From Erysipelotrichaceae bacterium (GTDB lineage Bacteria; Bacillota_I; Bacilli_A; Erysipelotrichales; Erysipelotrichaceae): a DNA stretch of 64,000 nt. This document shows positions 1 to 64,000 of this stretch, piece by piece. Every line of letters starts with the position of its first letter. The stretch's first letter is position 1. The translations under genes were made by a program, and so were the position numbers. Where the stretch lies: NCBI GenBank assembly GCA_017539025.1, contig JAFYHT010000070.1:1-64000 (forward strand). The letters are read 5' to 3'. The notes beneath the pieces are model-generated. The model did no database searches. It was given only the letters and a program-made list of their open reading frames with translations, and was not told where the DNA came from.

Positions 1-1
1 C

Positions 2-100
2 AACAGACTGGAAAAGATAGAATTTCTTCTGAATTACGTGATAAACAACGAAAAAACGATCAGATTCAGAGATGTTATGTCAAAGAAAGACGATAAATAA
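2..100 (+). CDS. C-terminal end of an unidentified protein (partial)
   Basis: A reading frame open from the window edge runs for 32 codons to TAA at 98-100 and ends in a charged tail (SKKDDK). The residues LEKIEFLLNYV look like an amphipathic helix. The start and most of the protein lie outside the window, so no family can be assigned. Frame 1 is also open here to a TGA-free TAA at 94-96; I prefer frame 2 because its composition is more protein-like. Confidence 0.4.
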   Translation, partial: NRLEKIEFLLNYVINNEKTIRFRDVMSKKDDK

Positions 101-194
101 AGAACTATACAGCAACAAGGTGCAAATGGGTGGTAGTTTTTGCGGACATGGTTTTCTTATCTTCCGTTGTAGTATGACATGGGAGGTAAGAGAT

Positions 195-503
195 ATGGAA
201 AAGATAAAATATCCATCAGGTGTATTTATCAGGGCATATGCCTGCAGTAAGAGAAACTGGGATGATCTCAACAGAAGTGTCATATGCGGATGTTATAACT
301 GCGGAACGATATTTCTATGCAATGATATCAGGGAATGGACAGGTCTTGACTACAAGAGCGCGATCAATGCGACTGCAGTATGTCCATACTGTGGCAAAAG
401 CACAGTCATCGGTAAGAGTTCGGAATATCCTTTGGATAAAGAATTTCTGACTAAGATGAAGGAATACTGGGAAAAAGAGAACGGTATGAAAAACGAACAT
501 TAG
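195..503 (+). CDS. Small zinc-ribbon protein
   Basis: This encodes about 102 residues. Two CxxC knuckles, CYNC and CPYC, lie about 30 residues apart and probably bind one zinc ion. No membrane segment or signal peptide is visible, so it should be cytoplasmic. I chose the ATG at 195 because GGGAGG lies just upstream at 181-186; the same frame is open further upstream but that part does not look like protein. I recognise the type as a conserved hypothetical, not a named family. Its role is unknown. It is followed by a strong promoter for the next gene. Confidence 0.7.
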   Translation: MEKIKYPSGVFIRAYACSKRNWDDLNRSVICGCYNCGTIFLCNDIREWTGLDYKSAINATAVCPYCGKSTVIGKSSEYPLDKEFLTKMKEYWEKENGMKNEH

Positions 504-504
504 C

Positions 505-533
505 TTTACATTAATTCAAGTTCATAGTATAAT
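505..533 (+). promoter_or_regulatory. Sigma-70-type promoter for the YhcG-like nuclease gene
   Basis: TTTACA at 505-510, a 17-base spacer and a perfect TATAAT at 528-533. Transcription would start near 540, leaving a leader of about 130 bases that contains a terminator-like hairpin. Confidence 0.65.
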
Positions 534-572
534 AAACTTGTCATTAGTCAAAGACACTATTAGGCGCAGTAT

Positions 573-620
573 AACTGCAGGATGAAACAGGAAATCTGTT
601 TTGTTCTGCAGTTTTCTTTT
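573..620 (+). terminator. Terminator-like hairpin in the nuclease leader
   Basis: AACTGCAG at 573-580 and AAACAG at 585-590 pair with CTGTTTT at 596-602 and CTGCAGTT at 606-613, followed by a T-rich tract to 620. It lies between the promoter at 505-533 and the gene start at 671, so it may act as an attenuator rather than as the end of the previous gene. Confidence 0.6.
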
Positions 621-670
621 GTCGGGAGAATGTCTAAGTCTTGTAAAAGAAAGAGAAGGAGAAAAGAATT

Positions 671-1720
671 ATGGAAAACAATATCACAACTTTTAAAAAT
701 GTACTGAGTGATATCAAGACGATCATCACTTCTGCAAGAAACACTGCTTATTCTGCAACAAATCAGATCATGATCATGGCTTATTGGAATGTAGGCAAAA
801 GGATCGTGGAAGAGGAACAGAATGGTCAATCAAGAGCTGAGTATGGAAAGAATCTTATTAATATATTATCCGAAGAACTGACAAAGGAGTTCGGATCTGG
901 TTTTTCAGAGCGCAATCTTCAATATTTCAGAAAACTATATTTGTATTTTGATAAAGAGTCAATTTCGCACGCATGCGTGCGAAATCTAAGATGGACACAA
1001 ATCAGATCGTTACTGAGTGTTGATGACGAAACGGCACGTCTCTGGTATATGAATGAAGCTGCTGAGCAAAACTGGGACTATCGGACATTGAGTCGGAATA
1101 TAGCCACACAATACTATTACAGGTTGTTGGCTTCGGCAAAGAAGGATGGGGTGATTGCTGAAATGAAAGAAAAGACTTCTGAATATCAGAATCATCCAGA
1201 AAGTATTATAAAAAACCCTTTGATTGCTGAGTTTCTTGGTTTTACACCTGAACAGTCTTTCCATGAGACCGAACTTGAATCAGCGATATTGACTCATATA
1301 CGTGATTTCTTAATGGAAATGGGCAGAGGTTTTGCTTTTGTTACCAGGCAGCAACACATTGTCACTGATATGGGAGACTTCTTTATCGATCTCGTCTTAT
1401 ACAATATAGAACTAAAATGTTATGTTCTGATCGATCTCAAGATAGGACAAATCTCACATCAGGATGTCGGTCAGATCGATATGTATGTCAGAATGTACGA
1501 TGATTTAAAACGGAAAGAAGGGGATAACCCAACTATCGGCATCCTGTTATGTTCTGAGACCAGTAAGGATATTGCCAGATATTCTGTCTTGCATGATAAC
1601 GATCATCTGTTCATGTCAAAATATCTGCCATATCTGCCAAGCAAAGAACAGTTACGTTTGGAAATTGAGAAACAAAAAGAAATCTATTATGCGAAGCATA
1701 GCGATGAGATCGTTAAGTGA
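671..1720 (+). CDS. YhcG-type PD-(D/E)XK nuclease (DUF1016)
   Basis: The product has 349 residues, normal for the family. The N-terminal part is the helical DUF1016 domain (about 15-170). The C-terminal part is a PD-(D/E)XK nuclease-like fold: FIDLVLY is followed by VLIDLKIG, where the Asp-x-Lys is the usual catalytic signature (other members have ELK), and then by a conserved GQIDMYV segment. Members of this family occur in accessory and defence-associated loci, and some are thought to act on recombination intermediates; the exact substrate is not known. The start has GAGAAGGAG upstream. The coding sequence contains a perfect 24-base palindrome at 962-985. Confidence 0.85.
   Translation: MENNITTFKNVLSDIKTIITSARNTAYSATNQIMIMAYWNVGKRIVEEEQNGQSRAEYGKNLINILSEELTKEFGSGFSERNLQYFRKLYLYFDKESISHACVRNLRWTQIRSLLSVDDETARLWYMNEAAEQNWDYRTLSRNIATQYYYRLLASAKKDGVIAEMKEKTSEYQNHPESIIKNPLIAEFLGFTPEQSFHETELESAILTHIRDFLMEMGRGFAFVTRQQHIVTDMGDFFIDLVLYNIELKCYVLIDLKIGQISHQDVGQIDMYVRMYDDLKRKEGDNPTIGILLCSETSKDIARYSVLHDNDHLFMSKYLPYLPSKEQLRLEIEKQKEIYYAKHSDEIVK
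962..985 (+). repeat. 24-base perfect palindrome inside the nuclease gene
   Basis: The sequence is self-complementary over all 24 bases, with GCATGC at its centre, and encodes the residues around SHACVRN between the two domains' helices. It would form a 12-bp cruciform or RNA hairpin. Confidence 0.8.
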
Positions 1721-2147
1721 TCATCGCTCATCATTCCTTCTGTTCAGTTCGATTTCAACCTTGTTTAATGTATCAAAAAAACGCAGGGTTGCGATCGCCG
1801 GTCCTATGATGATCAGTATACCGAAGACATTCCAGTAAAACATGTGTTTATAGGATGTGAGCTTTCCTTGAATGCCAAGTTCGATCGCTTTTTCTTTCAT
1901 CTCTTCACATATCCTTGCCATCCAGATCAGAGTATAGATGAACAGTGTTGGTATTCCTAAGAGATAAGCAATATAGTATCTCTGTGTCTTTTTTCCTAAG
2001 ATCTCATCGATCTCATCCTGTAAGCCCATCGGCATATAGAACAGAAGAAAGATACCGGCAGTAAACAGATCGATGAAGCCGATCCAGAAGCCTTTGCGAT
2101 CGGTATGAGTAAATCGTTTTTTTGTTTTCAGGTACAGTTTCTTTCAT
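1721..2147 (-). pseudogene. DUF4234-type membrane protein, frameshifted at a 7-T run
   Basis: The C-terminal 104 codons are open from 2035 to 1721, but homology-like sequence continues upstream in the same frame (GFWIGFIDLFTAGIFLLFYMP) to about 2116. A start codon at 2147 (ATGAAAGAAACT on this strand) is in another frame. The two frames meet at seven T at 2117-2123; removing one base gives a continuous protein of about 142 residues with three or four hydrophobic segments, as expected for DUF4234 proteins. It is therefore a recent frameshift, a phase-variable gene or a base-calling error. It converges on the nuclease gene with no gap. Function of the family is unknown. Confidence 0.65.
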
Positions 2148-2391
2148 CAGCTTGATTATAACAAAACATGATCTGTTAATCGTGTGTTAAGCCTGTGCAG
2201 GATCATATGTTTGTGTAATACAATTAAAATAATCGAACGATAAACAAAAGATCAAAGAGGAAAGAAGTATCCGGTCCTCTTTGTCCTGCATGGATCTAAA
2301 GATGATTCATCAGGTTAGATCGATCTGAGCAACATATTTCTGCTTTTCGGTGATCTGATAGATGATGTTTCTAAATAAAAAAGGAGCTTAT

Positions 2392-3213
2392 ATGAATAAA
2401 AGGAAAAACCTGATCGATATCCTGTTGTGGCTGGCAAGTGTCGTTTCAATGATCGGGATCATGATCTTATCATCCCGCTTATTTGAAGAAAACAATGTCG
2501 AGCTGCTGATAGAGTTTACGATCATTGCGATCGTAACTCTGATCTATCTTTATCTGATCTCCGGTAAAAAGACTTTTTCTTATCTTGGAAATCAGACCGG
2601 ATATGCGATAAGGCTTCTGTTTCCAACATTGATCTTTTCGATCTTTTTCATGTTGCTCGGAGTTTTATCGGTCTTTCTTGAAAAGCCTGATCTCAATCCA
2701 AACTGGATAAGGGATCTTCTGATAGCGGCTGCTTCCATGTTTCTGGTAGGTGTATATGAAGAAGGATGTTTCAGAGCGTGTGCGTGCGATGCGCTGCTTC
2801 CGGCTTTGAAGAAATGGAAACATCCGTTCTTTCTGACAGCAATGATCTCAGGACTTCTCTTTGGTTACGTCCATGTCGTCAGTGTCGATTTTTCAGATCT
2901 TCAGCAGGTCTTGCAGTTTATACTGAAGATCGTCAATCTGCTGGTATATGGTGCGACGTATTTACTGGTGTACTGGAAGACCAGGAACCTTCTGGCTCTG
3001 GCGATCGTTCACGGTCTCAATGACTTCATTCCGGATTTTCTCAACCAGATCTTCTTGTTTCAGATCGATGATTCCGGAACGTATGTCACCGGAGATGTAG
3101 GGACTACCGTCGTCTATTCGATACAGCTTGTAGTAGGGATCATCTGTCTGATCCATGTCTATAGAAGAGTGAATAAAGATATCGATTATAAGAAGACACT
3201 ACAAGAGTGGTAG
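2392..3213 (+). CDS. CPBP family intramembrane glutamic endopeptidase
   Basis: The 273-residue product has about seven hydrophobic segments and the three motifs of the CPBP (Abi, Rce1-like) family: EEGCFR, FGYVH and HGLND. These glutamate and histidine residues form the intramembrane active site. Family members process prenylated proteins, bacteriocins or immunity substrates; the substrate here is unknown. I chose ATG 2392 because AAAGGAGC precedes it; an upstream in-frame ATG at 2362 lacks a good ribosome site. The 240-base leader holds a hairpin around 2256-2281 of unknown role. A second CPBP gene lies at 51754. Confidence 0.88.
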   Translation: MNKRKNLIDILLWLASVVSMIGIMILSSRLFEENNVELLIEFTIIAIVTLIYLYLISGKKTFSYLGNQTGYAIRLLFPTLIFSIFFMLLGVLSVFLEKPDLNPNWIRDLLIAAASMFLVGVYEEGCFRACACDALLPALKKWKHPFFLTAMISGLLFGYVHVVSVDFSDLQQVLQFILKIVNLLVYGATYLLVYWKTRNLLALAIVHGLNDFIPDFLNQIFLFQIDDSGTYVTGDVGTTVVYSIQLVVGIICLIHVYRRVNKDIDYKKTLQEW

Positions 3214-3244
3214 ATCCTGATGATCGAAAGGAAATAGGTTGCAT

Positions 3245-3856
3245 ATGAAACAAACGATTGTCTACATCCATGGAAAAGGCGGAAGTATTCAAGAAGCCGA
3301 TCATTACAGATCGATCCTTCAGGATTATGATGTGATCGGTTTTGATTATCAGTCTGATAATCCCTGGGATGCGAAAAATGAATTCAATACATATATGAAT
3401 GATCTCTGTAAAGAAAAAGGAAAGATCATTCTGATCGCCAACAGTATCGGTGCTTATTTTTCAATGTGTTCCTTTACATCTGATCAGATTGAAAAAGCTT
3501 TTTTCATCTCTCCTGTTGTCGATATGGAAAAGCTGATAGAAAATATGATGATGTGGTCGAATGTGAGTGAAGATGAATTAAGAGAAAAAAGAGAGATCAA
3601 AACAGATTTCGGAGAGACTCTGTCTTTCGATTATCTTCAATATGTAAAGGAACATCCGATTCATTGGGATGTTCCTACATATATCCTGTATGGTGAAAAT
3701 GATAATCTGACTTCTTTTGAAACCATATCTTCTTTTTCTGAGAAGATCAATGCCGAAGTGACAGTCATGAAAAACGGAGAACACTGGTTCCACACAGATG
3801 AACAGATGGACTTTCTTGATTCGTGGATCTTTCTTATAACTTCAGATAATCATTGA
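3245..3856 (+). CDS. Alpha/beta hydrolase, RBBP9/YdeN-like size
   Basis: The 203-residue product starts with a hydrophobic strand followed by IHGKGG (oxyanion loop). The nucleophile elbow is ANSIGA, a relaxed GxSxG. The acidic residue lies in GENDN and the histidine in GEHWFH near the C-terminus. No signal peptide is seen, so it should be a cytoplasmic esterase or hydrolase of unknown substrate. ATG 3245 follows AAAGGAAATAGG. The last 23 bases overlap the convergent IreB gene. Confidence 0.8.
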   Translation: MKQTIVYIHGKGGSIQEADHYRSILQDYDVIGFDYQSDNPWDAKNEFNTYMNDLCKEKGKIILIANSIGAYFSMCSFTSDQIEKAFFISPVVDMEKLIENMMMWSNVSEDELREKREIKTDFGETLSFDYLQYVKEHPIHWDVPTYILYGENDNLTSFETISSFSEKINAEVTVMKNGEHWFHTDEQMDFLDSWIFLITSDNH

Positions 3857-4106
3857 AATAGGATTCCAGTATCATTTCAAGGACATCTTCCACATCAAAA
3901 CGACGAAGCACATTTCTGGCGTTGCGATTGTTCGTGAGATAAGACGGGTCATCGGTCCTGAGGTAACCAACGAGCTGGTCGATCGGTGAATAGCCTCTTT
4001 CTTTCATACCGAGATAAGCGTTGGACAGCGCTTCTTCGATCTCTTCTTTTCTTTGTTTTTCATCGAATTCAGGTTTTTCTTTTGGAAATAATATACTATC
4101 TGACAT
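3834..4106 (-). CDS. ireB: IreB family regulatory protein (UPF0297/YrzL)
   Basis: The 90-residue product matches the compact helical UPF0297 family: GMKERGYSPIDQLVGYL, DPSYLTNNRNARN and a C-terminal DVLEMILESYF. In enterococci IreB is phosphorylated on N-terminal threonines by the PASTA kinase IreK and controls cephalosporin tolerance. Here the N-terminus has Ser2 and Ser4 but no threonine. The chosen start has GGAAG upstream on this strand; the longer frame upstream lacks family character. In most Bacillota it lies with alaS and ruvX, so this isolated position is unusual. Confidence 0.85.
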   Translation of the reverse strand: MSDSILFPKEKPEFDEKQRKEEIEEALSNAYLGMKERGYSPIDQLVGYLRTDDPSYLTNNRNARNVLRRFDVEDVLEMILESYFNDYLKL

Positions 4107-4206
4107 CTGATTGATCTTCCTTTCGCTGTATATATTAATTCTATCTTTTTTCAGTTCTGCAAAGAATTTTTCAAGCAATATCGTGCACAATATTCAAGTC
4201 TTTAGA

Positions 4207-4229
4207 GATAGTCCATAAAGGTATAGATT
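4207..4229 (+). repeat. 23-base imperfect direct repeat, copy 1
   Basis: It matches the segment at 4720-4742 at 20 of 23 positions. The two copies flank the gene at 4326-4691. Their role is unknown. Confidence 0.45.
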
Positions 4230-4325
4230 TACAAACACTATTCAGTTGAAGGCTCTGAATTCATCAATCCGGAGCCTTTTGTTTATAATGAAAAGAGAAA
4301 GACAAATCGCGTTTGTGAGGATGAT

Positions 4326-4691
4326 ATGAGTAAAGAGTTTGATGTCCATTACGGAGAAAAAGAGTTCAGGACCGTTGATGCCGGAATAGAAGCGATCGAG
4401 GCAGTCTTGACAGGGGAAGACATTCACGCCAAAGAAAGACTGTTGTTTTATCTTGACTGGTATATGGACCCGTACTATAAGAAGGATCTCTCTGTTATAG
4501 GGGAAGGATTAAAAGATCTCCTTCAGAGAATCGCCATAACCGACAACGACAACGGTATCGTTGAAGAAGCTCTCCATCTTCTGGAAGCTTACACAGATGG
4601 GCCATATGCCATACTGGAAAACAATATCGGCAATGTAGCTGAAGAATTCAAGTCCACAGTTCTGTTCTTATTGAATGAGGATAATGAGTAA
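4326..4691 (+). CDS. Small acidic helical protein of unknown function
   Basis: The product has 121 residues, is rich in Glu, Asp and Leu and looks all-helical, with HEAT-like spacing (KDLLQRIAIT, IVEEALHLLEAY, EFKSTVLFLL). No cysteine cluster, membrane segment or catalytic motif is visible. It resembles small immunity-like proteins in size and charge, but I see no toxin next to it. It lies alone between two copies of a 23-base imperfect repeat (4207-4229 and 4720-4742). Confidence 0.6.
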   Translation: MSKEFDVHYGEKEFRTVDAGIEAIEAVLTGEDIHAKERLLFYLDWYMDPYYKKDLSVIGEGLKDLLQRIAITDNDNGIVEEALHLLEAYTDGPYAILENNIGNVAEEFKSTVLFLLNEDNE

Positions 4692-4719
4692 CTAGGCAAT
4701 ACAGTTTCCGGTTTGCAGG

Positions 4720-4742
4720 GATAGTTCATTAAAGTATAGATT
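4720..4742 (+). repeat. 23-base imperfect direct repeat, copy 2
   Basis: This is the partner of the segment at 4207-4229, differing at three positions. Confidence 0.45.
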
Positions 4743-4849
4743 GATGGACGCATGTATACAAAGATGCAGCGCGAATAGTGCGAACACTATATCCGTGAGC
4801 TGGAAAAGTTTCAGCACATGAAAGGAGCTGCAACGCAGGAGGAAGAGTC

Positions 4850-5338
4850 ATGAAGGTAATACTACACGATCTGGGTCCCGGATATGATGAACTGATAGGA
4901 TCCAGATGCGATCATATGCTGGCGGCAGACGGGAAATATGCGCCATGTCAGGGATGCTTTGGCTGCTGGACCAAGCACCCTGCAGAGTGCTTTATGAATG
5001 ACAAACTGAAACAGGTATGCCGTATCATCGGCCACGCAGATGAGCTTGTGATTATCACAAAGAACCTTTATGGCGAATATAGCCCGGCCGTTAAGAATGT
5101 GCTGGATCGTTCGATTGGAACGTCTACACCCTTTTCTACTTATCGCGGAAAGCAGATGCATCACACGCTGCGTTATGGAAAACATGACCTCTGGAAGGTG
5201 ATCGTCTATGGGCAGATCAGTGATGCCGAAAAAGAAACGTTCCGTTATCGGGCTGAACGAAATGCGATAAACGATGGATATTCACGGTCTGAAGTCTTAT
5301 TCCTATCTAATCTTGATGGATTGGAGGACTTGCTATGA
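4850..5338 (+). CDS. Flavodoxin-like NAD(P)H-dependent FMN reductase, iron-sulfur flavoprotein type
   Basis: The 162-residue product has the cysteine pattern CQGCFGCWTKHPAEC followed by the acidic MNDKL, typical of iron-sulfur flavoproteins and related FMN reductases. It continues with the flavin-binding segment TKNLYGEYSPAVKNVLDR. It probably binds FMN and reduces small substrates in the cytoplasm. The start has GGAGGAAG upstream. It overlaps the next gene by four bases (ATGA), so the two are translationally coupled. The N-terminal strand is short compared with related proteins. Confidence 0.75.
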   Translation: MKVILHDLGPGYDELIGSRCDHMLAADGKYAPCQGCFGCWTKHPAECFMNDKLKQVCRIIGHADELVIITKNLYGEYSPAVKNVLDRSIGTSTPFSTYRGKQMHHTLRYGKHDLWKVIVYGQISDAEKETFRYRAERNAINDGYSRSEVLFLSNLDGLEDLL

Positions 5339-6069
5339 AAACAGTATTTATCAATGGCAGTCCGAAAAAACGTTTTTGTGCTTCGGGCTATTTTCTCTTT
5401 TTACAGCGTCTGTTCATCGACGGAAATAAGGTGACAGTAAAACTGCGCACGCCGGCGGATCATGAGCATATCCTGGGGGAACTTAAGGATGCTTCATCGG
5501 TGGTTTTCTGCCTTCCTCTTTATGTAGATGGCATACCTTCCCATGTGCTTAGATTTATGGAGAGAATGGAGGAATACTGCAAAGAAAACGATCTGCATCC
5601 AAGCGTTTATTGCATCGCCAACAATGGCTTTATCGAAGGCAAGCAAAATGAACCGCTGATGCAAAGCTTTGAACATTTCTGTACGCGGGCTAAGCTGACC
5701 TGGGGCGGGGGCGTCGGTATCGGCGGAGGCGTCATGCTGAACGTGACCCGCATCTTGTTTGTAGTTGATATTATCATCTTGCTGCTGAATACCGTGCTCA
5801 GCATCATCAATACAGGTAACCTTTTCCCGAAAGATGCATGGATCAGTTTTGGCGAAAACCTTGCACTTCTGTCATATTTCAACCTTGGTGTATTATTCTA
5901 TCTTGCCCGCATGGGATCCCATATTCGCAAAGGAACGGCAGCCGGGAAGAAATACACAAGGATCCTGATCCCTTCGTTCATCTTCATCCTTTTTGCAGAT
6001 GTTTTCTTCATCATAACCTCCCTGTTTGAAGGCGGTCTCTTCCACGGATGGCTGACAAAAAAGAACTAA
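5335..6069 (+). CDS. Flavodoxin-fold reductase with C-terminal membrane helices
   Basis: Residues 1-130 form a flavodoxin-like fold beginning MKTVFINGSPKK, the phosphate loop of FMN reductases, with LPLYVDGIPS as the second flavin loop. After a glycine-rich bend (GGGVGIGGG) the chain has three hydrophobic segments up to residue 244. It may therefore be a membrane-anchored partner of the soluble reductase encoded just upstream, with which it overlaps by four bases. Substrate unknown. GC content is higher than in the flanks, suggesting a separate history. Confidence 0.65.
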   Translation: MKTVFINGSPKKRFCASGYFLFLQRLFIDGNKVTVKLRTPADHEHILGELKDASSVVFCLPLYVDGIPSHVLRFMERMEEYCKENDLHPSVYCIANNGFIEGKQNEPLMQSFEHFCTRAKLTWGGGVGIGGGVMLNVTRILFVVDIIILLLNTVLSIINTGNLFPKDAWISFGENLALLSYFNLGVLFYLARMGSHIRKGTAAGKKYTRILIPSFIFILFADVFFIITSLFEGGLFHGWLTKKN

Positions 6070-6351
6070 AAGAAGAACAGCGGCTATAATTACAACTTTA
6101 CTTTGCAGAATGGAGAAGGAAAGCTCTTGAGGTATTTTCGCGATATTCAAAAGCTGAAATACGAAGACTCACTGGAAGTCAGCGATGTTGATGACATGAT
6201 CGACTACATCTATTCCTTGCCCGGCTTTTCCGATATCCAGGATATGCCAAGAGATCTTTTAAGATCAGTACTGGAAAAGAATATGCGTGATGGCATATTA
6301 CATGTTCCAAAGGATTATGGGATGTTTATCGCAAGAAAAAAAGTGATCTGA
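6070..6351 (+). pseudogene. C-terminal remnant of a class I SAM methyltransferase
   Basis: The open frame begins right after a stop at 6067-6069 and reads as the C-terminal 94 residues of a SAM-dependent methyltransferase: NYNFTLQNGEGKLLRYF, LEVSDVDDMIDYIYSL and a terminal GILHVPKDYGMFIARK. The SAM-binding N-terminal part (GxGxG) is absent and no suitable start with a ribosome site is present. The preceding reductase gene ends at 6069, so the junction lies exactly where the missing part should be, consistent with an old deletion or insertion. Confidence 0.7.
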
Positions 6352-6390
6352 AATGAGAACTTTCATGATCACAAAGATTTTGGGATAAAA

Positions 6391-7215
6391 CTAGTCACAC
6401 ACCGAGACATCTGATGGGACGAATGAATCGAAGATGATCTGCTGATAGTACTTTCGTGCGTAGGCAAGGTCGTCTTCGTTTTTAACTGTCCAGGCAACAC
6501 ATTCTGTTTTGAATATCCTGGAACAGATCATGAAAGAAAGATTGTAAGGACTGTGGACATCATATGCGACATAGTCCGGTTTCGTATAGAAATTGCTCAA
6601 CATATAAGTTCCGATCAGTTTCAGGAAGAAACTGAGAGTGGATTCTTTGTTGCCGAAAATATTGTAAGCCAGCTGACCGCGAACGATCTCAGGATGATTT
6701 ATCTTGAGATATCTGACGATACGCGGATCGAAGGATTCCATGGTAAACGGGATCTGATATCTGCTTAGTATCTTCAATGCTTCTTCGACGGCATCATAGG
6801 CAGTTCTGTTGGTTTTGATCTCAACGATCAAAGGGGTATCGGGATTCAAGACTTTAAGTACTTCTTCAAACAGAGGGATCCTTTCTTCCGTAGAAAGAAG
6901 TCTGTAGCTTTGTAACTCTTCATAAGTGCAGTCGATCAGCTTCTTGTCGACACCACAGACACGTTTCAGGTCATCATCATGAAAGACGACGAGCTTATGA
7001 TCGCTGGTGAGTTGCACATCCAGTTCACTTCCCATGTGATTCCTTGCGGTCTTTCTGAAAGCAGGAAGAGAGTTCTCCGGGATATCGACATTGTTGAAGA
7101 AACCTCTGTGAGTCAGATAGACTTCTTCAAAAGGTTTCATTTTCGCCTTGCGGGAATTGTTGTTGGGCTTGATGAGAAACAGATAGATAATGATAAGCAA
7201 TAATATGATCTTCAT
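6391..7215 (-). CDS. Membrane-anchored glycerophosphodiester phosphodiesterase
   Basis: The 274-residue product starts with a hydrophobic helix (about 2-16), giving a membrane anchor. The GDPD barrel follows: THRGFF, ENSLPAF, SELDVQLTSDHKLVVFHD and LIVEIKT, which supply the catalytic His, the metal-binding Glu/Asp pair and the second His. It should hydrolyse glycerophosphodiesters, or lysophospholipids, to glycerol-3-phosphate. It is divergent from the nucleoside hydrolase gene, with only 39 bases between the starts, so both promoters must overlap there. Confidence 0.88.
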   Translation of the reverse strand: MKIILLLIIIYLFLIKPNNNSRKAKMKPFEEVYLTHRGFFNNVDIPENSLPAFRKTARNHMGSELDVQLTSDHKLVVFHDDDLKRVCGVDKKLIDCTYEELQSYRLLSTEERIPLFEEVLKVLNPDTPLIVEIKTNRTAYDAVEEALKILSRYQIPFTMESFDPRIVRYLKINHPEIVRGQLAYNIFGNKESTLSFFLKLIGTYMLSNFYTKPDYVAYDVHSPYNLSFMICSRIFKTECVAWTVKNEDDLAYARKYYQQIIFDSFVPSDVSVCD

Positions 7216-7254
7216 ATCTCAATTGTATACCGAAACAGATGATATGATTATGTT

Positions 7255-8166
7255 ATGAAAAAGAGAATTCCAATCATTATCGATACAGATCCCGGTGTAG
7301 ATGATTTCTTCTGTATTGCCATCGGCTGTGCTTTTTCTGAACTGTTCGATTTAAGAGCCATAACGACGATCGGCGGAAACAATCTGACAGATGTGACGAC
7401 AAGGAATGCTCTGGATATCCTGAAGCTTCTTCATCGTGAGGATGTTCCTGTTGCCAGAGGAGCTGATTCTTATCTGACCAATGGCTTTGATGAGCCGGTT
7501 GCCAGATTTCATGGAGCCAACGGTTTAGGAAACGTGGAGATCCCTCACAGCGACAGAATGATCGATCCGCTTCCTGCCTGGGATAAGATCTATGAACAGG
7601 CAAAACTTTTCCCGGGGAAACTCATTATTGTCACAGTCGGTCCGGAAACAAACCTTGCCTTGGCTTTCAACAGATATCCTGATCTGAAACAGCTGATCGC
7701 AAAGATCGTTGTGATGGGCGGATCTCTGGACAAAGGGAATGTTACGGAATATGGGGAAGCGAATATCTGGCATGATGCCGAAGCTGCAAAGATCGTGTTT
7801 GCTTCAGGAGTGCCGATCGACATGGTAGGCCTGAATGTCACAAGGACTGCACCGTTAAAACAGAGCATTTTTGAAGGGATCAATGATCCAGTCAGAGAGG
7901 ATGTAAAGGACGTGATCAGAAAACTGATCGATTTCAGAAACGGCGAAGCGATGCATGATGCGATCGCGATCTCCAGCCTTGTATCTGATGATGTGATGAT
8001 CTGGAAAGACGCCTATACCTATGTAGTCGATGGTGATGTTTATAACAGAGGGCAGACAGTTGCCGATTATGATGCAGAAATAAAGAACTCCCGTGTTGCC
8101 GTAGGAATTCATCTGGATGCCTATTATCAGATCATGAAAGACATGATCAGTTCCTATTCAAAATAA
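7255..8166 (+). CDS. Inosine-uridine-preferring-type nucleoside hydrolase
   Basis: The 303-residue product carries the family signature DTDPGVDDFF near the N-terminus, which binds calcium and ribose, plus VTVGPETNLA, VMGGSL and the C-terminal HDAIAI. It should split ribonucleosides into base and ribose in the cytoplasm. It is followed 21 bases later by a YjjG-like nucleotidase, so the pair forms a nucleoside salvage or house-cleaning unit. Base preference cannot be read from the sequence. Confidence 0.9.
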   Translation: MKKRIPIIIDTDPGVDDFFCIAIGCAFSELFDLRAITTIGGNNLTDVTTRNALDILKLLHREDVPVARGADSYLTNGFDEPVARFHGANGLGNVEIPHSDRMIDPLPAWDKIYEQAKLFPGKLIIVTVGPETNLALAFNRYPDLKQLIAKIVVMGGSLDKGNVTEYGEANIWHDAEAAKIVFASGVPIDMVGLNVTRTAPLKQSIFEGINDPVREDVKDVIRKLIDFRNGEAMHDAIAISSLVSDDVMIWKDAYTYVVDGDVYNRGQTVADYDAEIKNSRVAVGIHLDAYYQIMKDMISSYSK

Positions 8167-8187
8167 AGAAGAAAGAAGAATCTGCTT

Positions 8188-8874
8188 ATGATAAAAACGA
8201 TTTTATGGGACGTCGATGGGACTTTACTGGACTTTCTTGCTGCGGAAAGAGCAGCGATCAGAACACTGTTTTCCGTCTTTGATCTGGGAGAATGTACCGA
8301 TGAGATGCTGGCAAGATATTCTGCTATCAACGTTGTTTTCTGGCAAAGACTGGAAAGAAATGAGATCACAAGAGCTGAGGTCTTAAGAGGACGTTTTGAA
8401 CAGTTCTTCTCTGAGTATGGTCTGGATGCCAGTATCGCTGAGCAGTTCAACGAAAGATATCAGCTGACACTTGGTGATACCATCGTATATCGCGATGACA
8501 GCCTGAATATCTTAAAGGCATTAAAAGGAAAAGTGAGACAGTATGTCGTTTCAAACGGTACAATCGTTGCCCAGACAAAAAAGCTGAAGAATTCAAAGAT
8601 CGGCGAAGTCATGGATGGGGTGTTCCTTTCTGAGAAGCTGGGTGTCGAAAAGCCTGATAAGGGATTCTTTGATGAGGTGTTTGATGAGATCGGTGTTGAT
8701 GACCTGAATGAAGTCATGATCATCGGTGATTCTCTGACAAGCGATATCCAGGGAGGGATGAACGCAGGAATTCAGACCTGCTGGTACAATCCGGATCATC
8801 TGGATCTTCCTGATCAGTATCATGTCGATCACATCATTTTTGATCTTCATGAAGTATTTGATTTGCTTGATTAA
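8188..8874 (+). CDS. YjjG-type HAD pyrimidine 5'-nucleotidase
   Basis: The 228-residue HAD hydrolase has all four motifs: DVDGTLLDF (nucleophile Asp), VVSNG, KPDKGFF (Lys) and IIGDSLTSDIQGG. The wording of motif IV and the following CWYNP are typical of YjjG proteins, which dephosphorylate non-canonical pyrimidine nucleotides such as dUMP or 5-substituted forms. It follows the nucleoside hydrolase in the same direction and is closed by a terminator at 8883. Confidence 0.85.
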   Translation: MIKTILWDVDGTLLDFLAAERAAIRTLFSVFDLGECTDEMLARYSAINVVFWQRLERNEITRAEVLRGRFEQFFSEYGLDASIAEQFNERYQLTLGDTIVYRDDSLNILKALKGKVRQYVVSNGTIVAQTKKLKNSKIGEVMDGVFLSEKLGVEKPDKGFFDEVFDEIGVDDLNEVMIIGDSLTSDIQGGMNAGIQTCWYNPDHLDLPDQYHVDHIIFDLHEVFDLLD

Positions 8875-8882
8875 AGTAAAAG

Positions 8883-8904
8883 AAAATGCCGGACTGGCAT
8901 TTTT
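8883..8904 (+). terminator. Rho-independent terminator after the nucleotidase
   Basis: AAAATGCC and GGCATTTT form an 8-bp stem around a GGACT-type loop, followed by T residues. Confidence 0.75.
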
Positions 8905-9000
8905 CTATTGAGCATTCTTTGTTTTTTCGGGATACTTCTGTTTTTGATGTATATCGTATAATAAAGAAAAGGACAGAGAAACAATTGATAGGTGAGGGAA

Positions 9001-9861
9001 ATGGGAATCGTACAGGATCTTGAACAGAAAAAGAATTTTACTGATACTGAAATTGCGATTGCGGATTATATCCTGATGAATCCTGATGAGATAAAGGATT
9101 TGGGGATCGTGGATCTGGCAGATGCGACATTTTCTTCCAATGCGGCCATCATCAGACTGTGCCGGAAGCTGGGCTTGAACGGATACAAGGAATTCAGGAT
9201 CGCTTTTGTTTCTGATCTGGAGAAGATCAGACACTTACAGAAAGATACAGATGTCGATAAGCCTTTTGATGAGGTCGATGGAACGGCTTCGATCATGAGG
9301 AACATCGCCAACGTATCGCAGGCAGGCATTGAGGAATCATATGCGCTGATCCCGCCGGGCAGATTAAATACTGCCGCAAGGATGTTGAGACAGGCGAAAA
9401 GGATCTATATCTATGCAGCAGGTGATTCTCTGATCACCGCAAAAGGTTTTGCCAACTACATGTTGAAGATCGGAAAGATCGTCATATTCCCGGCAGACTA
9501 TCTGGAGTCGACGGAGATCACTTCCGGATCGGATGAAAACGATGTCGCCATGGTCATCAGCTACTCCGGTTATATCCTGGCTTCTATGCAAAGGGAGATC
9601 AAGACGCTAAAGAGAAACAGGACTCCTTTGATCGTCGTATCTTCCATAAAAGAGTGTGAAGAAGCGGATCTGCACATCCCTGTTCCCGATAGGGAAAGAA
9701 GTATCGGCAGGATCGCCGGTTTCTATTCGCAAAGTTCCATCCGTTATATCCTTAACTGTCTCTTTGGTATAGTTTATTCAAAGGATATGGAGAAAAACAA
9801 GGAATTCAAAAACAAGACAGAGGTATATAACTATACGGATCTTGATTACAAACAGGAATGA
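9001..9861 (+). CDS. MurR/RpiR family transcriptional regulator
   Basis: The 286-residue product has an N-terminal RpiR helix-turn-helix domain (about 1-77; IADYILMNPDEI, SSNAAIIRLCRKLGLNGYKEF) and a SIS sugar-phosphate-binding domain (about 115-250; IYIYAAGDSLITAKGF, VISYSGY). The effector is probably a phosphosugar made by the PTS downstream. I chose ATG 9001, which has AGGTGAGG just upstream; a GTG at 8992 is in frame. A 15-base palindrome immediately after the stop codon and another before the PTS gene are candidate binding sites. Confidence 0.88.
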   Translation: MGIVQDLEQKKNFTDTEIAIADYILMNPDEIKDLGIVDLADATFSSNAAIIRLCRKLGLNGYKEFRIAFVSDLEKIRHLQKDTDVDKPFDEVDGTASIMRNIANVSQAGIEESYALIPPGRLNTAARMLRQAKRIYIYAAGDSLITAKGFANYMLKIGKIVIFPADYLESTEITSGSDENDVAMVISYSGYILASMQREIKTLKRNRTPLIVVSSIKECEEADLHIPVPDRERSIGRIAGFYSQSSIRYILNCLFGIVYSKDMEKNKEFKNKTEVYNYTDLDYKQE

Positions 9862-9876
9862 TGAACTTTTTGTTCA
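9862..9876 (+). promoter_or_regulatory. Candidate RpiR operator, copy 1
   Basis: TGAACTTTTTGTTCA, with TGAAC/GTTCA arms, starts one base after the regulator stop codon. The reverse complement of the same 15 bases is found at 11642-11656. A possible -35 TTGTTC overlaps it, with AATAAT 18 bases later. Confidence 0.5.
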
Positions 9877-9900
9877 GACGAGAATAACTTTGAAATAATA

Positions 9901-9948
9901 AAAACGGACAATATTTCCTAAGGATACGGAAAGAATTGTCCGTTTTTT
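9901..9948 (+). terminator. Terminator between regulator and esterase genes
   Basis: AAAACGGACAAT pairs with ATTGTCCGTTTT (12 bp) and is followed by a run of T. It would stop transcripts of the regulator gene; a transcript starting inside the left arm would escape it. Confidence 0.8.
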
Positions 9949-9988
9949 TATTTCCTTTAAGATAAAAACTGTAAGAGGAGGATCTGAT

Positions 9989-10771
9989 ATGGCATTCCTG
10001 ACACTCAGCATGTATTCGGACGCATTGTCCATGGACACAAACGTTTCTGTGATCCTGCCGGAGAAAAGAAAAGGCGGCAGAGAAGAAGTAAACTACCGCA
10101 AATATCCCGTTTTGTATTGTCTTCATGGACATGGAGATGATCATACAGCCTGGATCCGCAAAAGCAATATCGAAATCGTCGCAAGAAACTATCAGGTGGT
10201 GATTGTCATGCCGACAGTACAAAGAGGCTATTACGTAGACGGCTATCAGGGTCTGGCATATTACACGTACTTGACAAAGGAACTGCCTGTCAAGATGGCA
10301 AATTTCTTCCCGATCTCATTAAAAAGAGAAGACACCTACATCATGGGCAATTCCATGGGCGGATATGGTGCATTCCGTATTGCCCTGGCAAACCCTGACA
10401 AGTATGCGGCAGCTGTTGCCTTGTCTCCGGCTCTGCCGCAGGTCTTATACAAATACAAAAACGAATTCACCAGAGGCATGGAACTCGCTGTCGGTCCTGA
10501 AGATCAGTTTGAAGGTTCCGATAACGATCTGCTTAAGCTTGCGGATGATCTGAATGTCTATAAAGATGAAAAACCGAAACTGTATGCCACATGTGGCAAT
10601 CAGGACTGGATCTCCAGCGAGGGATTCAAGCTTCTGGATGAACATATCAGAGAAAACGATCAGAACCTTGATTATGAATCATGGACTGAAGATGGGGAAC
10701 ACAACTGGGATTTCTGGAATCCGCAGATCAAAAAGAGTATCGAACTCTTTGGATTCAAGGAGATGGATTAG
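9989..10771 (+). CDS. Esterase family protein (D-type, tributyrin/feruloyl-esterase-like)
   Basis: The 260-residue alpha/beta hydrolase belongs to the putative esterase family: LYCLHGHGDDHTAW (oxyanion region), MGNSMGGYGAF (nucleophile Ser) and GEHNWDFW (catalytic His). No signal peptide is visible. It probably removes acyl groups from imported or phosphorylated sugars. GAGGAGG precedes the start. It is followed two bases later by another esterase, and a paralogue with the same motifs is at 49895. Confidence 0.82.
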   Translation: MAFLTLSMYSDALSMDTNVSVILPEKRKGGREEVNYRKYPVLYCLHGHGDDHTAWIRKSNIEIVARNYQVVIVMPTVQRGYYVDGYQGLAYYTYLTKELPVKMANFFPISLKREDTYIMGNSMGGYGAFRIALANPDKYAAAVALSPALPQVLYKYKNEFTRGMELAVGPEDQFEGSDNDLLKLADDLNVYKDEKPKLYATCGNQDWISSEGFKLLDEHIRENDQNLDYESWTEDGEHNWDFWNPQIKKSIELFGFKEMD

Positions 10772-10773
10772 TT

Positions 10774-11640
10774 ATGAAAAGCAGTGAATTCAATGAATTA
10801 TACGGAAGATACATTGATACGAGTGCGATCGAAAGGAAATCGCTCGATGTGGAGTATGGGCCTTTGGAAAGAAACAGACTGGATATCTATTATCCCGATA
10901 CAAAGAAAGATGTCTATCCCGTCGTGATCTTCTTCCATGGAGGAGCTTTCTTCAAGGGAGATAAGGGCAGATATCAGCTGAAACCGGCTTTATATGGCCT
11001 GGAAAGAGGCTTTGCGGTCGTTTCCGTCAATTACTCACTGGCTCCGAAAAATCCTCTTCCACAGGCATTCATCGATGCTTCAAGAGCTGTTTCCTACATC
11101 AGGGATCATGCGCAAGAAAATGATCTGGACAAAGACAATATCGTTTTATGGGGAGAATCTGCCGGAGCAACACTGGCTTTATATACAGGCCTGGTAGATG
11201 ATCCTCCATTCGATGGCGAAAAAGACTTCGTGAAAGTCAAAGCAATCATCGACTGGTATGCGCCAGTCGATCAGCTGGCGATGGAAAAAGAGATCCGTGA
11301 GAATCCTGAGAATGTCTTAAGAACAGAAGATGGCAAGACAGTGAATGAAATGATATTCGCTAAAACAGGAGACGAACTGTTAAAAGCACTGGATGAAGTT
11401 AATCCGATCAATTATCTGAAAAAAGAGAATACACCTCCGGTATTTATCGAACACGGAGGAAGCGATTCGATCGTACCTTTGAAACAGTCTTTGGATCTGA
11501 GAGTTAAGCTGCTTGAATATCTCGATGAAAATGATGTTTCATTAACGATCGTTGAAGGTGCGGAACATGGCGTCGAATCGTTTGAAAATGAAGAAAATCT
11601 GAGCAAAGTATTTGATTTTGTAGAGAAATATATAAAGTAG
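10774..11640 (+). CDS. Alpha/beta hydrolase of the HSL/BD-FAE esterase group
   Basis: The 288-residue product has the HGGAFF oxyanion motif, nucleophile elbow WGESAGA, acidic residue in HGGSDSIVP and His in GAEHGVE, a complete catalytic triad of the hormone-sensitive-lipase-like family. It sits in an operon with the preceding esterase and before the PTS gene, which suggests deacylation of acetylated or otherwise esterified glycosides. The stop codon adjoins a candidate RpiR operator. Confidence 0.83.
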   Translation: MKSSEFNELYGRYIDTSAIERKSLDVEYGPLERNRLDIYYPDTKKDVYPVVIFFHGGAFFKGDKGRYQLKPALYGLERGFAVVSVNYSLAPKNPLPQAFIDASRAVSYIRDHAQENDLDKDNIVLWGESAGATLALYTGLVDDPPFDGEKDFVKVKAIIDWYAPVDQLAMEKEIRENPENVLRTEDGKTVNEMIFAKTGDELLKALDEVNPINYLKKENTPPVFIEHGGSDSIVPLKQSLDLRVKLLEYLDENDVSLTIVEGAEHGVESFENEENLSKVFDFVEKYIK

Positions 11641-11641
11641 C

Positions 11642-11656
11642 TGAACAAAAAGTTCA
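11642..11656 (+). promoter_or_regulatory. Candidate RpiR operator, copy 2
   Basis: TGAACAAAAAGTTCA is the exact reverse complement of the site at 9862-9876 and begins two bases after the esterase stop codon, 120 bases upstream of the PTS gene. Confidence 0.5.
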
Positions 11657-11716
11657 GTATTGAAAACCTGAAAAACAGAAACATCTGCACATTATTTACA
11701 AGGCTGATCTGATGCG

Positions 11717-11745
11717 TTGTATACGGATGTTTCAGAAACTAGAAT
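11717..11745 (+). promoter_or_regulatory. Candidate promoter of the PTS-glycosidase operon
   Basis: TTGTAT at 11717-11722, a 17-base spacer and TAGAAT at 11740-11745. It lies inside the larger interval delimited by GAAACATC and GATGTTTC inverted arms. Confidence 0.45.
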
Positions 11746-11776
11746 GTGAATTGTAAAGAAAAAAAGGAGAACAAAA

Positions 11777-13174
11777 ATGGCTAAGAATTTTGATACCTTA
11801 TGCAACAACATCTTAACTGCGATTGGCGGTAGAGAAAATATCGCTGACTGCTACCACTGTTTTACAAGATTAAGACTCACGGTCGCTGATCCTTCCAAGG
11901 TCGATAAGGAAGCTCTGGAAAAATCAGGCATCATGAAGCTGATCGTTTCCGGAAATCAGTACCAGTGTGTCATCGGCACTGATGTGCAAGACGTCTATCC
12001 TCAGTTCTGCAAGATCGCCAATATTGAAGAAAAGGCTCTCGTTGCGGAAAACCTCGATACCAAGGCAGAAAAGAAAGCATTGAGTTTCAAAACTGTATTT
12101 GATGCAGTGATCGATGCCGTATCAGGTTGTATCCAGCCGTTATTACCGGGCATCATCTGTGCCGGTATGATCAAGATGATCGTTTCCGTATTCGGACCTG
12201 CGATCCTTGGTGTCATTCCTGAAGGTTCCGATCTTCTTACAGTATTAACGATGGCTGGCGATGCGCCATTCTACTTCTTACCTGTTATGTTAGGTTACAC
12301 GGGTGCCAGAAAGTTCGGTCTCAATCCGGTCACAGGCATGATCCTTGGCGGTCTGCTCTTACATCCGACTTATACAGCTCTTGTTGAAGCTGGACAGGCA
12401 TTCAAGGTCTATGGCATTCCGGCTTCACTGGTCAGCTATGCATCATCAGTCGTTCCGATGATCCTGATCACCTGGGTCGCTTCCTTCGTTGAAAAGTTCT
12501 TGAATAAATATATCCCGAACATCGTCAAGATGATGACAGTCATGCCTTTAACAGTACTGATCATGTTGCCGCTGGTATATTGCGTATTAGCTCCGTTAGG
12601 CAATAACTTAGGTACAGCACTGGCAAGCTTCATCCTTGCTATCCCGAACTATCTGGGCGGTTTCGGTATCGGTATCATCGGTGCGATCTACATCGTGCTG
12701 GTCATGACCGGTATGCATCTGCCTGTCATCATGGCGATCGCTGTCACATACTTCACAGTTGGTCATGAAGATGTCGTTCTGGCTTCTTCAGGCCCGGCCA
12801 CAATGGCTTGTGCAGGTGTTGCCCTTGGCGTATGGCTGAAGTCAAAGAAGGCTGATAACAAGCAGCTTGGCTTCTCCTGCTTCACTTCAAATATCCTGGG
12901 CGGTGTTTCTGAACCGATCTGCTACGGTATCCTGCTGCCTTACAAGAAGTCATGGTTATATCAGGCAATCGGCGCATTCGTCGGTGCTGCGATCGTCGGT
13001 TTCACTAAGACAGGTGTCTACACGATCACTTCCGGTGCAGGTTTCGTTGCCTGGATGGGTTATGCAGGCGGCAGCGCAAGCAATCTGCTCTGGGGCTGTG
13101 TCGGTCTGGCTGCTTCCTTCATCATTCCGTTCATCCTGATCATGGTGTTGGGATACGGCGAAGAAAAAGCATAA
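11777..13174 (+). CDS. PTS glucoside-type EIIBC component
   Basis: The 465-residue product starts with an EIIB domain (about 1-80) whose phosphorylated cysteine is Cys28 in CFTRLRL, then a membrane EIIC domain of the glucose/glucoside superfamily (about 105-460) with many hydrophobic segments and the conserved GVSEPICYG near the C-terminus. No EIIA domain is attached, so phosphate must come from an EIIA encoded elsewhere. The adjoining GH1 enzyme suggests uptake of a beta-glucoside as its 6-phosphate. AAAGGAGAA precedes the start. Confidence 0.92.
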   Translation: MAKNFDTLCNNILTAIGGRENIADCYHCFTRLRLTVADPSKVDKEALEKSGIMKLIVSGNQYQCVIGTDVQDVYPQFCKIANIEEKALVAENLDTKAEKKALSFKTVFDAVIDAVSGCIQPLLPGIICAGMIKMIVSVFGPAILGVIPEGSDLLTVLTMAGDAPFYFLPVMLGYTGARKFGLNPVTGMILGGLLLHPTYTALVEAGQAFKVYGIPASLVSYASSVVPMILITWVASFVEKFLNKYIPNIVKMMTVMPLTVLIMLPLVYCVLAPLGNNLGTALASFILAIPNYLGGFGIGIIGAIYIVLVMTGMHLPVIMAIAVTYFTVGHEDVVLASSGPATMACAGVALGVWLKSKKADNKQLGFSCFTSNILGGVSEPICYGILLPYKKSWLYQAIGAFVGAAIVGFTKTGVYTITSGAGFVAWMGYAGGSASNLLWGCVGLAASFIIPFILIMVLGYGEEKA

Positions 13175-13188
13175 TAATCAGAATATAA

Positions 13189-14685
<1,497 letters not shown>

Positions 14686-14699
14686 AAAGGAGAACAAAG

Positions 14700-15686
14700 A
14701 TGAAATTAGGTATTATCGGAGCAGGTGTGATCGTACAGGAATTCCTGCCGAAACTGATCAGACTTGAAGGCATGGAAGTCGTTGCGATACAAGGCACACC
14801 AAATACACTTGATGATGTGAAAAAACTCTGTGATGAAAATGGCGTTCCTCATGCGGTAGGCACATTTGAAGAACTCACAGAACTGGACATCGATACGATC
14901 TATGTCGCAGTGCCGAATTTCTTACACTTCGACTACTGCAAGAAAGGCCTTGAAAACGGACTTAATGTCATCGTCGAAAAACCGATGACATCCAATTACT
15001 CTGAGAGTAAGGAGTTATCCGATCTGGCAAGAGAAAAGAAACTCTTCCTGTTTGAAGCGATCACGACGATCTATCTGGGCAACTATAAAAAGATCGAAGA
15101 ATGGCTGCCTAGGATCGGCGATGTAAAGCTAGTCAAGAGTGAATACAGCCAGTATTCCAGAAGGTATGATGCCTTCAGGAATGGTGAAGTACTTCCGGCA
15201 TTCGATCCGAATAAGGCAGGCGGTGCTTTAATGGATCTGGGTCTTTATAACCTGCATTACATCTTCGGTTTATTCGGAAGACCTGAAGAATATCACTACT
15301 ATCCGAATATCGAAAGAGATATCGATACATCAGGGATCCTGACATTGAAATATCCTTCATTCCAGGCTTTGAGCATTGCGGCCAAAGACTGCAAGGGTTC
15401 CTATGGCGGTCTCATTCAGGGAAGCGAAGGATGCATCAGATCGGAGTATCCGCCAAACCTGGTCGGCAAGATCACATTGGAATTAAACGATGGCACAGTC
15501 GAAGAATATGATGATGGCATGTCCATGGAGAGACTGATCCCGGAATTCACTGCTTTCCAGAAAGCGATCAACAATAAGGACTACGACTTCTGTTACGAAA
15601 AGCTGGATGAATCCCTGCTTGTCAGTGAGATCCAGACCAAGGCAAGACTGGATGCGGGGATCAGATTCCCGGCGGATGACAGATAA
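14700..15686 (+). CDS. Gfo/Idh/MocA family NAD(P)-dependent oxidoreductase
   Basis: The 328-residue product begins with a Rossmann fold (GIIGAGVI) and has the family motif VEKPMTSN, in which Lys is catalytic, followed by the alpha/beta C-terminal domain with GGALMDLGLYNLHY. It would oxidise or reduce a sugar or its derivative. It is the last gene of the catabolic operon, 14 bases after the GH1 gene, preceded by AAAAGGAG. A fusion paralogue lies at 28295. Confidence 0.9.
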   Translation: MKLGIIGAGVIVQEFLPKLIRLEGMEVVAIQGTPNTLDDVKKLCDENGVPHAVGTFEELTELDIDTIYVAVPNFLHFDYCKKGLENGLNVIVEKPMTSNYSESKELSDLAREKKLFLFEAITTIYLGNYKKIEEWLPRIGDVKLVKSEYSQYSRRYDAFRNGEVLPAFDPNKAGGALMDLGLYNLHYIFGLFGRPEEYHYYPNIERDIDTSGILTLKYPSFQALSIAAKDCKGSYGGLIQGSEGCIRSEYPPNLVGKITLELNDGTVEEYDDGMSMERLIPEFTAFQKAINNKDYDFCYEKLDESLLVSEIQTKARLDAGIRFPADDR

Positions 15687-15714
15687 AACGAAAGACAATC
15701 ACATTTTCCCCTTA

Positions 15715-15740
15715 AGGTACAGAGAGATCTGTATCTTTTT
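15715..15740 (+). terminator. Terminator of the PTS-GH1-Gfo operon
   Basis: AGGTACAGA pairs with TCTGTATCT around a GAGA loop, followed by TTTT. Confidence 0.7.
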
Positions 15741-15808
15741 CTTAGTGAACGTTATCTTGTTTGGATGATGGAAGAATTGTTATTATTTTGATATAAGAGG
15801 TGAAAACC

Positions 15809-16768
15809 ATGGAAAAGACATCATTATTGGATTACATTTCTTCGGCAGTCAGAAACGGGAAATTGCCTGAAGGTTTTTCTTTACCTGATGAAGAAGGCGA
15901 TATCGCTTTTGCGGATGGCGCACAGGATGGCATTGCCATCTATCACGGTGCTTCAGAGGAGATCTCGGATGAAGATTATGCATTGATGGAAGAAGCGATC
16001 AAGGCGGCTTCCGATAAGGAGTTTGAAAAAGCGGAAGGATTGTTCAGACAGCTTGGGAAAAAGGTGAGAGCAGTCAGTCTGATCGATGAGATGCAGCAGT
16101 ACATCCTTGAACGTAAGGCAGAGCTCAATGGTGCAGGTCTTCACGAATATGCGATCAAGACAGCCTTTTCAACAGATGACAAAGAGTGTCTGAAATACGC
16201 TTTGATCATACTGGAGCTGTTTGTAACGGATAAGAATGAATCCTGGAAGAAAGATTTACGGACACTGGCCTTGAGTGATGAATTCACAGGTTTCGTCGTC
16301 TTCCTGATGAGAAACTGGACAAACGGCAATGATGAGATCTTTGAGCTGGTAAAGAAGGTCCATGGCTGGGGCAGGATCCACGCCTTGGAACACCTCTACC
16401 CGGACAGCGAAGAGATCAGAAACTTCTTCTTAAAAGACGCCATACACAATGATGTCCTTCCTGCTTATTCAGCTCTGACATGTTTTGAGAAATCGGATAT
16501 GGAAAATGTATTAAAGGGAAGTCTGACATACGAAGAATTCTGCGGCGTCAGGGATATCATTGAAGGCTTATTGGATGAGGGCCCGATAGAAGGACTTTCC
16601 GCAATTGAAAACAAGGAAGAGATCATCTTGAACTTCTTGGAGAAAGCACAGAAGGTACTGTTGCTGGAAAGAGACTATGAAGTCATAGAACAGATCGATT
16701 CCTATTTTGAAGAAGAAAAGAATGAAGCAGTGACATCTCTGTGTAAGAAACTTCTTGAAAAGAAATGA
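15809..16768 (+). CDS. Conserved helical-repeat protein of unknown function
   Basis: The 319-residue product is acidic and apparently all-helical, with short repeated helix pairs resembling HEAT-like repeats (GWGRIHALEHLYP, EIRNFFLKDAIHNDVLPAYSAL). It recalls a conserved hypothetical of Bacillota often seen near regulators and stress genes; no catalytic motif is evident. ATG 15809 is chosen over GTG 15800 because AAGAGGTG lies at the right distance. It is followed by the EFR1 protein 64 bases on. Confidence 0.65.
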   Translation: MEKTSLLDYISSAVRNGKLPEGFSLPDEEGDIAFADGAQDGIAIYHGASEEISDEDYALMEEAIKAASDKEFEKAEGLFRQLGKKVRAVSLIDEMQQYILERKAELNGAGLHEYAIKTAFSTDDKECLKYALIILELFVTDKNESWKKDLRTLALSDEFTGFVVFLMRNWTNGNDEIFELVKKVHGWGRIHALEHLYPDSEEIRNFFLKDAIHNDVLPAYSALTCFEKSDMENVLKGSLTYEEFCGVRDIIEGLLDEGPIEGLSAIENKEEIILNFLEKAQKVLLLERDYEVIEQIDSYFEEEKNEAVTSLCKKLLEKK

Positions 16769-16832
16769 TATCGGAAAAGGAAGTCATAGAATTCTTTGAT
16801 CACAGGAAGGAAATAAAACCGGAGGACCAAAC

Positions 16833-17591
16833 ATGAAAATCTGTTATTTTACGGCAACAGGCAATAGCTTGTATGTCGCAAGAAGGATCGGCGGAGAACT
16901 ATTGTCTATCCCTCAGCTGATGAAGAAAGATGAGATCGTGATCGAAGATGATGCAGTAGGTATCGTCTGTCCTGTCTATTGCGGTGAGATGCCAAAGATG
17001 GTCAGGGAATTTATGAAGAAGGCAAAGATCAGGACAGATTACTTCTTTTTCATCAATACCTATGGGATGCAGGATACAGTCGCAAAACAGAATGCGGCAT
17101 CTGTTTCACAAAAGGCCGGATTGAAACTGGATTATTGTGAATCTGTTGTGATGGTCGATAATTTCCTTCCTGGTTTTGAGATGAAGGATCAGATCGATCA
17201 TGTGGGAGAAAAGAAGATCGAGGAACAGATCGATCAGATCTGTAATGCGATAAACAAGAGAGAAACGAACCAGGTCGATCTTTCATTCAAGAAAAAGGCA
17301 GAGATGGCTGTGGTACATAACACCATGGCAAAGATGATCCTGACTGGCAAATCAGCTTTGAGTTATATCGTCAATGATGACTGTATCAGATGCGGGATCT
17401 GCGCAAAGGTCTGTCCGGCGAACAATATCACAGTAAGTGATCATGTGGAGTTTTCTGATCATTGTGAAGTCTGTTATGCGTGTCTTCACAACTGTCCAAA
17501 GAACGCCATCCATATGAAGTCAGAAAAAAGTGCTGTCCGTTTCCGCAACGACAATGTATCACTTGAGGATATCATCGCGGCAAATGAATGA
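16833..17591 (+). CDS. EFR1 family ferredoxin with flavodoxin domain
   Basis: The 252-residue product combines an N-terminal flavodoxin-like domain (FTATGNSLYVA phosphate loop) with a C-terminal pair of [4Fe-4S] motifs, CIRCGICAKVCPANN and CEVCYACLHNCPKNA. This domain order defines the EFR1 (EMR1-type flavodoxin-ferredoxin) proteins of anaerobes. It likely shuttles electrons between flavin and iron-sulfur partners in the cytoplasm. GGAGG precedes the start. Confidence 0.9.
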   Translation: MKICYFTATGNSLYVARRIGGELLSIPQLMKKDEIVIEDDAVGIVCPVYCGEMPKMVREFMKKAKIRTDYFFFINTYGMQDTVAKQNAASVSQKAGLKLDYCESVVMVDNFLPGFEMKDQIDHVGEKKIEEQIDQICNAINKRETNQVDLSFKKKAEMAVVHNTMAKMILTGKSALSYIVNDDCIRCGICAKVCPANNITVSDHVEFSDHCEVCYACLHNCPKNAIHMKSEKSAVRFRNDNVSLEDIIAANE

Positions 17592-17609
17592 TAAGGAGAT
17601 GAATCGGGA

Positions 17610-17978
17610 ATGACATATAAGGTATTTACGTACGGAACATTAATGAAAAACAAGGTCAACCATCACTATGTTGAAAACAGTGTCTATAAAGGTGAGGCGA
17701 TATTGGATGGCTATGGCTTATACGATACGGGATATGGCTATCCGGCGGCAGTAAAGATGGATGGCTTTCAAGTCGTTGGAGAGATCTATGAAGTCGATGA
17801 AGAAACAAAAGCAGAGATGGATATCCTGGAAGATGTCGATGAGATGTATGCCTGTGATCAGGTGATAGTTCATACAGATCACGGGGATGAAGAAGCCTTG
17901 TTCTATCGCTATCTATTGAGTACAGAAGGAATGAGACTTTGTCCCAATGGCAAGAAATGGAGCGAAGATCAGCTTTAG
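17610..17978 (+). CDS. Gamma-glutamylcyclotransferase family protein (YtfP/AIG2-like)
   Basis: The 122-residue product has the N-terminal YGTLMK phosphate-like loop and GYGLYDTGYGYPAAV of the GGCT fold; the acid Glu lies in YEVDEETKAEMDILED. Members cyclise gamma-glutamyl amines or amino acids to 5-oxoproline. A gamma-glutamyltransferase gene is present at 47106, but the two are far apart and need not cooperate. It follows the ferredoxin gene by 18 bases. Confidence 0.85.
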   Translation: MTYKVFTYGTLMKNKVNHHYVENSVYKGEAILDGYGLYDTGYGYPAAVKMDGFQVVGEIYEVDEETKAEMDILEDVDEMYACDQVIVHTDHGDEEALFYRYLLSTEGMRLCPNGKKWSEDQL

Positions 17979-18000
17979 TACAATGCTTTTAAAAAAAATA

Positions 18001-18035
18001 AAAAATGGAATGACAAGAAGGATCATTCCATTTTT
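18001..18035 (+). terminator. Bidirectional terminator
   Basis: A 13-bp stem (AAAAATGGAATGA with TCATTCCATTTTT) lies between convergent genes and has A and T runs on its two sides, so it can serve both strands. Confidence 0.85.
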
Positions 18036-18046
18036 CTTCGTTTGTA

Positions 18047-19441
18047 TTACTGATCGGCCTTTATGAGCTTTCCTTCCGAAAGAAGATAGTCTTCGTTTTC
18101 TTCAGGGAATACCTGAGTGCTGTTTACCGGATTGAGCCTTTCCGGATTTTTTGAATGGACAGCTACGACTGTTTTTGGATCGATCTGTTGAATGAAGTAT
18201 GCCAGCTGGTTTGGATAGGCATGGGAGAAGGAATAGAGATTGGAGAAGGATGTAAACTGCCAGTTCAGTTTCTCCAGCACATTCTCCATGATCTTCCACT
18301 GCTTCTGTCCTTTTACAAGCGGTTCTCCAAAGAGGTGGAAATACTTTCCCTTGATCCCATCGAAGTCCGTCAGAGAAAGGATATTGTTGTAACTGTTTTG
18401 TAAGAGATATTTTTCAGGATGATTTCTGATCTCATCAACGGATACCACCTCAAATTCTTCTTTCATCTTCAACTGGTATTCAGGGATGTCGATACTGTCG
18501 ATCCAGTATATCGGAGTCTTGATGCCTGTGAAGTGATAGAAAATATATGCCATGGATGGTTCAAATACGACTGTTCGATTTAATCTGTTTTCGAGATCAT
18601 AGATCTGCTTCATCATCGAAGTATCTCTCTCATACTGATTGAAGACGCCTAATCCTTTAAAGTCAATGAGCGAATCACAGATCTCATCATAGATATCTTT
18701 CTCACTGATGCATCCTTCGATCAGATCTTTTGATGGATTTCTCAGGATCTCATCCATCTGATCGCCATGGATGAATTCCGATGGAGATGTCGTTGTGGCA
18801 TCAACGATGAGAAGATCGATATCTTTTTCTTTCAGAGTATCTAATTCTTCAAAGGCTCTTTCATTTCCGGTACCATGGAACCTGATGTCTCCGCTGTAGT
18901 AGATCCTTGAATCGGGCGTTTCGATGAGGAAGCCGGAAGAACCCGGACACGGGTGATCGGAATAATAAGGTGTGATTTTGATCTGTCCTACATGGAACGG
19001 GACATGGTATTCGAAAGGCGTATAGTTTCGATATTCTTTTTCTTTGTTTACCGTGTATAAAAGTTTCTGCAGCTTTATGCCGTCGGAATGGATATATACC
19101 GGTATTTGAGGAGCGATCTTGTCGATCTCAGACATGTGGTCAAGATGAAGATGGCAGATCATGACTGCGGTATTGAGATCACTGTCTTCATAGGAAAGAA
19201 GATCGAGATCCTGAAGATCTTTCTTTGAGAAAACGCCTTCGATCATAGGGGTCTTTTTTAAGAGGATGGCATCCTTTACCCTGTTTTTCTTTCTCGGTTT
19301 CACTTCGCCATCATAAACCTGAGTAAGCGGTGTGAATGGTGCACCGAAGTCAAAGATGATGCGGTCCTTGTCATAAGTAACAGAGATACAGATCCCCATG
19401 CCATGGGTACCGCGATAGAATCTGACGATGGTCTTATTCAT
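18047..19441 (-). CDS. MBL-fold metallo-hydrolase, beta-CASP-like (tandem copy 2)
   Basis: The 464-residue product has the metallo-beta-lactamase metal motif CHLHLDHMSE, a downstream SDHPCPG and YYSGDIRFHG. The C-terminal part with VAVHSKNPERLN recalls the beta-CASP nucleases (RNase J and relatives), so a nuclease role is plausible but unproven. I start at 19441, inside the end of the upstream paralogue: the start overlaps its stop by eight bases and has GGAGG before it, so the two are coupled. The longer open frame upstream is that paralogue in another frame. Confidence 0.75.
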   Translation of the reverse strand: MNKTIVRFYRGTHGMGICISVTYDKDRIIFDFGAPFTPLTQVYDGEVKPRKKNRVKDAILLKKTPMIEGVFSKKDLQDLDLLSYEDSDLNTAVMICHLHLDHMSEIDKIAPQIPVYIHSDGIKLQKLLYTVNKEKEYRNYTPFEYHVPFHVGQIKITPYYSDHPCPGSSGFLIETPDSRIYYSGDIRFHGTGNERAFEELDTLKEKDIDLLIVDATTTSPSEFIHGDQMDEILRNPSKDLIEGCISEKDIYDEICDSLIDFKGLGVFNQYERDTSMMKQIYDLENRLNRTVVFEPSMAYIFYHFTGIKTPIYWIDSIDIPEYQLKMKEEFEVVSVDEIRNHPEKYLLQNSYNNILSLTDFDGIKGKYFHLFGEPLVKGQKQWKIMENVLEKLNWQFTSFSNLYSFSHAYPNQLAYFIQQIDPKTVVAVHSKNPERLNPVNSTQVFPEENEDYLLSEGKLIKADQ

Positions 19442-20855
19442 GGCTGGCCTCCTTGAGTGTGTTGTTTTCCCTGTCATAGACATAGGTGATCTTTTCTTGT
19501 GCATGGAAGTATGGAACTTTCAAAGCCGCTTCCATTGCCTTCCTGTTGTTGGAGTGACAAGGAACAGTCAGCTTTGCCTTGACCATATCGATATAGGCAA
19601 CGATCTGCCATGTCTCCGCATGAGGAGAGAAGTATCCGTCTTGCCCGAAATATGTTTCCTTGTATTCGATATTACATGACTTGATGATATTCATCATATT
19701 GGCATACTTGGGATCATAGTCTCCCAAAGGTACTCCCGAATGACGCAGATAGAGGGCATTCATGTTCCTGTAATCAAAGAGTTCCAGGATATTGGGATAG
19801 GTGTTCTGGATCAGATATTTTCCAGGTTCTTTGAGAACTTCTTGTTTTGTGATCACTTTGTTATAGGAAAGGATGTCCCCAAGATAAGCAGGTTCTTCTT
19901 CATAGGTATCAGGCACCATGACTGTAACAGGGGTATGGAAGAATTCATTGACCACATGGGCACTTTCCGGTTCATAGACTAACTCTCTGCCTGTCTTACT
20001 TGATACTTCATTGAATAAAAGGACATCGCTCATTTCTCTTTCATAGTAGTTGAACAGGATGATCCCTGAATGAGAATTGATGGTTTCGATGATCCTTTCT
20101 TTCAGGCGATCAAAGCTGATCATCTTGTCTTTCGGTCTGAAGGAAGGGATCAGTTCTTTCATGTCTTCTTCCCTGAGATTTGAAAAGAATCTCGTCCCTT
20201 CGCAGAAGAGGATATCGATCTTTTTCTCATTGAGATATTTTATTTCATTCAGGATATTATTCTCATATTTTCCATAGACGAAGACATCGCCGGTATGATG
20301 CATCTTGAGATCCGGCGTTTCGATATAGAAGGAATAGTCCTGATAGGAATCGTCATTGAGGATGAATCTTCTGATGTGGATCTTTCCGACATCCATCTCA
20401 TCTTCCATGTCGGTGTAATGAAAGCCTCTGATGCTTTCAACACCCTGTCCCACATCTTCAAGAGCCTTCTCAATGATCTGAGCAGGCTTGGAAAGATAGA
20501 CGGTAACGGATGGATCGATCATCCCCATCATCCGCATGTGATCCAGATGCAGATGGGTGATGAAGAATGCCTGATGATCTATTTCAAAGTCTTTTGCGCA
20601 GATCAGATCCGGATATCTGTTTTGAATATCTTCCTTGCGGTAGATACCGTTGATATAAGGGATCTCATTGATCCATAAGTAGTCTTCTATGAAGTTTTTT
20701 CTTAAGTTAACTTTTCCATCAAAGATGTCAAAGGCCGGATTATAGGCTGTGCCTGCTTCAAAGAAAGCACGGTCATTGCCATATCTGACTTCCATGACGA
20801 CACCGCCGATGGTATCTAGTCCACTGTGGAATGTGATCGTTGTCTTATCTTTCAT
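19434..20855 (-). CDS. MBL-fold metallo-hydrolase, beta-CASP-like (tandem copy 1)
   Basis: The 473-residue product aligns by eye with the next gene along its whole length: AFFEAGTAYNPAFDIFDGKV, ITHLHLDHMRM, HHTGDVFVYG and the C-terminal VPCHSNNRKAME. Conserved His/Asp ligands for two metals are all present. The pair arose by duplication and is cotranscribed. Possible roles are RNA or DNA processing, or a small-molecule hydrolase. The start follows a GGAG-like site in the divergent region before the AlbA-type gene. Confidence 0.75.
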   Translation of the reverse strand: MKDKTTITFHSGLDTIGGVVMEVRYGNDRAFFEAGTAYNPAFDIFDGKVNLRKNFIEDYLWINEIPYINGIYRKEDIQNRYPDLICAKDFEIDHQAFFITHLHLDHMRMMGMIDPSVTVYLSKPAQIIEKALEDVGQGVESIRGFHYTDMEDEMDVGKIHIRRFILNDDSYQDYSFYIETPDLKMHHTGDVFVYGKYENNILNEIKYLNEKKIDILFCEGTRFFSNLREEDMKELIPSFRPKDKMISFDRLKERIIETINSHSGIILFNYYEREMSDVLLFNEVSSKTGRELVYEPESAHVVNEFFHTPVTVMVPDTYEEEPAYLGDILSYNKVITKQEVLKEPGKYLIQNTYPNILELFDYRNMNALYLRHSGVPLGDYDPKYANMMNIIKSCNIEYKETYFGQDGYFSPHAETWQIVAYIDMVKAKLTVPCHSNNRKAMEAALKVPYFHAQEKITYVYDRENNTLKEASHE

Positions 20856-21072
20856 ATGATGATTCTCCGGGATAAATTCTTCTATTTTATTATTACAGTT
20901 TTTTTGAAAAATGATAATTCTGAAAAGTCAAATTCTCAGAAGTATGTTTAAAATGTTTAATTGATTTAAATTCAACATGGCATATTTTTTGTAACGTGTT
21001 TTTGTTATTGTTTCTTTGATGAAAAAACAACCTGCAGGAATAACAGTTTGCAGGAAAGAGAAGGAGTTAAAT

Positions 21073-22467
21073 ATGAAATACACTGAATCAAATACCGTTG
21101 AATTGAAGTCTTCTATTGAGGATGATCTGAAGGAAGAGATCATAGCGTTTCTGAATTCCCATCTAGGTGGAACGATATTTGTTGGTGTTGATGATAACGG
21201 TAACATCTTGAAAACAGACGAAAAAGAAAAAGATATCAATGAATCCAGAGTGATCAACTGGGTCAGAGATGAAGCGATCTATCCCAACTGTTCAGAATAT
21301 GTCAGGGCACATTACAACGAAGATGGTGTATTACAGATAGATATTGAGTCGGGTAAGGAAAAACCTTATTACAGAAAGTCAAAAGGACTCAAGCCAAGCG
21401 GAGTTTATATCAGATATGGCAGGAACAAATCACAAGCCACCAGAGAAGAGATCAGTCGAATGATCAGAGACAGAGATCGAATTCCTTTTGAGCTTGAGAT
21501 ATCAAGATTTCAGGATCTTTCTTTCAAAGTTCTGCAGTTGAAGTTTGAAGAAAAGGGATTGGATTATTCTGAATTCAAACCAATAACATCAGGATTTATG
21601 ATCGGTGATAAATATACGAATGTTGCTTATTGGTTTTCTGATCAATATCAGACAGAAACAAAAATGGCAGTTTATCAGGGACTTGACAGAGACATCTTCC
21701 GTTCCTAGAAACAATACGATGGTTCGATCATTGCACAGATCGATAATGCTTTGAATTATTTTGATATCTGTAATGAAGTCAGAGTCATCATCAATGGCAA
21801 GCCAACAAGGACAGAAATCCCTTCTTATTCTGACAAAGCTGCAAGAGAAGCAATATTAAACTGTTATTGTCACAGAGATTACTCACGCAATTCTAATATC
21901 AAGATCGAGTTCTTTGATGATCGTTGTGAGATCATGTCTCCGGGAGGATTCTGTAGCGGGTTAACTTTAGAGGAGGCCTTAAATGGTGAGCAAAGTTTCA
22001 GAAATGAATATGTTGTAAAACTTCTTTATAGATTGGGATATATCGAAAACTATGCATCTGGTTTGAACAGAATTCTGAAGGAATATGAAAATGATGAGAT
22101 AAAGCCAAAACTGGAAGATAACATCACAAATTTTAAAGTGATTCTTTCCAACAGAAACTATGACGCATTATACTTGAATCCGCAAAAGCACATTGAAGAC
22201 AATAATGGCACTGTAAATGGCGGTGTAAATGGCGGTGTAAATGGCGGTGTAAATGGCGGAATAAAAGAACTTAACAAAAGAGATGCAAATATATATAGAA
22301 TTATAAGCAGAAATCCTGGATTAAGAACAACTCAAATATTGGAAATTGCAAAGCCTTTAGATCCAACGCTGAATATAAACATAATACAAAAGCGAATAAA
22401 ACAGATGTCGGATTTGATTGAATTCGTAGGCGCCTCAAAAACAGGAGGATACTATATTAGAAGATGA
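21073..22467 (+). pseudogene. AlbA_2/HATPase RecG-like DNA-binding protein, split by an in-frame TAG
   Basis: The N-terminal part (to 21705) is an AlbA_2 domain: SNTVELKSSI, AFLNSHLGGTIFVGVDD and YIRYGRN. The C-terminal part from 21709 continues in the same frame (KQYDGSIIAQIDNALNYFD, then the HATPase_c_4-like REAILNCYCHRDYS and LGYIENYASGLNRI) and a winged-helix end. Only TAG at 21706-21708 separates them, so one substitution broke the gene, unless the stop is read through or miscalled. Four perfect 12-base units at 22212-22259 encode VNGG repeats in a linker. ATG 21073 follows AAGGAG. Such proteins often sit in defence or mobile loci. Confidence 0.8.
22212..22259 (+). repeat. Four tandem 12-base coding repeats
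   Basis: TGTAAATGGCGG is repeated four times without change and encodes (Val-Asn-Gly-Gly)x4 in the linker before the C-terminal winged helix. Copy number can change by slippage without shifting the frame. Confidence 0.9.
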
Positions 22468-22582
22468 TCATTTGAATAAGCAGTGAGTATTGAAAAAACT
22501 TAATGAAATCTATGCAGAGTTCTGATATTATAATTCAAATCATCATAATACTGATAAGAGATGAGATAATATAAAGAGATCA

Positions 22583-23698
22583 ATGTTGTTTCTGGAGAGA
22601 TTTTCTTTCCCTTCCTATGGAAGTGAAGAAGGATACATCAATGAGATAAGAAGGACGACGTATATCACGTATTATCCTTTTCGTGTTCTTTCAAAAAGAC
22701 ATCTGGAGAATGTAACTTTTGATCAGATCACGATCTTCTATGGGGATAATGGTTCAGGAAAATCGACTGCTTTGAATGTGATCGCCGAGAAGATCAAGGC
22801 CGATCGTTTCTCTTCCTACAACAAGACTTCTTTCTTTGAGCCGTATCTGTCCATGTGTAACTATGAGATGCCCAGATTTCCAAGAGAAAAGCTCGTGATC
22901 ACTTCCGATGCGGTATTTGAATATCTGTTCAATACCAGAGCGATCAATGATGGTGTGGATATTCGAAGGGTGGAACTTGCGGATGAATATCAGAGATTGA
23001 AGGATGTCAAGGCGATCGAATATTCTTCGATCGGTGATTATGAAAACCTTCGAAAGCTCCTGGAACAAAGAAGAAGTACGGAATCTTCCTATTTCAGAAA
23101 GAACTCTATGATGAATGTTCCGGAAGAATCCAATGGCGAATCTGCCTTGCGTTATTTTGAATCCAAGATCAATGAAGCAGGGATCTATCTTTTAGATGAG
23201 CCGGAGAATTCTCTTTCTCCTGAGAACCAATTGAAGCTGAAACAGTTCATCGAAGATTCCGCAAGGTTCTATAGCTGTCAGTTCATCATTGCCACCCATT
23301 CCCCATTCTTACTGTCCCTGGATCATGCGAAGATCTATGATCTGGATTCAGATCCCTGCAGGACAAGAAGATGGACGCAGCTAGATAACATCGTGACATA
23401 CCACGATTTCTTCAGAGATCACTTTTCTGATTTTGAGCAGATCGAGGATTTTGAAGAAGAATATGGAAATGGCGATCCTCATCTCTATGGCAAACAGGAC
23501 AGGCTGATACAGGAGATGATGAAAGAAAAAGGGATCGATGATGAATTCTTCTTTGAGTATCTTTCAAAGAAACTCTATGATGGCGATGAAAAAGCCTATC
23601 TGAGAAGATGGCTGAATGATAAGGATGATTATGAGAAAAAGGATGTGTTTGAAGTGATCGAATACATCGTGAAAAGAAGAGGTGAAGAAGATGAGTAA
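22583..23698 (+). CDS. AAA/ABC-like ATPase (AAA_15/21 type)
   Basis: The 371-residue product has Walker A (GDNGSGKST), Walker B (YLLDEPENSLS) and the following IATHSPFLLS, the arrangement of single-domain ATPases related to SMC/ABC proteins and seen in the predicted AAA_21 family. No membrane segment is visible. Such ATPases occur both as metabolic regulators and as parts of defence modules; here the downstream partner genes are metabolic. It overlaps the next gene by eight bases. Confidence 0.82.
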   Translation: MLFLERFSFPSYGSEEGYINEIRRTTYITYYPFRVLSKRHLENVTFDQITIFYGDNGSGKSTALNVIAEKIKADRFSSYNKTSFFEPYLSMCNYEMPRFPREKLVITSDAVFEYLFNTRAINDGVDIRRVELADEYQRLKDVKAIEYSSIGDYENLRKLLEQRRSTESSYFRKNSMMNVPEESNGESALRYFESKINEAGIYLLDEPENSLSPENQLKLKQFIEDSARFYSCQFIIATHSPFLLSLDHAKIYDLDSDPCRTRRWTQLDNIVTYHDFFRDHFSDFEQIEDFEEEYGNGDPHLYGKQDRLIQEMMKEKGIDDEFFFEYLSKKLYDGDEKAYLRRWLNDKDDYEKKDVFEVIEYIVKRRGEEDE

Positions 23699-24608
23699 AA
23701 GACTGATCTCTATGGCTTACAGTGAAATAGAAAAACTGAGTTCTATGGAATTGCTGGAAACGATCGCTCTAAGTGAAGGAAGGACCTTTGCGGCAGAATG
23801 TGTCTGTTCTGTCTCGCCACTGTTGAACGATATCACAAATGCGGAAGCCGTTTCTTCTTTATCTGCAGACTTCGTCGTACTCAATATGTTCGATGTGAAA
23901 GATCCATATATCGCAGGTTTGCCTCAATGTGAAAAGAAAGACACGATCCGATTATTGAAGAAGCTGATCGGCAGACCTGTTTGTATCAATCTCGAACCAA
24001 CAGAATTAGATCATGGAACAGAGAGTCTGTGGAAGATGAGTGAAGGAAGGATCGCAAACGCAGAAAACGCAAGGGCTGCAAAGGAAATGGGTGTCGATAT
24101 GATCACCATTACCGGCAATCCGGGCAATCATGTAAACAATGATGCGATCATTGAAGCGATCAGGGAGATCAGAAAAGAACTTGGTGATGAGATCATCCTG
24201 ATCTCTGGGAAGATGCATGGTTCAGGAAGTATCAGTGAAGCAGGAGAAAAGATCATCGATAAGGATACGATCAAGGGATTCTGTGATGCCGGAGCTGATG
24301 TCATCATGATCCCTTCGCCGGGAACGATCCCGGGTGTTACAGTGGAAATCGCACATGATTGGATCTCTTACATCCATTCCTTAGGAAAGCTTGCGATGAC
24401 AGCGATGGGTACTTCGCAAGAAGGTTCTGATACAGATACGATCAGACAGATCGCCCTCAACTGCAAGATGGCAGGAACTGATATCCATCACATCGGTGAT
24501 TCCGGTTATGTCGGTATGGCTCTTCCGGAAAACATCCTTGCCTATTCGATCGCAATCAGAGGCGTCAGACATACATACAGAAAGATCGGACAGTCGATCA
24601 ACAGATAG
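23691..24608 (+). CDS. TIM-barrel-like protein of unknown function (DUF7916-like)
   Basis: The 305-residue product has barrel-like alternation with glycine-rich loop ends: ITITGNPGNHVNNDAI, ISGKMHGSGS, GADVIMIPSPGTIPG and TAMGTSQEG. It resembles proteins mis-named haloacid dehalogenase-like or PEP phosphonomutase-like that accompany cellobiose or beta-glucoside genes; my family name is from memory and tentative. Start ATG 23691 follows AGAGGTGAAG within the end of the ATPase gene, so the two are coupled. A GH35-like gene follows 14 bases later. Confidence 0.6.
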   Translation: MSKRLISMAYSEIEKLSSMELLETIALSEGRTFAAECVCSVSPLLNDITNAEAVSSLSADFVVLNMFDVKDPYIAGLPQCEKKDTIRLLKKLIGRPVCINLEPTELDHGTESLWKMSEGRIANAENARAAKEMGVDMITITGNPGNHVNNDAIIEAIREIRKELGDEIILISGKMHGSGSISEAGEKIIDKDTIKGFCDAGADVIMIPSPGTIPGVTVEIAHDWISYIHSLGKLAMTAMGTSQEGSDTDTIRQIALNCKMAGTDIHHIGDSGYVGMALPENILAYSIAIRGVRHTYRKIGQSINR

Positions 24609-24622
24609 AAAGGATAACAGAC

Positions 24623-26233
24623 ATGAACATTCCGCATTTAAACAAACAAGGCAACAAGACAGTATTGATGGTCAATGACAGACCATTTGTCGCATTGGCT
24701 GGGGAAGTGCACAACTCTGATTCTTCTTCCATCGAATATATGAAAGGGATATGGCAGATCGCAGATCAGCTGCACATGAACGCTTTACTGCTACCGGTGA
24801 CGTGGGAAATGATCGAGCCGGAAGAAGGCGTCTTTGATTTTGAAAATCCCAAGGCATTGATCGATCAGGCCAGAAGCTATGGCAAGAAGATCATCTTCCT
24901 CTGGTTTGGGTCATGGAAGAATGGCGAGTGTATGTACACACCGGAGTGGGTGAAGAAAGATCTCAAACGATTCAAAAGAGCCCAGATCGTAAAAGGAAAA
25001 GACAAGGCTGACAGAAAGCTGTCTTCAACGATGGAATATGGCGTTCCATATACGACGATCTCTTATCTGTGCGATGAGGCTATGAAAGCGGATGCCAAAG
25101 CATTTTCCAAACTGATGGGTTTCATCAAAGAATACGATGAAAAAGAAAACACCGTCATCATGGTCCAGGTGGAAAATGAGACGGGTTTACTTGGTGCTGC
25201 CAGAGATCATTCGGATGAGGCAGATGCCTTGTTCGAAAGTGAAGTTCCATCTGACTTTGTTTCCTATATGAGATCTCATACTGCAACGATGAGCGATGAG
25301 ATCAAGGAAGCTGTCGAAAACGGGAAAGAAAGCGGAAACTGGAAAGAAGTATTTGGCAACGCGGCGGAAGAACTCTTCAGTGCGTACCATACCGCTTCTT
25401 ATGTGGAATATGTCGCCAAGGCAGGAAAGGATGTCTATCCTTTACCGATGTCTGCCAACTGCTGGCTGGATAAGGGTGATGAACCGGGATTTTATCCGAC
25501 AGGCGGTCCGGTATCCAAGGTCCATGAAGTATGGAACTATTGCGCACCGACAGTTGAACTGTTGACACCGGATATCTATGTCAATAACTTCAATGAGATC
25601 TGTGAAGAGTACACGAGAAGAGGAAGTGCTTTGATGATCCCGGAATGCGCAACTCATTCCTATTGCGCACCGCGTCTTGTCTATACGATCGGACATTATC
25701 ACGCTTTATGTTGTTCACCATTTGGATTTGACGATATCGGAAAACCGTTCTCGGCAATGCAGGGGTATCTGTTTGGCATGGATGTCTCTGACCCGAATCT
25801 CAAGACTCCACAGAACTTTGAAGAATACGCACAGACTTCAAAACTGTTGGATATGTTGATGCCTAAGATCACTGAGAAGCTTGGAAGCAATGACCTGCAG
25901 GCAAGTAATGGCGAGACGTCAGATTATTCGATGATGTATTTTAGTGATCTGATGATCCTTTCCGCATTCAAATCTCAGATTCAGCCTAGAAGCGATGGCT
26001 ATTGTCTGGCCGTAAGAGATGGAGAGGATGTTTACATCTTGGGCAATGCCTGTACGATCCGACTGAATTCGATCGATCAAGAAAAACGAAATCTCGATAT
26101 CCTGTTACTGGAAGAAGGCGTATTCGATGAAAACGGCAAGTGGATCAAAGGCAGAAGGCTCAATGGCGATGAGGCAGCCATGATGTCTTTTAATCAACCG
26201 GGCATCTGGAAACTGAGATATTTCACATACTGA
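24623..26233 (+). CDS. GH35-like beta-galactosidase, DUF5597 type
   Basis: The 536-residue product is a GH-A clan barrel: ALAGEVHNSDSSS at the N-terminus, PVTWEMIEPEEGVFDF, acid/base Glu186 in ENETG and nucleophile Glu341 in MIPECA. The C-terminal part is the beta-rich DUF5597 domain. No signal peptide is present, so it should act on imported oligosaccharides. It ends the ATPase/DUF7916 operon. A truncated AraC gene is convergent downstream and may be what is left of its regulator. Confidence 0.85.
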   Translation: MNIPHLNKQGNKTVLMVNDRPFVALAGEVHNSDSSSIEYMKGIWQIADQLHMNALLLPVTWEMIEPEEGVFDFENPKALIDQARSYGKKIIFLWFGSWKNGECMYTPEWVKKDLKRFKRAQIVKGKDKADRKLSSTMEYGVPYTTISYLCDEAMKADAKAFSKLMGFIKEYDEKENTVIMVQVENETGLLGAARDHSDEADALFESEVPSDFVSYMRSHTATMSDEIKEAVENGKESGNWKEVFGNAAEELFSAYHTASYVEYVAKAGKDVYPLPMSANCWLDKGDEPGFYPTGGPVSKVHEVWNYCAPTVELLTPDIYVNNFNEICEEYTRRGSALMIPECATHSYCAPRLVYTIGHYHALCCSPFGFDDIGKPFSAMQGYLFGMDVSDPNLKTPQNFEEYAQTSKLLDMLMPKITEKLGSNDLQASNGETSDYSMMYFSDLMILSAFKSQIQPRSDGYCLAVRDGEDVYILGNACTIRLNSIDQEKRNLDILLLEEGVFDENGKWIKGRRLNGDEAAMMSFNQPGIWKLRYFTY

Positions 26234-26235
26234 TC

Positions 26236-26267
26236 AAAAAGACAGAGTTTGATCCTCTGTCTTTTTT
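26236..26267 (+). terminator. Bidirectional terminator
   Basis: AAAAAGACAGAG pairs with CTCTGTCTTTTT around a seven-base loop, between convergent genes. Confidence 0.85.
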
Positions 26268-26664
26268 ATACTTCATCACTGTTTTTCTGATAATGAAGCG
26301 GTGTATCCTTGTAGTATTTTTTAAATGCCCGATAGAAGCTTGAGATATCGCCATAGCCTAGGGTTTTTGATATCTCTTCCATGTTCAGAGTTTCTTCTTT
26401 CAGAAGAGCGAGTGCTTTTTCCATCCTGAGAAAGGTCACAAATTCTTTATAGGACATCTGAAAATGGTTTCTGATGATGCGGCTGATCTGTTTCGTCGAA
26501 TAGGAACAGGCATCTGCGACATCTTCGATCGTGGCGTGATCATAATTCTTCTGGATATAGGTAAAGATCCCGGAGAACTGTTTTTTCCATTGGACCGTAC
26601 TGTTGGATGGTATGACAGCTGTATTTTCGTATCTTCTTAAAGTGAGCGAAAACAAGACAGACAT
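26266..26664 (-). pseudogene. AraC family regulator, N-terminally truncated
   Basis: Only the last 132 residues remain: the AraC double helix-turn-helix (IEDVADACSYSTKQISRIIRNHFQMSYKEFVTF..., MEEISKTLGYGDISSFYRAFKKYY) preceded by a short stretch resembling the final helix of the sensor domain. The cupin sensor is absent, and the frame runs open upstream towards the divergent gene at 26723 without a credible start. No good ribosome site precedes the ATG at 26664. It is either a remnant or a minimal DNA-binding protein. Confidence 0.6.
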
Positions 26665-26722
26665 ATTGAAGATAAATATCTGTCTGATTATGTTTAAATA
26701 ATAGGTGAAAGAAGAAAGAGAT

Positions 26723-27622
26723 ATGCAGTTTAAAACAGGATCAGGATGGAAGGCCTGCTTTGATAAAGAAAGAAACTATTATTCCGCCCAATACGGCGGG
26801 ATCATGGCCTATCATCTTTATGAGATCAGTAAAGAACAATTCGACAAACTGGATGAGAAGATGTCGGAATATGAAGCAAGCGATATCATTTGTAAAGGAA
26901 GGCATCTTTATATGAGCGTCGATGATCGCTGTGGTCCGCCTTATTCCATCGCTTTTGACAATGAGTATCGCAAATTATGTCCTTGGGCAAACATCATGGG
27001 AAGCGGCAGATTGTGGCCGGAAGAGCTGACGGATGCGGCTGTCGAGATATTTGAAAGTGAGAAAAACAATCGGAAGCAGAGAAGAGAAAAACGCGAAAAA
27101 AGAGAAAAACAGAAAGAAGATCTGAAAATGATCCATCTGGAAAAGATCGATCATAAAAACATATGGGATATCATGGATCTCAAGGTAAAAAGGGATCAGA
27201 GAGAATTCGTCGCTTCAAACGTGATCAGTATCGTTGATGCTTATGCGACGATAGGTACGAAGTGTCATGCGTTCCCCTTTGGTATCTATAAGGATAAAAA
27301 GCCTGTCGGTTTTCTGATGATCGGTTATAACGAAGCGGTCATGTATGATGTTTATGATGTGAAACCTCCTGAGGCCTTGAAAAACAACTACAGCATCTGG
27401 CGTCTGATGATCGACAAGAGATATCAGGGAAGAGGTTATGGAAAAAAGGCGATCGAACTGGCTTTGGACTTCATCAGGATATGGCCATGCGGCAAGGCTG
27501 AGTATTGCGAGATCTCTTTTGAACCGGAGAATACGCATGCCAGAGATCTGTATTCTTCCATGGGCTTTGTAGAAAACGGCGAGATGGATGGCGAAGAGAT
27601 CGTCATGGTGATGAAACTGTAA
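26723..27622 (+). CDS. Fusion of a conserved unknown domain with a GNAT acetyltransferase
   Basis: Residues 1-115 (GWKACFDKERNYYSAQYGG, SVDDRCGPPYSI, KLCPWANIMG) match a stand-alone hypothetical common in Clostridia. A charged linker rich in Arg/Lys/Glu follows, then a GNAT domain from residue 136 with the acetyl-CoA loop RYQGRGYGKKA and FEPENTHARDLYSSMGF, close to the spermidine acetyltransferase (SpeG/PaiA) pattern. The two domains are continuous in one frame. ATG 26723 is preceded by GAAAGAAG-type sequence; an upstream GTG at 26705 is in frame. Confidence 0.75.
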   Translation: MQFKTGSGWKACFDKERNYYSAQYGGIMAYHLYEISKEQFDKLDEKMSEYEASDIICKGRHLYMSVDDRCGPPYSIAFDNEYRKLCPWANIMGSGRLWPEELTDAAVEIFESEKNNRKQRREKREKREKQKEDLKMIHLEKIDHKNIWDIMDLKVKRDQREFVASNVISIVDAYATIGTKCHAFPFGIYKDKKPVGFLMIGYNEAVMYDVYDVKPPEALKNNYSIWRLMIDKRYQGRGYGKKAIELALDFIRIWPCGKAEYCEISFEPENTHARDLYSSMGFVENGEMDGEEIVMVMKL

Positions 27623-27638
27623 GATAAAGGAGAATATC

Positions 27639-27827
27639 ATGCCAAAAGATAAGAGATTTGAAATCATTGAAACTCAGAATGGTTTTCTGACCGAGATCAA
27701 GGTCATCATCGACAAGGAGACAGGAGTCAACTACATGTTCGTTCATGACGGATATGCGGGTGGTTTAAGTGTCATGGTCGATGAAAATGGCGATCCGCTT
27801 GTCAGTGAGATCGATTACGACGAGTAA
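27639..27827 (+). CDS. DUF6440 family small protein
   Basis: The 62-residue product (DKRFEIIE, VIIDKETGVNYMFVHDGYAGGLSVMVDENGDP) matches the DUF6440 pattern, a short beta-rich protein with a conserved DxETGVxY core. AAAGGAG precedes the ATG. Function unknown; in other Bacillota it is often encoded as a small stand-alone gene. The next gene begins five bases after its stop. Confidence 0.75.
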   Translation: MPKDKRFEIIETQNGFLTEIKVIIDKETGVNYMFVHDGYAGGLSVMVDENGDPLVSEIDYDE

Positions 27828-27831
27828 AGAC

Positions 27832-28278
27832 ATGATGGATAAATTACCGCCGATCGAAAAGATCTATGAAGCATACAGCGCGATCGCTGACGGAAGAGTT
27901 ACTTTGAAAGATGGATCTGCTGAGGTGTTTTCTTCTGACAGGAAGAAATCTTACACAGTCTCTTTTGATGGTGATGTCTATTCTTCCAATGACAATTCCA
28001 CCTACTGGCAAGGCTATGCCGGATATCCGGTGATCGCTGTTTTGTTTATGCAGGGAAGGCTGTCTTTCAATAAAGAAACTGCAGACTTATTTAAGGATAT
28101 TAACTGGAATTCATTGAACAAGGAATATAAGCGTGATTACCGTGCGGCTGTACATTCAGTCATAGAAGAAAGAGGGCTTGAGAAAGAAAGCATTGAAGAA
28201 GAAACGAAGAAGATCTATGGGTCTTTGAAGGATCTTGATATCGTGATAAAAAGAGGAAAATTACGACCGCTTAAATAA
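27832..28278 (+). CDS. Conserved hypothetical protein
   Basis: The 148-residue product contains LPPIEKIYEAYSAIADGRV and SSNDNSTYWQGYAGYPVIAVLFMQG, a pattern I have seen in many Bacillota hypotheticals without a function. It appears soluble, beta-rich at first and helical at the end. I place the start at ATG 27832 (ATG 27835 also possible); the open frame upstream is the shadow of the DUF6440 gene. It probably shares the transcript of its neighbours. Confidence 0.7.
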   Translation: MMDKLPPIEKIYEAYSAIADGRVTLKDGSAEVFSSDRKKSYTVSFDGDVYSSNDNSTYWQGYAGYPVIAVLFMQGRLSFNKETADLFKDINWNSLNKEYKRDYRAAVHSVIEERGLEKESIEEETKKIYGSLKDLDIVIKRGKLRPLK

Positions 28279-28294
28279 TCGAAAGGATAGGAAG

Positions 28295-29737
28295 ATGATA
28301 CGTTGGGGAATACTGGGTGCCGGCAATATCGCAAAAAGATTTGCGCAAAGCCTGGGTAATGAAAAAAGAAGTGAACTATATGCGATTGCTTTACGAAGCA
28401 GAGAGAAAGCAAAACTTTTTGAAGAGGAGTTCGGTGTTGAAAAAGTCTATCTGGATTTCGATGAATTTCTAAGTGACGAAAAGATCGATGCCATTTATCT
28501 TTCTTTGCCTCATGGCTTGCATAAGGAGTGGGCGATCAAGGCACTGAAGAAGGGAAAGGCTGTTCTTTGCGAAAAACCGGCTGTTTTGAATGCAAAAGAG
28601 ATGGAAGAGATAGCGGAAGTCTCCAGAGAAGAAAAAATACTGTTCATGGAGGCGATGAAAGCCAGGTTCACTCCGATGCATGACGAGATCAGGAAGATCA
28701 TTGATTCAGGAGAGATCGGAGAAATAAGGCAGATCGATACCCAGATCTGTTTTGCCTTGCCTGAAGAATATGAAGGAAAGACCTACCACACACAGCCCGG
28801 ACAGGGTGGTTGTCTTCTGGACAGCGGTACCTATTGTGCATCCTGGTTAACAGAATACATGGATCAGGATATCTTCTTGGATCACATCTATGCGACTGTA
28901 AAGAATGAAACCGATCGCTATGTCGATGCCTATCTGAGCGATGGAGAAATTCAAGGTCGAATGGAAGTGGCGTTCGATCGAAACAAGCCAAGAGATGCGA
29001 TGATCTATGGAGACAAGGGTTCGATCTATATCCATGATCTGCATCGCTGCACAAAGATCGATATCACAAAGGATGGGATAGTCAGTACAAAAGAAATTCC
29101 TTACATCAATGATGATTTTTATGGTGAAATCTCTCATTTTGTCGATCTGTTGGAAAATGGGAAAACAGAAAGTGATGTGATGTCCCTGGATGATTCTTTG
29201 AAATGTGCAAAGCTTCTGGATACCATCAGAAGAGGTTTCAGTGAATACGACGAAAATGATCTGAAGATACTGGAGGAACACGAAAGGATCTTACAGTATG
29301 ATTCATTTGCTTCAAAGGATGCACTGGCTTTAGGAAATAAGCTGGTAGAGCTATGTTCGCAATACGACAACGAACTGGCGATACAGATCGAAAGGCTATC
29401 CGATCATCTCGTTATTTTCCAATATGTCATGGATCACAAATCAGAAAGGAATTTTGGCTTTATCAGAATGAAAGAAAAAGCTGCGCAGTTATCAGGCCAC
29501 AGCTCGATGTATCAGGGGATCCTGGAAAAGGTAAGCGGGATAAAAGATGAAAGATTCAGCTATCAGAACGGTTGTCTTGCGGTAGGCGGATCTTTCCCGA
29601 TCAGAGTCAATAATGAAACTGTCGGATATGTCAGTGTCAGTGGCTTGCATGAAGGAAAGGACTACGAGATCATCGTCAGAGCACTTTCTGAAGTATTGAA
29701 TAAAGAGATCCCTGTTTTCAGGAAAGCGATGTTGTAG
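28295..29737 (+). CDS. Gfo/Idh/MocA oxidoreductase fused to a UPF0303 (heme-degrading-like) domain
   Basis: Residues 1-320 are a Gfo/Idh/MocA oxidoreductase: WGILGAGNIAKRF Rossmann loop, CEKPAVLNAKE and GGCLLDSGTY. Residues from about 323 to 480 match UPF0303/HbpS-like proteins: LEEHERILQYDSF, DALALGNKLVEL, GGSFPIRVN and VGYVSVSGLHEG. Both halves look complete and in frame, so this is a genuine fusion that could link a sugar dehydrogenase to a small-molecule or heme-binding domain. GAAAGGATAGG precedes the start and a terminator follows at 29773. Confidence 0.85.
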   Translation: MIRWGILGAGNIAKRFAQSLGNEKRSELYAIALRSREKAKLFEEEFGVEKVYLDFDEFLSDEKIDAIYLSLPHGLHKEWAIKALKKGKAVLCEKPAVLNAKEMEEIAEVSREEKILFMEAMKARFTPMHDEIRKIIDSGEIGEIRQIDTQICFALPEEYEGKTYHTQPGQGGCLLDSGTYCASWLTEYMDQDIFLDHIYATVKNETDRYVDAYLSDGEIQGRMEVAFDRNKPRDAMIYGDKGSIYIHDLHRCTKIDITKDGIVSTKEIPYINDDFYGEISHFVDLLENGKTESDVMSLDDSLKCAKLLDTIRRGFSEYDENDLKILEEHERILQYDSFASKDALALGNKLVELCSQYDNELAIQIERLSDHLVIFQYVMDHKSERNFGFIRMKEKAAQLSGHSSMYQGILEKVSGIKDERFSYQNGCLAVGGSFPIRVNNETVGYVSVSGLHEGKDYEIIVRALSEVLNKEIPVFRKAML

Positions 29738-29772
29738 CTACTGTTCCTCAATAATCGATATGAATTCGTCAT

Positions 29773-29797
29773 AGCTCCTCATTTTCAGGAGCTTTTT
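29773..29797 (+). terminator. Terminator after the oxidoreductase fusion
   Basis: AGCTCCT and AGGAGCT form a 7-bp stem, followed by TTTT. Confidence 0.75.
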
Positions 29798-29915
29798 ACA
29801 TGTTTTTTTCAAAAAATGTTAGGTATCGGCGATTTTTCTTAGAATAATGTAATAGAGACATTCTTCAGATACAAATAGGCTTTTTCCGATTGGGTATAAG
29901 CAACGATATAGCTTT

Positions 29916-29944
29916 TTGATAAATACACCCAATGGGTGTATAAT
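29916..29944 (+). promoter_or_regulatory. Consensus promoter with embedded operator for the AbiE-like pair
   Basis: TTGATA at 29916-29921, 17-base spacer, TATAAT at 29939-29944. The inverted repeat ATACACCC-AAT-GGGTGTAT occupies 29923-29941, between and into the -10 box, a classic position for autorepression by the helix-turn-helix protein encoded next. The start codon at 29952 lies only 8 bases after the -10 box, so the mRNA would be leaderless. Confidence 0.7.
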
Positions 29945-29951
29945 ATTAAAG

Positions 29952-30602
29952 ATGAATGTCAGAGAGATGAGAAAATTGCTTGGAGATACGCAAAGTGAAT
30001 TTTCGGAAAGATACGGAATTCCTTTTCGAACTATACAGAATTGGGAAAGCAAAACAAGAAAAGCGCCTGAGTATATTACTTATCTGCTTGAACAGAAGGT
30101 AAGAAGAGATCTTGTAAACAGAAAAACGTATTCTTTGCCTTTGCATGATCCTAAGAAGATAGATCTTCCAAGGAGAAAGGATTATATCGGTTCTTTTGCC
30201 TGGCTTAAAGCAATTCAGAACGAAATAAAGGAAAATCTCGTTTTTGCTTTGGATCAGGCCTTGATGTGTGAAGAAAGATTCTTAGGGCGTAATGATGAGC
30301 CGGTCATCTGGGTTTATGGAAATGATTCATTAATCAGATATAACGGTATAGCAATACTCGGGAACGAGATCAATTTATCTGATGTAAAAGAAGACGATGG
30401 CATTAAGTATACAAGTTTCAATAGAACAGTATACGATGCTTTGGCAAATGAACCGATATTGGATATGCAAGGCATTACAGAAGCTTTAAGTAATTACTAT
30501 TATTCCAATTCAGAAAGTTTTGAAGGAATATTTGTATGTCCTGAATATCACGAACTGTTTGAAAAGATCGCTGATGATGCGATTCATTATTATGATGAAT
30601 AA
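29952..30602 (+). CDS. Helix-turn-helix antitoxin-like protein next to an AbiEii gene
   Basis: The 216-residue product starts with an XRE-like domain (MREMRKLLGDTQSEFSERYGIPFRTIQNWESKTRKAP), followed by a segment of unknown fold (GIAILGNEINLSDV, FEGIFVCPEYHELFEKI). It lies 12 bases before a nucleotidyltransferase gene of the AbiEii family, which is the usual place of a cognate antitoxin, though it is not a classical AbiEi. Its promoter carries an operator palindrome. An upstream in-frame start at 29916 would lie inside the promoter. Confidence 0.72.
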   Translation: MNVREMRKLLGDTQSEFSERYGIPFRTIQNWESKTRKAPEYITYLLEQKVRRDLVNRKTYSLPLHDPKKIDLPRRKDYIGSFAWLKAIQNEIKENLVFALDQALMCEERFLGRNDEPVIWVYGNDSLIRYNGIAILGNEINLSDVKEDDGIKYTSFNRTVYDALANEPILDMQGITEALSNYYYSNSESFEGIFVCPEYHELFEKIADDAIHYYDE

Positions 30603-31343
30603 GAAAGAATTTATATGAAGATTTCAGCAGAAGAAGAGTTGATGTATAAAGTGATGAAAGCAATATATGAAAGCGGAATACCCGTCAGTTTTAAAGGTTC
30701 TATGGTATTAAAAGCCTTTCTTATGGAAGCGGGTTATTGTGAAGAAACCCGTCATACACAAGACATTGATGCGAATTGGTATTCAGACAACAATCCTACT
30801 GCTGAACAAATGGTTGAATCGTTACAGAGGGCGATTGATAATAGTGGGATCGATTTAGAAGTCTGCCTTTACAGAATGTAAGGTGAAAGACGATCTGCAG
30901 GGTTTGAGATGAAGGATAAAAAAACCGGTAAGATCCTTTTTACCATGGACATTGATGTCAATCGTCCCGCTCTTTCAACAAAGATATATGAAATTGAAAA
31001 CATTCGGTTTTCCGGAGCAACCATAACACAGATGATAGCAGACAAACTATCTGTATTATCCATAGATACAGTATTCAGAAGAATAAAGGATTTCATAGAT
31101 CTCTATTATATTTCTCAAGTATTCATATTTGATCCAGACGAAATCAGGCAAGTGATTGAAAACAACAGGAAAACGTTAAATGATTTTCATGGATTTGTAT
31201 TCAGAACTGAAGATTTAAGAAATTCGGGCGAGAATTCTCCCTCATTCATGTGGGAGATGAAAGCCTAATTTAGCTAACTATGTGTAATATCATAAAATAT
31301 GAAAAATAAAAGATTATATCTTTGATTATGATATACTATATGT

Positions 31344-31757
31344 ATGGATGACAGATATATTCATGACCGAACTTGCGTCTATAACATAAATTATCATTTG
31401 ATCTGGTGTACAAAGTACAGAAGAAAGGTTCTGTCTGAGGAGATATCAAACCGTCTGAGTGAACTCCTTACAGAAATCGGTAATGAAAAAGGCTTTTCTG
31501 TTGTTGAAGCCAGAGTGGGTGAAGAAGACCATGTCCATTGTTTTGTGTCTGCTCCTCCAAAACTATCCGTCACCGATATTGTCAGGTGGCTCAAAGGAAT
31601 ATCCGGAAGACATCTGCTTATGGAGTTTCCGGGTATATCTGAAAAACTATGGAAAGGTCATCTTTGGAACGGCTCTTATTTTTGTGAAACAATCGGATCA
31701 ACTTCCGAAGAAAACATCCTTGCTTATATAGAAAGGCAAAGCAGTGTACAGAGATGA
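31344..31757 (+). CDS. tnpA: TnpA, Y1 HUH transposase of IS200/IS605
   Basis: The 137-residue product is a full-length Y1 transposase. The metal-binding His63 and His65 lie in DHVHCFV and the nucleophilic Tyr128 in LAYIERQ. It acts as a dimer on single-stranded DNA, cutting at the left and right ends next to the subterminal hairpins. It overlaps tnpB by four bases (ATGA). All catalytic residues are kept, so it may be active. Confidence 0.93.
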   Translation: MDDRYIHDRTCVYNINYHLIWCTKYRRKVLSEEISNRLSELLTEIGNEKGFSVVEARVGEEDHVHCFVSAPPKLSVTDIVRWLKGISGRHLLMEFPGISEKLWKGHLWNGSYFCETIGSTSEENILAYIERQSSVQR

Positions 31758-32854
31758 ATATCGCCTATAAGTACAGGATATATCCGAACAAAGACCAGAT
31801 CGTTCTCATTGAGAAGACTTTTGGCTGCTGCCGCAAGGTATGGAATCTGATGTTAGGCGACAAGATCTCTTATTACGAAAAGACAGGAAAACAGTTACTT
31901 ACAACGCCCGCCAAATATAAGAGAGACTATCCTTTTCTGAAAGAGGCTGACTCTCTGGCTTTGGCCAATGTTCAGCTGAATCTTGAAAGAGCCTGTGACA
32001 ATTTCTTCAGAGACAGGAAGATCGGTTTTCCAAGATACAAATCAAAGAAGCATCCAAAGAAAAGCTATACCACCAATATGGTGAACGGCAATATCGTTCT
32101 TGATTTTGAAAACAAGACAATAAAGCTTCCCAAGCTGGGTCATATAAAAGCCGTGTATCACCGTTTTCCTGATAATGAGTGGAAAGTGAAATCGGTAACT
32201 GTTTCAAGAAACGCAATCAATCAGTATTATGTTTCAGTCCTGTTTGAATATGAAGCCAGTATAGATCCTGTCAAAGCAGATCAGAACAGCATCGTTCTCG
32301 GTCTGGATTATAAGTCCGATGGTCTTTATACCGATTCAGAAGGATACTGTGCCGGCATGCCTCATTATTACCTCAAAGCCCAGAAGAAGTCAGCCAGACA
32401 GCAGCGTAAGCTTTCTAAGAAAGTGCTCCACTCCAATAACTGGTATAAGCAGCAATACAAAGTCAACAAAACAGCCATCAAAGTGTCAAGGCAAAGAAGA
32501 GACTTCTTACATAAACAGTCTAAGAAGATAGCCAATTCCTACGATTTTGTTTCTGTGGAAGACATCGATATGAAAGCTTTATCTCAAAGTCTCAAACTGG
32601 GTAAAGCTACAATGGATAACGGTTATGGCATGTTTATCAATATGCTTTCCTATAAGCTTGAAGCCAAGGGCGGAAGGCTTATCAGAGTTGACAGGTTCTT
32701 TCCTTCTACACAATTATGTTCAAACTGCGGAAAGATAAAAAAGATACCGTTATCACAAAGAGTATACTCCTGCGGGTGTGGTATCTTTATAGATCGTGAC
32801 TATAACAGTGCGATCAACATAACCCATGAGGGTAAAAGACTGCTTCTGTCATAG
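31754..32854 (+). CDS. tnpB: TnpB, RNA-guided RuvC nuclease of IS605
   Basis: The 366-residue product has an N-terminal OrfB helix-turn-helix (YKYRIYPNKDQ), the RuvC residues Asp185 (GLDYKSDG), Glu269 (SVEDIDMKAL) and Asp347/Asp349 (DRDYNSAINI), and a zinc ribbon with Cys322, Cys325, Cys340 and Cys342. TnpB cuts DNA next to the TAM (here probably TTTAA) guided by an omega-RNA from the element's right end, which helps retain the element. Length and residues suggest an active nuclease. Confidence 0.93.
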   Translation: MNIAYKYRIYPNKDQIVLIEKTFGCCRKVWNLMLGDKISYYEKTGKQLLTTPAKYKRDYPFLKEADSLALANVQLNLERACDNFFRDRKIGFPRYKSKKHPKKSYTTNMVNGNIVLDFENKTIKLPKLGHIKAVYHRFPDNEWKVKSVTVSRNAINQYYVSVLFEYEASIDPVKADQNSIVLGLDYKSDGLYTDSEGYCAGMPHYYLKAQKKSARQQRKLSKKVLHSNNWYKQQYKVNKTAIKVSRQRRDFLHKQSKKIANSYDFVSVEDIDMKALSQSLKLGKATMDNGYGMFINMLSYKLEAKGGRLIRVDRFFPSTQLCSNCGKIKKIPLSQRVYSCGCGIFIDRDYNSAINITHEGKRLLLS

Positions 32855-32960
32855 GGCCGGGACGGCCCGAATATAAGCCTGTGGAGCCTATGTAAGACTT
32901 ACTCAGTAAGCAAAAGGCTGTGAAACAGGAAGCTCGGCCATTCATGGCCGGGTAGTTCAC
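32780..32960 (+). ncRNA. Omega-RNA scaffold overlapping the right end
   Basis: The 3' part of tnpB and the 106 bases after it form several hairpins (GGCCGGGACGGCC-type at 32853-32868 and CGGCCAT/ATGGCCG at 32935-32950) and end in GGTAGTTCAC, the typical 3' end of IS605 omega-RNA scaffolds. The guide would be the flank starting at 32961 (GACATGCATATGAAAG). The 5' boundary is a guess. Confidence 0.65.
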
Positions 32961-33077
32961 GACATGCATATGAAAGATTTCGTTTCTCGGGAGACGTACA
33001 TAAACCACCGTTTGATGAAGTTTATCAGACTGTGAAAGATTATGTAAAAAGCTTCATATAAAAAAATATAAATAGTA

Positions 33078-33106
33078 TTGACAGTCATATGAACCTCTGA
33101 TATAAT
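33078..33106 (+). promoter_or_regulatory. Perfect-consensus sigma-70 promoter of the flotillin gene
   Basis: TTGACA at 33078-33083, exactly 17 bases, TATAAT at 33101-33106. Transcription should start near 33113, right at the 5' strand of the riboswitch P1 stem. It lies 17 bases after the stop of the broken toxin gene. Confidence 0.85.
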
Positions 33107-33109
33107 CAA

Positions 33110-33217
33110 AGTAACTTGAGGGAGTAATCGGCCTGCAAAGGCAGAGAAGCCGTCAGCCGTTCATATGAACCGGCCATCTTTAATCGATGAGACTCATGTA
33201 TGAAACATGAGTTTTTT
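33110..33217 (+). promoter_or_regulatory. yybP-ykoY-like (manganese) riboswitch with terminator
   Basis: The leader has a P1 stem (ACTTGAG 33114-33120 with CTCATGT 33193-33199), GGAGTA directly after its 5' strand, and TGAGAC directly before its 3' strand, as in yybP-ykoY manganese aptamers. Between them lie two hairpins: CGGCCTGC/GCAG..GCCG (33130-33152) and GCCGTTCAT/ATGAAC-CGGC. The P1 3' strand also forms ACTCATGT-ATGAA-ACATGAGT-TTTTT (33192-33217), an intrinsic terminator. P1 and terminator exclude each other, so ligand binding would switch the gene on. I identified this by eye, not by covariance search. Confidence 0.68.
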
Positions 33218-33240
33218 ATTGGATAAAGGAGGAAAATACA

Positions 33241-34653
33241 ATGAATATCATGAAATTTCTGATACCCATGGTATCGCTGCTCTTATTTTTTCTGCTGCTC
33301 ATATGTGGCTATGTCAAAGCGTCTCCGGATGTAGCGATCATCATATCGGGCTTAAGGAAGACACCAAGAGTCCTGATCGGGCGTTCCGGGATCAAGATGC
33401 CTTTCTTGGAGAAAGTCGATCATCTCCATCTCGGACAGATCTCAGTCGATATCAAGACTGATACCTATATCCCGACAAATGATTTCATCAATGTGAAGGT
33501 CGATGCGATCGCCAAGGTCAGAGTTGATACTTCTGCAGAGGGGATGTTAAAAGCGGAAAGGAACTTCTTGAATAAAGAGCCGGATGAGATCGCTATGGAT
33601 CTGCAGGATTCTCTGCAGGGTAATATGAGAGAGATCATCGGCACATTAGATCTCAAGACGATCAATACCGACAGGGATTCTTTCTCAGATCAGGTCATGG
33701 CAAAGGCTTCCAAGGATATGGAGAAGCTGGGGATCGAGATCCTGTCCTGCAATATCCAGAATGTCATCGATGAAAACGGTCTGATCAATGATCTGGGTAT
33801 GGATAATACTTCCAAGATCAAGAAAGATGCGCAGATCGCCAAGGCTGAGGCCGACAGAGATGTCGCGATCGCCAAGGCAAAGGCAGATAAAGCTGCCAAT
33901 GATGCAAGAGTTGAAGCAGAGACTCAGATCGCCATGAGGAACAACGAACTGGCGATCAAACAGGCAGAACTGAAGCTGGAATCCGATAAGAAGCAGGCAA
34001 TGGCCGATGCGGCTTATGAGATCCAGAAGCAGGAACAGGAAAAAAGCATTCAGACGGCAACAATGAATGCACAGATCGCCAAGGCGGAAAGAGAGACGGA
34101 ACTCAAGATGAAGGAAGTCGAAGTCCGCCAGCACGAACTCTCCGCAACCGTTGAAAAAGAAGCCGATGCAAGGAAATATGCATCCGAGAAAGAAGCGGAA
34201 GCCAATCTGATCAGACTGCAGAAAGAAGCTGAGGCTAAGAAATACCTGGCTCAGATGGAGGCAGAGGCGATCGAAGCTAAGGGCAAGGCTGAAGCAGAAG
34301 CGATCAGACAGAAAGGTCTTGCGGAAGCGGAAGCAATGGAAAAGAAGGCAGAAGCTTATCAGAAATACAATGGCGCTGCCATGGCTGAGATGATGATCAA
34401 GATCATGCCTCAGCTTGCGGCTGAAATTGCAAAACCGATCTCATCGATCGATAAAGTGACGATCTATGACAGCGGAAACGGTGAAAGCGGTGTATCTCAG
34501 GTCTCAGGCAATATGCCGATCATCATGAAACAGGTCTTCGATACGATGTCAGAGGCTACAGGAGTGGATCTGAAGGAAATATTAAAGGCCAATACTTATG
34601 ATGCCAAGGTCACAAGGAATATCAATGTGACAGGGCTTGAGCAGAAAGAATAA
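33241..34653 (+). CDS. Flotillin-like SPFH/band 7 membrane protein
   Basis: The 470-residue product has an N-terminal membrane helix (about 8-25), an SPFH domain (residues 30-190; VKASPDVAIIISGLRK, IPTNDFINVKVDAIAKV) and a long Ala/Glu/Lys-rich coiled coil (about 190-380) of the flotillin type, ending in a hydrophilic tail. Flotillins (FloT) organise membrane microdomains and assist protein quality control. AAAGGAGGA precedes the ATG. Control by a putative manganese riboswitch is unusual for this family. No NfeD partner gene is next to it. Confidence 0.9.
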   Translation: MNIMKFLIPMVSLLLFFLLLICGYVKASPDVAIIISGLRKTPRVLIGRSGIKMPFLEKVDHLHLGQISVDIKTDTYIPTNDFINVKVDAIAKVRVDTSAEGMLKAERNFLNKEPDEIAMDLQDSLQGNMREIIGTLDLKTINTDRDSFSDQVMAKASKDMEKLGIEILSCNIQNVIDENGLINDLGMDNTSKIKKDAQIAKAEADRDVAIAKAKADKAANDARVEAETQIAMRNNELAIKQAELKLESDKKQAMADAAYEIQKQEQEKSIQTATMNAQIAKAERETELKMKEVEVRQHELSATVEKEADARKYASEKEAEANLIRLQKEAEAKKYLAQMEAEAIEAKGKAEAEAIRQKGLAEAEAMEKKAEAYQKYNGAAMAEMMIKIMPQLAAEIAKPISSIDKVTIYDSGNGESGVSQVSGNMPIIMKQVFDTMSEATGVDLKEILKANTYDAKVTRNINVTGLEQKE

Positions 34654-34658
34654 GACAG

Positions 34659-34691
34659 AATGACAGCTGAAGGAAATCTTCAGCTGTCATT
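34659..34691 (+). terminator. Terminator-like hairpin after the flotillin gene
   Basis: A perfect 14-bp stem (AATGACAGCTGAAG with CTTCAGCTGTCATT) with a five-base loop. The T-tract is weak (TAATATTT). Confidence 0.7.
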
Positions 34692-34695
34692 AATA

Positions 34696-34744
34696 TTTAA
34701 GTAAATATAGGCAAAAAGAAAAGAATTACCGATATTTACTTAAA
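34696..34744 (+). repeat. 13-bp perfect inverted repeat with 23-base spacer
   Basis: TTTAAGTAAATAT at 34696-34708 and ATATTTACTTAAA at 34732-34744. It lies about 100 bases upstream of the PHP gene, in the 186-base gap after the flotillin terminator. It could be a pair of half-sites for a regulator. Confidence 0.55.
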
Positions 34745-34839
34745 TTCTGAAAGAACATTTTTACAATATAGACAGAGATTGTTTTAAAAGAAAAGTGATG
34801 ATTAAATGGAATCAGATAGATGAATAAAGGGGAAAGCTT

Positions 34840-35556
34840 ATGAAAAACAGACTGATCCTGGATATCCATACCCATACGATCGTTTCCGGACATGCGTATG
34901 GAACGGTGAGAGAAAACGCATTGGCCGCAAGTGAAAAAGGTCTTGTGGGTTTGGGTTTGAGTGAACATGCCCCGGGCATTCCCGGAACATGTGAGCCGAT
35001 CTATTTTTCCAATATGAAGGCGATTCCGAGAAACCTTTATGGTGTCAATATCTACTATGGCGTAGAAAACAACATCCTGAATGACGGGACGATGTCTTTA
35101 AGCGATCGCATCCTGCAGAGACTGGATTACTGTATCGCCGGAGTTCATGGATTCACTTATGAGGATCAGGGAGTAGAGAAGAATACGGATGCCATGATCA
35201 GCTGTATGAAAAATCCTAAGACTTTCTTTGTGTCTCATCCCGATGACAGTTCTTTCGCTTTAGACTATGAAAGACTTGTGAAGGCAGCCAAGGAATATGG
35301 TGTTGCCCTGGAAGTCAACAACTCTTCTTTCACAAGCAGTTACAAGAGAGATGTTGAAAAGAATATCAGAACATATCTTGATCTATGCATGAAATACAGG
35401 ACGAATATCTATGTGGGTTCGGATGCCCATGATCCAAGTCAGATCGCCAGATTTGACAGGGCGATCGCTTTGCTGGATGAGGTCGGTTTTGATGAAGAAC
35501 TGATCATCAACAATTCGGAAGAAAAGTTCAGGAAGTTCATCAACTTCAAAGGATAG
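34840..35556 (+). CDS. PHP-domain phosphatase (YcdX-like)
   Basis: The 238-residue product has the PHP metal-binding motifs DIHTHT, LGLSEHAP, YYGVENN, HPDDSS and GSDAHD. The sequence around TIVSGHAYGTVRENALAASEKGL is typical of YcdX-type phosphatases, which use a trinuclear zinc site. It should hydrolyse phosphate esters in the cytoplasm. It is followed by the sensory-rhodopsin-transducer family gene after 9 bases, so they form an operon. Confidence 0.88.
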   Translation: MKNRLILDIHTHTIVSGHAYGTVRENALAASEKGLVGLGLSEHAPGIPGTCEPIYFSNMKAIPRNLYGVNIYYGVENNILNDGTMSLSDRILQRLDYCIAGVHGFTYEDQGVEKNTDAMISCMKNPKTFFVSHPDDSSFALDYERLVKAAKEYGVALEVNNSSFTSSYKRDVEKNIRTYLDLCMKYRTNIYVGSDAHDPSQIARFDRAIALLDEVGFDEELIINNSEEKFRKFINFKG

Positions 35557-35565
35557 GAGGAAAAT

Positions 35566-35910
35566 ATGTGCGTTAAATACATCCCTGACGGATATTGGAA
35601 CAGCCATGGAAACGGATTATATAATTCCCATGAATCAGTCTGTGTCATCAACCCTTACGAAGAAGAAATCACAGTGAAGATGACTCTGTATTTTGAAGAC
35701 AGAGAAAAGATGGATGGATTTGAAGTGAAGGTCCTTCCGGAAAGGACTCTTCATATCAGGATGGATAAGATCATCAACAACAAAGGAAAAACCGTTCCGA
35801 TGGATGTACCTTATGCGATGAAGATCGAATGTGAAAAGGACATTCCGATCCAATATTCCAGAATGGATACATCACAAAAGGAAATGGGACTCTGTACGAC
35901 GATCATATAA
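35566..35910 (+). CDS. Sensory rhodopsin transducer family protein (ASRT, PF07100-like)
   Basis: The 114-residue product fits the ASRT family along its length: IPDGYWNSHGNG, SHESVCVINPYEEE, LYFEDREKMDGFEV, LPERTLHIRMDKI and IPIQYSRMDTSQKE. In Anabaena the family member binds sensory rhodopsin and forms a beta-barrel tetramer that may also bind DNA or a small molecule. No rhodopsin gene is seen here, so the Bacillota member must do something else. AGGAGGAAA precedes the ATG. Confidence 0.82.
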   Translation: MCVKYIPDGYWNSHGNGLYNSHESVCVINPYEEEITVKMTLYFEDREKMDGFEVKVLPERTLHIRMDKIINNKGKTVPMDVPYAMKIECEKDIPIQYSRMDTSQKEMGLCTTII

Positions 35911-35943
35911 AAATATGGCATAGCTTTGGGCTATGCCATATTT
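35911..35943 (+). terminator. Bidirectional terminator
   Basis: AAATATGGCATAG pairs with CTATGCCATATTT (13 bp) between two convergent genes. Confidence 0.85.
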
Positions 35944-35946
35944 CTC

Positions 35947-37077
35947 TTATCCAGCTGTTTCTTCAGAGAAATCTGTGTCCATTGCGATCTGCAAGGTGTA
36001 GTCAGGATATTGTTTCTGAATCTCTTCACAGATCTGTCTGTGCACTTCTCTTCTGTCTTTCGCATCAAAGCTGACGACGATGTCAAAGCGCATCGTCTTT
36101 TCTTTCTTGTCCAGATAGAAGCCATGCATCTGCAGGATATGAGGATGGGAAAGAACGATCTTTGATACATCTTCTCTGGCTTTGATCGCATCAGGGTCTT
36201 TCGTATTGATGGAATAGACACCGATGGCGGTCAATATCACATCGTGTTTCTGATAGACATCGACTGTGATCTTGCGGATCAGTTTGTCTAAGTCATCGGC
36301 TGAAAGTGTATCAGGAACTTCGATGTGGATGGATCCGTTGTAGGAATCCGGTCCATAGTTGTGAAGGACCAGGTCATAGGCTCCTGAAACTTCAGGATGA
36401 CTTATGACTGTTTCCTTGATCTCTCTGGCAAGCTGCGGTTCAGCTCTTTCGCCCAGGATCTTTGACAAAGTATCTGACAACATTTCGATACCGGACTTGA
36501 TGATGGCGATTGCGATCAGTGCACCAAGCCATGCTTCAAGAGAAACATGGAAGAACATATATACTGCAGCAGCCACAAGTGTGGAAGCTGAGATGATCGA
36601 ATCCAGTGTTGCGTCTTCTCCTGAATTGATCAGGGAGTCGGAATTCACTTCTTTGCCAACGTGTTTGACATATCTTCCCAAAAGGATCTTGACGATGACG
36701 GCGACCGCAACGATCACTAAAGTAAGAGTACTGTAGTCCGGAGTTTCCGGATGGATGATCTTCTTGACTGATTCAATGAAGGCGGTGACACCGGCATAGA
36801 GTACCAGGATCGATATCAGCATCGCACTCATATACTCGATCCTTCCATAGCCGAACGGATGTTTCCTGTCAGGTTCTTTTCCGGCGAGTTTTGTGCCAAT
36901 GATCGTGATCAGAGAACTTGCGGCATCGGAAATGTTGTTGAGGGCATCCATCACGATAGCGATCGAGTTGGAAGCGAGCCCAACGAATGCCTTGAAAGCT
37001 GCCAGAAAAACATTGGCCAGGATCCCGATGATGCTGGTACGGATGATCGTCTTGTCTCTGTTTGTCTGCGTGTTCAT
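35947..37077 (-). CDS. CDF-family cation exporter, manganese-type metal site
   Basis: The 376-residue product has six hydrophobic segments and a C-terminal cytoplasmic domain extended beyond the usual CDF length. The transmembrane metal site reads Asn47-x3-Asp51 in helix 2 and Asp155-x3-Asp159 in helix 5. Asn-Asp/Asp-Asp is the pattern of manganese exporters such as MntE, whereas zinc CDFs carry Asp or His at the first place and His in helix 5. Manganese export by proton exchange is therefore my inference. The glutathione peroxidase gene lies just upstream (one base). Confidence 0.88.
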   Translation of the reverse strand: MNTQTNRDKTIIRTSIIGILANVFLAAFKAFVGLASNSIAIVMDALNNISDAASSLITIIGTKLAGKEPDRKHPFGYGRIEYMSAMLISILVLYAGVTAFIESVKKIIHPETPDYSTLTLVIVAVAVIVKILLGRYVKHVGKEVNSDSLINSGEDATLDSIISASTLVAAAVYMFFHVSLEAWLGALIAIAIIKSGIEMLSDTLSKILGERAEPQLAREIKETVISHPEVSGAYDLVLHNYGPDSYNGSIHIEVPDTLSADDLDKLIRKITVDVYQKHDVILTAIGVYSINTKDPDAIKAREDVSKIVLSHPHILQMHGFYLDKKEKTMRFDIVVSFDAKDRREVHRQICEEIQKQYPDYTLQIAMDTDFSEETAG

Positions 37078-37078
37078 A

Positions 37079-37624
37079 CTATAAGATCGCAGCGACAGCC
37101 TCGCGGACCTCTTTCATGTCGACAGTCGGCTCAAAGCGGGATACGACATTGCCTTCACGGTCTACCAGGAACTTGGTGAAGTTCCATTTGATATAAGCCT
37201 TGCCACCGAATGCTTTGTTGTTCATATCGGCAAACTTCTTTAAACCGGCAGCTGTCAGGCCCTTGCCGAAAGAAGTGAATGGTTTTTCGGTTGCCAGATA
37301 TGCGAAGAGCGGATCAGCTGTTTCGCCATTGACATCGATCTTGGCAAACTGCGGGAATTCGGTTTTGAATTTCAGAGTGCAGAACTCATGGATCTCATCG
37401 TCTGTTCCAGGCGCCTGATTGGCAAACTGGTTGCAAGGGAAGTCGAGGATCTCAAATCCCTGATCCTTGAATTCCTTGTACATCGCTTCCAGCGGATCAT
37501 AGTGCGGAGTGAATCCGCATCCGGTTGCGGTGTTGACGATCAGCAGGACTTTTCCTGCATAGTCTGATAAGCTGACTTCATTTCCTTTTCTGTCTTTTAC
37601 GGTAAAATCATAGACTGTCTTCAT
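37079..37624 (-). CDS. Glutathione peroxidase-like thiol peroxidase
   Basis: The 181-residue product has the peroxidatic Cys36 in TATGCGFT (Cys in place of selenocysteine), Gln in FPCNQF and the Trp/Asn of KWNFTKFLVDR, giving the complete catalytic tetrad. It reduces organic or hydrogen peroxides, most likely using thioredoxin. It lies between an OhrR-like regulator and a CDF exporter in one direction, probably one operon reacting to peroxide. Confidence 0.92.
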   Translation of the reverse strand: MKTVYDFTVKDRKGNEVSLSDYAGKVLLIVNTATGCGFTPHYDPLEAMYKEFKDQGFEILDFPCNQFANQAPGTDDEIHEFCTLKFKTEFPQFAKIDVNGETADPLFAYLATEKPFTSFGKGLTAAGLKKFADMNNKAFGGKAYIKWNFTKFLVDREGNVVSRFEPTVDMKEVREAVAAIL

Positions 37625-37640
37625 TTGTTTTTCTCCTTCA

Positions 37641-38081
37641 TTATTTGTTTTTCTGGTTTTCTAACAGTTCATAGAGCAGTGTATACAGCATCTGTGCCTT
37701 TTCAGGAGGCAGGTCGATACAGCTTGCGACTTTTTCCGGCACATCTTTTGCCTTGTCTTGTAAAGCTCTTCCTTCTTTGCTAAGAGACACCAGGACGACA
37801 CGGTCATCTTCCTTGCTGCGTCTTTTTTCGATATAACCTTCTTCCTGCATCTTCTTGAGAAGAGGAGATAATGTGCCATTGTCTAACATCAGTTTTTCGC
37901 AGATCTCACCGACGGTGATCTCATCTTTTTCCCATAACACCAGCATAACGATGTATTGAGTATAGGTGAGTCCCAATGGCTTGAGATACGGAGTGTAGAG
38001 ACTGACGATATTCCTGGATGCCGCATAAAGCGGGAAGCAGAGCTGATTGGATAATTTCATCGCTTCATATTCATCTCTCAT
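37641..38081 (-). CDS. OhrR-like MarR family regulator
   Basis: The 146-residue product has a winged helix (VGEICEKLMLDNGTLSPLLKKMQEEGYIEKRRSKEDDR) and the N-terminal LCFPLYAASR of the OhrR branch, in which Cys15 senses organic peroxides. I start at 38081 because AAAGGAGGAG precedes it; the longer frame lies over the promoter. It is the first gene of the peroxidase-CDF operon and probably represses it through the palindrome at 38109-38130. Confidence 0.88.
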   Translation of the reverse strand: MRDEYEAMKLSNQLCFPLYAASRNIVSLYTPYLKPLGLTYTQYIVMLVLWEKDEITVGEICEKLMLDNGTLSPLLKKMQEEGYIEKRRSKEDDRVVLVSLSKEGRALQDKAKDVPEKVASCIDLPPEKAQMLYTLLYELLENQKNK

Positions 38082-38108
38082 TCTTTCTCCTCCTTTATAT
38101 TTAATACA

Positions 38109-38142
38109 ATTATATTTTATCAAATATAATCTGTTTGTCAAT
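38109..38142 (-). promoter_or_regulatory. OhrR-type operator and promoter
   Basis: ATTATATTT-TATC-AAATATAAT is a 9-bp perfect inverted repeat at 38109-38130. On the minus strand TTGACA (38142-38137) and TAAAAT 16 bases later form a promoter for the regulator; the palindrome covers its -10 region. Confidence 0.6.
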
Positions 38143-38203
38143 ATGATTAATGGTTTTCCTCAGCATATGCATGATTGTATAATGATATACAGGAAGTAAT
38201 ACT

Positions 38204-39298
38204 ATGCAACATTTTAAGACTTATTCGGGAAAAGAACCTTATGTATTCTTTTCTTATGCCCATGCCAATTCGGATAAGGTGCTGCCTGTCATTGAGATAC
38301 TGGATCAGAAGAATTACCGTCTCTGGTATGATGCCGGGATAGAGGCCGGAAGCAATTGGCCGGAAGTCGTTGCTTCCCATCTTCTCAATTCTGATACTGT
38401 TTTACTGTTTGTTTCCGATCGCTTTCTGAAATCACAGAACTGTGCCAGAGAGGTCAATTATGCGGTATCTGAAAGAAAGAAAATGTACTGCATCTTCTTA
38501 GAAGATGTGAAACTGCCTGAAGATATGGCCATGCAGCTGTCAACGGTAGAAAAACTCTATGCCTTTGATATGAATGAAAGACAGATCGCAGAGAAGATCA
38601 TCGAAAAGATCGGCGAAGAGTATCTGGGCGATGGTGTAACGGGTTATGAAAAGGCAGAAAAGAAGGGCACTTCTGCCAATATATGGCGGATCATCTCCAT
38701 CGTTTTTGCGTCACTGTTTTTGCTGCTGGCGGGTTCTGTCTTTGCCTATTTCAACAACTGGTTTTCTTTTGCCGGAGTCAATAATGAAACGATCGATCAT
38801 GAAGGAAGCGAAGTGGAAGTCACGGAATTCAAGGATTCTCTTTCTCAAAGCATCCTTCTGAAAGCTTATGATGGGACTTCTTTGTATCTTTGCGGAAACT
38901 ATATGGTTTCTGATGCAGATGCGATCAGATATAAAGACGGAAACTGTTATATCGGTGAACAGCTGATCGAAGAAGGAACTTTTGATGATCTTGAAACGAT
39001 CGCTTCCAAGGATATCTCATATCTGGCAATGGTCAATGAGGGAATAGAGGATTTTAATGAGCTGGGAAAGATGAGCCAGCTGAAATACTTGGATCTATCG
39101 GAAAATCCGATAAAAGATCTTTCTTTCTTAAAAGGATTGAAACAGCTGCAGATACTCAAGATCATCGGCGTAGATGCGGATTATGATGTGATCGATGAAC
39201 TGAAGGATCTCAAGTATCTTTATATCAGTGAAGACATGTATCAAAGGATCTGTGAAAGCATCGATACAAGCAGGATCGATGTGGTCGTGAAGAGGTGA
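38204..39298 (+). CDS. TIR domain, transmembrane, LRR protein (copy 1)
   Basis: The 364-residue product begins with a TIR domain (residues 10-140): YVFFSYAHANSDKV, BB-loop YDAGIEAGSNWPE and LFVSDRFLKSQNCAREV, where Glu83 occupies the catalytic position of NAD-cleaving TIR domains. A single membrane helix spans about 160-182. The outer part has a beta-rich segment and two or three leucine-rich repeats (about 285-340; LKYLDLSENPIKDL). The topology suggests a cytoplasmic TIR linked to an extracellular LRR sensor. It is followed after three bases by a paralogue. Confidence 0.85.
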   Translation: MQHFKTYSGKEPYVFFSYAHANSDKVLPVIEILDQKNYRLWYDAGIEAGSNWPEVVASHLLNSDTVLLFVSDRFLKSQNCAREVNYAVSERKKMYCIFLEDVKLPEDMAMQLSTVEKLYAFDMNERQIAEKIIEKIGEEYLGDGVTGYEKAEKKGTSANIWRIISIVFASLFLLLAGSVFAYFNNWFSFAGVNNETIDHEGSEVEVTEFKDSLSQSILLKAYDGTSLYLCGNYMVSDADAIRYKDGNCYIGEQLIEEGTFDDLETIASKDISYLAMVNEGIEDFNELGKMSQLKYLDLSENPIKDLSFLKGLKQLQILKIIGVDADYDVIDELKDLKYLYISEDMYQRICESIDTSRIDVVVKR

Positions 39299-39301
39299 CT
39301 T

Positions 39302-40933
39302 ATGGAGAAATATAACGGAAACAAGTTTCCTTATCTATATGCCTTGTATACAAAGGAAGATAGGGAAAAAGCATTTGAAGTTATGAAAGTCCTGGATGAT
39401 GACGGCTATCGTCTGGATTATGAAGAAAAAAGAGATGAAGACTGCATCTCAAGGTCTTCGGCAGTTCTTCTGTTTCTGAGTGAAAAGATGATGCAGGATG
39501 AAAAGATCAGAGACCTGGTTTCTTTTGCCTCGAACCAGGCTAAGACGATCATCTCTATCTTCTTGGAAGAAACAAAGCTCACTCCGGGAATGTCGATGAT
39601 GCTGGGACAGACGCAGGGCGTGTTGAAATATCAGATGGATGAAAAACAGTTTGAAGAGAAACTTTTTGAATCGCCGATCCTCAGGGATCTGCAGATCTCT
39701 GAGCAGCAGAAGACCGCTTCTAAAAAAGCCGGGCTTTTTCCGATCGTTGCCGGAGCGTTGCTGATAGCAGCTGCTGTGCTGTTCGTCATTTTCAATCCTT
39801 TCTCCAGCAAAGATTCTTTGTTGAGCAGATTGGGGATCACCGGTAATCTGAAAAACATCTCCAGTATCTATGTCTATGGAGAAGAAGTCAGGGACGATTA
39901 TGAAGTTGCTCAGTTCATTCTGACGGATGACGGATTGAATGATCTGGTCTTACTGGAATATGATACATACGATACCGGAAACATCGAAGATATCAGCGAT
40001 TTTGCCAAGATGGAAAATCTGGAAGAACTCTGCCTTTGCGCAAACAACATCACAACGATCGAGCCGATCCTCGGCTTGCAGAAATTGAGATTGCTGGACG
40101 TTTCACATAATTACGGGATCGATCTGAGCGGGATCGCTGCTTTGAAGAATCTGGAGATTTTGAATATTGCGGAAACGGATCATGAAGATCTTTCCATATT
40201 CTATGAACTGGACAATCTCAAGAGGATTTATGTCACAGCAGGAGATTATGAAAGATTTCAAAACATGCCTCCTCATTCTTTTGAGGTCATTGCGATCAAC
40301 ACGCCAGTTAGAACTTTTGAACAACTCAAGGCAGCTTTGAATGATCCGAAGGTTCACAACATTCAGATCATGTCCAGTATTCAGATCCCGGAAGAAGAGA
40401 CAATCACCGTCAGAGAAAAAGTGTTGCTCAGAGGTGTTTCAATGGAAGAAGACATCGTATTTGATAATTACGGAACGATAGAACTATACGGTGGTTTCGA
40501 GATGGGCTTGGCCAGAAGAAACAACTATGGGACGATCATCGTAAAAAACGGCGGTGCCTATACCGGAGGAATGTGTGATACTTATAATTACGGTGATTTC
40601 ATCATTGAAGAAGGCGGCTATCAGATCATGGAAAGAGGTCATGAGTTTCAGATCGATTCCGGTACTTATGAAAACAGAGGGATGCTGATATTCGGAGGAG
40701 GCGGAGACTTCCGCTTTAACGGCGGCGAGCTGATCAATAACGGCACCATCCTATGGAATCTGGGTGACTATGGTCCGGGCATCCATCTCAACAGCGGGAA
40801 TTACGTCAATAACGGAAAGATCTATCTGCGGGATGTCAGAGGACAGGGATTGAATGGCGGCAACAACAAAGAGATCGATGAAAGCTGTATAGAGATCCCT
40901 ATAAGTGAAGTCAATTCGTATAATGCACAATAG
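39302..40933 (+). CDS. Degenerate TIR, transmembrane, LRR and beta-helix protein (copy 2)
   Basis: The 543-residue product has the same plan as copy 1. The N-terminal 130 residues keep the TIR scaffold (FPYLYALYTKEDREKAFEVMK, AVLLFLSEKMMQD) but the catalytic Glu position reads RDLV, so NAD cleavage is unlikely. One membrane helix lies at about 143-166. LRR-like units (LEELCLCANNITTI, LRLLDVSHNYGIDLSGI) follow, then residues 365-543 form an Asn/Gly-rich repeat series (DNYGTIEL, NNYGTIIV, NNGTILW, NNGKIYL) like a right-handed beta-helix. It may be a regulatory or adhesive partner of copy 1. Confidence 0.8.
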   Translation: MEKYNGNKFPYLYALYTKEDREKAFEVMKVLDDDGYRLDYEEKRDEDCISRSSAVLLFLSEKMMQDEKIRDLVSFASNQAKTIISIFLEETKLTPGMSMMLGQTQGVLKYQMDEKQFEEKLFESPILRDLQISEQQKTASKKAGLFPIVAGALLIAAAVLFVIFNPFSSKDSLLSRLGITGNLKNISSIYVYGEEVRDDYEVAQFILTDDGLNDLVLLEYDTYDTGNIEDISDFAKMENLEELCLCANNITTIEPILGLQKLRLLDVSHNYGIDLSGIAALKNLEILNIAETDHEDLSIFYELDNLKRIYVTAGDYERFQNMPPHSFEVIAINTPVRTFEQLKAALNDPKVHNIQIMSSIQIPEEETITVREKVLLRGVSMEEDIVFDNYGTIELYGGFEMGLARRNNYGTIIVKNGGAYTGGMCDTYNYGDFIIEEGGYQIMERGHEFQIDSGTYENRGMLIFGGGGDFRFNGGELINNGTILWNLGDYGPGIHLNSGNYVNNGKIYLRDVRGQGLNGGNNKEIDESCIEIPISEVNSYNAQ

Positions 40934-41015
40934 GATATGAGGCATCATCAGATGCCTTTTTATAAGGAAGTTTCGATAAAAGGGGTACAATTGAGACAAA
41001 GGAAAAAAGAAAAAC

Positions 41016-41618
41016 ATGAACATGAACGAATTCAAATGGACGAGGATGCCGAAAGATCATTCAGTGGAAGAAGACCGTATCACGATCACGACCATGCCGC
41101 ATACCGATCTGTGGCAGAGGACCTACTATCATTTTCGCAATGACAATGCGCCGGTATATCAGATGGAGAGCGAGGAGAAGTATTTCAGTTTCATCGTGAA
41201 GACATCTTTTGAGGAAAGCCATCACAGATTCGATCAGTGCGGTATCGTGATGTATCTGGACTCTGAGAACTGGCTGAAAGGTTCGATCGAATATGAAAAC
41301 GATGAGTTTCAGCATCTTGGCAGTGTGGTCACCAATCATGGTTATTCGGATTGGGCAACGACCGAGATCCCTTCAACAGTCAAATCGATGTGGTATAGAT
41401 TGAGCAGGAGAGAAGACGACTATTGTATCGAGTGTTCTGAGGATGGGGAAAGATGGAAACAGATGAGGATCGCTCACATGTATGAGGGAAAAGAAAAGAT
41501 CCGCTTCGGGATCTATGCCTGTTCGCCGGAAGATTCTTCTTTCACAGCGGTATTCACTGATATGAAGATCACAGAGTGTGCCTGGAAGGCCCATGACGGT
41601 CAACAGCCGGATCAGTAG
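41016..41618 (+). CDS. DUF1349 domain protein, concanavalin-like fold
   Basis: The 200-residue product matches DUF1349 (YnfJ/regulation of sugar metabolism type): DQCGIVMYLDSENWLKGSIEY, GSVVTNHGYSDWATTEI, YRLSRREDDYCIECSEDGERWKQMRI and FGIYACSPEDSSF. The fold is a beta-sandwich related to lectins, probably binding carbohydrate in the cytoplasm. AAAGGA lies somewhat far from ATG 41016; ATG 41022 is an alternative start. A terminator follows at once. Confidence 0.85.
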   Translation: MNMNEFKWTRMPKDHSVEEDRITITTMPHTDLWQRTYYHFRNDNAPVYQMESEEKYFSFIVKTSFEESHHRFDQCGIVMYLDSENWLKGSIEYENDEFQHLGSVVTNHGYSDWATTEIPSTVKSMWYRLSRREDDYCIECSEDGERWKQMRIAHMYEGKEKIRFGIYACSPEDSSFTAVFTDMKITECAWKAHDGQQPDQ

Positions 41619-41631
41619 CCTATATAAGTTG

Positions 41632-41653
41632 AAAAGACTCTTGCGAGTCTTTT
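41632..41653 (+). terminator. Terminator after the DUF1349 gene
   Basis: AAAAGACTC and GAGTCTTTT form a 9-bp stem with a TTGC loop. In the 243 bases that follow I see only one more hairpin, AGATCGGAA/TTCCGATCT at 41792-41814, without a T-run. Confidence 0.75.
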
Positions 41654-41896
41654 CTGAAAGGATAACAAACATGAACAAACAATGATCGGATTTAAACTGT
41701 TATCTCTGTATATATATTACAACAAAATCAGAAAAATGTTCGCAATTAAATACTAATTTTCTTTTATTTTTGGAACAATCGTATATGACAGAGATCGGAA
41801 TCTTGTTTCCGATCTGTTGTCAGTATTCAAAAAAGATAAAAACCGATTTCTTTTCAGAGGTCAGGGCTTAATATGTTGTTGAAAGAGGAAAAAGAT

Positions 41897-42748
41897 ATGC
41901 CATATGTAGAAACAGAAAAAGGGATCTCTATCTATTATGAAGAATACGGAAGCGGAGACAGATATCTCATCTGTACGCAGCAGTCTCACGCATCAAGATC
42001 ATTGGAGAGAGAGCTGGTAAAACACGGTTTCCATGTCTATCTGCTGATCAACAGAGGTTTTGGGAAAAGCAGTCATCTGAATGTCGATTACGGCGATTAC
42101 TGGTATGATCGTTTTGCGGATGATGTCATTTCCTTTGCGGATCATATGGGTATAGATAAGTTCGTTTATTCCGGTGCTTCTCATGGTGCCGGTACGGGAT
42201 GGAGTGTCGTCAAGGACCATCCGGACAGAGTGATCTGTTTCTTTGCGGTCGTGCCGGGTCCTCATTCTTTGGATGAAGGAAGGATGTCTTTCAAGGAAAT
42301 GGTGGAAAAAGGTCTGATCACTTTAAAGGAAAATGAAGTTGAGATCTCAGATCCCGCTTTGATCGAAAGACGTGAGATCCTGAAGAAGGAAATGGAAGAA
42401 GTACTGAGTTCCGAAGAATACAAAAAGTATTATGATGTCGATGAGGTGAAGAATCTTCATTATGGCAGACCTCTGGCTTATCTGGAAAACGAAGAAAAAC
42501 TCAAGGAAGTATTCAGTCAGATAAAAACACCTGTTCTGATCATGGGCGGCGGAAATGATCCAATCAGCCGCAATGATCTGATGGTCAGAAGCATGGAATC
42601 TCTTCCCAACTGCAAGCTGGTGATCTATTCCGGTTTCGGACACGGCATCGATATCTATGAAGAGATGGCTGAAGAAGCTTCAAGGTTCTATGACAATGTC
42701 GTCAATACCGGATATTACTACGAGAAGATCGTCAATCAGGAAGAATGA
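41897..42748 (+). CDS. Alpha/beta fold hydrolase
   Basis: The 283-residue product has the canonical fold: RGFGKSSH after strand 4, nucleophile elbow SGASHGAG, cap region about 130-200, acidic residue in GGGNDPI and His in FGHGID. No signal peptide is present. Substrate unknown. I use ATG 41897, preceded by GAAAGAGGAAAA; the eight extra residues from 41873 have no family character. Confidence 0.82.
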   Translation: MPYVETEKGISIYYEEYGSGDRYLICTQQSHASRSLERELVKHGFHVYLLINRGFGKSSHLNVDYGDYWYDRFADDVISFADHMGIDKFVYSGASHGAGTGWSVVKDHPDRVICFFAVVPGPHSLDEGRMSFKEMVEKGLITLKENEVEISDPALIERREILKKEMEEVLSSEEYKKYYDVDEVKNLHYGRPLAYLENEEKLKEVFSQIKTPVLIMGGGNDPISRNDLMVRSMESLPNCKLVIYSGFGHGIDIYEEMAEEASRFYDNVVNTGYYYEKIVNQEE

Positions 42749-42767
42749 AAGGATAGAGGTTTCGATT

Positions 42768-43136
42768 ATGTTTTTTATGATGGGAGTCACACAGGAGAAG
42801 AAAGATCTCGAATACGATCAGACGATGATCTGCGATGTCTGCGGCAGTTTCGGACGTTTCAATGTCTTCGTCGTGTATACGGTACTGACTCTGTTCTTCC
42901 TTCCTGTCTGGAAGTGGAACAGGCATTACTATGTTGAAACGAGCTGCTGCTGTACCTTGTATGAACTCGATTCCGAGGTCGGCAGAAGGATAGAAAACGG
43001 AGAAAAAGTAAAGATCAGTGAAAGCGATCTGTCAATGATCTCTTCAAGAGGGAATACCTATAAAAAATGCGCACATTGCGGATATCAGACGGATGAGGAT
43101 TTTGAATTCTGTCCGAAGTGCGGAAACCGATTCTAA
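42768..43136 (+). CDS. Zinc-ribbon protein with central hydrophobic segment
   Basis: The 122-residue product has CDVCG near the N-terminus, a hydrophobic stretch (FVVYTVLTLFFLPVWKW), a CCC cluster and a C-terminal zinc ribbon, CAHCG...CPKCGNRF. It may be a membrane-associated zinc-ribbon protein of the zinc_ribbon_15 kind. The ATG at 42768 follows AAAGGATAGAGG. Function unknown. Confidence 0.75.
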   Translation: MFFMMGVTQEKKDLEYDQTMICDVCGSFGRFNVFVVYTVLTLFFLPVWKWNRHYYVETSCCCTLYELDSEVGRRIENGEKVKISESDLSMISSRGNTYKKCAHCGYQTDEDFEFCPKCGNRF

Positions 43137-43140
43137 AAGA

Positions 43141-43166
43141 AAGGCCTGTTTTGCAGGCCTTGTTTT
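43141..43166 (+). terminator. Terminator between convergent genes
   Basis: AAGGCCTG and CAGGCCTT form an 8-bp GC-rich stem, followed by GTTTTT. Confidence 0.85.
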
Positions 43167-43183
43167 TATGTCGTTGTATGTGT

Positions 43184-43894
43184 CTAGAAGGATGAGAAGG
43201 TGTATTCGAAGAGGTCGCTGCGGTAGAGGGATTCCGTACATTGCACGGGTATCTTTCCGTCGATGTAGCGTACGGATAATGATTTCAGCAGGGCTTTCGA
43301 TTTGACCTGAAGCAGTTCTAACTGCTTTTCGTTTCCTTCGATGGCTTTGAGTTTGGTCACGAAGCCTTCGACCTGTATCCCTTTGTTTTCCATGTATTTG
43401 TCAAAGGATCCGGAGAGAGTGCCCAGATCGATGTCTCCGATGTATTTGTATGGCGTATACAGATACTGAAGGGCGATGGGAGTGCCGTTTCCGGTACGTA
43501 GACGGACGATGTAGTAGAGTTTCTCTTCTTCGCTTAGCTGAAGCAAGTCTGCGATCATCGGGAAGTCGGACGCTTTCGAGAGTCTGAATTCCAGAAGAGA
43601 GCTTCCGGGTTCCATGCCGATGGATCGCATGTCGTCGGTAAAGGACATCTTGTTGGCGATGTTGCGGTTGACCGGTTTTCCCGATACGAAGGAGCCTCTT
43701 CCGGGCGTCCGTTCCAGGACGCCCCTGTTGGCCAAGTCGCGCAGGCAGTTATGGACGGTCTGTCTGCCGAAACCGAATTTCTCGGCCAGTTCGATCTCGC
43801 CGGGTATCTGGTCTCCGACTTTGAGATCGCCGTTCTTGATCTCTTCCAGGATGTAGTTTTCGATGATCTGTCTTTTGGATAATTGTTTCTCCAT
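43184..43894 (-). CDS. GntR/HutC family regulator with UTRA domain
   Basis: The 236-residue product has a GntR winged helix (KVGDQIPGEIELAEKFGFGRQTVHNCLRDLANRGVLERTPGRGSFV) and a C-terminal UTRA ligand domain (about 90-230). UTRA regulators respond to sugar phosphates or amino sugars. It lies on the opposite strand to the mannose-family PTS operon 1.2 kb away, with a lipoprotein gene between, and probably controls that operon. Confidence 0.88.
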   Translation of the reverse strand: MEKQLSKRQIIENYILEEIKNGDLKVGDQIPGEIELAEKFGFGRQTVHNCLRDLANRGVLERTPGRGSFVSGKPVNRNIANKMSFTDDMRSIGMEPGSSLLEFRLSKASDFPMIADLLQLSEEEKLYYIVRLRTGNGTPIALQYLYTPYKYIGDIDLGTLSGSFDKYMENKGIQVEGFVTKLKAIEGNEKQLELLQVKSKALLKSLSVRYIDGKIPVQCTESLYRSDLFEYTFSSF

Positions 43895-43901
43895 AATATG
43901 A

Positions 43902-43925
43902 TTGTATCATTTATGCATCATACAA
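43902..43925 (-). promoter_or_regulatory. Candidate GntR operator
   Basis: TTGTAT and ATACAA form an inverted repeat with a 12-base spacer just upstream of the GntR start. A looser TGTAC...GTACA pair occurs upstream of the PTS operon near 44908-44930. Confidence 0.4.
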
Positions 43926-44808
43926 ATATAGGTAAATGTATGATGGGTTTATATTTCGCTTCTTCGAAGAGCTTGTATTCGTAGCTTCCGTGGAAGATGT
44001 CGTCGGAAGCATGGGGATATCTTGATTCTTTGATCAGGTTGCCGTTTTTGTCGTATTCGTATTCCCAGTCTACGATGACATCGTCGTTATAGAGGTTTTC
44101 GGTCTTGCTTAGGATCTTGTTTCTGGAATCGTATTCGGCTTTGTATGAGTATTCGTAGGAATCGCTTTTCAGCAGTTTCCCGTTTTCGTAGTATTTGTCG
44201 GTCTTTGACTGTTTGTTTCTGACGATATTTCCTTTCTTGTCATATTCGATCTTCGCTTCCATCGTTTTTTCTTTGAGGGAACCGTCTTCGTTGTAGTATT
44301 TAATGGCCTGTTTGATTGGAGTCCCTTTGTCATCGTATTCGATGCTTTCTTTGTATGAAACAAATCCGAGAGGATATTTGCGTTCGATGATCAGTTCCGG
44401 ATCGTCGCAGCTGAAGTAAAAGTATTCGATCGATCTCTGAGGTTCTTCACTGGCGTTGCAGAAGATCTCCCTGGTCTTTCTTTCGGACTTGTCATATTCG
44501 CAGGTGACGATCTCGTCTTTCTTTCCGTCTTTGAAGATCGTTGTGGCGACAACGTTGCCTTTCTTGTCATAGACATATTCCTTGCGGATGGAATTGCCGT
44601 CGTCCCGTTTTTCTTCTTCCATGGTCAGCTTGCCGTCTCTGCTGAATTCATAGCTGTATTTGTATACATAAGTGTCTTCGAAGAATTCTTCAGTGGACTT
44701 GACTATCATCCACTTGCCTTTTTCTCCTTTCAGGGAACAGCCAAAGAGAATGAAAAGAGTCAGGATCAGCAGCAAGTGTTTTGTGATGGAAGTCTTTTTA
44801 TATGCCAT
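43918..44808 (-). CDS. Lipoprotein with YD-like repeats
   Basis: The 296-residue product has a signal peptide with the lipobox LFGC, so it should be a membrane-anchored surface lipoprotein. The mature part carries repeated Tyr-Asp-Lys-Lys-Gly-Asn units (EYVYDKKGNVVATT, IEYDKKGNIV, YEYDKNGNLIKES), resembling RHS/YD repeats but short. GAAAGGAAAG precedes the start. It may bind carbohydrate at the cell surface. It precedes the GntR gene in the same direction. Confidence 0.78.
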   Translation of the reverse strand: MAYKKTSITKHLLLILTLFILFGCSLKGEKGKWMIVKSTEEFFEDTYVYKYSYEFSRDGKLTMEEEKRDDGNSIRKEYVYDKKGNVVATTIFKDGKKDEIVTCEYDKSERKTREIFCNASEEPQRSIEYFYFSCDDPELIIERKYPLGFVSYKESIEYDDKGTPIKQAIKYYNEDGSLKEKTMEAKIEYDKKGNIVRNKQSKTDKYYENGKLLKSDSYEYSYKAEYDSRNKILSKTENLYNDDVIVDWEYEYDKNGNLIKESRYPHASDDIFHGSYEYKLFEEAKYKPIIHLPIFV

Positions 44809-45051
44809 GTTTCTTTCCTTTCGGTATTTCTGTATTAATGATAACAAAAGAAGGGAATCTTGGAGAAAGGGATCGTAAATTGTATGTTGATTTTTGTAAA
44901 AAATGTACATATAAAATATGGTACAATATCACATAATTGTATGGACATATAAAAAGAGATTGCGGTATCATTGAAATATAAAAATGGGGTCTATCATATT
45001 TATCGCTTATTCTGATCTTATTTTTATCTATTTAAGGAGGAGGCTTATTTT

Positions 45052-45792
45052 ATGAGCACATTTCAGGTTTTTTTGATCAGCCTGATCACCGGCTTGTCCT
45101 ATCTGACCAGAAGGGCATGCGGCGATATGCAGCTGGAAAGACCCATCGTCTTGGGTCCGCTGACCGGTCTGATCCTGGGGGACTTCGCGACAGGCTTGGA
45201 ACTTGGCGCAACGCTTGAACTGATCTTCATGGGAGCTCAGGCGATCGGCGGAGCCGTTCCGTCGAATGTCGCGATCGGCGCGACCGTCGGTACGGCGATT
45301 GCGATCACTTCCGGAACGGGCGTCGAAGGCGGTACCGCCGTTGCGGTCGCTACGGCTGTCGCTTGTTCGTCGTTCGAGACGCTGGCAAAGACGTTCTGTT
45401 CGTTCTTTGCGCACTGGGCCGACAGTTATGCCGAGAAGGGCAACTGGAAGGGCATCAATCTGGCTGTCTGGATGGGCAACCTGCTGCATTTCCTGGCTGA
45501 TTTCGTTCCGACTTTCCTGGCTCTTTCGATCGGTGCAGAGGCACTGAGCGCTTTGATGGCCAACATTCCCGCCAACGTCATGGCAGGCATCAACGGCATG
45601 GGCAAGCTGCTGACGGCTCTTGGTTTCGGCTTGCTGCTGAACAACCTGGGCACCAAGAAGTTCATGCCTTATTTCTTCATCGGATTTGCATTGGCTGCTT
45701 ATGTTCCCGCTTTCGGAACGATGGGTATCGCTTTCATCGGCGTCGCTTATGCATTCCTCTATGTTTTTCAACACAGCAAGGAGGTAGAGTAA
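45052..45792 (+). CDS. PTS mannose/fructose/sorbose family EIIC
   Basis: The 246-residue membrane protein matches the IIC subunit of the mannose-type PTS: LTRRACGDMQLERPIVLGPLTGLILGD, GATLELIFMGAQAIGGAVPSNVAIG and several hydrophobic helices. It forms the sugar channel together with EIID, whose gene follows after one base. AAGGAGGAGG precedes the ATG. The gene is visibly richer in G and C than the flanks. Confidence 0.92.
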   Translation: MSTFQVFLISLITGLSYLTRRACGDMQLERPIVLGPLTGLILGDFATGLELGATLELIFMGAQAIGGAVPSNVAIGATVGTAIAITSGTGVEGGTAVAVATAVACSSFETLAKTFCSFFAHWADSYAEKGNWKGINLAVWMGNLLHFLADFVPTFLALSIGAEALSALMANIPANVMAGINGMGKLLTALGFGLLLNNLGTKKFMPYFFIGFALAAYVPAFGTMGIAFIGVAYAFLYVFQHSKEVE

Positions 45793-45793
45793 G

Positions 45794-46597
45794 ATGGCTG
45801 AAAAGAAACTGACAAAGCAGGATCTGAATGGTCTGTTCTTAAGATCGAATGCCGTGCAGTCCGCTTTCTCTTTCGAGAGACAGCAGGCAATGGGCTTCGA
45901 GTATGCCATGATCCCCATCATCAACAAGCTTTATGACAAGGAAGAAGACAGGATCGCCGCCTACAAGAGACACCTGGCTTACTTCAACTCTCATCCCTGG
46001 ACCTGCGGCGTCATCTTCGGCATCGTTGCCGCGATGGAAGAGAAGAAGGCCAACGGCGAAGATGTTGACGAGGCTAACATCTCCGGTATCAAGTCCGGTC
46101 TGATGGGCCCCCTGGCCGGTATCGGCGACTCGTTCTTCTGGGGCGCTTTCCGTCCGATCGTGGCCGGTATCTGCGCTTCCATGGCTTTGGAAGGCTATGG
46201 CATCACTCCGTTACTCTTCGTACTGATCATCAACGTCGTCCACTTCGGTTTGCATTACTGGGAAGTCAAGAAGGGCTATGAGTTAGCCGACAGTTTCCTG
46301 GACCAGGCGGATATGTCTTCTTTAAACGTCTGGATGGAAGCGGCTACGATCCTCGGTCTGTTCGTGGTCGGCGGTCTGACCGCTACCTGGCTGGGCGTTT
46401 CGACGAAATTGTCTTATACGATTGGCGAGTCCACCACAAAGATCCAGACGGCTCTTGACGGCATTCTGCCCAAGATGCTTCCGCTTCTTTCCGTGCTTGG
46501 CGTATACGCATTGCTGAGAAAAGGCCTGTCTACCCAGAAGGTCCTTCTGGTGATCGTCGTCGTAGGCTTCCTGCTTGGCATGCTGGGAGTGATTTAA
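45794..46597 (+). CDS. PTS mannose/fructose/sorbose family EIID
   Basis: The 267-residue product has the IID signature with FERQQAMGFEYAMIPIINKLY, HPWTCGVIFGI, SGLMGPLAGIGDSFFWG and a hydrophobic C-terminal half. It pairs with EIIC in the membrane. AAGGAGG lies inside the end of EIIC, so the genes are coupled. Confidence 0.93.
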   Translation: MAEKKLTKQDLNGLFLRSNAVQSAFSFERQQAMGFEYAMIPIINKLYDKEEDRIAAYKRHLAYFNSHPWTCGVIFGIVAAMEEKKANGEDVDEANISGIKSGLMGPLAGIGDSFFWGAFRPIVAGICASMALEGYGITPLLFVLIINVVHFGLHYWEVKKGYELADSFLDQADMSSLNVWMEAATILGLFVVGGLTATWLGVSTKLSYTIGESTTKIQTALDGILPKMLPLLSVLGVYALLRKGLSTQKVLLVIVVVGFLLGMLGVI

Positions 46598-46622
46598 TTC
46601 TTTTTTCTGATCGAGGTGTCAT

Positions 46623-47102
46623 ATGATCGTACTGCTTAGGATAGATGACCGTCTGATCCACGGACAGGTCGTCATGGGTTGGGTAAAGAGATATTCGATC
46701 GACCACATCGTGGCGGTCGATGACGAGATCAAAGCCGATTCTTTTCAGGCGAAGCTGTTGAAGATGGCTACGCCCGTAGGATGCGGTTCCGATATCGTCA
46801 CCGCTAAACAGGCCGTCGAGCTTTTCGCTACGGGAAAGCTGGACAAGAAAAGAGTCTTCATCGTCGCAAAAGGAGCGAAGGAGCTTCTGGAACTGATCGA
46901 CGCGGGCGTGGAAATGCCCGAAAAGGTCAACGCCGGAAACGTCAGGCAAAAGGACGGCAAGACCGTCGTTCCTTACATCCTGATTCGCGACGAGGATCTG
47001 GACAACTGGAGAAGGCTGGCGCAGCTCAAGGAGCTCAGCGCGCAGCTGACGCCGGACCAGATCGTTTACGACCTGAAAGACGCTTTGGCGAAGGTGAAGT
47101 GA
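46623..47102 (+). CDS. PTS mannose/fructose/sorbose family EIIB
   Basis: The 159-residue product begins with LRIDDRLIHGQVV, whose His is phosphorylated, and has the IIB sorbose-type fold (VDDEIKAD, TPVGCGSDIVT). It passes phosphate from an EIIA to the sugar. No EIIA gene is seen in this cluster, so a shared EIIA must be used. Its stop is followed three bases later by the gamma-glutamyltransferase gene. Confidence 0.92.
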   Translation: MIVLLRIDDRLIHGQVVMGWVKRYSIDHIVAVDDEIKADSFQAKLLKMATPVGCGSDIVTAKQAVELFATGKLDKKRVFIVAKGAKELLELIDAGVEMPEKVNAGNVRQKDGKTVVPYILIRDEDLDNWRRLAQLKELSAQLTPDQIVYDLKDALAKVK

Positions 47103-47105
47103 TCT

Positions 47106-48716
47106 ATGGAGTTTGATGCGTTATATCAGCCTTATCCCAAGAGCCGTTATCCGCTTTACGCGAAAAACGGCGTCGTCTGCAGCAGTTCGCCGATGGCCTC
47201 AAGTGCGGGACTAAGGATCCTTCAGAAAGGCGGGAACGCAGTCGATGCGGCTGTTGCCGCCGCTGCGACGCTTACGGTGTGCGAACCCACCAGCAACGGT
47301 ATCGGTTCGGACGCTTTCGCGATCGTCTGGATGAAGGACAAACTATATGGCTTGAATGCTTCCGGGAGAGCTCCCGGAAGCATTTCCATCGATCGGGTCA
47401 AGCAGCTTGGACATGACTCCATGCCCAAGAGAGGCTGGATCCCGGTCATGGTGCCCGGGGCTCCCAAGGCCTGGGCTTCTCTGATCAAGAGCTTTGGCAA
47501 CCTTTCTTTGAAAGAAGTGCTGGAACCGGCGATCGAATATGCGTCCAACGGCTATGCCGTAGGACCTGTCCTTTCTTATCTCTGGAACAAATATGTAAGC
47601 CGGGCGATCGGCGAATATGGAGACAGGAAAGAATATGCGGAATGGTTCAGGACCTTCACAAAAGAAGGCAGGGCGCCAAAGGCCGGAGACATCGTACGTT
47701 TTCCCGACATGGCAAAGTCTTTGTCTTTGATCGGCGACAGCGATGCCGACGCGTTTTACAAAGGCGAGATCGCCAGAAAGATCGACGAACAGTCCAAAAG
47801 GGATGGAGGATTCCTGCGTTATGAGGATCTTTCTTCCTATGACGTGGAATGGGTCGATCCGATCAGCGTGAACTACAGGGGCTACGACGTCTGGGAGATC
47901 CCGCCCAACGGGCAGGGGATCGTCGCCTTGATCGCCTTGAATATCCTGAAGAATTTCGATTTTCAGGAAAAAGATCATGTCGATAAGTATCACAAGCAGT
48001 TCGAAGCGATCAAGATCGCCTTTGCGGACGCCATCAGATTCGTGAGCGACCCCAAGGAAATGAAAGTCGATTATGAAGGATTTTTAAAAGAAGAGTATGG
48101 AAAATATCGGGCTTCGATGATCGACGATACGGTCAAGATCTATGAAGGAGTCGATCCCGCAAGCAGCGGAACGGTCTATCTGTGCAGCGCCGACAGGGAA
48201 GGGAACATGGTCTCCTACATCCAGAGCAACTACATGGATTTCGGATCGGGGATCGTGATCGAGGATTATGGCGTATCCCTGCAAAACAGGGGCTATGATT
48301 TCTCTCTGGATCCGTCAAAGGTCAACGTTTTGAAGCCGGGAAAGAAGTCGTATCATACGATCATACCGGGATTCCTGACGAAGGAAGGAAAGGCAATAGG
48401 TCCTTTCGGCGTGATGGGAGGCTACATGCAGCCGCAGGGCCACGTGCAGGTCATCAGCAATCTTCTGGATTTCCATCTCAATCCGCAGGCGTGTCTCGAC
48501 GCGCCGCGCTGGCAATGGCAGAAGAATGACAGGTTTATCGTCGAGCCTCGTTTTGATAAAATGATTCTGGAGCAGTTAAGGGCGAAGGGTCATCCGATCG
48601 AAGTGTCCGAGAATGATTTTTCATACGGAAGGGGACAGATGATCCTGAGAAGAGAAAACGACACTTACGTCGCCGCGGCGGAATCAAGAGCCGATTCCAA
48701 CATCGCCTCTTACTAG
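47106..48716 (+). CDS. Gamma-glutamyltransferase (YwrD-type, cytoplasmic)
   Basis: The 536-residue product is an Ntn hydrolase of the GGT family: GGNAVDAAVAAAATLTVCEPTSNGIGSD, ASGRAPG, and the autocleavage site SSGTVYLCS, where Thr becomes the nucleophile after processing, followed by SYIQSNYMDFGSGIV and QNRGYDF. There is no signal peptide, so it should act inside the cell. With a PTS it suggests breakdown of an imported gamma-glutamyl or acylated amino-sugar compound. Confidence 0.88.
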   Translation: MEFDALYQPYPKSRYPLYAKNGVVCSSSPMASSAGLRILQKGGNAVDAAVAAAATLTVCEPTSNGIGSDAFAIVWMKDKLYGLNASGRAPGSISIDRVKQLGHDSMPKRGWIPVMVPGAPKAWASLIKSFGNLSLKEVLEPAIEYASNGYAVGPVLSYLWNKYVSRAIGEYGDRKEYAEWFRTFTKEGRAPKAGDIVRFPDMAKSLSLIGDSDADAFYKGEIARKIDEQSKRDGGFLRYEDLSSYDVEWVDPISVNYRGYDVWEIPPNGQGIVALIALNILKNFDFQEKDHVDKYHKQFEAIKIAFADAIRFVSDPKEMKVDYEGFLKEEYGKYRASMIDDTVKIYEGVDPASSGTVYLCSADREGNMVSYIQSNYMDFGSGIVIEDYGVSLQNRGYDFSLDPSKVNVLKPGKKSYHTIIPGFLTKEGKAIGPFGVMGGYMQPQGHVQVISNLLDFHLNPQACLDAPRWQWQKNDRFIVEPRFDKMILEQLRAKGHPIEVSENDFSYGRGQMILRRENDTYVAAAESRADSNIASY

Positions 48717-48732
48717 AAAAGGAGAATCTGTT

Positions 48733-49308
48733 TTGAAAGAAGAAAACATCTGGAAGAAAGCCTGGCTTCTGTTCATCAATACCTTTACGGTATCGATGAC
48801 GGCGAACTCGGGCTACGCGATCGTATCGGTCTACCGGAACCGTTTCGTGGAGAAGTATCACTGGTTTACAAAAGACGAGATGGACGACTATGTCGCTTTG
48901 GCGCAAAGCTGTCCGGGTCCCGTGGCGGTGAGTTCCTCGATGATCATCGGCTATCAAAGCGCCGGTTTTTTGGGAGCCTTCGCTGCGGTATTGGGCGTCA
49001 TCATCCCTCCTTTCGTGATGATGATCCTCGTGACGTATTTCTATACTTTCATCTCCACCAACAGGACCGTCAGGATCTTCATCACCGGCATGCAGGCGGG
49101 GGTATGCGCCATGCTGCTGGATGTGGTGCTTGGCATGTTCAAGGGCATCGTGAAGATGAACAAGTGGTTCTATTACGCGATGGTGCTTTTCTCTTTCCTT
49201 TTCGTGAAGCTCAGCGGCATCTCGGTCTTCTATCTGACCCTGATCTGCATCGCCATCGCCATTATCAGATATTTCTTGATCGTCAGGAAGGCAGGTGAAA
49301 ACTTATGA
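48733..49308 (+). CDS. Chromate transporter-family protein, N-type half
   Basis: The 191-residue membrane protein has the CHR signature AQSCPGPVAVSSSMIIGYQ and about six hydrophobic segments. It is one half of a split ChrA-type transporter; the other half follows, overlapping by four bases. In anaerobes such pairs rarely carry chromate and may move another anion or an organic acid. The start is TTG with AAAAGGAGAA upstream. Confidence 0.85.
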   Translation: MKEENIWKKAWLLFINTFTVSMTANSGYAIVSVYRNRFVEKYHWFTKDEMDDYVALAQSCPGPVAVSSSMIIGYQSAGFLGAFAAVLGVIIPPFVMMILVTYFYTFISTNRTVRIFITGMQAGVCAMLLDVVLGMFKGIVKMNKWFYYAMVLFSFLFVKLSGISVFYLTLICIAIAIIRYFLIVRKAGENL

Positions 49309-49865
49309 TAAGCATCCTGGAGATCTTCTTAAGTTTTCTCAAGATCGGCCTCTTCGCTTTCGGCGGAGCCTATGCAGTCATTCCTTTGATCGAGCAGCAG
49401 ATCGTCCGGACGATGGGCTGGATGAGTTTCCGCGAGTTTTCGGACCTGCTGGCGATCGACGAGCTGACGCCCGGTCCGATCATCATCAACTCTTCCACTT
49501 TCATCGGCATGAAACTAGCAGGCATCAAGGGTGCCTTATCCGCGACCTTTGGATGCATGCTTCCGGGATGCATCATCTCTCTTCTTCTGGTTGTCATCTA
49601 CAAGAAGTACAAGAAGATCCCCATCATCTCGGAGATCATGTCGATCCTAAAATGTATGTCCGTTGCCTTGATCTTCTCGGTCTTGCTGAAGATGTTCCTG
49701 TCGACCATCTTCCCCGATGGGATCGCCTTGGACGGCATCGACATCCCCGCTCTTGTCATGATGGTCGCGTCGTTCTTCGTTTTGAAGAAGTACAAGCCCA
49801 ATCCCATCCTGGTGATGCTAGCATGCGGGGCATTGACGCTGGTGTTGTCTTATCTTCCCATATGA
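49305..49865 (+). CDS. Chromate transporter-family protein, second half
   Basis: The 186-residue membrane protein begins FLKIGLFAFGGAYAVIPL and has DELTPGPIIINSSTFIG, the second form of the CHR signature. With the previous gene it makes a heteromeric transporter of inverted halves. It ends the GC-rich operon and is followed by a terminator at 49872. Confidence 0.85.
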   Translation: MISILEIFLSFLKIGLFAFGGAYAVIPLIEQQIVRTMGWMSFREFSDLLAIDELTPGPIIINSSTFIGMKLAGIKGALSATFGCMLPGCIISLLLVVIYKKYKKIPIISEIMSILKCMSVALIFSVLLKMFLSTIFPDGIALDGIDIPALVMMVASFFVLKKYKPNPILVMLACGALTLVLSYLPI

Positions 49866-49871
49866 ATCAGG

Positions 49872-49895
49872 CAGGTACGAAAAGTACCTGTTTTT
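49872..49895 (+). terminator. Terminator of the PTS-GGT operon
   Basis: CAGGTAC and GTACCTG form a 7-bp stem with a GAAAA loop, followed by TTTTT. Confidence 0.8.
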
Positions 49896-50704
49896 CATTT
49901 TCCGATGTTTCCGCTGTTGAGTCCGTTGTTGTTTTTGCCTAAAGGCAGCCAGTCGATGACGGCTTTGATCTGTCTGTCCCAGAAATCCCATTCATGAGCA
50001 CCCGGTTCTTCGACATAGGTGACATCAAATCCGTTCTTGATGAGTTTATCTCTGAATTTGCGGTTGCTTGCAAGAAGAGAATCGGATGTGCCGCAGGCGA
50101 TATAGATCACCGGTTTTTCTTTTCCTTCTTTGACCAGCTTCTTCATGACGTATTCCGGATTGATGTCGCTGTTCTTGGCTTTCTTGACATCACCGAATAC
50201 CATGTTGTCGCCTAGGAAGCTTTTTTCACCTTCAAACAGCTGCAGGGCACCTGACAGAGAAGCGATATAGCCGAAGGTATCGGAATACTTCAAGCCGTTC
50301 CTCATGGCACCGAAACCGCCCATGGACAATCCGGCGATGAAGGTGTCCTTGCGTTTTGTTGACAGCGGGAACATCCTTCTTGTGACTTCAACGATCTCCT
50401 CGCCGATGAATTTTCCATAATCGTTCATCGGAGTGATACTGTTGACATAGAAGGCGTTGTCGCCGGAAGGCATGACGACGCAAAGACCTTTTTCTTCGGC
50501 CCATCTCTGTATCCTGGTTCCGGATACCCAGTCGGTATAGTTACCGAAGATGCCATGGAGCAGATAGAGAGTCTTGAATTTCTTTCCCTGTCTGTTTTCA
50601 TAATCCATCGTCGCAAAAGAGATCTTGTCGACAGGCAGGATCACGTTCAAAGGAACAGTGCGCATCAGCACTTTGGATACATAGTTTACCTGGATGAGTG
50701 CCAT
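49895..50704 (-). CDS. Esterase family protein (paralogue of the gene at 9989)
   Basis: The 269-residue product has LYLLHGIFGNYTDW, nucleophile elbow AGLSMGGFGAM and GAHEWDFWD, the same family as the esterase at 9989. No signal peptide is visible. It probably deacylates sugars or short esters. AAAGGAAAAG precedes the start. It stands alone. Confidence 0.83.
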   Translation of the reverse strand: MALIQVNYVSKVLMRTVPLNVILPVDKISFATMDYENRQGKKFKTLYLLHGIFGNYTDWVSGTRIQRWAEEKGLCVVMPSGDNAFYVNSITPMNDYGKFIGEEIVEVTRRMFPLSTKRKDTFIAGLSMGGFGAMRNGLKYSDTFGYIASLSGALQLFEGEKSFLGDNMVFGDVKKAKNSDINPEYVMKKLVKEGKEKPVIYIACGTSDSLLASNRKFRDKLIKNGFDVTYVEEPGAHEWDFWDRQIKAVIDWLPLGKNNNGLNSGNIGK

Positions 50705-50802
50705 TATCTTTTCCTTTCTGATTATGTTTTATATTCTTTACACTTATATTCTAACAGACAGCTGGCATGTTTTTTGTTTCAGGATAGTGTTTAAATAATA
50801 GT

Positions 50803-51738
50803 GTGAAGAGATTCTTTTGGATCATCCTTATATTATTTCTGCTGGGTTTCATGAGAAGCTGTTTTTCGGTTGAGAAAGAAACCGTGAACACAGAAAAAGA
50901 AAAACCTGTCATCATTCATGAGAAGAAAGAGGAAACATATATTGAAAAGAAAGAAGATCCAAACGATCCTTTGAGATTGAGCTTTGAAGATAAAAACTAT
51001 CTGGAAGAAGCGATCATCAGAAACAGACTCACCGGCAGCGAACTGGAATACTGTTCCCATGTATTCAAGGAAGATGGTTCAACGGTATTCACCTGGAATC
51101 TGAAAGATGATGATAAGGAAGTATATCGCTGTTCCTATTCGTTTGATAAGAACAGGAGTTATGAAAAACGATCGGTCGTTTCCTGTCATCTTTCACAAGG
51201 ATATGAAGATTATAAAAGTGGAGATGTTATTTTTATCAGAGACTATGTCATGCCGGAAAAAGGGGATGAGATCGACATGTTCGTATATCCGAATTCTTCC
51301 GATTATTACGAGAAGTATTTCATATTGGGAAAGTATTCCGATATGTACTGTTATGCCAAAGGTGATGATATTTATTTTGAATACGAGTGGTATCAGAATA
51401 CCGAAGATGGACCGGTACTGGTATATCAATCAACTGCGAAGAATACCGATACGACTTCGGGAAAGAGATATCATGAAGAGCTTTGGGATCTGTTTGAAAT
51501 TTCATATCTGAATATCGATATCATTCCATATGAGGAGTATCCAAGAGATAAGGATTATTATGATGTCTATCGGGAATGGAAAAACAAGGAAAGAGAAAAA
51601 AGAGATGAAGAAGACCTGAACGAATCGATAGAGAATTATTGCGATCTGGATGATCCGGAAGATCTCTATTACGATTACGAAGGGGATTTTGAATCTTACG
51701 AGGAGGCTGAAGCTTTCTGGCATGAGTATTGTGACTGA
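50803..51738 (+). CDS. Secreted or anchored acidic protein of unknown function
   Basis: The 311-residue product has an N-terminal signal or anchor helix (FFWIILILFLLGF) followed by a charged, repetitive KEK/EKKE stretch and a beta-rich central domain with pairs of cysteines (YCSHVF, RCSYSF, SCHLS). The C-terminus is very acidic with DxYYDYE repeats. The start is GTG without a clear ribosome site; a later Met within the helix is possible. No family recognised. Confidence 0.6.
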   Translation: MKRFFWIILILFLLGFMRSCFSVEKETVNTEKEKPVIIHEKKEETYIEKKEDPNDPLRLSFEDKNYLEEAIIRNRLTGSELEYCSHVFKEDGSTVFTWNLKDDDKEVYRCSYSFDKNRSYEKRSVVSCHLSQGYEDYKSGDVIFIRDYVMPEKGDEIDMFVYPNSSDYYEKYFILGKYSDMYCYAKGDDIYFEYEWYQNTEDGPVLVYQSTAKNTDTTSGKRYHEELWDLFEISYLNIDIIPYEEYPRDKDYYDVYREWKNKEREKRDEEDLNESIENYCDLDDPEDLYYDYEGDFESYEEAEAFWHEYCD

Positions 51739-51753
51739 CAATTCAGGTTTATA

Positions 51754-52446
51754 ATGGAAAAGATGGATAAGATCTTTAAGAACAGGGAATGCCGTTTTGC
51801 GATCGTTTTCGGAATTATATCGGTACTGGTCATGAGCCTTGTGGAGAGGCTTTTTCAGCCTTCCTACGCAATCAAAAGTCTGATCAAGATCCTTGTCATG
51901 AATACACCGATATTGCTTCATACGAGACTGTTTCACAGGGGATATTTCGATCTGATCCATTTAAAAAGAAAGAAACTGTCAAAGACACTGGTACTGGCAA
52001 TGGCTTTTGCGTATATCGGGATCATTGTTGCGTTTTTATTGTTTCAGGATATGATAGATCTCTCTTTGATCAGAGATAGTCTGTTTGAAAAAGAAGGTCT
52101 TACAAGAGAAAATTTCCTGTTTGTGTTTGTCTATATCATCATCGTCAATTCATTCCTGGAAGAGAGTTTCTTCAGAGGCTATCTCTCTCATGTCTTTATC
52201 AGACATGGATATTCCTTATCCGGAAAGATCTTTTCCGCCTTCCTGTTTTCGATATATCATATCGGGATCGTATCAGGATGGTTCAATATCCTGATCTTTG
52301 TGATCATGATCATCGGCCTGTCTCTGGCAGGATTATTCCTGCAATATGTTGCGGAAAAAGAAGATACCTTATCAGGAAGCTGGATGGTCCATGCCTGTGC
52401 CAATCTGGCGATCAATACGATCGGAACCATCATGATGTTGAAATAA
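51754..52446 (+). CDS. CPBP family intramembrane protease (second copy)
   Basis: The 230-residue membrane protein has the CPBP motifs EESFFRGYL, FSIYHIGI and HACANLAIN. It follows the acidic secreted protein by 15 bases; the pair may be functionally linked, for instance as processing enzyme and substrate, but that is only a guess from spacing. Confidence 0.87.
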   Translation: MEKMDKIFKNRECRFAIVFGIISVLVMSLVERLFQPSYAIKSLIKILVMNTPILLHTRLFHRGYFDLIHLKRKKLSKTLVLAMAFAYIGIIVAFLLFQDMIDLSLIRDSLFEKEGLTRENFLFVFVYIIIVNSFLEESFFRGYLSHVFIRHGYSLSGKIFSAFLFSIYHIGIVSGWFNILIFVIMIIGLSLAGLFLQYVAEKEDTLSGSWMVHACANLAINTIGTIMMLK

Positions 52447-52471
52447 AAAATGACAAGCAGCTTGTCATTTT
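52447..52471 (+). terminator. Terminator between convergent genes
   Basis: AAAATGACAAG pairs with CTTGTCATTTT (11 bp) around CAG, followed by CTTTT. Confidence 0.85.
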
Positions 52472-52497
52472 CTTTTGAACATTGACAAATTGAAAAT

Positions 52498-53442
52498 TTA
52501 AGACGGATCACCAAAAACGATATCTGCTTCTCTGATCGCTTCCTCTTCTGACCTGCCGTTATTCATAAAATATCTGATCAGCTTATCAAGGGATTCTTTT
52601 CTTTCTTCGGTTTTCCCAATAGAAATGCCTTCAGTTCTTCCTTCGTTTTTTTCTTCTTCCAGCAACACTTTCCAGCCTTCACACATATTGACGCTTCCTC
52701 CTTGATCGTTTTTCTCCAGATCGATATCGATATCTGACATTACCTTGATCGATCTGGCAATCTCGTATGGTATGTCTTCAAATCTTTTATCCCGTCTATA
52801 TTCTCTCACCTTTTGTGAATTATTTGAATATTTCAAGAATTCAAACAACAGTGATACCTTTGTTTCCATGGAGCGAATGGTTTCATCATCGAGTTCATTC
52901 AGAGATATCAGATTCATCGGATAGTCTGGTATGTATCCTTTAAATCTTTCTGTCATCTTAGGGTCCATCATATCATGAATGCTTCTGGGTCCAGTCCATT
53001 TTTCGGGGCTCCAACATATCACCAATGTGATGACGGGTATCAGTCTGTCATCTTTGGTAAAACCACTAAGATATTCTTTTTTCGAAAGTGACTTGTTTTC
53101 TTTATTTCTGTTTCTGATGATCTTCATCTGGCCGTGATAATTTAAGGCATCATACAACATCACTCTGGCGGGCATCGTATCATCGATTTCGTTTTGATTT
53201 TCGATCCCGAGATATAGATATGCATATCTGCCATCGTGTCTGATCAATGCGTTTCTCATGATATCTCTATGTTTTTCGGTTGAAAACAGTTTATGATAAT
53301 CCACTAAGATCTCATCTGTATTCATATCTTTCAATCGATCCGGGTCGATGACTTTATTCTTGAAAAAGAGATTATTAAAGATATCTGCAAAGATATGATC
53401 ATCTTTCAACAAGTCTTTTGTTACGTGATCTGTATTTGGCAA
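52498..53442 (-). CDS. Rpn-like PD-(D/E)XK nuclease/transposase family protein (copy 1)
   Basis: The 314-residue product fits the Rpn/YhgA-like group: ADIFNNLFF, YLYLGIENQNEIDDTMPARVMLYDALNY (nuclease core) and LISLNELDDE. The C-terminal region ends in a Glu/Arg-rich helix (EEEKNEGRTEGISIGKTEE), typical of these proteins. They are mobile-like paralogous nucleases that promote recombination in E. coli; many bacteria keep many diverged copies. A hairpin almost identical to that before the second Rpn gene precedes it at 53464-53486. Confidence 0.85.
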   Translation of the reverse strand: MPNTDHVTKDLLKDDHIFADIFNNLFFKNKVIDPDRLKDMNTDEILVDYHKLFSTEKHRDIMRNALIRHDGRYAYLYLGIENQNEIDDTMPARVMLYDALNYHGQMKIIRNRNKENKSLSKKEYLSGFTKDDRLIPVITLVICWSPEKWTGPRSIHDMMDPKMTERFKGYIPDYPMNLISLNELDDETIRSMETKVSLLFEFLKYSNNSQKVREYRRDKRFEDIPYEIARSIKVMSDIDIDLEKNDQGGSVNMCEGWKVLLEEEKNEGRTEGISIGKTEERKESLDKLIRYFMNNGRSEEEAIREADIVFGDPS

Positions 53443-53463
53443 TTGATTTTACCTCCTAATCAT

Positions 53464-53486
53464 TATTCGCCGAAAAATCGCGAATA
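53464..53486 (-). promoter_or_regulatory. Rpn-upstream hairpin, copy 1
   Basis: TATTCGC and GCGAATA form a 7-bp stem with a 9-base loop, followed by CCTAA. It lies 21 bases before the start of the downstream Rpn-like gene. The same arms, loop length and CCTAA recur at 57231-57253. Confidence 0.7.
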
Positions 53487-53546
53487 CCTAACAAAAAATG
53501 AAAAAAACGTAAAAAACTTGTGATTACAATATTCAAAACGAAATAA

Positions 53547-53560
53547 AAGTACCGGTACTT
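53547..53560 (+). promoter_or_regulatory. Candidate LacI-type operator before the GPH transporter
   Basis: AAGTACCGGTACTT is a perfect 14-base palindrome with a central CG, ending six bases before a TATAAT at 53567-53572. A repressor there would block the transporter promoter. No LacI gene is in the window. Confidence 0.55.
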
Positions 53561-53607
53561 ATCATTTATAATGAATACAGATAGTTTTCTTTCAGAAGGG
53601 AATATAG

Positions 53608-54996
53608 ATGGATTATCAGGCGGAAAAGAAAGAAAGATTTGCCTATGGACTCTGGTTTTTAGGTGAAAATATCATCTGGGCTTATGTTGCTTTAGCATCG
53701 ACTTTTCTGCTGGATATCGGGATTGATGCGACGCTTGCTTCAGCGATACTTCTGGGTCCCAAGATCTGGGATGCGGTCAATGATACGCTGTTTGGCTTTA
53801 TTGTAGACAAGAAAAAATTCAAAAATGGCGAGAAGTTCATGCCATGGATCAGGATCGGAAACATCCTGATCGGTCTCATGATCATATTGATGTATGCCAT
53901 ACCTGCTTCTTTGAAAAGTGATACGATCAAGATCGTATGGTTCGTGTTCGCTTATCTGGCGATGGATTTCGCTTATACCCTGATGGATGCGCCGATGTTT
54001 GCGATGCCTACAGTCATGACAAGCAATATTCATGAAAGGACAGACCTGATCTCTGCCAATCGTTTCTGCGGGATCTTCGGAGGGATCATTGCGACTGTTC
54101 TGATCCCGATCATCCGTCCGAAACTTGGGTGGTTTGTGACCGGTGTCATCTTTTCCATACTTGGTACGATACTGATGACCCCTTTCCTCATGTGGGGAAA
54201 AGAAAGGATCCATGTTTCTGCAGAAAAGGAAAAAGAATACAGTTTTTCTGAAATGTTGAGATATTTAAGGACGAACAGATATCTTCTGATATCGCTGCTG
54301 CTGATCTTCGTACAGGGAGCTTCATCCATTGAATCGGTGCTTTCACTCATTACTGCGAGAAACTGTCTTGGCAGTGAATCGATGGCGACGGTACTGACAG
54401 CTGTGGCTCTTGGTCCGACGATCCTGATGGCGTTACTTGTACCAAAACTCGCCAAGAAATATGACAAGACTTCTCTGATTATGTTTGGATTGATCGCGTC
54501 ATTTGTCGGAAGCACAGCCATGTATCTGGTCGGTTATCATAATTTTGTTTTGATCGCATTCTTTTTGATGGTCAAAGGAGTCGGTATCTCATTCTTCCTG
54601 ATCCTCAGCTACATGCTGGTAGGGGATTCCGTTGAGTATGGCACATACAAGACCGGTACCAGAGCGACAGGCATTTCCTTTTCTTTACAGACATTCACTG
54701 CCAAGATGAAGAATGCTGTCATCGGTTCGCTTTCGCTGTTTGCCCTGGGACTTTTCGGTTATGATTCCGATCTGGGAGAGACTGTAAGGCAATCGGAAGA
54801 AGTCATCAAAGGCATCTGGGCAGTCTATAATCTGATGCCTGCGATCGGTGCCTTGTTCTGTATTCTGATGCTGGTACTGTTCTATAAGATGAGAGATAAG
54901 GATGTCGAAGTTATGGCTGCATACAACAGCGGAGCCATCAGTAAACAGGAAGCTGAAAAAGCTTTATACGATAAATACGGTGCTGCAGGAGAATGA
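53608..54996 (+). CDS. GPH family sugar transporter (MFS)
   Basis: The 462-residue product has twelve hydrophobic segments and the GPH signature KIWDAVNDTLFGFIVDK, with further family features LMDAPMFAMPTVMTSN and MLVGDSVEYGTYKTGTR. It would take up a glycoside or oligosaccharide with a cation. AGAAGGGAA precedes the start. Its stop overlaps the next gene by four bases, which supplies the matching glycosidase. Confidence 0.9.
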   Translation: MDYQAEKKERFAYGLWFLGENIIWAYVALASTFLLDIGIDATLASAILLGPKIWDAVNDTLFGFIVDKKKFKNGEKFMPWIRIGNILIGLMIILMYAIPASLKSDTIKIVWFVFAYLAMDFAYTLMDAPMFAMPTVMTSNIHERTDLISANRFCGIFGGIIATVLIPIIRPKLGWFVTGVIFSILGTILMTPFLMWGKERIHVSAEKEKEYSFSEMLRYLRTNRYLLISLLLIFVQGASSIESVLSLITARNCLGSESMATVLTAVALGPTILMALLVPKLAKKYDKTSLIMFGLIASFVGSTAMYLVGYHNFVLIAFFLMVKGVGISFFLILSYMLVGDSVEYGTYKTGTRATGISFSLQTFTAKMKNAVIGSLSLFALGLFGYDSDLGETVRQSEEVIKGIWAVYNLMPAIGALFCILMLVLFYKMRDKDVEVMAAYNSGAISKQEAEKALYDKYGAAGE

Positions 54997-56327
54997 TGTA
55001 TTCAGAGATAAAGACATACAGATATTCAGAACACGAAATACAAAGAGTCCAGGTCGTCAAAGCCGATAGTTTTGATGAACTGGATTTTTTAAGACCGGAT
55101 TTTGATAAAAGATCTTTTGAGAAATTATGCACTCTCTACAGTGATTTCATCATTCCCAAATATTCATGGGTCTTTGGGGCACTGGTCCATTTCTATCTTC
55201 CGGAGAAGATCGATCTTCCCCTTTATGATGAGAAGAAATACGGAAAGATCTATGACAAAACGATCTTGTGCAATATCCTGTTTCATGAGCACGCATCCTT
55301 AAAAAATGATGAGATCATTTTTGATGACGAAGATGTAAAACGCTTATTTGAAACATTGAAAGAAAAGGGATGTCTTCATATCTCAAGAGGAAAAAGAAAG
55401 AAACTGTCCTTCCTTCCGGTAGGAAAGAATTTCGGTTTCCTGAGTGAAAACAAAGCAGACGCAAAAATGAAGGTCAACAGCAGTTTCTTCGTCATGGATC
55501 TGTTTGATCTGGGAAGCGTCTATGATCAGGTATCAACACCGATCGGACTCTGTGTTAAAGACGGAAAGATATTAAATCCTCCTTTGTTTGACAGAGAGGT
55601 GCTGATGGTAAAAAACAATGAGGTTTCAATCGATAGAGTTTCATTGAAAGAGATCGGTGTGATCATTGATGGAATCAGGTATAAAGACGGACAAAACGCT
55701 ATATTCTATTCCAGACCGGAATACCGGAAAAGTGAAAAAGGCGGTTTTGATATCGTTGTGGTCGGGAATAAAGTCGTTGCCTGCAAGATCGGAGGGAATT
55801 GCGATGCTCCTTCTTCCGGTTTCCTGATCCATCTGAATGAAAAGAAGGAAATCACAGATACTTCAGTTTCCTATGAAGGAATGGAAGATATATCTTTTGC
55901 GATACAAGTTGGTAACAGTGTTATGAAAAACGGAGAGATGACAGAAAAGTTTGAATCATCTTTCTACAATTTCCTTCACTTCTGGAGCGTTTCTTATCCG
56001 CCTTCCATGTATCCCTTGAACTATGAAAAAGACAGGGCACCGAGGATCGTTCTTGGAGCCGATCAGGAAAACAAGCCGATGATCCTGTGGTTTGAAGGAG
56101 AGGCGAAATTCGGGCATGATCCTGAAACATGCAGCTGTGGTGCATCCTTACAAGAAGCAGCAAAGATCGCGTATGATCTTGGCATGTATAATGGGATCCA
56201 TCTTGACGGAGGAGGCTCCGCTCAGATCCTGATCGATGGGAAAAGGCAACTCATGATCTCTGACAGAGATAAAGACAGCTTTAAAGAAAATGAAAGAGCC
56301 ATTCCTATGGCTCTGTATATCCCTTGA
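54993..56327 (+). CDS. Phosphodiester glycosidase family protein (NAGPA domain)
   Basis: The 444-residue product has a C-terminal NAGPA-like domain with the characteristic GIHLDGGGSAQILIDG. NAGPA-type enzymes uncover mannose-6-phosphate or cleave phosphodiester-linked sugars. The N-terminal 130 residues are unfamiliar and may be an extra domain. No signal peptide is visible, so the substrate is probably imported by the overlapping GPH transporter. Confidence 0.8.
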   Translation: MMYSEIKTYRYSEHEIQRVQVVKADSFDELDFLRPDFDKRSFEKLCTLYSDFIIPKYSWVFGALVHFYLPEKIDLPLYDEKKYGKIYDKTILCNILFHEHASLKNDEIIFDDEDVKRLFETLKEKGCLHISRGKRKKLSFLPVGKNFGFLSENKADAKMKVNSSFFVMDLFDLGSVYDQVSTPIGLCVKDGKILNPPLFDREVLMVKNNEVSIDRVSLKEIGVIIDGIRYKDGQNAIFYSRPEYRKSEKGGFDIVVVGNKVVACKIGGNCDAPSSGFLIHLNEKKEITDTSVSYEGMEDISFAIQVGNSVMKNGEMTEKFESSFYNFLHFWSVSYPPSMYPLNYEKDRAPRIVLGADQENKPMILWFEGEAKFGHDPETCSCGASLQEAAKIAYDLGMYNGIHLDGGGSAQILIDGKRQLMISDRDKDSFKENERAIPMALYIP

Positions 56328-56345
56328 TTATAGACTGATATACGA

Positions 56346-57191
56346 TCAGAAAAGACGTTCTACCAATTCTCTGTCGGCAGAGAATTTTTCAGATACTTTT
56401 GAAACGATCGTTTCTTTATCGGCGTTAGGATCAAAATCACGATGAAGAGATATCGCAGATCTGATTGAATCTTCTTTTACTGCAGCTATTTCTTCTTCAT
56501 TTACTTTTTCAATCGCTTCAGACATGTATTTGCCCTCCTGGTGGTCCCTCTTAATTAATTTTACCCTATTTCTCAGTGTGCTGTTAAGTATCCTGGATGG
56601 ATCGGTTTGTTTCAGGTCGTGGATGATGTCTCCTACAGGATCTCCTCTTTTATCGTAGGAACAATTGACATAAATGATATGAGCTCTGTCAACAAACGGA
56701 TGATAGGAGATATCTCTGACATAACGGTCAATATGATAGATCGGGATCCCTTTTTTGAAAAAATCTCTTTCCGTGAAAAAGATCACATAGCTCTCCGGAA
56801 GCTTTCTGAATGGATTGTCATCCTTTTCTTCTTTTTCATTTTTTCTTTTATGATTCATGAAATGATAGTCGATCATGGCGGAATAGTATCTGGCTCTTTC
56901 CGGAATGGCGTATCTGTTGTCTCTCTGTATCTCAATATCGTATCTTCTTCCTTTATCATCGACTGCTTCAATGTCAAATCTTGCATCCCTGCCATATGTG
57001 TTCTGTTTGAGCGACTGGGAAACGGAACTGATCACTTTTAGATCATGAATATTCAAGATCGGTCTGATCAACTTTTCTACAGATTCCGGGTCATCATTGA
57101 AAACAAAATTCATTAGAAAGTTATCCATCAGAGACATCTCCTGAATGATCTTCATATGTTTAATAGTATTAAGATCGTTTATCTCTTTCAT
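56346..57191 (-). CDS. Rpn-like PD-(D/E)XK nuclease/transposase family protein (copy 2)
   Basis: The 281-residue product has the PDDEXK_2/Rpn core: FNDDPESVEKLIRPIL, YGRDARFDIEAVDDKGRRYDIEIQRD (the Asp and Glu-x-Gln of the active site) and YHPFVDRAHIIYVNCSYD. The C-terminus has the usual acidic, variable tail. Its upstream hairpin at 57231-57253 matches that of copy 1, although the proteins themselves are quite different. Confidence 0.88.
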   Translation of the reverse strand: MKEINDLNTIKHMKIIQEMSLMDNFLMNFVFNDDPESVEKLIRPILNIHDLKVISSVSQSLKQNTYGRDARFDIEAVDDKGRRYDIEIQRDNRYAIPERARYYSAMIDYHFMNHKRKNEKEEKDDNPFRKLPESYVIFFTERDFFKKGIPIYHIDRYVRDISYHPFVDRAHIIYVNCSYDKRGDPVGDIIHDLKQTDPSRILNSTLRNRVKLIKRDHQEGKYMSEAIEKVNEEEIAAVKEDSIRSAISLHRDFDPNADKETIVSKVSEKFSADRELVERLF

Positions 57192-57230
57192 CTGCTATGT
57201 CCTTAAGGAAAAAAGATCCCTCTATATCGT

Positions 57231-57253
57231 TATTCGCCAAAAAAACGCGAATA
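57231..57253 (-). promoter_or_regulatory. Rpn-upstream hairpin, copy 2
   Basis: TATTCGC, nine bases, GCGAATA, then CCTAA, identical in arms to 53464-53486. It lies 39 bases before the start of the Rpn-like gene at 57191. Confidence 0.7.
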
Positions 57254-57384
57254 CCTAAAATATTTTGCAGATTTTACAAGAAAAGTGAAAAAAAGAACTG
57301 TTTCTGCCTCCTTCGAAGGGAAAACAGGATCAAAAAAGAATCTATAATGAAATCAGAAGAGATGCATATCTCAAGGAGGGTCCT

Positions 57385-58767
57385 ATGTCTGTTTGTGCTG
57401 CATTTATGGTGCCTCATCCGCCGATGATCGTTCCGAAGATCGGAAAAGGAAGTGAAGCACAGATCCCCGATACCATCAGGGCATATGAACAGGTGGCTGA
57501 GCAGATCGCTGAGATAAAGCCTGATACCATCATTATTTCTTCTCCTCACAGCATCATGTATGCGGATTACTTTCATATTTCTCCAAAGAAGAAGGCGATA
57601 GGAAGTTTTTCCCGATTTGGCGCTTCAGATGTGAAGTTTGAAGAAGAATACGACAGTGATCTGGTAAACAGGATCTGTGAGCTTGCGGATATGAATGGGA
57701 TTTCTGCCGGAACACTGGGAGAAAGAGATCCGTCTCTGGACCACGGGACGATGGTCCCTTTGTGGTTCATCAGAAAGAAATATCAGGGTGGAAAGATCGT
57801 CAGGATCGGACTATCCGGACTTCCTTTAAGTGATCACTACAAGCTGGGCACCCTGATCAAAGAAGCTTGTGAAGAATCAGGAAAAAAGATCGTGTTTATT
57901 GCCAGTGGAGACCTGTCTCATAAGCTGCAGGATTATGGTCCTTATGGTTTTGCGAAAGAGGGTCCGGAATATGATGAGAGGATCATGGATGCGATGGGGA
58001 ACGCATCCTTTGGCGAGCTGTTTGATTTTGATGAAACATTTTTGGATAAGGCAGCGGAATGCGGACATCGTTCCTTTGTGATCATGGCCGGAATATTTGA
58101 TGGTCTGAAAGTAAAAGCTGAAAGACTGTCTCATGAGGATGTGACCGGAGTCGGTTACGGGATCTGTACATTCTATCCTGAAGGCGAAGATGAAACCCGT
58201 CATTTCCTGAAGGGATATGAAGAAAAGATATTGGATGAGTTAAAGAAAAAAGAAGAAAACAGTGACGCCTATGTCCGACTTGCCAGAAAGGCAGTGGAAC
58301 ATTACGTCTTATACAGAAAGAGACTCAAGATCGATGATGTCGATGAAATACTGCTGAAGAGAAAAGCCGGGACTTTCGTTTCGATCCATAAATTTGGAAG
58401 GCTCAGAGGATGTATCGGAACGATACAGGCAGTAGAAGATAGTGTGAAGGAAGAGATCATTTCCAATGCGATCAGTGCCTGCAGCAGGGATCCGCGTTTC
58501 GATCCGATCACGCCGGATGAACTGAAGTATCTGGATATCAGTGTTGATGTTCTGGGTGAGATCGAAGATATCGATTCAAAAGATCAGCTGGATGTAAAAC
58601 GCTATGGCGTCATCGTCAGCTGCGGAAGCAGGAGGGGTCTTTTACTTCCTGATCTGGAGGGTGTAGATACGGTAGACCAGCAGATCGATATTGCCAGGGA
58701 AAAGGGAAATATCGGAAAGAATGAAAAATACAAGCTGCAGCGTTTTGAAGTTGTGAGGCATTACTGA
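57385..58767 (+). CDS. AmmeMemoRadiSam system B-A fusion (MEMO1 plus AMMECR1)
   Basis: Residues 1-280 are a MEMO1/LigB-type domain: VPHPPMIVPKIG, ISSPHS, DHGTMVPLWF, ASGDLSH and CGHRSF, with metal-binding His and Asp residues. Residues from about 292 to 460 are an AMMECR1 domain: FVSIHKFGRLRGCIGTI, DPRFDPITPDEL and GSRRGLLLPDLEGVDT. Many species encode the two separately. The gene starts with CAAGGAGGG upstream and is followed one base later by the matching radical SAM enzyme. The reaction of the system is unknown; it is predicted to make a modification. Confidence 0.92.
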   Translation: MSVCAAFMVPHPPMIVPKIGKGSEAQIPDTIRAYEQVAEQIAEIKPDTIIISSPHSIMYADYFHISPKKKAIGSFSRFGASDVKFEEEYDSDLVNRICELADMNGISAGTLGERDPSLDHGTMVPLWFIRKKYQGGKIVRIGLSGLPLSDHYKLGTLIKEACEESGKKIVFIASGDLSHKLQDYGPYGFAKEGPEYDERIMDAMGNASFGELFDFDETFLDKAAECGHRSFVIMAGIFDGLKVKAERLSHEDVTGVGYGICTFYPEGEDETRHFLKGYEEKILDELKKKEENSDAYVRLARKAVEHYVLYRKRLKIDDVDEILLKRKAGTFVSIHKFGRLRGCIGTIQAVEDSVKEEIISNAISACSRDPRFDPITPDELKYLDISVDVLGEIEDIDSKDQLDVKRYGVIVSCGSRRGLLLPDLEGVDTVDQQIDIAREKGNIGKNEKYKLQRFEVVRHY

Positions 58768-58768
58768 T

Positions 58769-59626
58769 ATGAAGTGTGATGTCTGTTTCCGACATTGCGA
58801 TCTGAAGGAAGGACAGGTCGGTTTCTGCGGCGGCAGGATATGTAGGAGCGATACGATCGAAGCTTTTAACTATGGAAGGATCACCGGTCTGGCTCTTGAC
58901 CCGATCGAAAAAAAGCCATTAAAACACTTCTGTCCCGGAAGCATCATCCTGTCTGTCGGAAGCTTTGGCTGCAACATCAGATGTCCGTTCTGTCAGAACT
59001 ATGATATCTCCTGGTCAAGACAGGCTTTTGAATTTGCGGATAAGGCAGAGATATTTACTCCGGAAGAACTGCTGATGATCGCAAAGAGATATGAGAAGGA
59101 AGGAAACATTGGGATCGCTTTTACATACAATGAACCTTTGATCGGCTATGAATTTCTCAGGGATTGCGCAAAGCTCTTTCATGAAAATGGGATGAAGTGC
59201 GTACTGGTATCAAATGGAACGGCAGAGCTTTCTGTCTTAGAAAAGATCATTCCTTATATCGATGCGATGAATATCGATCTCAAGGGATTTACCGATCGCT
59301 ACTATGAAAAGGTGCTGGGTGGAAATCGGAAGATGGTCATGGATTTCATCAGTGAGGCTGTCAAACACTGTCACGTAGAACTGACGACTCTGATCGTTCC
59401 GGGTGAGAATGATTCGGATGAAGAGATGAGAGAACTTTCGAAATGGGTATCTGAACTCAAGGATGAAAACGGAAATGTCATCGGCAAGGATATCGTCCTT
59501 CACGTCTCACGCTTCTTCCCGCGTTTTCATATGAATGATGTCCTGCCAACTGATGTGAGGAAAGTCTATCATCTGGCTGAGATCGCCAGAGAAAACCTGA
59601 ATCATGTCTATACGGGAAACTGTTGA
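58769..59626 (+). CDS. AmmeMemoRadiSam system radical SAM enzyme
   Basis: The 285-residue product has the [4Fe-4S] motif with Cys68, Cys72 and Cys75 in FGCNIRCPFCQNYDIS, preceded by a Cys-rich N-terminus (CDVCFRHC, FCGGRIC) that could bind another cluster or zinc. The rest resembles pyruvate formate-lyase-activating-like enzymes (PIEKKPLKHFCPGS, NEPLIGYEF, AMNIDLKGFTDRYY). Together with the fused MEMO1-AMMECR1 protein it completes the three-part system. No substrate is known. Confidence 0.93.
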   Translation: MKCDVCFRHCDLKEGQVGFCGGRICRSDTIEAFNYGRITGLALDPIEKKPLKHFCPGSIILSVGSFGCNIRCPFCQNYDISWSRQAFEFADKAEIFTPEELLMIAKRYEKEGNIGIAFTYNEPLIGYEFLRDCAKLFHENGMKCVLVSNGTAELSVLEKIIPYIDAMNIDLKGFTDRYYEKVLGGNRKMVMDFISEAVKHCHVELTTLIVPGENDSDEEMRELSKWVSELKDENGNVIGKDIVLHVSRFFPRFHMNDVLPTDVRKVYHLAEIARENLNHVYTGNC

Positions 59627-59660
59627 GAGATAAAACATTGAGAACTGGTATAATGAATCT

Positions 59661-60518
59661 ATGGAAAATTGGCTGAAGGAATTCCTGGATAAGGCAAAAA
59701 CAGATCTGGCATCACTGATGTCAACGATCGTCGTGATCGTGATCATTTTTATTCTTGCGAAGCTTCTGATGAATCTGGTTTCTTCTTTTACCGCTAAGAC
59801 GATGAAAAAGGCGGAGAAGATCTCCGATCATGTAAAGGCACAGGAATTGAGGACTTCGATGACGGTCTTTCATTCGGCTGCCCGCTATGTGGTCTATCTG
59901 ATCGCCATCGTGTTATGCCTGGCTCAGGTAGGCATGTCTGACGAGATCTCTTCTGCAGTCGTCGCTGCCGGAGTCGGAGGTCTGATCATTTCCTTTGGCG
60001 CGCAATCGATCATCAAGGATATGTTGGCGGGCTTATTCATATTGTTTGAAAGACAGTTCTATGTCGGCGATTATGTCAAGATCGGCGAATATGAGGGGAC
60101 TGTCACATCGATCGCCATGAGAGTCACTTATCTTTCTTCCAGAGGGAAGAGGATCATCATTCCAAACGGTTCGATCTCCGATGTCGTCAACTATTCCCGC
60201 AACAACATCATCACTTTCCTTTCCGTTCCGACTTCCTACAGCGCGGATACCAGAAAGGTGATGGAGATCTTGCAGAAGATCTGTCATGAATTCTATGAAG
60301 CAAACAAGGAGATCCTGGTGTGTGAACCTCAGGTGATGGGGATCGGGGCATTTGCTGACAGCAGTGTGAACCTTTCGATCAGGATAGAGACTCTGCCGAT
60401 GCAGCACTGGAAAGCCGAAAGAGAACTGAAGCTGATGATCAAGGAAGGTTTTGACAAAGAAAAGATCGAGATCCCGTTCACCCAGATCGTCGTACATCAG
60501 GGAGATAAAGATGAGTGA
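59661..60518 (+). CDS. MscS-type small-conductance mechanosensitive channel
   Basis: The 285-residue product has three N-terminal membrane helices and the MscS pore and beta-domain: GVGGLIISFGAQSIIKDMLAG, ILFERQFYVGDYVKIGEYEGTV and IIIPNGSISDVVNYSRN. It opens on hypoosmotic shock to release solutes. It follows the radical SAM gene by 34 bases and overlaps the next gene by eight. Confidence 0.9.
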   Translation: MENWLKEFLDKAKTDLASLMSTIVVIVIIFILAKLLMNLVSSFTAKTMKKAEKISDHVKAQELRTSMTVFHSAARYVVYLIAIVLCLAQVGMSDEISSAVVAAGVGGLIISFGAQSIIKDMLAGLFILFERQFYVGDYVKIGEYEGTVTSIAMRVTYLSSRGKRIIIPNGSISDVVNYSRNNIITFLSVPTSYSADTRKVMEILQKICHEFYEANKEILVCEPQVMGIGAFADSSVNLSIRIETLPMQHWKAERELKLMIKEGFDKEKIEIPFTQIVVHQGDKDE

Positions 60519-60837
60519 TCTTGAAAAGCTGAAGAAAAAGATCCATGACTTCAATGAGGAAAGAGACTGGGATCAGTTTCATTCTCCGGAGAATCTCGCC
60601 AAGTCGGTAGCGATCGAAGCGGGAGAACTGTTGGAATGTTTCCAATGGAGTGATGACTTCGACAAGGAAGCGGTCTGCGAGGAGATGGCAGATGTCTATA
60701 CCTATCTCCTGGATCTGTGCGAAAAACTGGATGTCGATCTGATCGAGATCACGGATAGAAAAATGGACAAGAACGCGTTGAAATATCCGGTGGAAAAAGC
60801 CAGAGGAAGCAACGTCAAATACGATAAACTGAAATAA
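60511..60837 (+). CDS. MazG-like nucleotide pyrophosphohydrolase
   Basis: The 108-residue product has the MazG/dCTPase pattern: VAIEAGELLECFQWS, then EEMADVYTYLLDLCEKL (metal-binding Glu and Asp) and a terminal KYPVEKARGSNVKY. It would hydrolyse non-canonical nucleoside triphosphates to monophosphates. The ATG at 60511 is inside the end of mscS, after GGAG, so translation is coupled. Two terminators follow. Confidence 0.9.
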   Translation: MSDLEKLKKKIHDFNEERDWDQFHSPENLAKSVAIEAGELLECFQWSDDFDKEAVCEEMADVYTYLLDLCEKLDVDLIEITDRKMDKNALKYPVEKARGSNVKYDKLK

Positions 60838-60863
60838 GTCTCGTCATTTCGATGAGGCTTTTT
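60837..60863 (+). terminator. Terminator after the MazG-like gene
   Basis: AGTCTCGTC and GATGAGGCT pair (with wobbles) around ATTTC, followed by TTTT. Confidence 0.65.
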
Positions 60864-60876
60864 ACTCTGCAAGCGG

Positions 60877-60901
60877 ACATATCTAAGAAGATATGTTTTT
60901 T
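60877..60901 (+). terminator. Second terminator
   Basis: ACATATC and GATATGT form a 7-bp stem with a TAAGAA loop and six T. Confidence 0.65.
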
Positions 60902-60934
60902 ATATGATGATGGTGAACTACGGAGGTAAAATTT

Positions 60935-61720
60935 ATGATTCCAATCAATTCATTGTTTGAAGACTGTTTTCATCATGACAGAAAGCAGGTAAACGCAGAA
61001 TACGAAGAAGTGAAAAAGAAGATCGCAAGACTGGATCCGGACAGTTTCGAGAAACGGTTTCTGAGTCCCTGTTTCATCACAAAAGAAGAGATCAGAAAAC
61101 GGATCGCCTTTGAAGAAGAAACTTATTTCCGTTTCTACCAGCTGCCTTCCAGACTTGACGAGAAACCTTTATTGAGGATATTGCACAGATACATCGAGAT
61201 CGACTTTTCGATCATCAGTTTCCCGAAACTCTTCTCTTCTTCCCATACGGATGTCTTCTCCGAGATCCTGATCGATCAGGATGATGAAGTGGAGATCTTG
61301 AAAAAGGCATATGAAGATGTGAAATTCTCTTTCAAGGTCGAATTCGTCTATGGAGATGAAGAGGAAGGCATCATCAGATATCTGATCGGTGTCTATGCCG
61401 ATATGGATATCGCAGATCTTCCGTGTCTTTTTGAAGGAAGATACCGGCTGCTGGATATCGGAAGCGAGGATCTTGCCCGAAGCATCTCCTATTGTCATAT
61501 CAACGAGGGAGTGCTTTTGAGAAAAGCGGGAAACAGGATCTTGTGCAGTGTTGATCATGTCGCGATCAACGGATACATCTCATCAAAAGAAAGCAGGAAA
61601 CTGCTTGAATATTTAGATGATGATCACCTCTTACTGGCGTGTATTACGGATAAGAACGAAAGCTGTCCCTATTCTTTATATATCGATGTGAGGGTATATG
61701 AAAATCCATTAAAGTGGTAA
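60935..61720 (+). CDS. Conserved hypothetical protein
   Basis: The 261-residue product has a hydrophilic helical N-terminal part with FCFxHH-like FEDCFHHDRKQ and CFITKEEIRKRIAFEEETYFRFYQLP, then an alpha/beta part. I see no signal peptide or known motif. GGAGGTAAA precedes the start. It stands alone between terminators. Confidence 0.6.
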   Translation: MIPINSLFEDCFHHDRKQVNAEYEEVKKKIARLDPDSFEKRFLSPCFITKEEIRKRIAFEEETYFRFYQLPSRLDEKPLLRILHRYIEIDFSIISFPKLFSSSHTDVFSEILIDQDDEVEILKKAYEDVKFSFKVEFVYGDEEEGIIRYLIGVYADMDIADLPCLFEGRYRLLDIGSEDLARSISYCHINEGVLLRKAGNRILCSVDHVAINGYISSKESRKLLEYLDDDHLLLACITDKNESCPYSLYIDVRVYENPLKW

Positions 61721-61741
61721 AAGAACGCTTAGTATCAAATG

Positions 61742-61763
61742 AAAAGGACTTGCGTCCTTTTTT
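61742..61763 (+). terminator. Bidirectional terminator
   Basis: AAAAGGAC and GTCCTTTT form an 8-bp stem with a TTGC loop, between convergent genes. Confidence 0.85.
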
Positions 61764-61766
61764 GTT

Positions 61767-62684
61767 TTAGATTCTTTCCAGATGGAAACCCAGAGCTCCC
61801 AAGAGATTGGCATCATTGCCGAACTCACATGTCACGATCTCCGGTACACCAAACGGGATGAATGGCATATCGAAATGCGGTATGAGATTTTCTCTGACGG
61901 CATCAGTGACTTCCTTGCGGGCGGAGATACCGCCGCCGATCGCGACTCTTTGCAGGTCAAGGATCGACTGCAGGCAGAAGATGCCGCTGGCGACGAGCTT
62001 GCCGAAATGATCCAGTGCTGCGACCGCATCCGGGTCGCCGTTGTCGTAAGCTTCAAAGAAAGTGACACCGTTATACTTGGAAGGATCTTCTCCTTTCCTT
62101 ACTGCGTAATCGCGCATCAGTCCCAGCGACGAACACGTTGATGACCATGTGTATCCAAAGGCAGAGAGATCTTTGAATGAACCCTTGGTGAATCCTTCAA
62201 AGTCAGAGACGATATAGGAGAATTCTCCGGCTGCAGCCTGTGTGCCCATCAGGACTTTGTGGTCCAGGACGATACCGCCTCCGATGCCGGTGCCGATGAT
62301 CATGACTGCACCGTTACTGACATCTTTTAAAGCTCCTTTTTCTGCTTCGGCTTTGGCAGCACATTTGCCGTCATTGCCAAGGGTTACCGGAACACCATAC
62401 TTTTCTTCCAGGATCTGTGCGAATGGCGTGTCCTGGAAGAACGCGAATGCTCCGCCGCTGTGAGCGATACCTGTCTTGGTATCGATCCTTCCCGGAAGGG
62501 ATACGGCAATGCCTTCAAACTGCCCTTTGTATTTTTCGATATTCTCATTAACGGATTTCAGAAACGAGTCCAGATCGCTTGTGATCGAAGGATACTTTCC
62601 CTGTTCAAGGATCTCATAGTTTTCGTTCATCAGGGCATACTTGACGAAAGTTCCGCCCATGTCCATCACATAGTATTGTTTCAT
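61767..62684 (-). CDS. ROK family sugar kinase
   Basis: The 305-residue product has the N-terminal phosphate loop MDMGGTFVKYAL, the catalytic ND pair in LGNDGKCAAKAE and the phosphate-2 motif IGTGIGGGIVLD. The zinc motif CxCGxxGCxE common in ROK glucokinases is not seen, as in beta-glucoside kinases and some others. It phosphorylates a hexose or glycoside with ATP. It lies ahead of two further genes on the same strand but is separated by 67 bases. Confidence 0.88.
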   Translation of the reverse strand: MKQYYVMDMGGTFVKYALMNENYEILEQGKYPSITSDLDSFLKSVNENIEKYKGQFEGIAVSLPGRIDTKTGIAHSGGAFAFFQDTPFAQILEEKYGVPVTLGNDGKCAAKAEAEKGALKDVSNGAVMIIGTGIGGGIVLDHKVLMGTQAAAGEFSYIVSDFEGFTKGSFKDLSAFGYTWSSTCSSLGLMRDYAVRKGEDPSKYNGVTFFEAYDNGDPDAVAALDHFGKLVASGIFCLQSILDLQRVAIGGGISARKEVTDAVRENLIPHFDMPFIPFGVPEIVTCEFGNDANLLGALGFHLERI

Positions 62685-62751
62685 TATTGTCTCCTTTTTT
62701 TACGTCTTTATTATAACTAATAGGTTCCTGTTTCTTATATGTGAATGTGTG

Positions 62752-63660
62752 TCAGCTGTTGCAGGATCTTAAGAAAGCATCGACGAGTTCTTCGTAGCGC
62801 ACAGGATCGGAAACGATCGACATGGCATGGTCTGCTCCTTGAAAGAGATTGAGTTTCGAGAGCGGATTCAGACATCGATCATACATGACTTTTGAGTGAT
62901 CGCAGAGTATCAGCGTATCATCTGTTCCGTGCATGAAACAGATCGGAACATCGCTTTGTGATACCGCCTTGATCGGGCTGGTCTGCGTGATGTGGTAATC
63001 GTATTGGATACTTGCCAGGATCTTCATGAAAGGGATGACCAGGACCGGCGGGATATGAAGGTTCTTCACGATGTATTCATTGAACAGACGCGTTGAATCG
63101 CTGAACGGACAATCGGCAATGATCAGATCAGGTTTTTCATATTGCGTGACCAGCAAGGCGGTAGCTGCACCCATGGATTCCCCATGCAAGGCAAGGAAAC
63201 AGTCTTTGAATGTTTCTCTGGTGAATCGGATGATCCTTGCCAGATCTCTGGATTCCTTTTCTCCCAGTGTGCAGTAATCGCCATCCGATCTTCCGAAGTA
63301 TCTCTCGTCATAGATCACGACATTGTATCCTCTCTGATAAAAGAGGTAGGCATACTTGAGAGCCGAATATCTGTTGGCTGTATGACCATGACAGATGATG
63401 GCTGCTTTGTTTTCTGTTGCGCCGGGATTTGTGATGATCTCACCGCGTATGATCGCATCATCGCATTTGAGTTCAAAGTCTTTTCTGTTCCATTGATTCT
63501 CATATGCATCAACAGCTTTTCCAAAGCCGTTGTCGATCTCCTGCTGGCGCATCAGTTCATAGCTGTGCCTTACCGGTTTTACGATCAGCATCAGACACTT
63601 TTCTGCGATGTAGTATTCGACACCGAAAAGGATGATGAAGACTATGATCAGAAAGATCAT
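62752..63660 (-). CDS. Membrane-anchored alpha/beta hydrolase (YqkD/FrsA-like)
   Basis: The 302-residue product has an N-terminal membrane helix (FLIIVFIILFGVEYYI) and a hydrolase domain with CHGHTANR (oxyanion), YDERYFGRSDG, nucleophile elbow HGESMGA, acidic residue in HGTDDTLI and His in GADHAMS, as in YqkD-like serine hydrolases. The active site faces outward if the anchor is type II. It overlaps the MFS gene by four bases. Confidence 0.85.
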   Translation of the reverse strand: MIFLIIVFIILFGVEYYIAEKCLMLIVKPVRHSYELMRQQEIDNGFGKAVDAYENQWNRKDFELKCDDAIIRGEIITNPGATENKAAIICHGHTANRYSALKYAYLFYQRGYNVVIYDERYFGRSDGDYCTLGEKESRDLARIIRFTRETFKDCFLALHGESMGAATALLVTQYEKPDLIIADCPFSDSTRLFNEYIVKNLHIPPVLVIPFMKILASIQYDYHITQTSPIKAVSQSDVPICFMHGTDDTLILCDHSKVMYDRCLNPLSKLNLFQGADHAMSIVSDPVRYEELVDAFLRSCNS

Positions 63661-64000
63661 CGATCGCTTCTCCTCTTGTTTCTATGTCCTGCCGCAAAAA
63701 AGAGCGGGATGAATGTTGCCAGGATCAGAAGGGTTGATACCAGGAACAGCACATGGGTCGGAAGATATGCGACCAGGCCGTTGGCATCGAGGATCTCACC
63801 GTTGTTTTTGATGATCGGGTTGGCGATGAACGGAGATACGATCCATGGGATCAGAACGAAGAAGATGATCCTGAAGCCTTCAAACTGTCCCTTGGCTTCT
63901 TCCGGGAAGAGTTGTTTCATCCAGACGGATGTCACCTGCATGAACATGATGTATCCGCAGCCAAAGAAGAACAGTCCGATCAATAATGGCCAGTTAAGGA
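63657..64000 (-). CDS. MFS transporter, C-terminal part (runs off the window)
   Basis: The frame is open to the window edge at 64000 and gives 114 residues with three hydrophobic segments (LLIGLFFFGCGYIMFMQVTS, IIFFVLIPWIVSPFIA, VLFLVSTLLILATFIPLFFAA), like the last part of a GPH-type or other MFS permease. It is coupled to the hydrolase gene, which overlaps its stop. The substrate cannot be judged. Confidence 0.72.
   Translation of the reverse strand, partial: LNWPLLIGLFFFGCGYIMFMQVTSVWMKQLFPEEAKGQFEGFRIIFFVLIPWIVSPFIANPIIKNNGEILDANGLVAYLPTHVLFLVSTLLILATFIPLFFAAGHRNKRRSDR

Follow-up and report, generated by a model that had tools for sequence, protein, structure and literature searches.

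The window, by which we mean the whole 64,000-nt stretch of DNA analyzed, comes from a 2.35 Mb Erysipelotrichaceae MAG (G000, contig C64). At positions 38204-40933 it carries two adjacent TIR/LRR genes, and their ORF coordinates are exactly those reported in the earlier note (Table 1). The genes, encoding products named here chain A and chain B, lie 3 nt apart in a two-gene operon that is closed by a hairpin; a promoter scan at the locus performed no better than chance. The genes flanking the pair in the window encode MarR, glutathione peroxidase, cation efflux, DUF1349 and alpha/beta hydrolase proteins. No ThsA-type effector was found among these flanking genes, and the operon itself contains no effector gene.

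Table 1. Features of the TIR/LRR operon, with positions in the window.
Feature	Position	Strand	Basis
Chain A, 364 aa: complete TIR, TM, small LRR ectodomain	38204..39298	+	ORF/translation, Pfam, orthologues
Chain A TIR domain, residues 11-136, BB loop WYDAGIEAGSNW	38234..38611	+	AF2 model, PDB matches, Cat1 alignment
Chain A Glu83 codon	38450-38452	+	Alignment
Chain A membrane helix, residues 163-181	38690..38746	+	Hydropathy, K/R bias in 6/6 orthologues; AF2 helix 161-189
Chain A ectodomain, residues 190-364: N-terminal cap, ~3-4 LRR turns, C-terminal cap	38771..39295	+	AF2/InlB Z 14; LRR_4
Chain B, 543 aa: degenerate TIR, TM, LRR, beta-helix-like tail	39302..40933	+	ORF, Pfam, AF2, orthologues
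Chain B predicted TIR fold, residues 9-128, with the BB loop/alpha-B stretch deleted and Leu in place of the Glu	39326..39685	+	AF2, structure match, alignment
Chain B membrane helix, residues 145-163	39734..39790	+	Hydropathy, K/R bias
Chain B LRR region, residues 172-332	39815..40297	+	LRR_4 in three stretches; Z ~14-14.7 vs. LSS11580, InlB, ANP32A
Chain B Asn/Gly-rich tail, residues 333-520, all-beta model with high pLDDT	40298..40861	+	AF2; borderline PF20585
Terminator-like hairpin followed by T run, operon end	40939..40958	+	-11.6 kcal/mol, z -2.8

Pfam searches of chain A returned TIR_2 (PF13676; E 3e-17, residues 14-125, 63.7 bits vs. a cut-off of 28) and LRR_4 (E 4e-7). For chain B, LRR_4 was matched with E 4e-8, TIR_2 stayed below its cut-off (E 0.0038, 18.1 bits vs. 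28), and the pectate-lyase-like adhesive domain PF20585 was matched by the tail just at the cut-off. The two proteins share 27% identity along almost all of A (E 2e-22) and are therefore tandem paralogues. AF2 models, built from shallow alignments of 12 (A) and 7 (B) sequences and with a mean pLDDT of 76 each, predict that each chain folds into a TIR, a helix and an LRR domain. In VIA-align comparisons, the TIR model of chain A aligned with SPARTA TIR-APAZ (Z 16.2), AbTir (15.2) and SARM1 (13.7-14.2), and the N-terminal model of chain B with SPARTA (15.0), SARM1 (14.5) and Cat1 (14.2), while both ectodomain models matched internalin B and other LRR proteins with Z of ~14-14.7. Thus, structure prediction gave TIR-like N-terminal domains for both proteins (Z 15-16 for A, 14-15 for B), as the earlier note had supposed, and that of chain B is, judged from its predicted fold and homology to A, a degenerate TIR. 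The Asn/Gly-rich, beta-helix-like tail ascribed to the second gene product likewise reappeared as an all-beta model of high pLDDT.

Each chain has one hydrophobic helix. In the orthologous pair proteins (A, 6/6; B, 6/6), more K/R residues precede this helix than follow it, indicative of a TIR inside and an LRR outside. The topology originally proposed for both chains, with an inner TIR, a single membrane helix and outer LRRs, therefore agrees with AF2 folds, hydropathy and K/R bias, and the receptor-like layout of an outer sensor part and inner TIR is supported by structure prediction together with comparative genomics. LPxTG was absent from the last 60 residues of the chains, and no secretion signal or sortase motif was found.

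The Glu83 of chain A, claimed to occupy the catalytic position, aligns with the Glu of the NADase Cat1 (profile match E 5.6e-7; AbTIR was matched too) and is invariant, both among the chain A orthologues of the pair and in a wider set of 13 A chains. With this Glu and an intact BB loop, chain A has the sequence hallmarks of a catalytic TIR NADase. Its profile, however, matches MyD88 and TLR TIRs about equally to the bacterial NADases, and animal TLR TIRs likewise have Glu at that position yet are not known to be NADases. NADase activity is also not assured because Asn79 takes the place in chain A of the Trp that lies four positions ahead of the Glu in Cat1. The statement that the second chain has lost the Glu holds for the window copy, which has Leu, but fails as a general rule, as the residue is Glu in 4/5 orthologues and Asp in 1/5. 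Every chain B is devoid of the BB loop (WYDxGIxxGxxW), the BB-loop/alpha-B stretch being deleted; it is this deletion, rather than loss of Glu, that defines the B of the pair.

Among the 36 genomes of the genus, both genes occur in the same six and are always adjacent there, so the constant co-occurrence which was to be checked was observed in all genomes with either gene. Chain A orthologues from five other species are 58-62% identical, and so are those of chain B; the named genomes that bear them are either Erysipelotrichaceae or uncultured Firmicutes MAGs, and several of them stem from the rumen or the goat gut. In the pair of G027 the B partner retains the TIR and the membrane helix, its ectodomain giving no LRR match. 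In none of these relatives did the two genes turn out to be ordinary fragments of a bigger surface protein. The pN/pS ratio is 0.27-0.34 (pN 0.20-0.25, pS ~0.72, with synonymous sites saturated), and the degenerate TIR of B is under as much constraint as the complete TIR of A. Chain B is 58-70% conserved in each domain except the membrane helix, for which conservation is 44% vs. 69% in A, and the ectodomains are conserved and not diversifying. A mirror-tree comparison of the A and B TIRs gave a correlation (r 0.70, 24/720 permutations) that is expected from shared inheritance and is no evidence of interaction.

Besides the pairs, three-gene clusters in the order B-C-A were found in G013, G024 (a copy truncated by the contig edge), G027, G028 and G031 of the genus; G635, from a second genus, has one too. 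The triplet and the pair of G028 neighbour each other, giving a five-gene array. Exactly one complete TIR is present per cluster (12/12), carried by the chain whose ectodomain is small (153-192 aa), and wherever the B gene is full-length the larger ectodomain (337-414 aa) is on the degenerate B chain. Counted over the 12 clusters and a homologue from a prophage contig, A chains keep WYDxGIxxGxxW and Glu in 13/13 cases, with ectodomains of 153-192 aa. The BB loop is missing from all 12 B chains (11 from clusters plus one orphan, G028:C25; ectodomains 337-414 aa), the triplet B chains having I, V or L at the Glu position, and the six C chains, with ectodomains of 111-114 aa, have neither BB loop nor Glu. 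The K/R bias is less clear in C chains and in triplet-A chains. In the tree of the TIR parts the clades were supported by values of 99 (B), 100 (C), 100 (triplet-A) and 97 (pair-A), with which FastTree agrees; B and C are thus well-supported ancient clades under purifying selection. Since complete-TIR singletons without B occur, all six with Glu and a complete BB loop, along with the one B orphan, A is not always dependent on B.

Single-chain proteins with the layout TIR-TM-LRR (L111, L113), which belong to a second Erysipelotrichaceae genus, share the domain order and a complete TIR with the pair, but combine them with a ~430 aa LRR ectodomain on one chain, where pairs and triplets have split roles; no description of this type was found in the searched open-licence literature. 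Because these relatives unite both parts on one chain, the pairs and triplets resemble a division of those roles, the simplest reading being sensor mass on the dead-TIR chain and action on the live-TIR chain. The same genome as the window's pair also encodes a TIR_2 protein whose ectodomain is DUF5050 and which has three membrane helices (G000:C13:47109-47648; L001, L090); a homologue is present in G005 (L019). The idea that a membrane-bound TIR is unusual was not upheld for this family, given this protein and the single-chain proteins of the second genus. The genus also has repeated instances of a TIR joined to LRRs with no membrane helix, namely soluble proteins with a TIR and C-terminal LRR-type sequence (L058:6847-7863, L059, L060 and L061; BspA-type LRR_5 confirmed for L058). 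The gene of a TIR-FHA-like protein from Ruminococcus (L070:9983-10867) has peptide-exporter ABC genes on one side and a Ser/Thr kinase gene on the other.

The flanks of the pair vary between genomes, and orthologues of the flanking genes of the window sit elsewhere in relatives. In G013 (L050:785-6951) a 3′ fragment of an integrase gene precedes the pair, fused to a 3′ fragment of the beta-galactosidase gene that G015 has in intact form ahead of its pair; an intact integrase gene abutting tRNA-Asp follows the pair of G013, and this region looks like a tandem integrative (integrase-tRNA) island. An end-to-end homologue of chain A (35%, 1e-75) is present on an IMG/VR contig (IMGVR_UViG_3300048577_000449; L095/L100/L101), next to GajA-like and truncated GajB-like genes that an IS3-type transposase splits; integrase, phage tail and lysis genes adjoin this broken Gabija-like locus. 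The contig ends just past the A homologue, so that a B partner could not show. Elsewhere among phage and plasmid records, the sole TIR match was a soluble TPR-TIR protein in an unverified record and plasmid matches were LRR-only. The record concerned (MT836178.1, L094, ‘Bacteriophage sp.’) contains mostly bacterial-looking genes and is probably bacterial DNA. Scans of the phylum and class gave, outside the family, TIR-only matches with other architectures. PADLOC recognized no defence genes in the cluster flanks within the genus except TnpB-type Cas12f hits, and a search for STALD (ThsA-type) in six genomes gave zero matches, as did its control. Within the window, transposase-like and TnpB-like genes at 31344-32854 are the probable origin of the PADLOC Cas12f hits, and a PDDEXK-type gene at 671-1720 matches the PADLOC candidate defence family PDC-S02 (3e-134). 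A role in defence may be regarded as a plausible lead, its linkage coming from the one IMG/VR contig.

Several known systems resemble the pair in part. Animal Toll-like receptors also combine an LRR ectodomain, one membrane helix and a cytoplasmic TIR, and their TIRs are among the structure and profile matches; yet the order of the pair is reversed, with TIR N-terminal, LRR C-terminal and no signal peptide instead of the type I order of TLRs, the LRR is of internalin type, and two or three unlike chains are encoded per locus. The likeness is one of architecture, not descent. Paired plant TIR-NLRs of the RPS4/RRS1 type are two TIR chains, an executor and a sensor, encoded by neighbouring genes, but they are cytosolic and based on NB-ARC, whereas the bacterial chains are membrane-tethered and lack an NTPase. 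Similarity to Thoeris ThsB/type III Thoeris TIRs is weak and restricted to the TIR part (PADLOC ThsB 2.3e-5), the full-length curated NCBIfam model ThcB4 scoring 25.7 bits vs. a cut-off of 220; unlike Thoeris, the pair has no adjacent ThsA-like effector, is membrane-bound with an ectodomain and comprises two TIR classes. The NADases Cat1 and AbTir share the TIR fold and the aligned Glu, but both are soluble, Cat1 carries a fused cA4 sensor, and its -4 Trp is Asn in chain A. The LRR repeat type is that of the Listeria internalins InlA/InlB (E 3e-12 to internalin 4fmz, Z 14 to InlB), which, however, are exported surface proteins without TIR, in contrast to the type II membrane chains of the pair; the full-length InlA model gave 21-34 bits vs. 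a cut-off of 1600.

We consider it about an even chance (roughly 0.5) that the two genes encode a two-chain, membrane-bound sensor/executor TIR receptor. This reading draws on the layout, the predicted fold and topology, the pairing, the one-complete-TIR rule, the split of ectodomains, purifying selection and mobility in one genome. Chain B, with its degenerate TIR and large LRR and beta-helix ectodomain, would be the principal sensor, responding to a cue of the envelope or surface, and chain A, with its complete TIR and small LRR ectodomain, the executor. Binding outside would cluster the chains, and the TIRs would assemble side by side beneath the membrane, the degenerate one serving as scaffold or brake; the complete TIR would then act, most likely by cleaving NAD+ or through an NAD-derived signal. 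On this reading we infer that the chains would associate physically, that they would sense, that A would cleave NAD, and that the likely role would be against phage or surface attack. Weighing against it are Asn79 in place of the Cat1 Trp, an operon that contains no effector gene, cluster flanks in which, apart from TnpB-type Cas12f hits, no defence genes were recognized within the genus, ectodomains that do not diversify, and the occurrence of the B orphan and of complete-TIR singletons.

The main rival, which we hold to be possible but rather doubtful, keeps the same two-chain receptor and makes its TIRs a non-enzymatic, MyD88-like scaffold that recruits an unlinked partner in envelope or adhesion signalling. 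The comparably good fit of the A profile to MyD88/TLR TIRs, the missing Trp at -4, the internalin-like and adhesin-like ectodomains, the operon without an effector and the Ruminococcus TIR-FHA relative next to a Ser/Thr kinase all speak for it; yet all 13 A chains and all six singletons retain both Glu and a complete BB loop, features lost in B/C, which suits catalysis on one chain. We take NAD cleavage by A to be a more likely output than a pure scaffold. B (and C) could instead inhibit A as a membrane analogue of a toxin-antitoxin system, released by damage or phage shut-off and not by a ligand. Degenerate TIR paralogues do always adjoin an active-looking one, and the 3-nt spacing fits translational coupling, but we regard this as unlikely: both chains have conserved ectodomains, superfluous in a plain inhibitor, B is not small, and active-looking singletons occur without it.

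Two further explanations are far less probable. That the proteins are host-directed TIR mimics dampening animal TLR signalling would fit a gut bacterium, and some pathogens are reported to use TIR proteins so, but this is very improbable for a TIR predicted to be cytoplasmic and membrane-tethered in chains in which no secretion signal or sortase motif was found. Least credible is the reading of chain B as a duplicated A that is decaying, as its weak TIR_2 score and missing BB loop could suggest; this is contradicted by its conservation in all domains but the membrane helix (58-70%), the pN/pS of ~0.3 and the ancient clade across two genera.

Sensing in bacterial TIR immunity is mostly thought to be cytoplasmic. 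We found no description of bacterial TIR-TM-LRR proteins or membrane TIR receptors in the open-licence full-text literature, which is a weak absence. A survey of bacterial TIR groups describes them as architecturally diverse and, in the parts consulted, leaves the TIR-TM-LRR layout unmentioned (PMC7075850), and transmembrane forms are unmentioned in a survey of gut TIR NADases (PMC9092222). This suggests that the conserved set of complete and degenerate TIR-TM-LRR chains is undescribed in the searchable literature, TIR, LRR and membrane TIRs each being known. More broadly, we can propose only tentatively that bacteria own TLR-convergent surface TIR receptors, in which a ligand-binding dead-TIR chain would switch on a live-TIR partner across the membrane. 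If true, such a set of membrane TIR receptors, conserved and mobile, with sensing and execution divided between chains, would bring outside-in sensing to bacterial TIR systems and would be a second example, after plant paired NLRs, of a sensor/executor TIR split, and an independent bacterial origin of TLR-like signalling would become a testable question.
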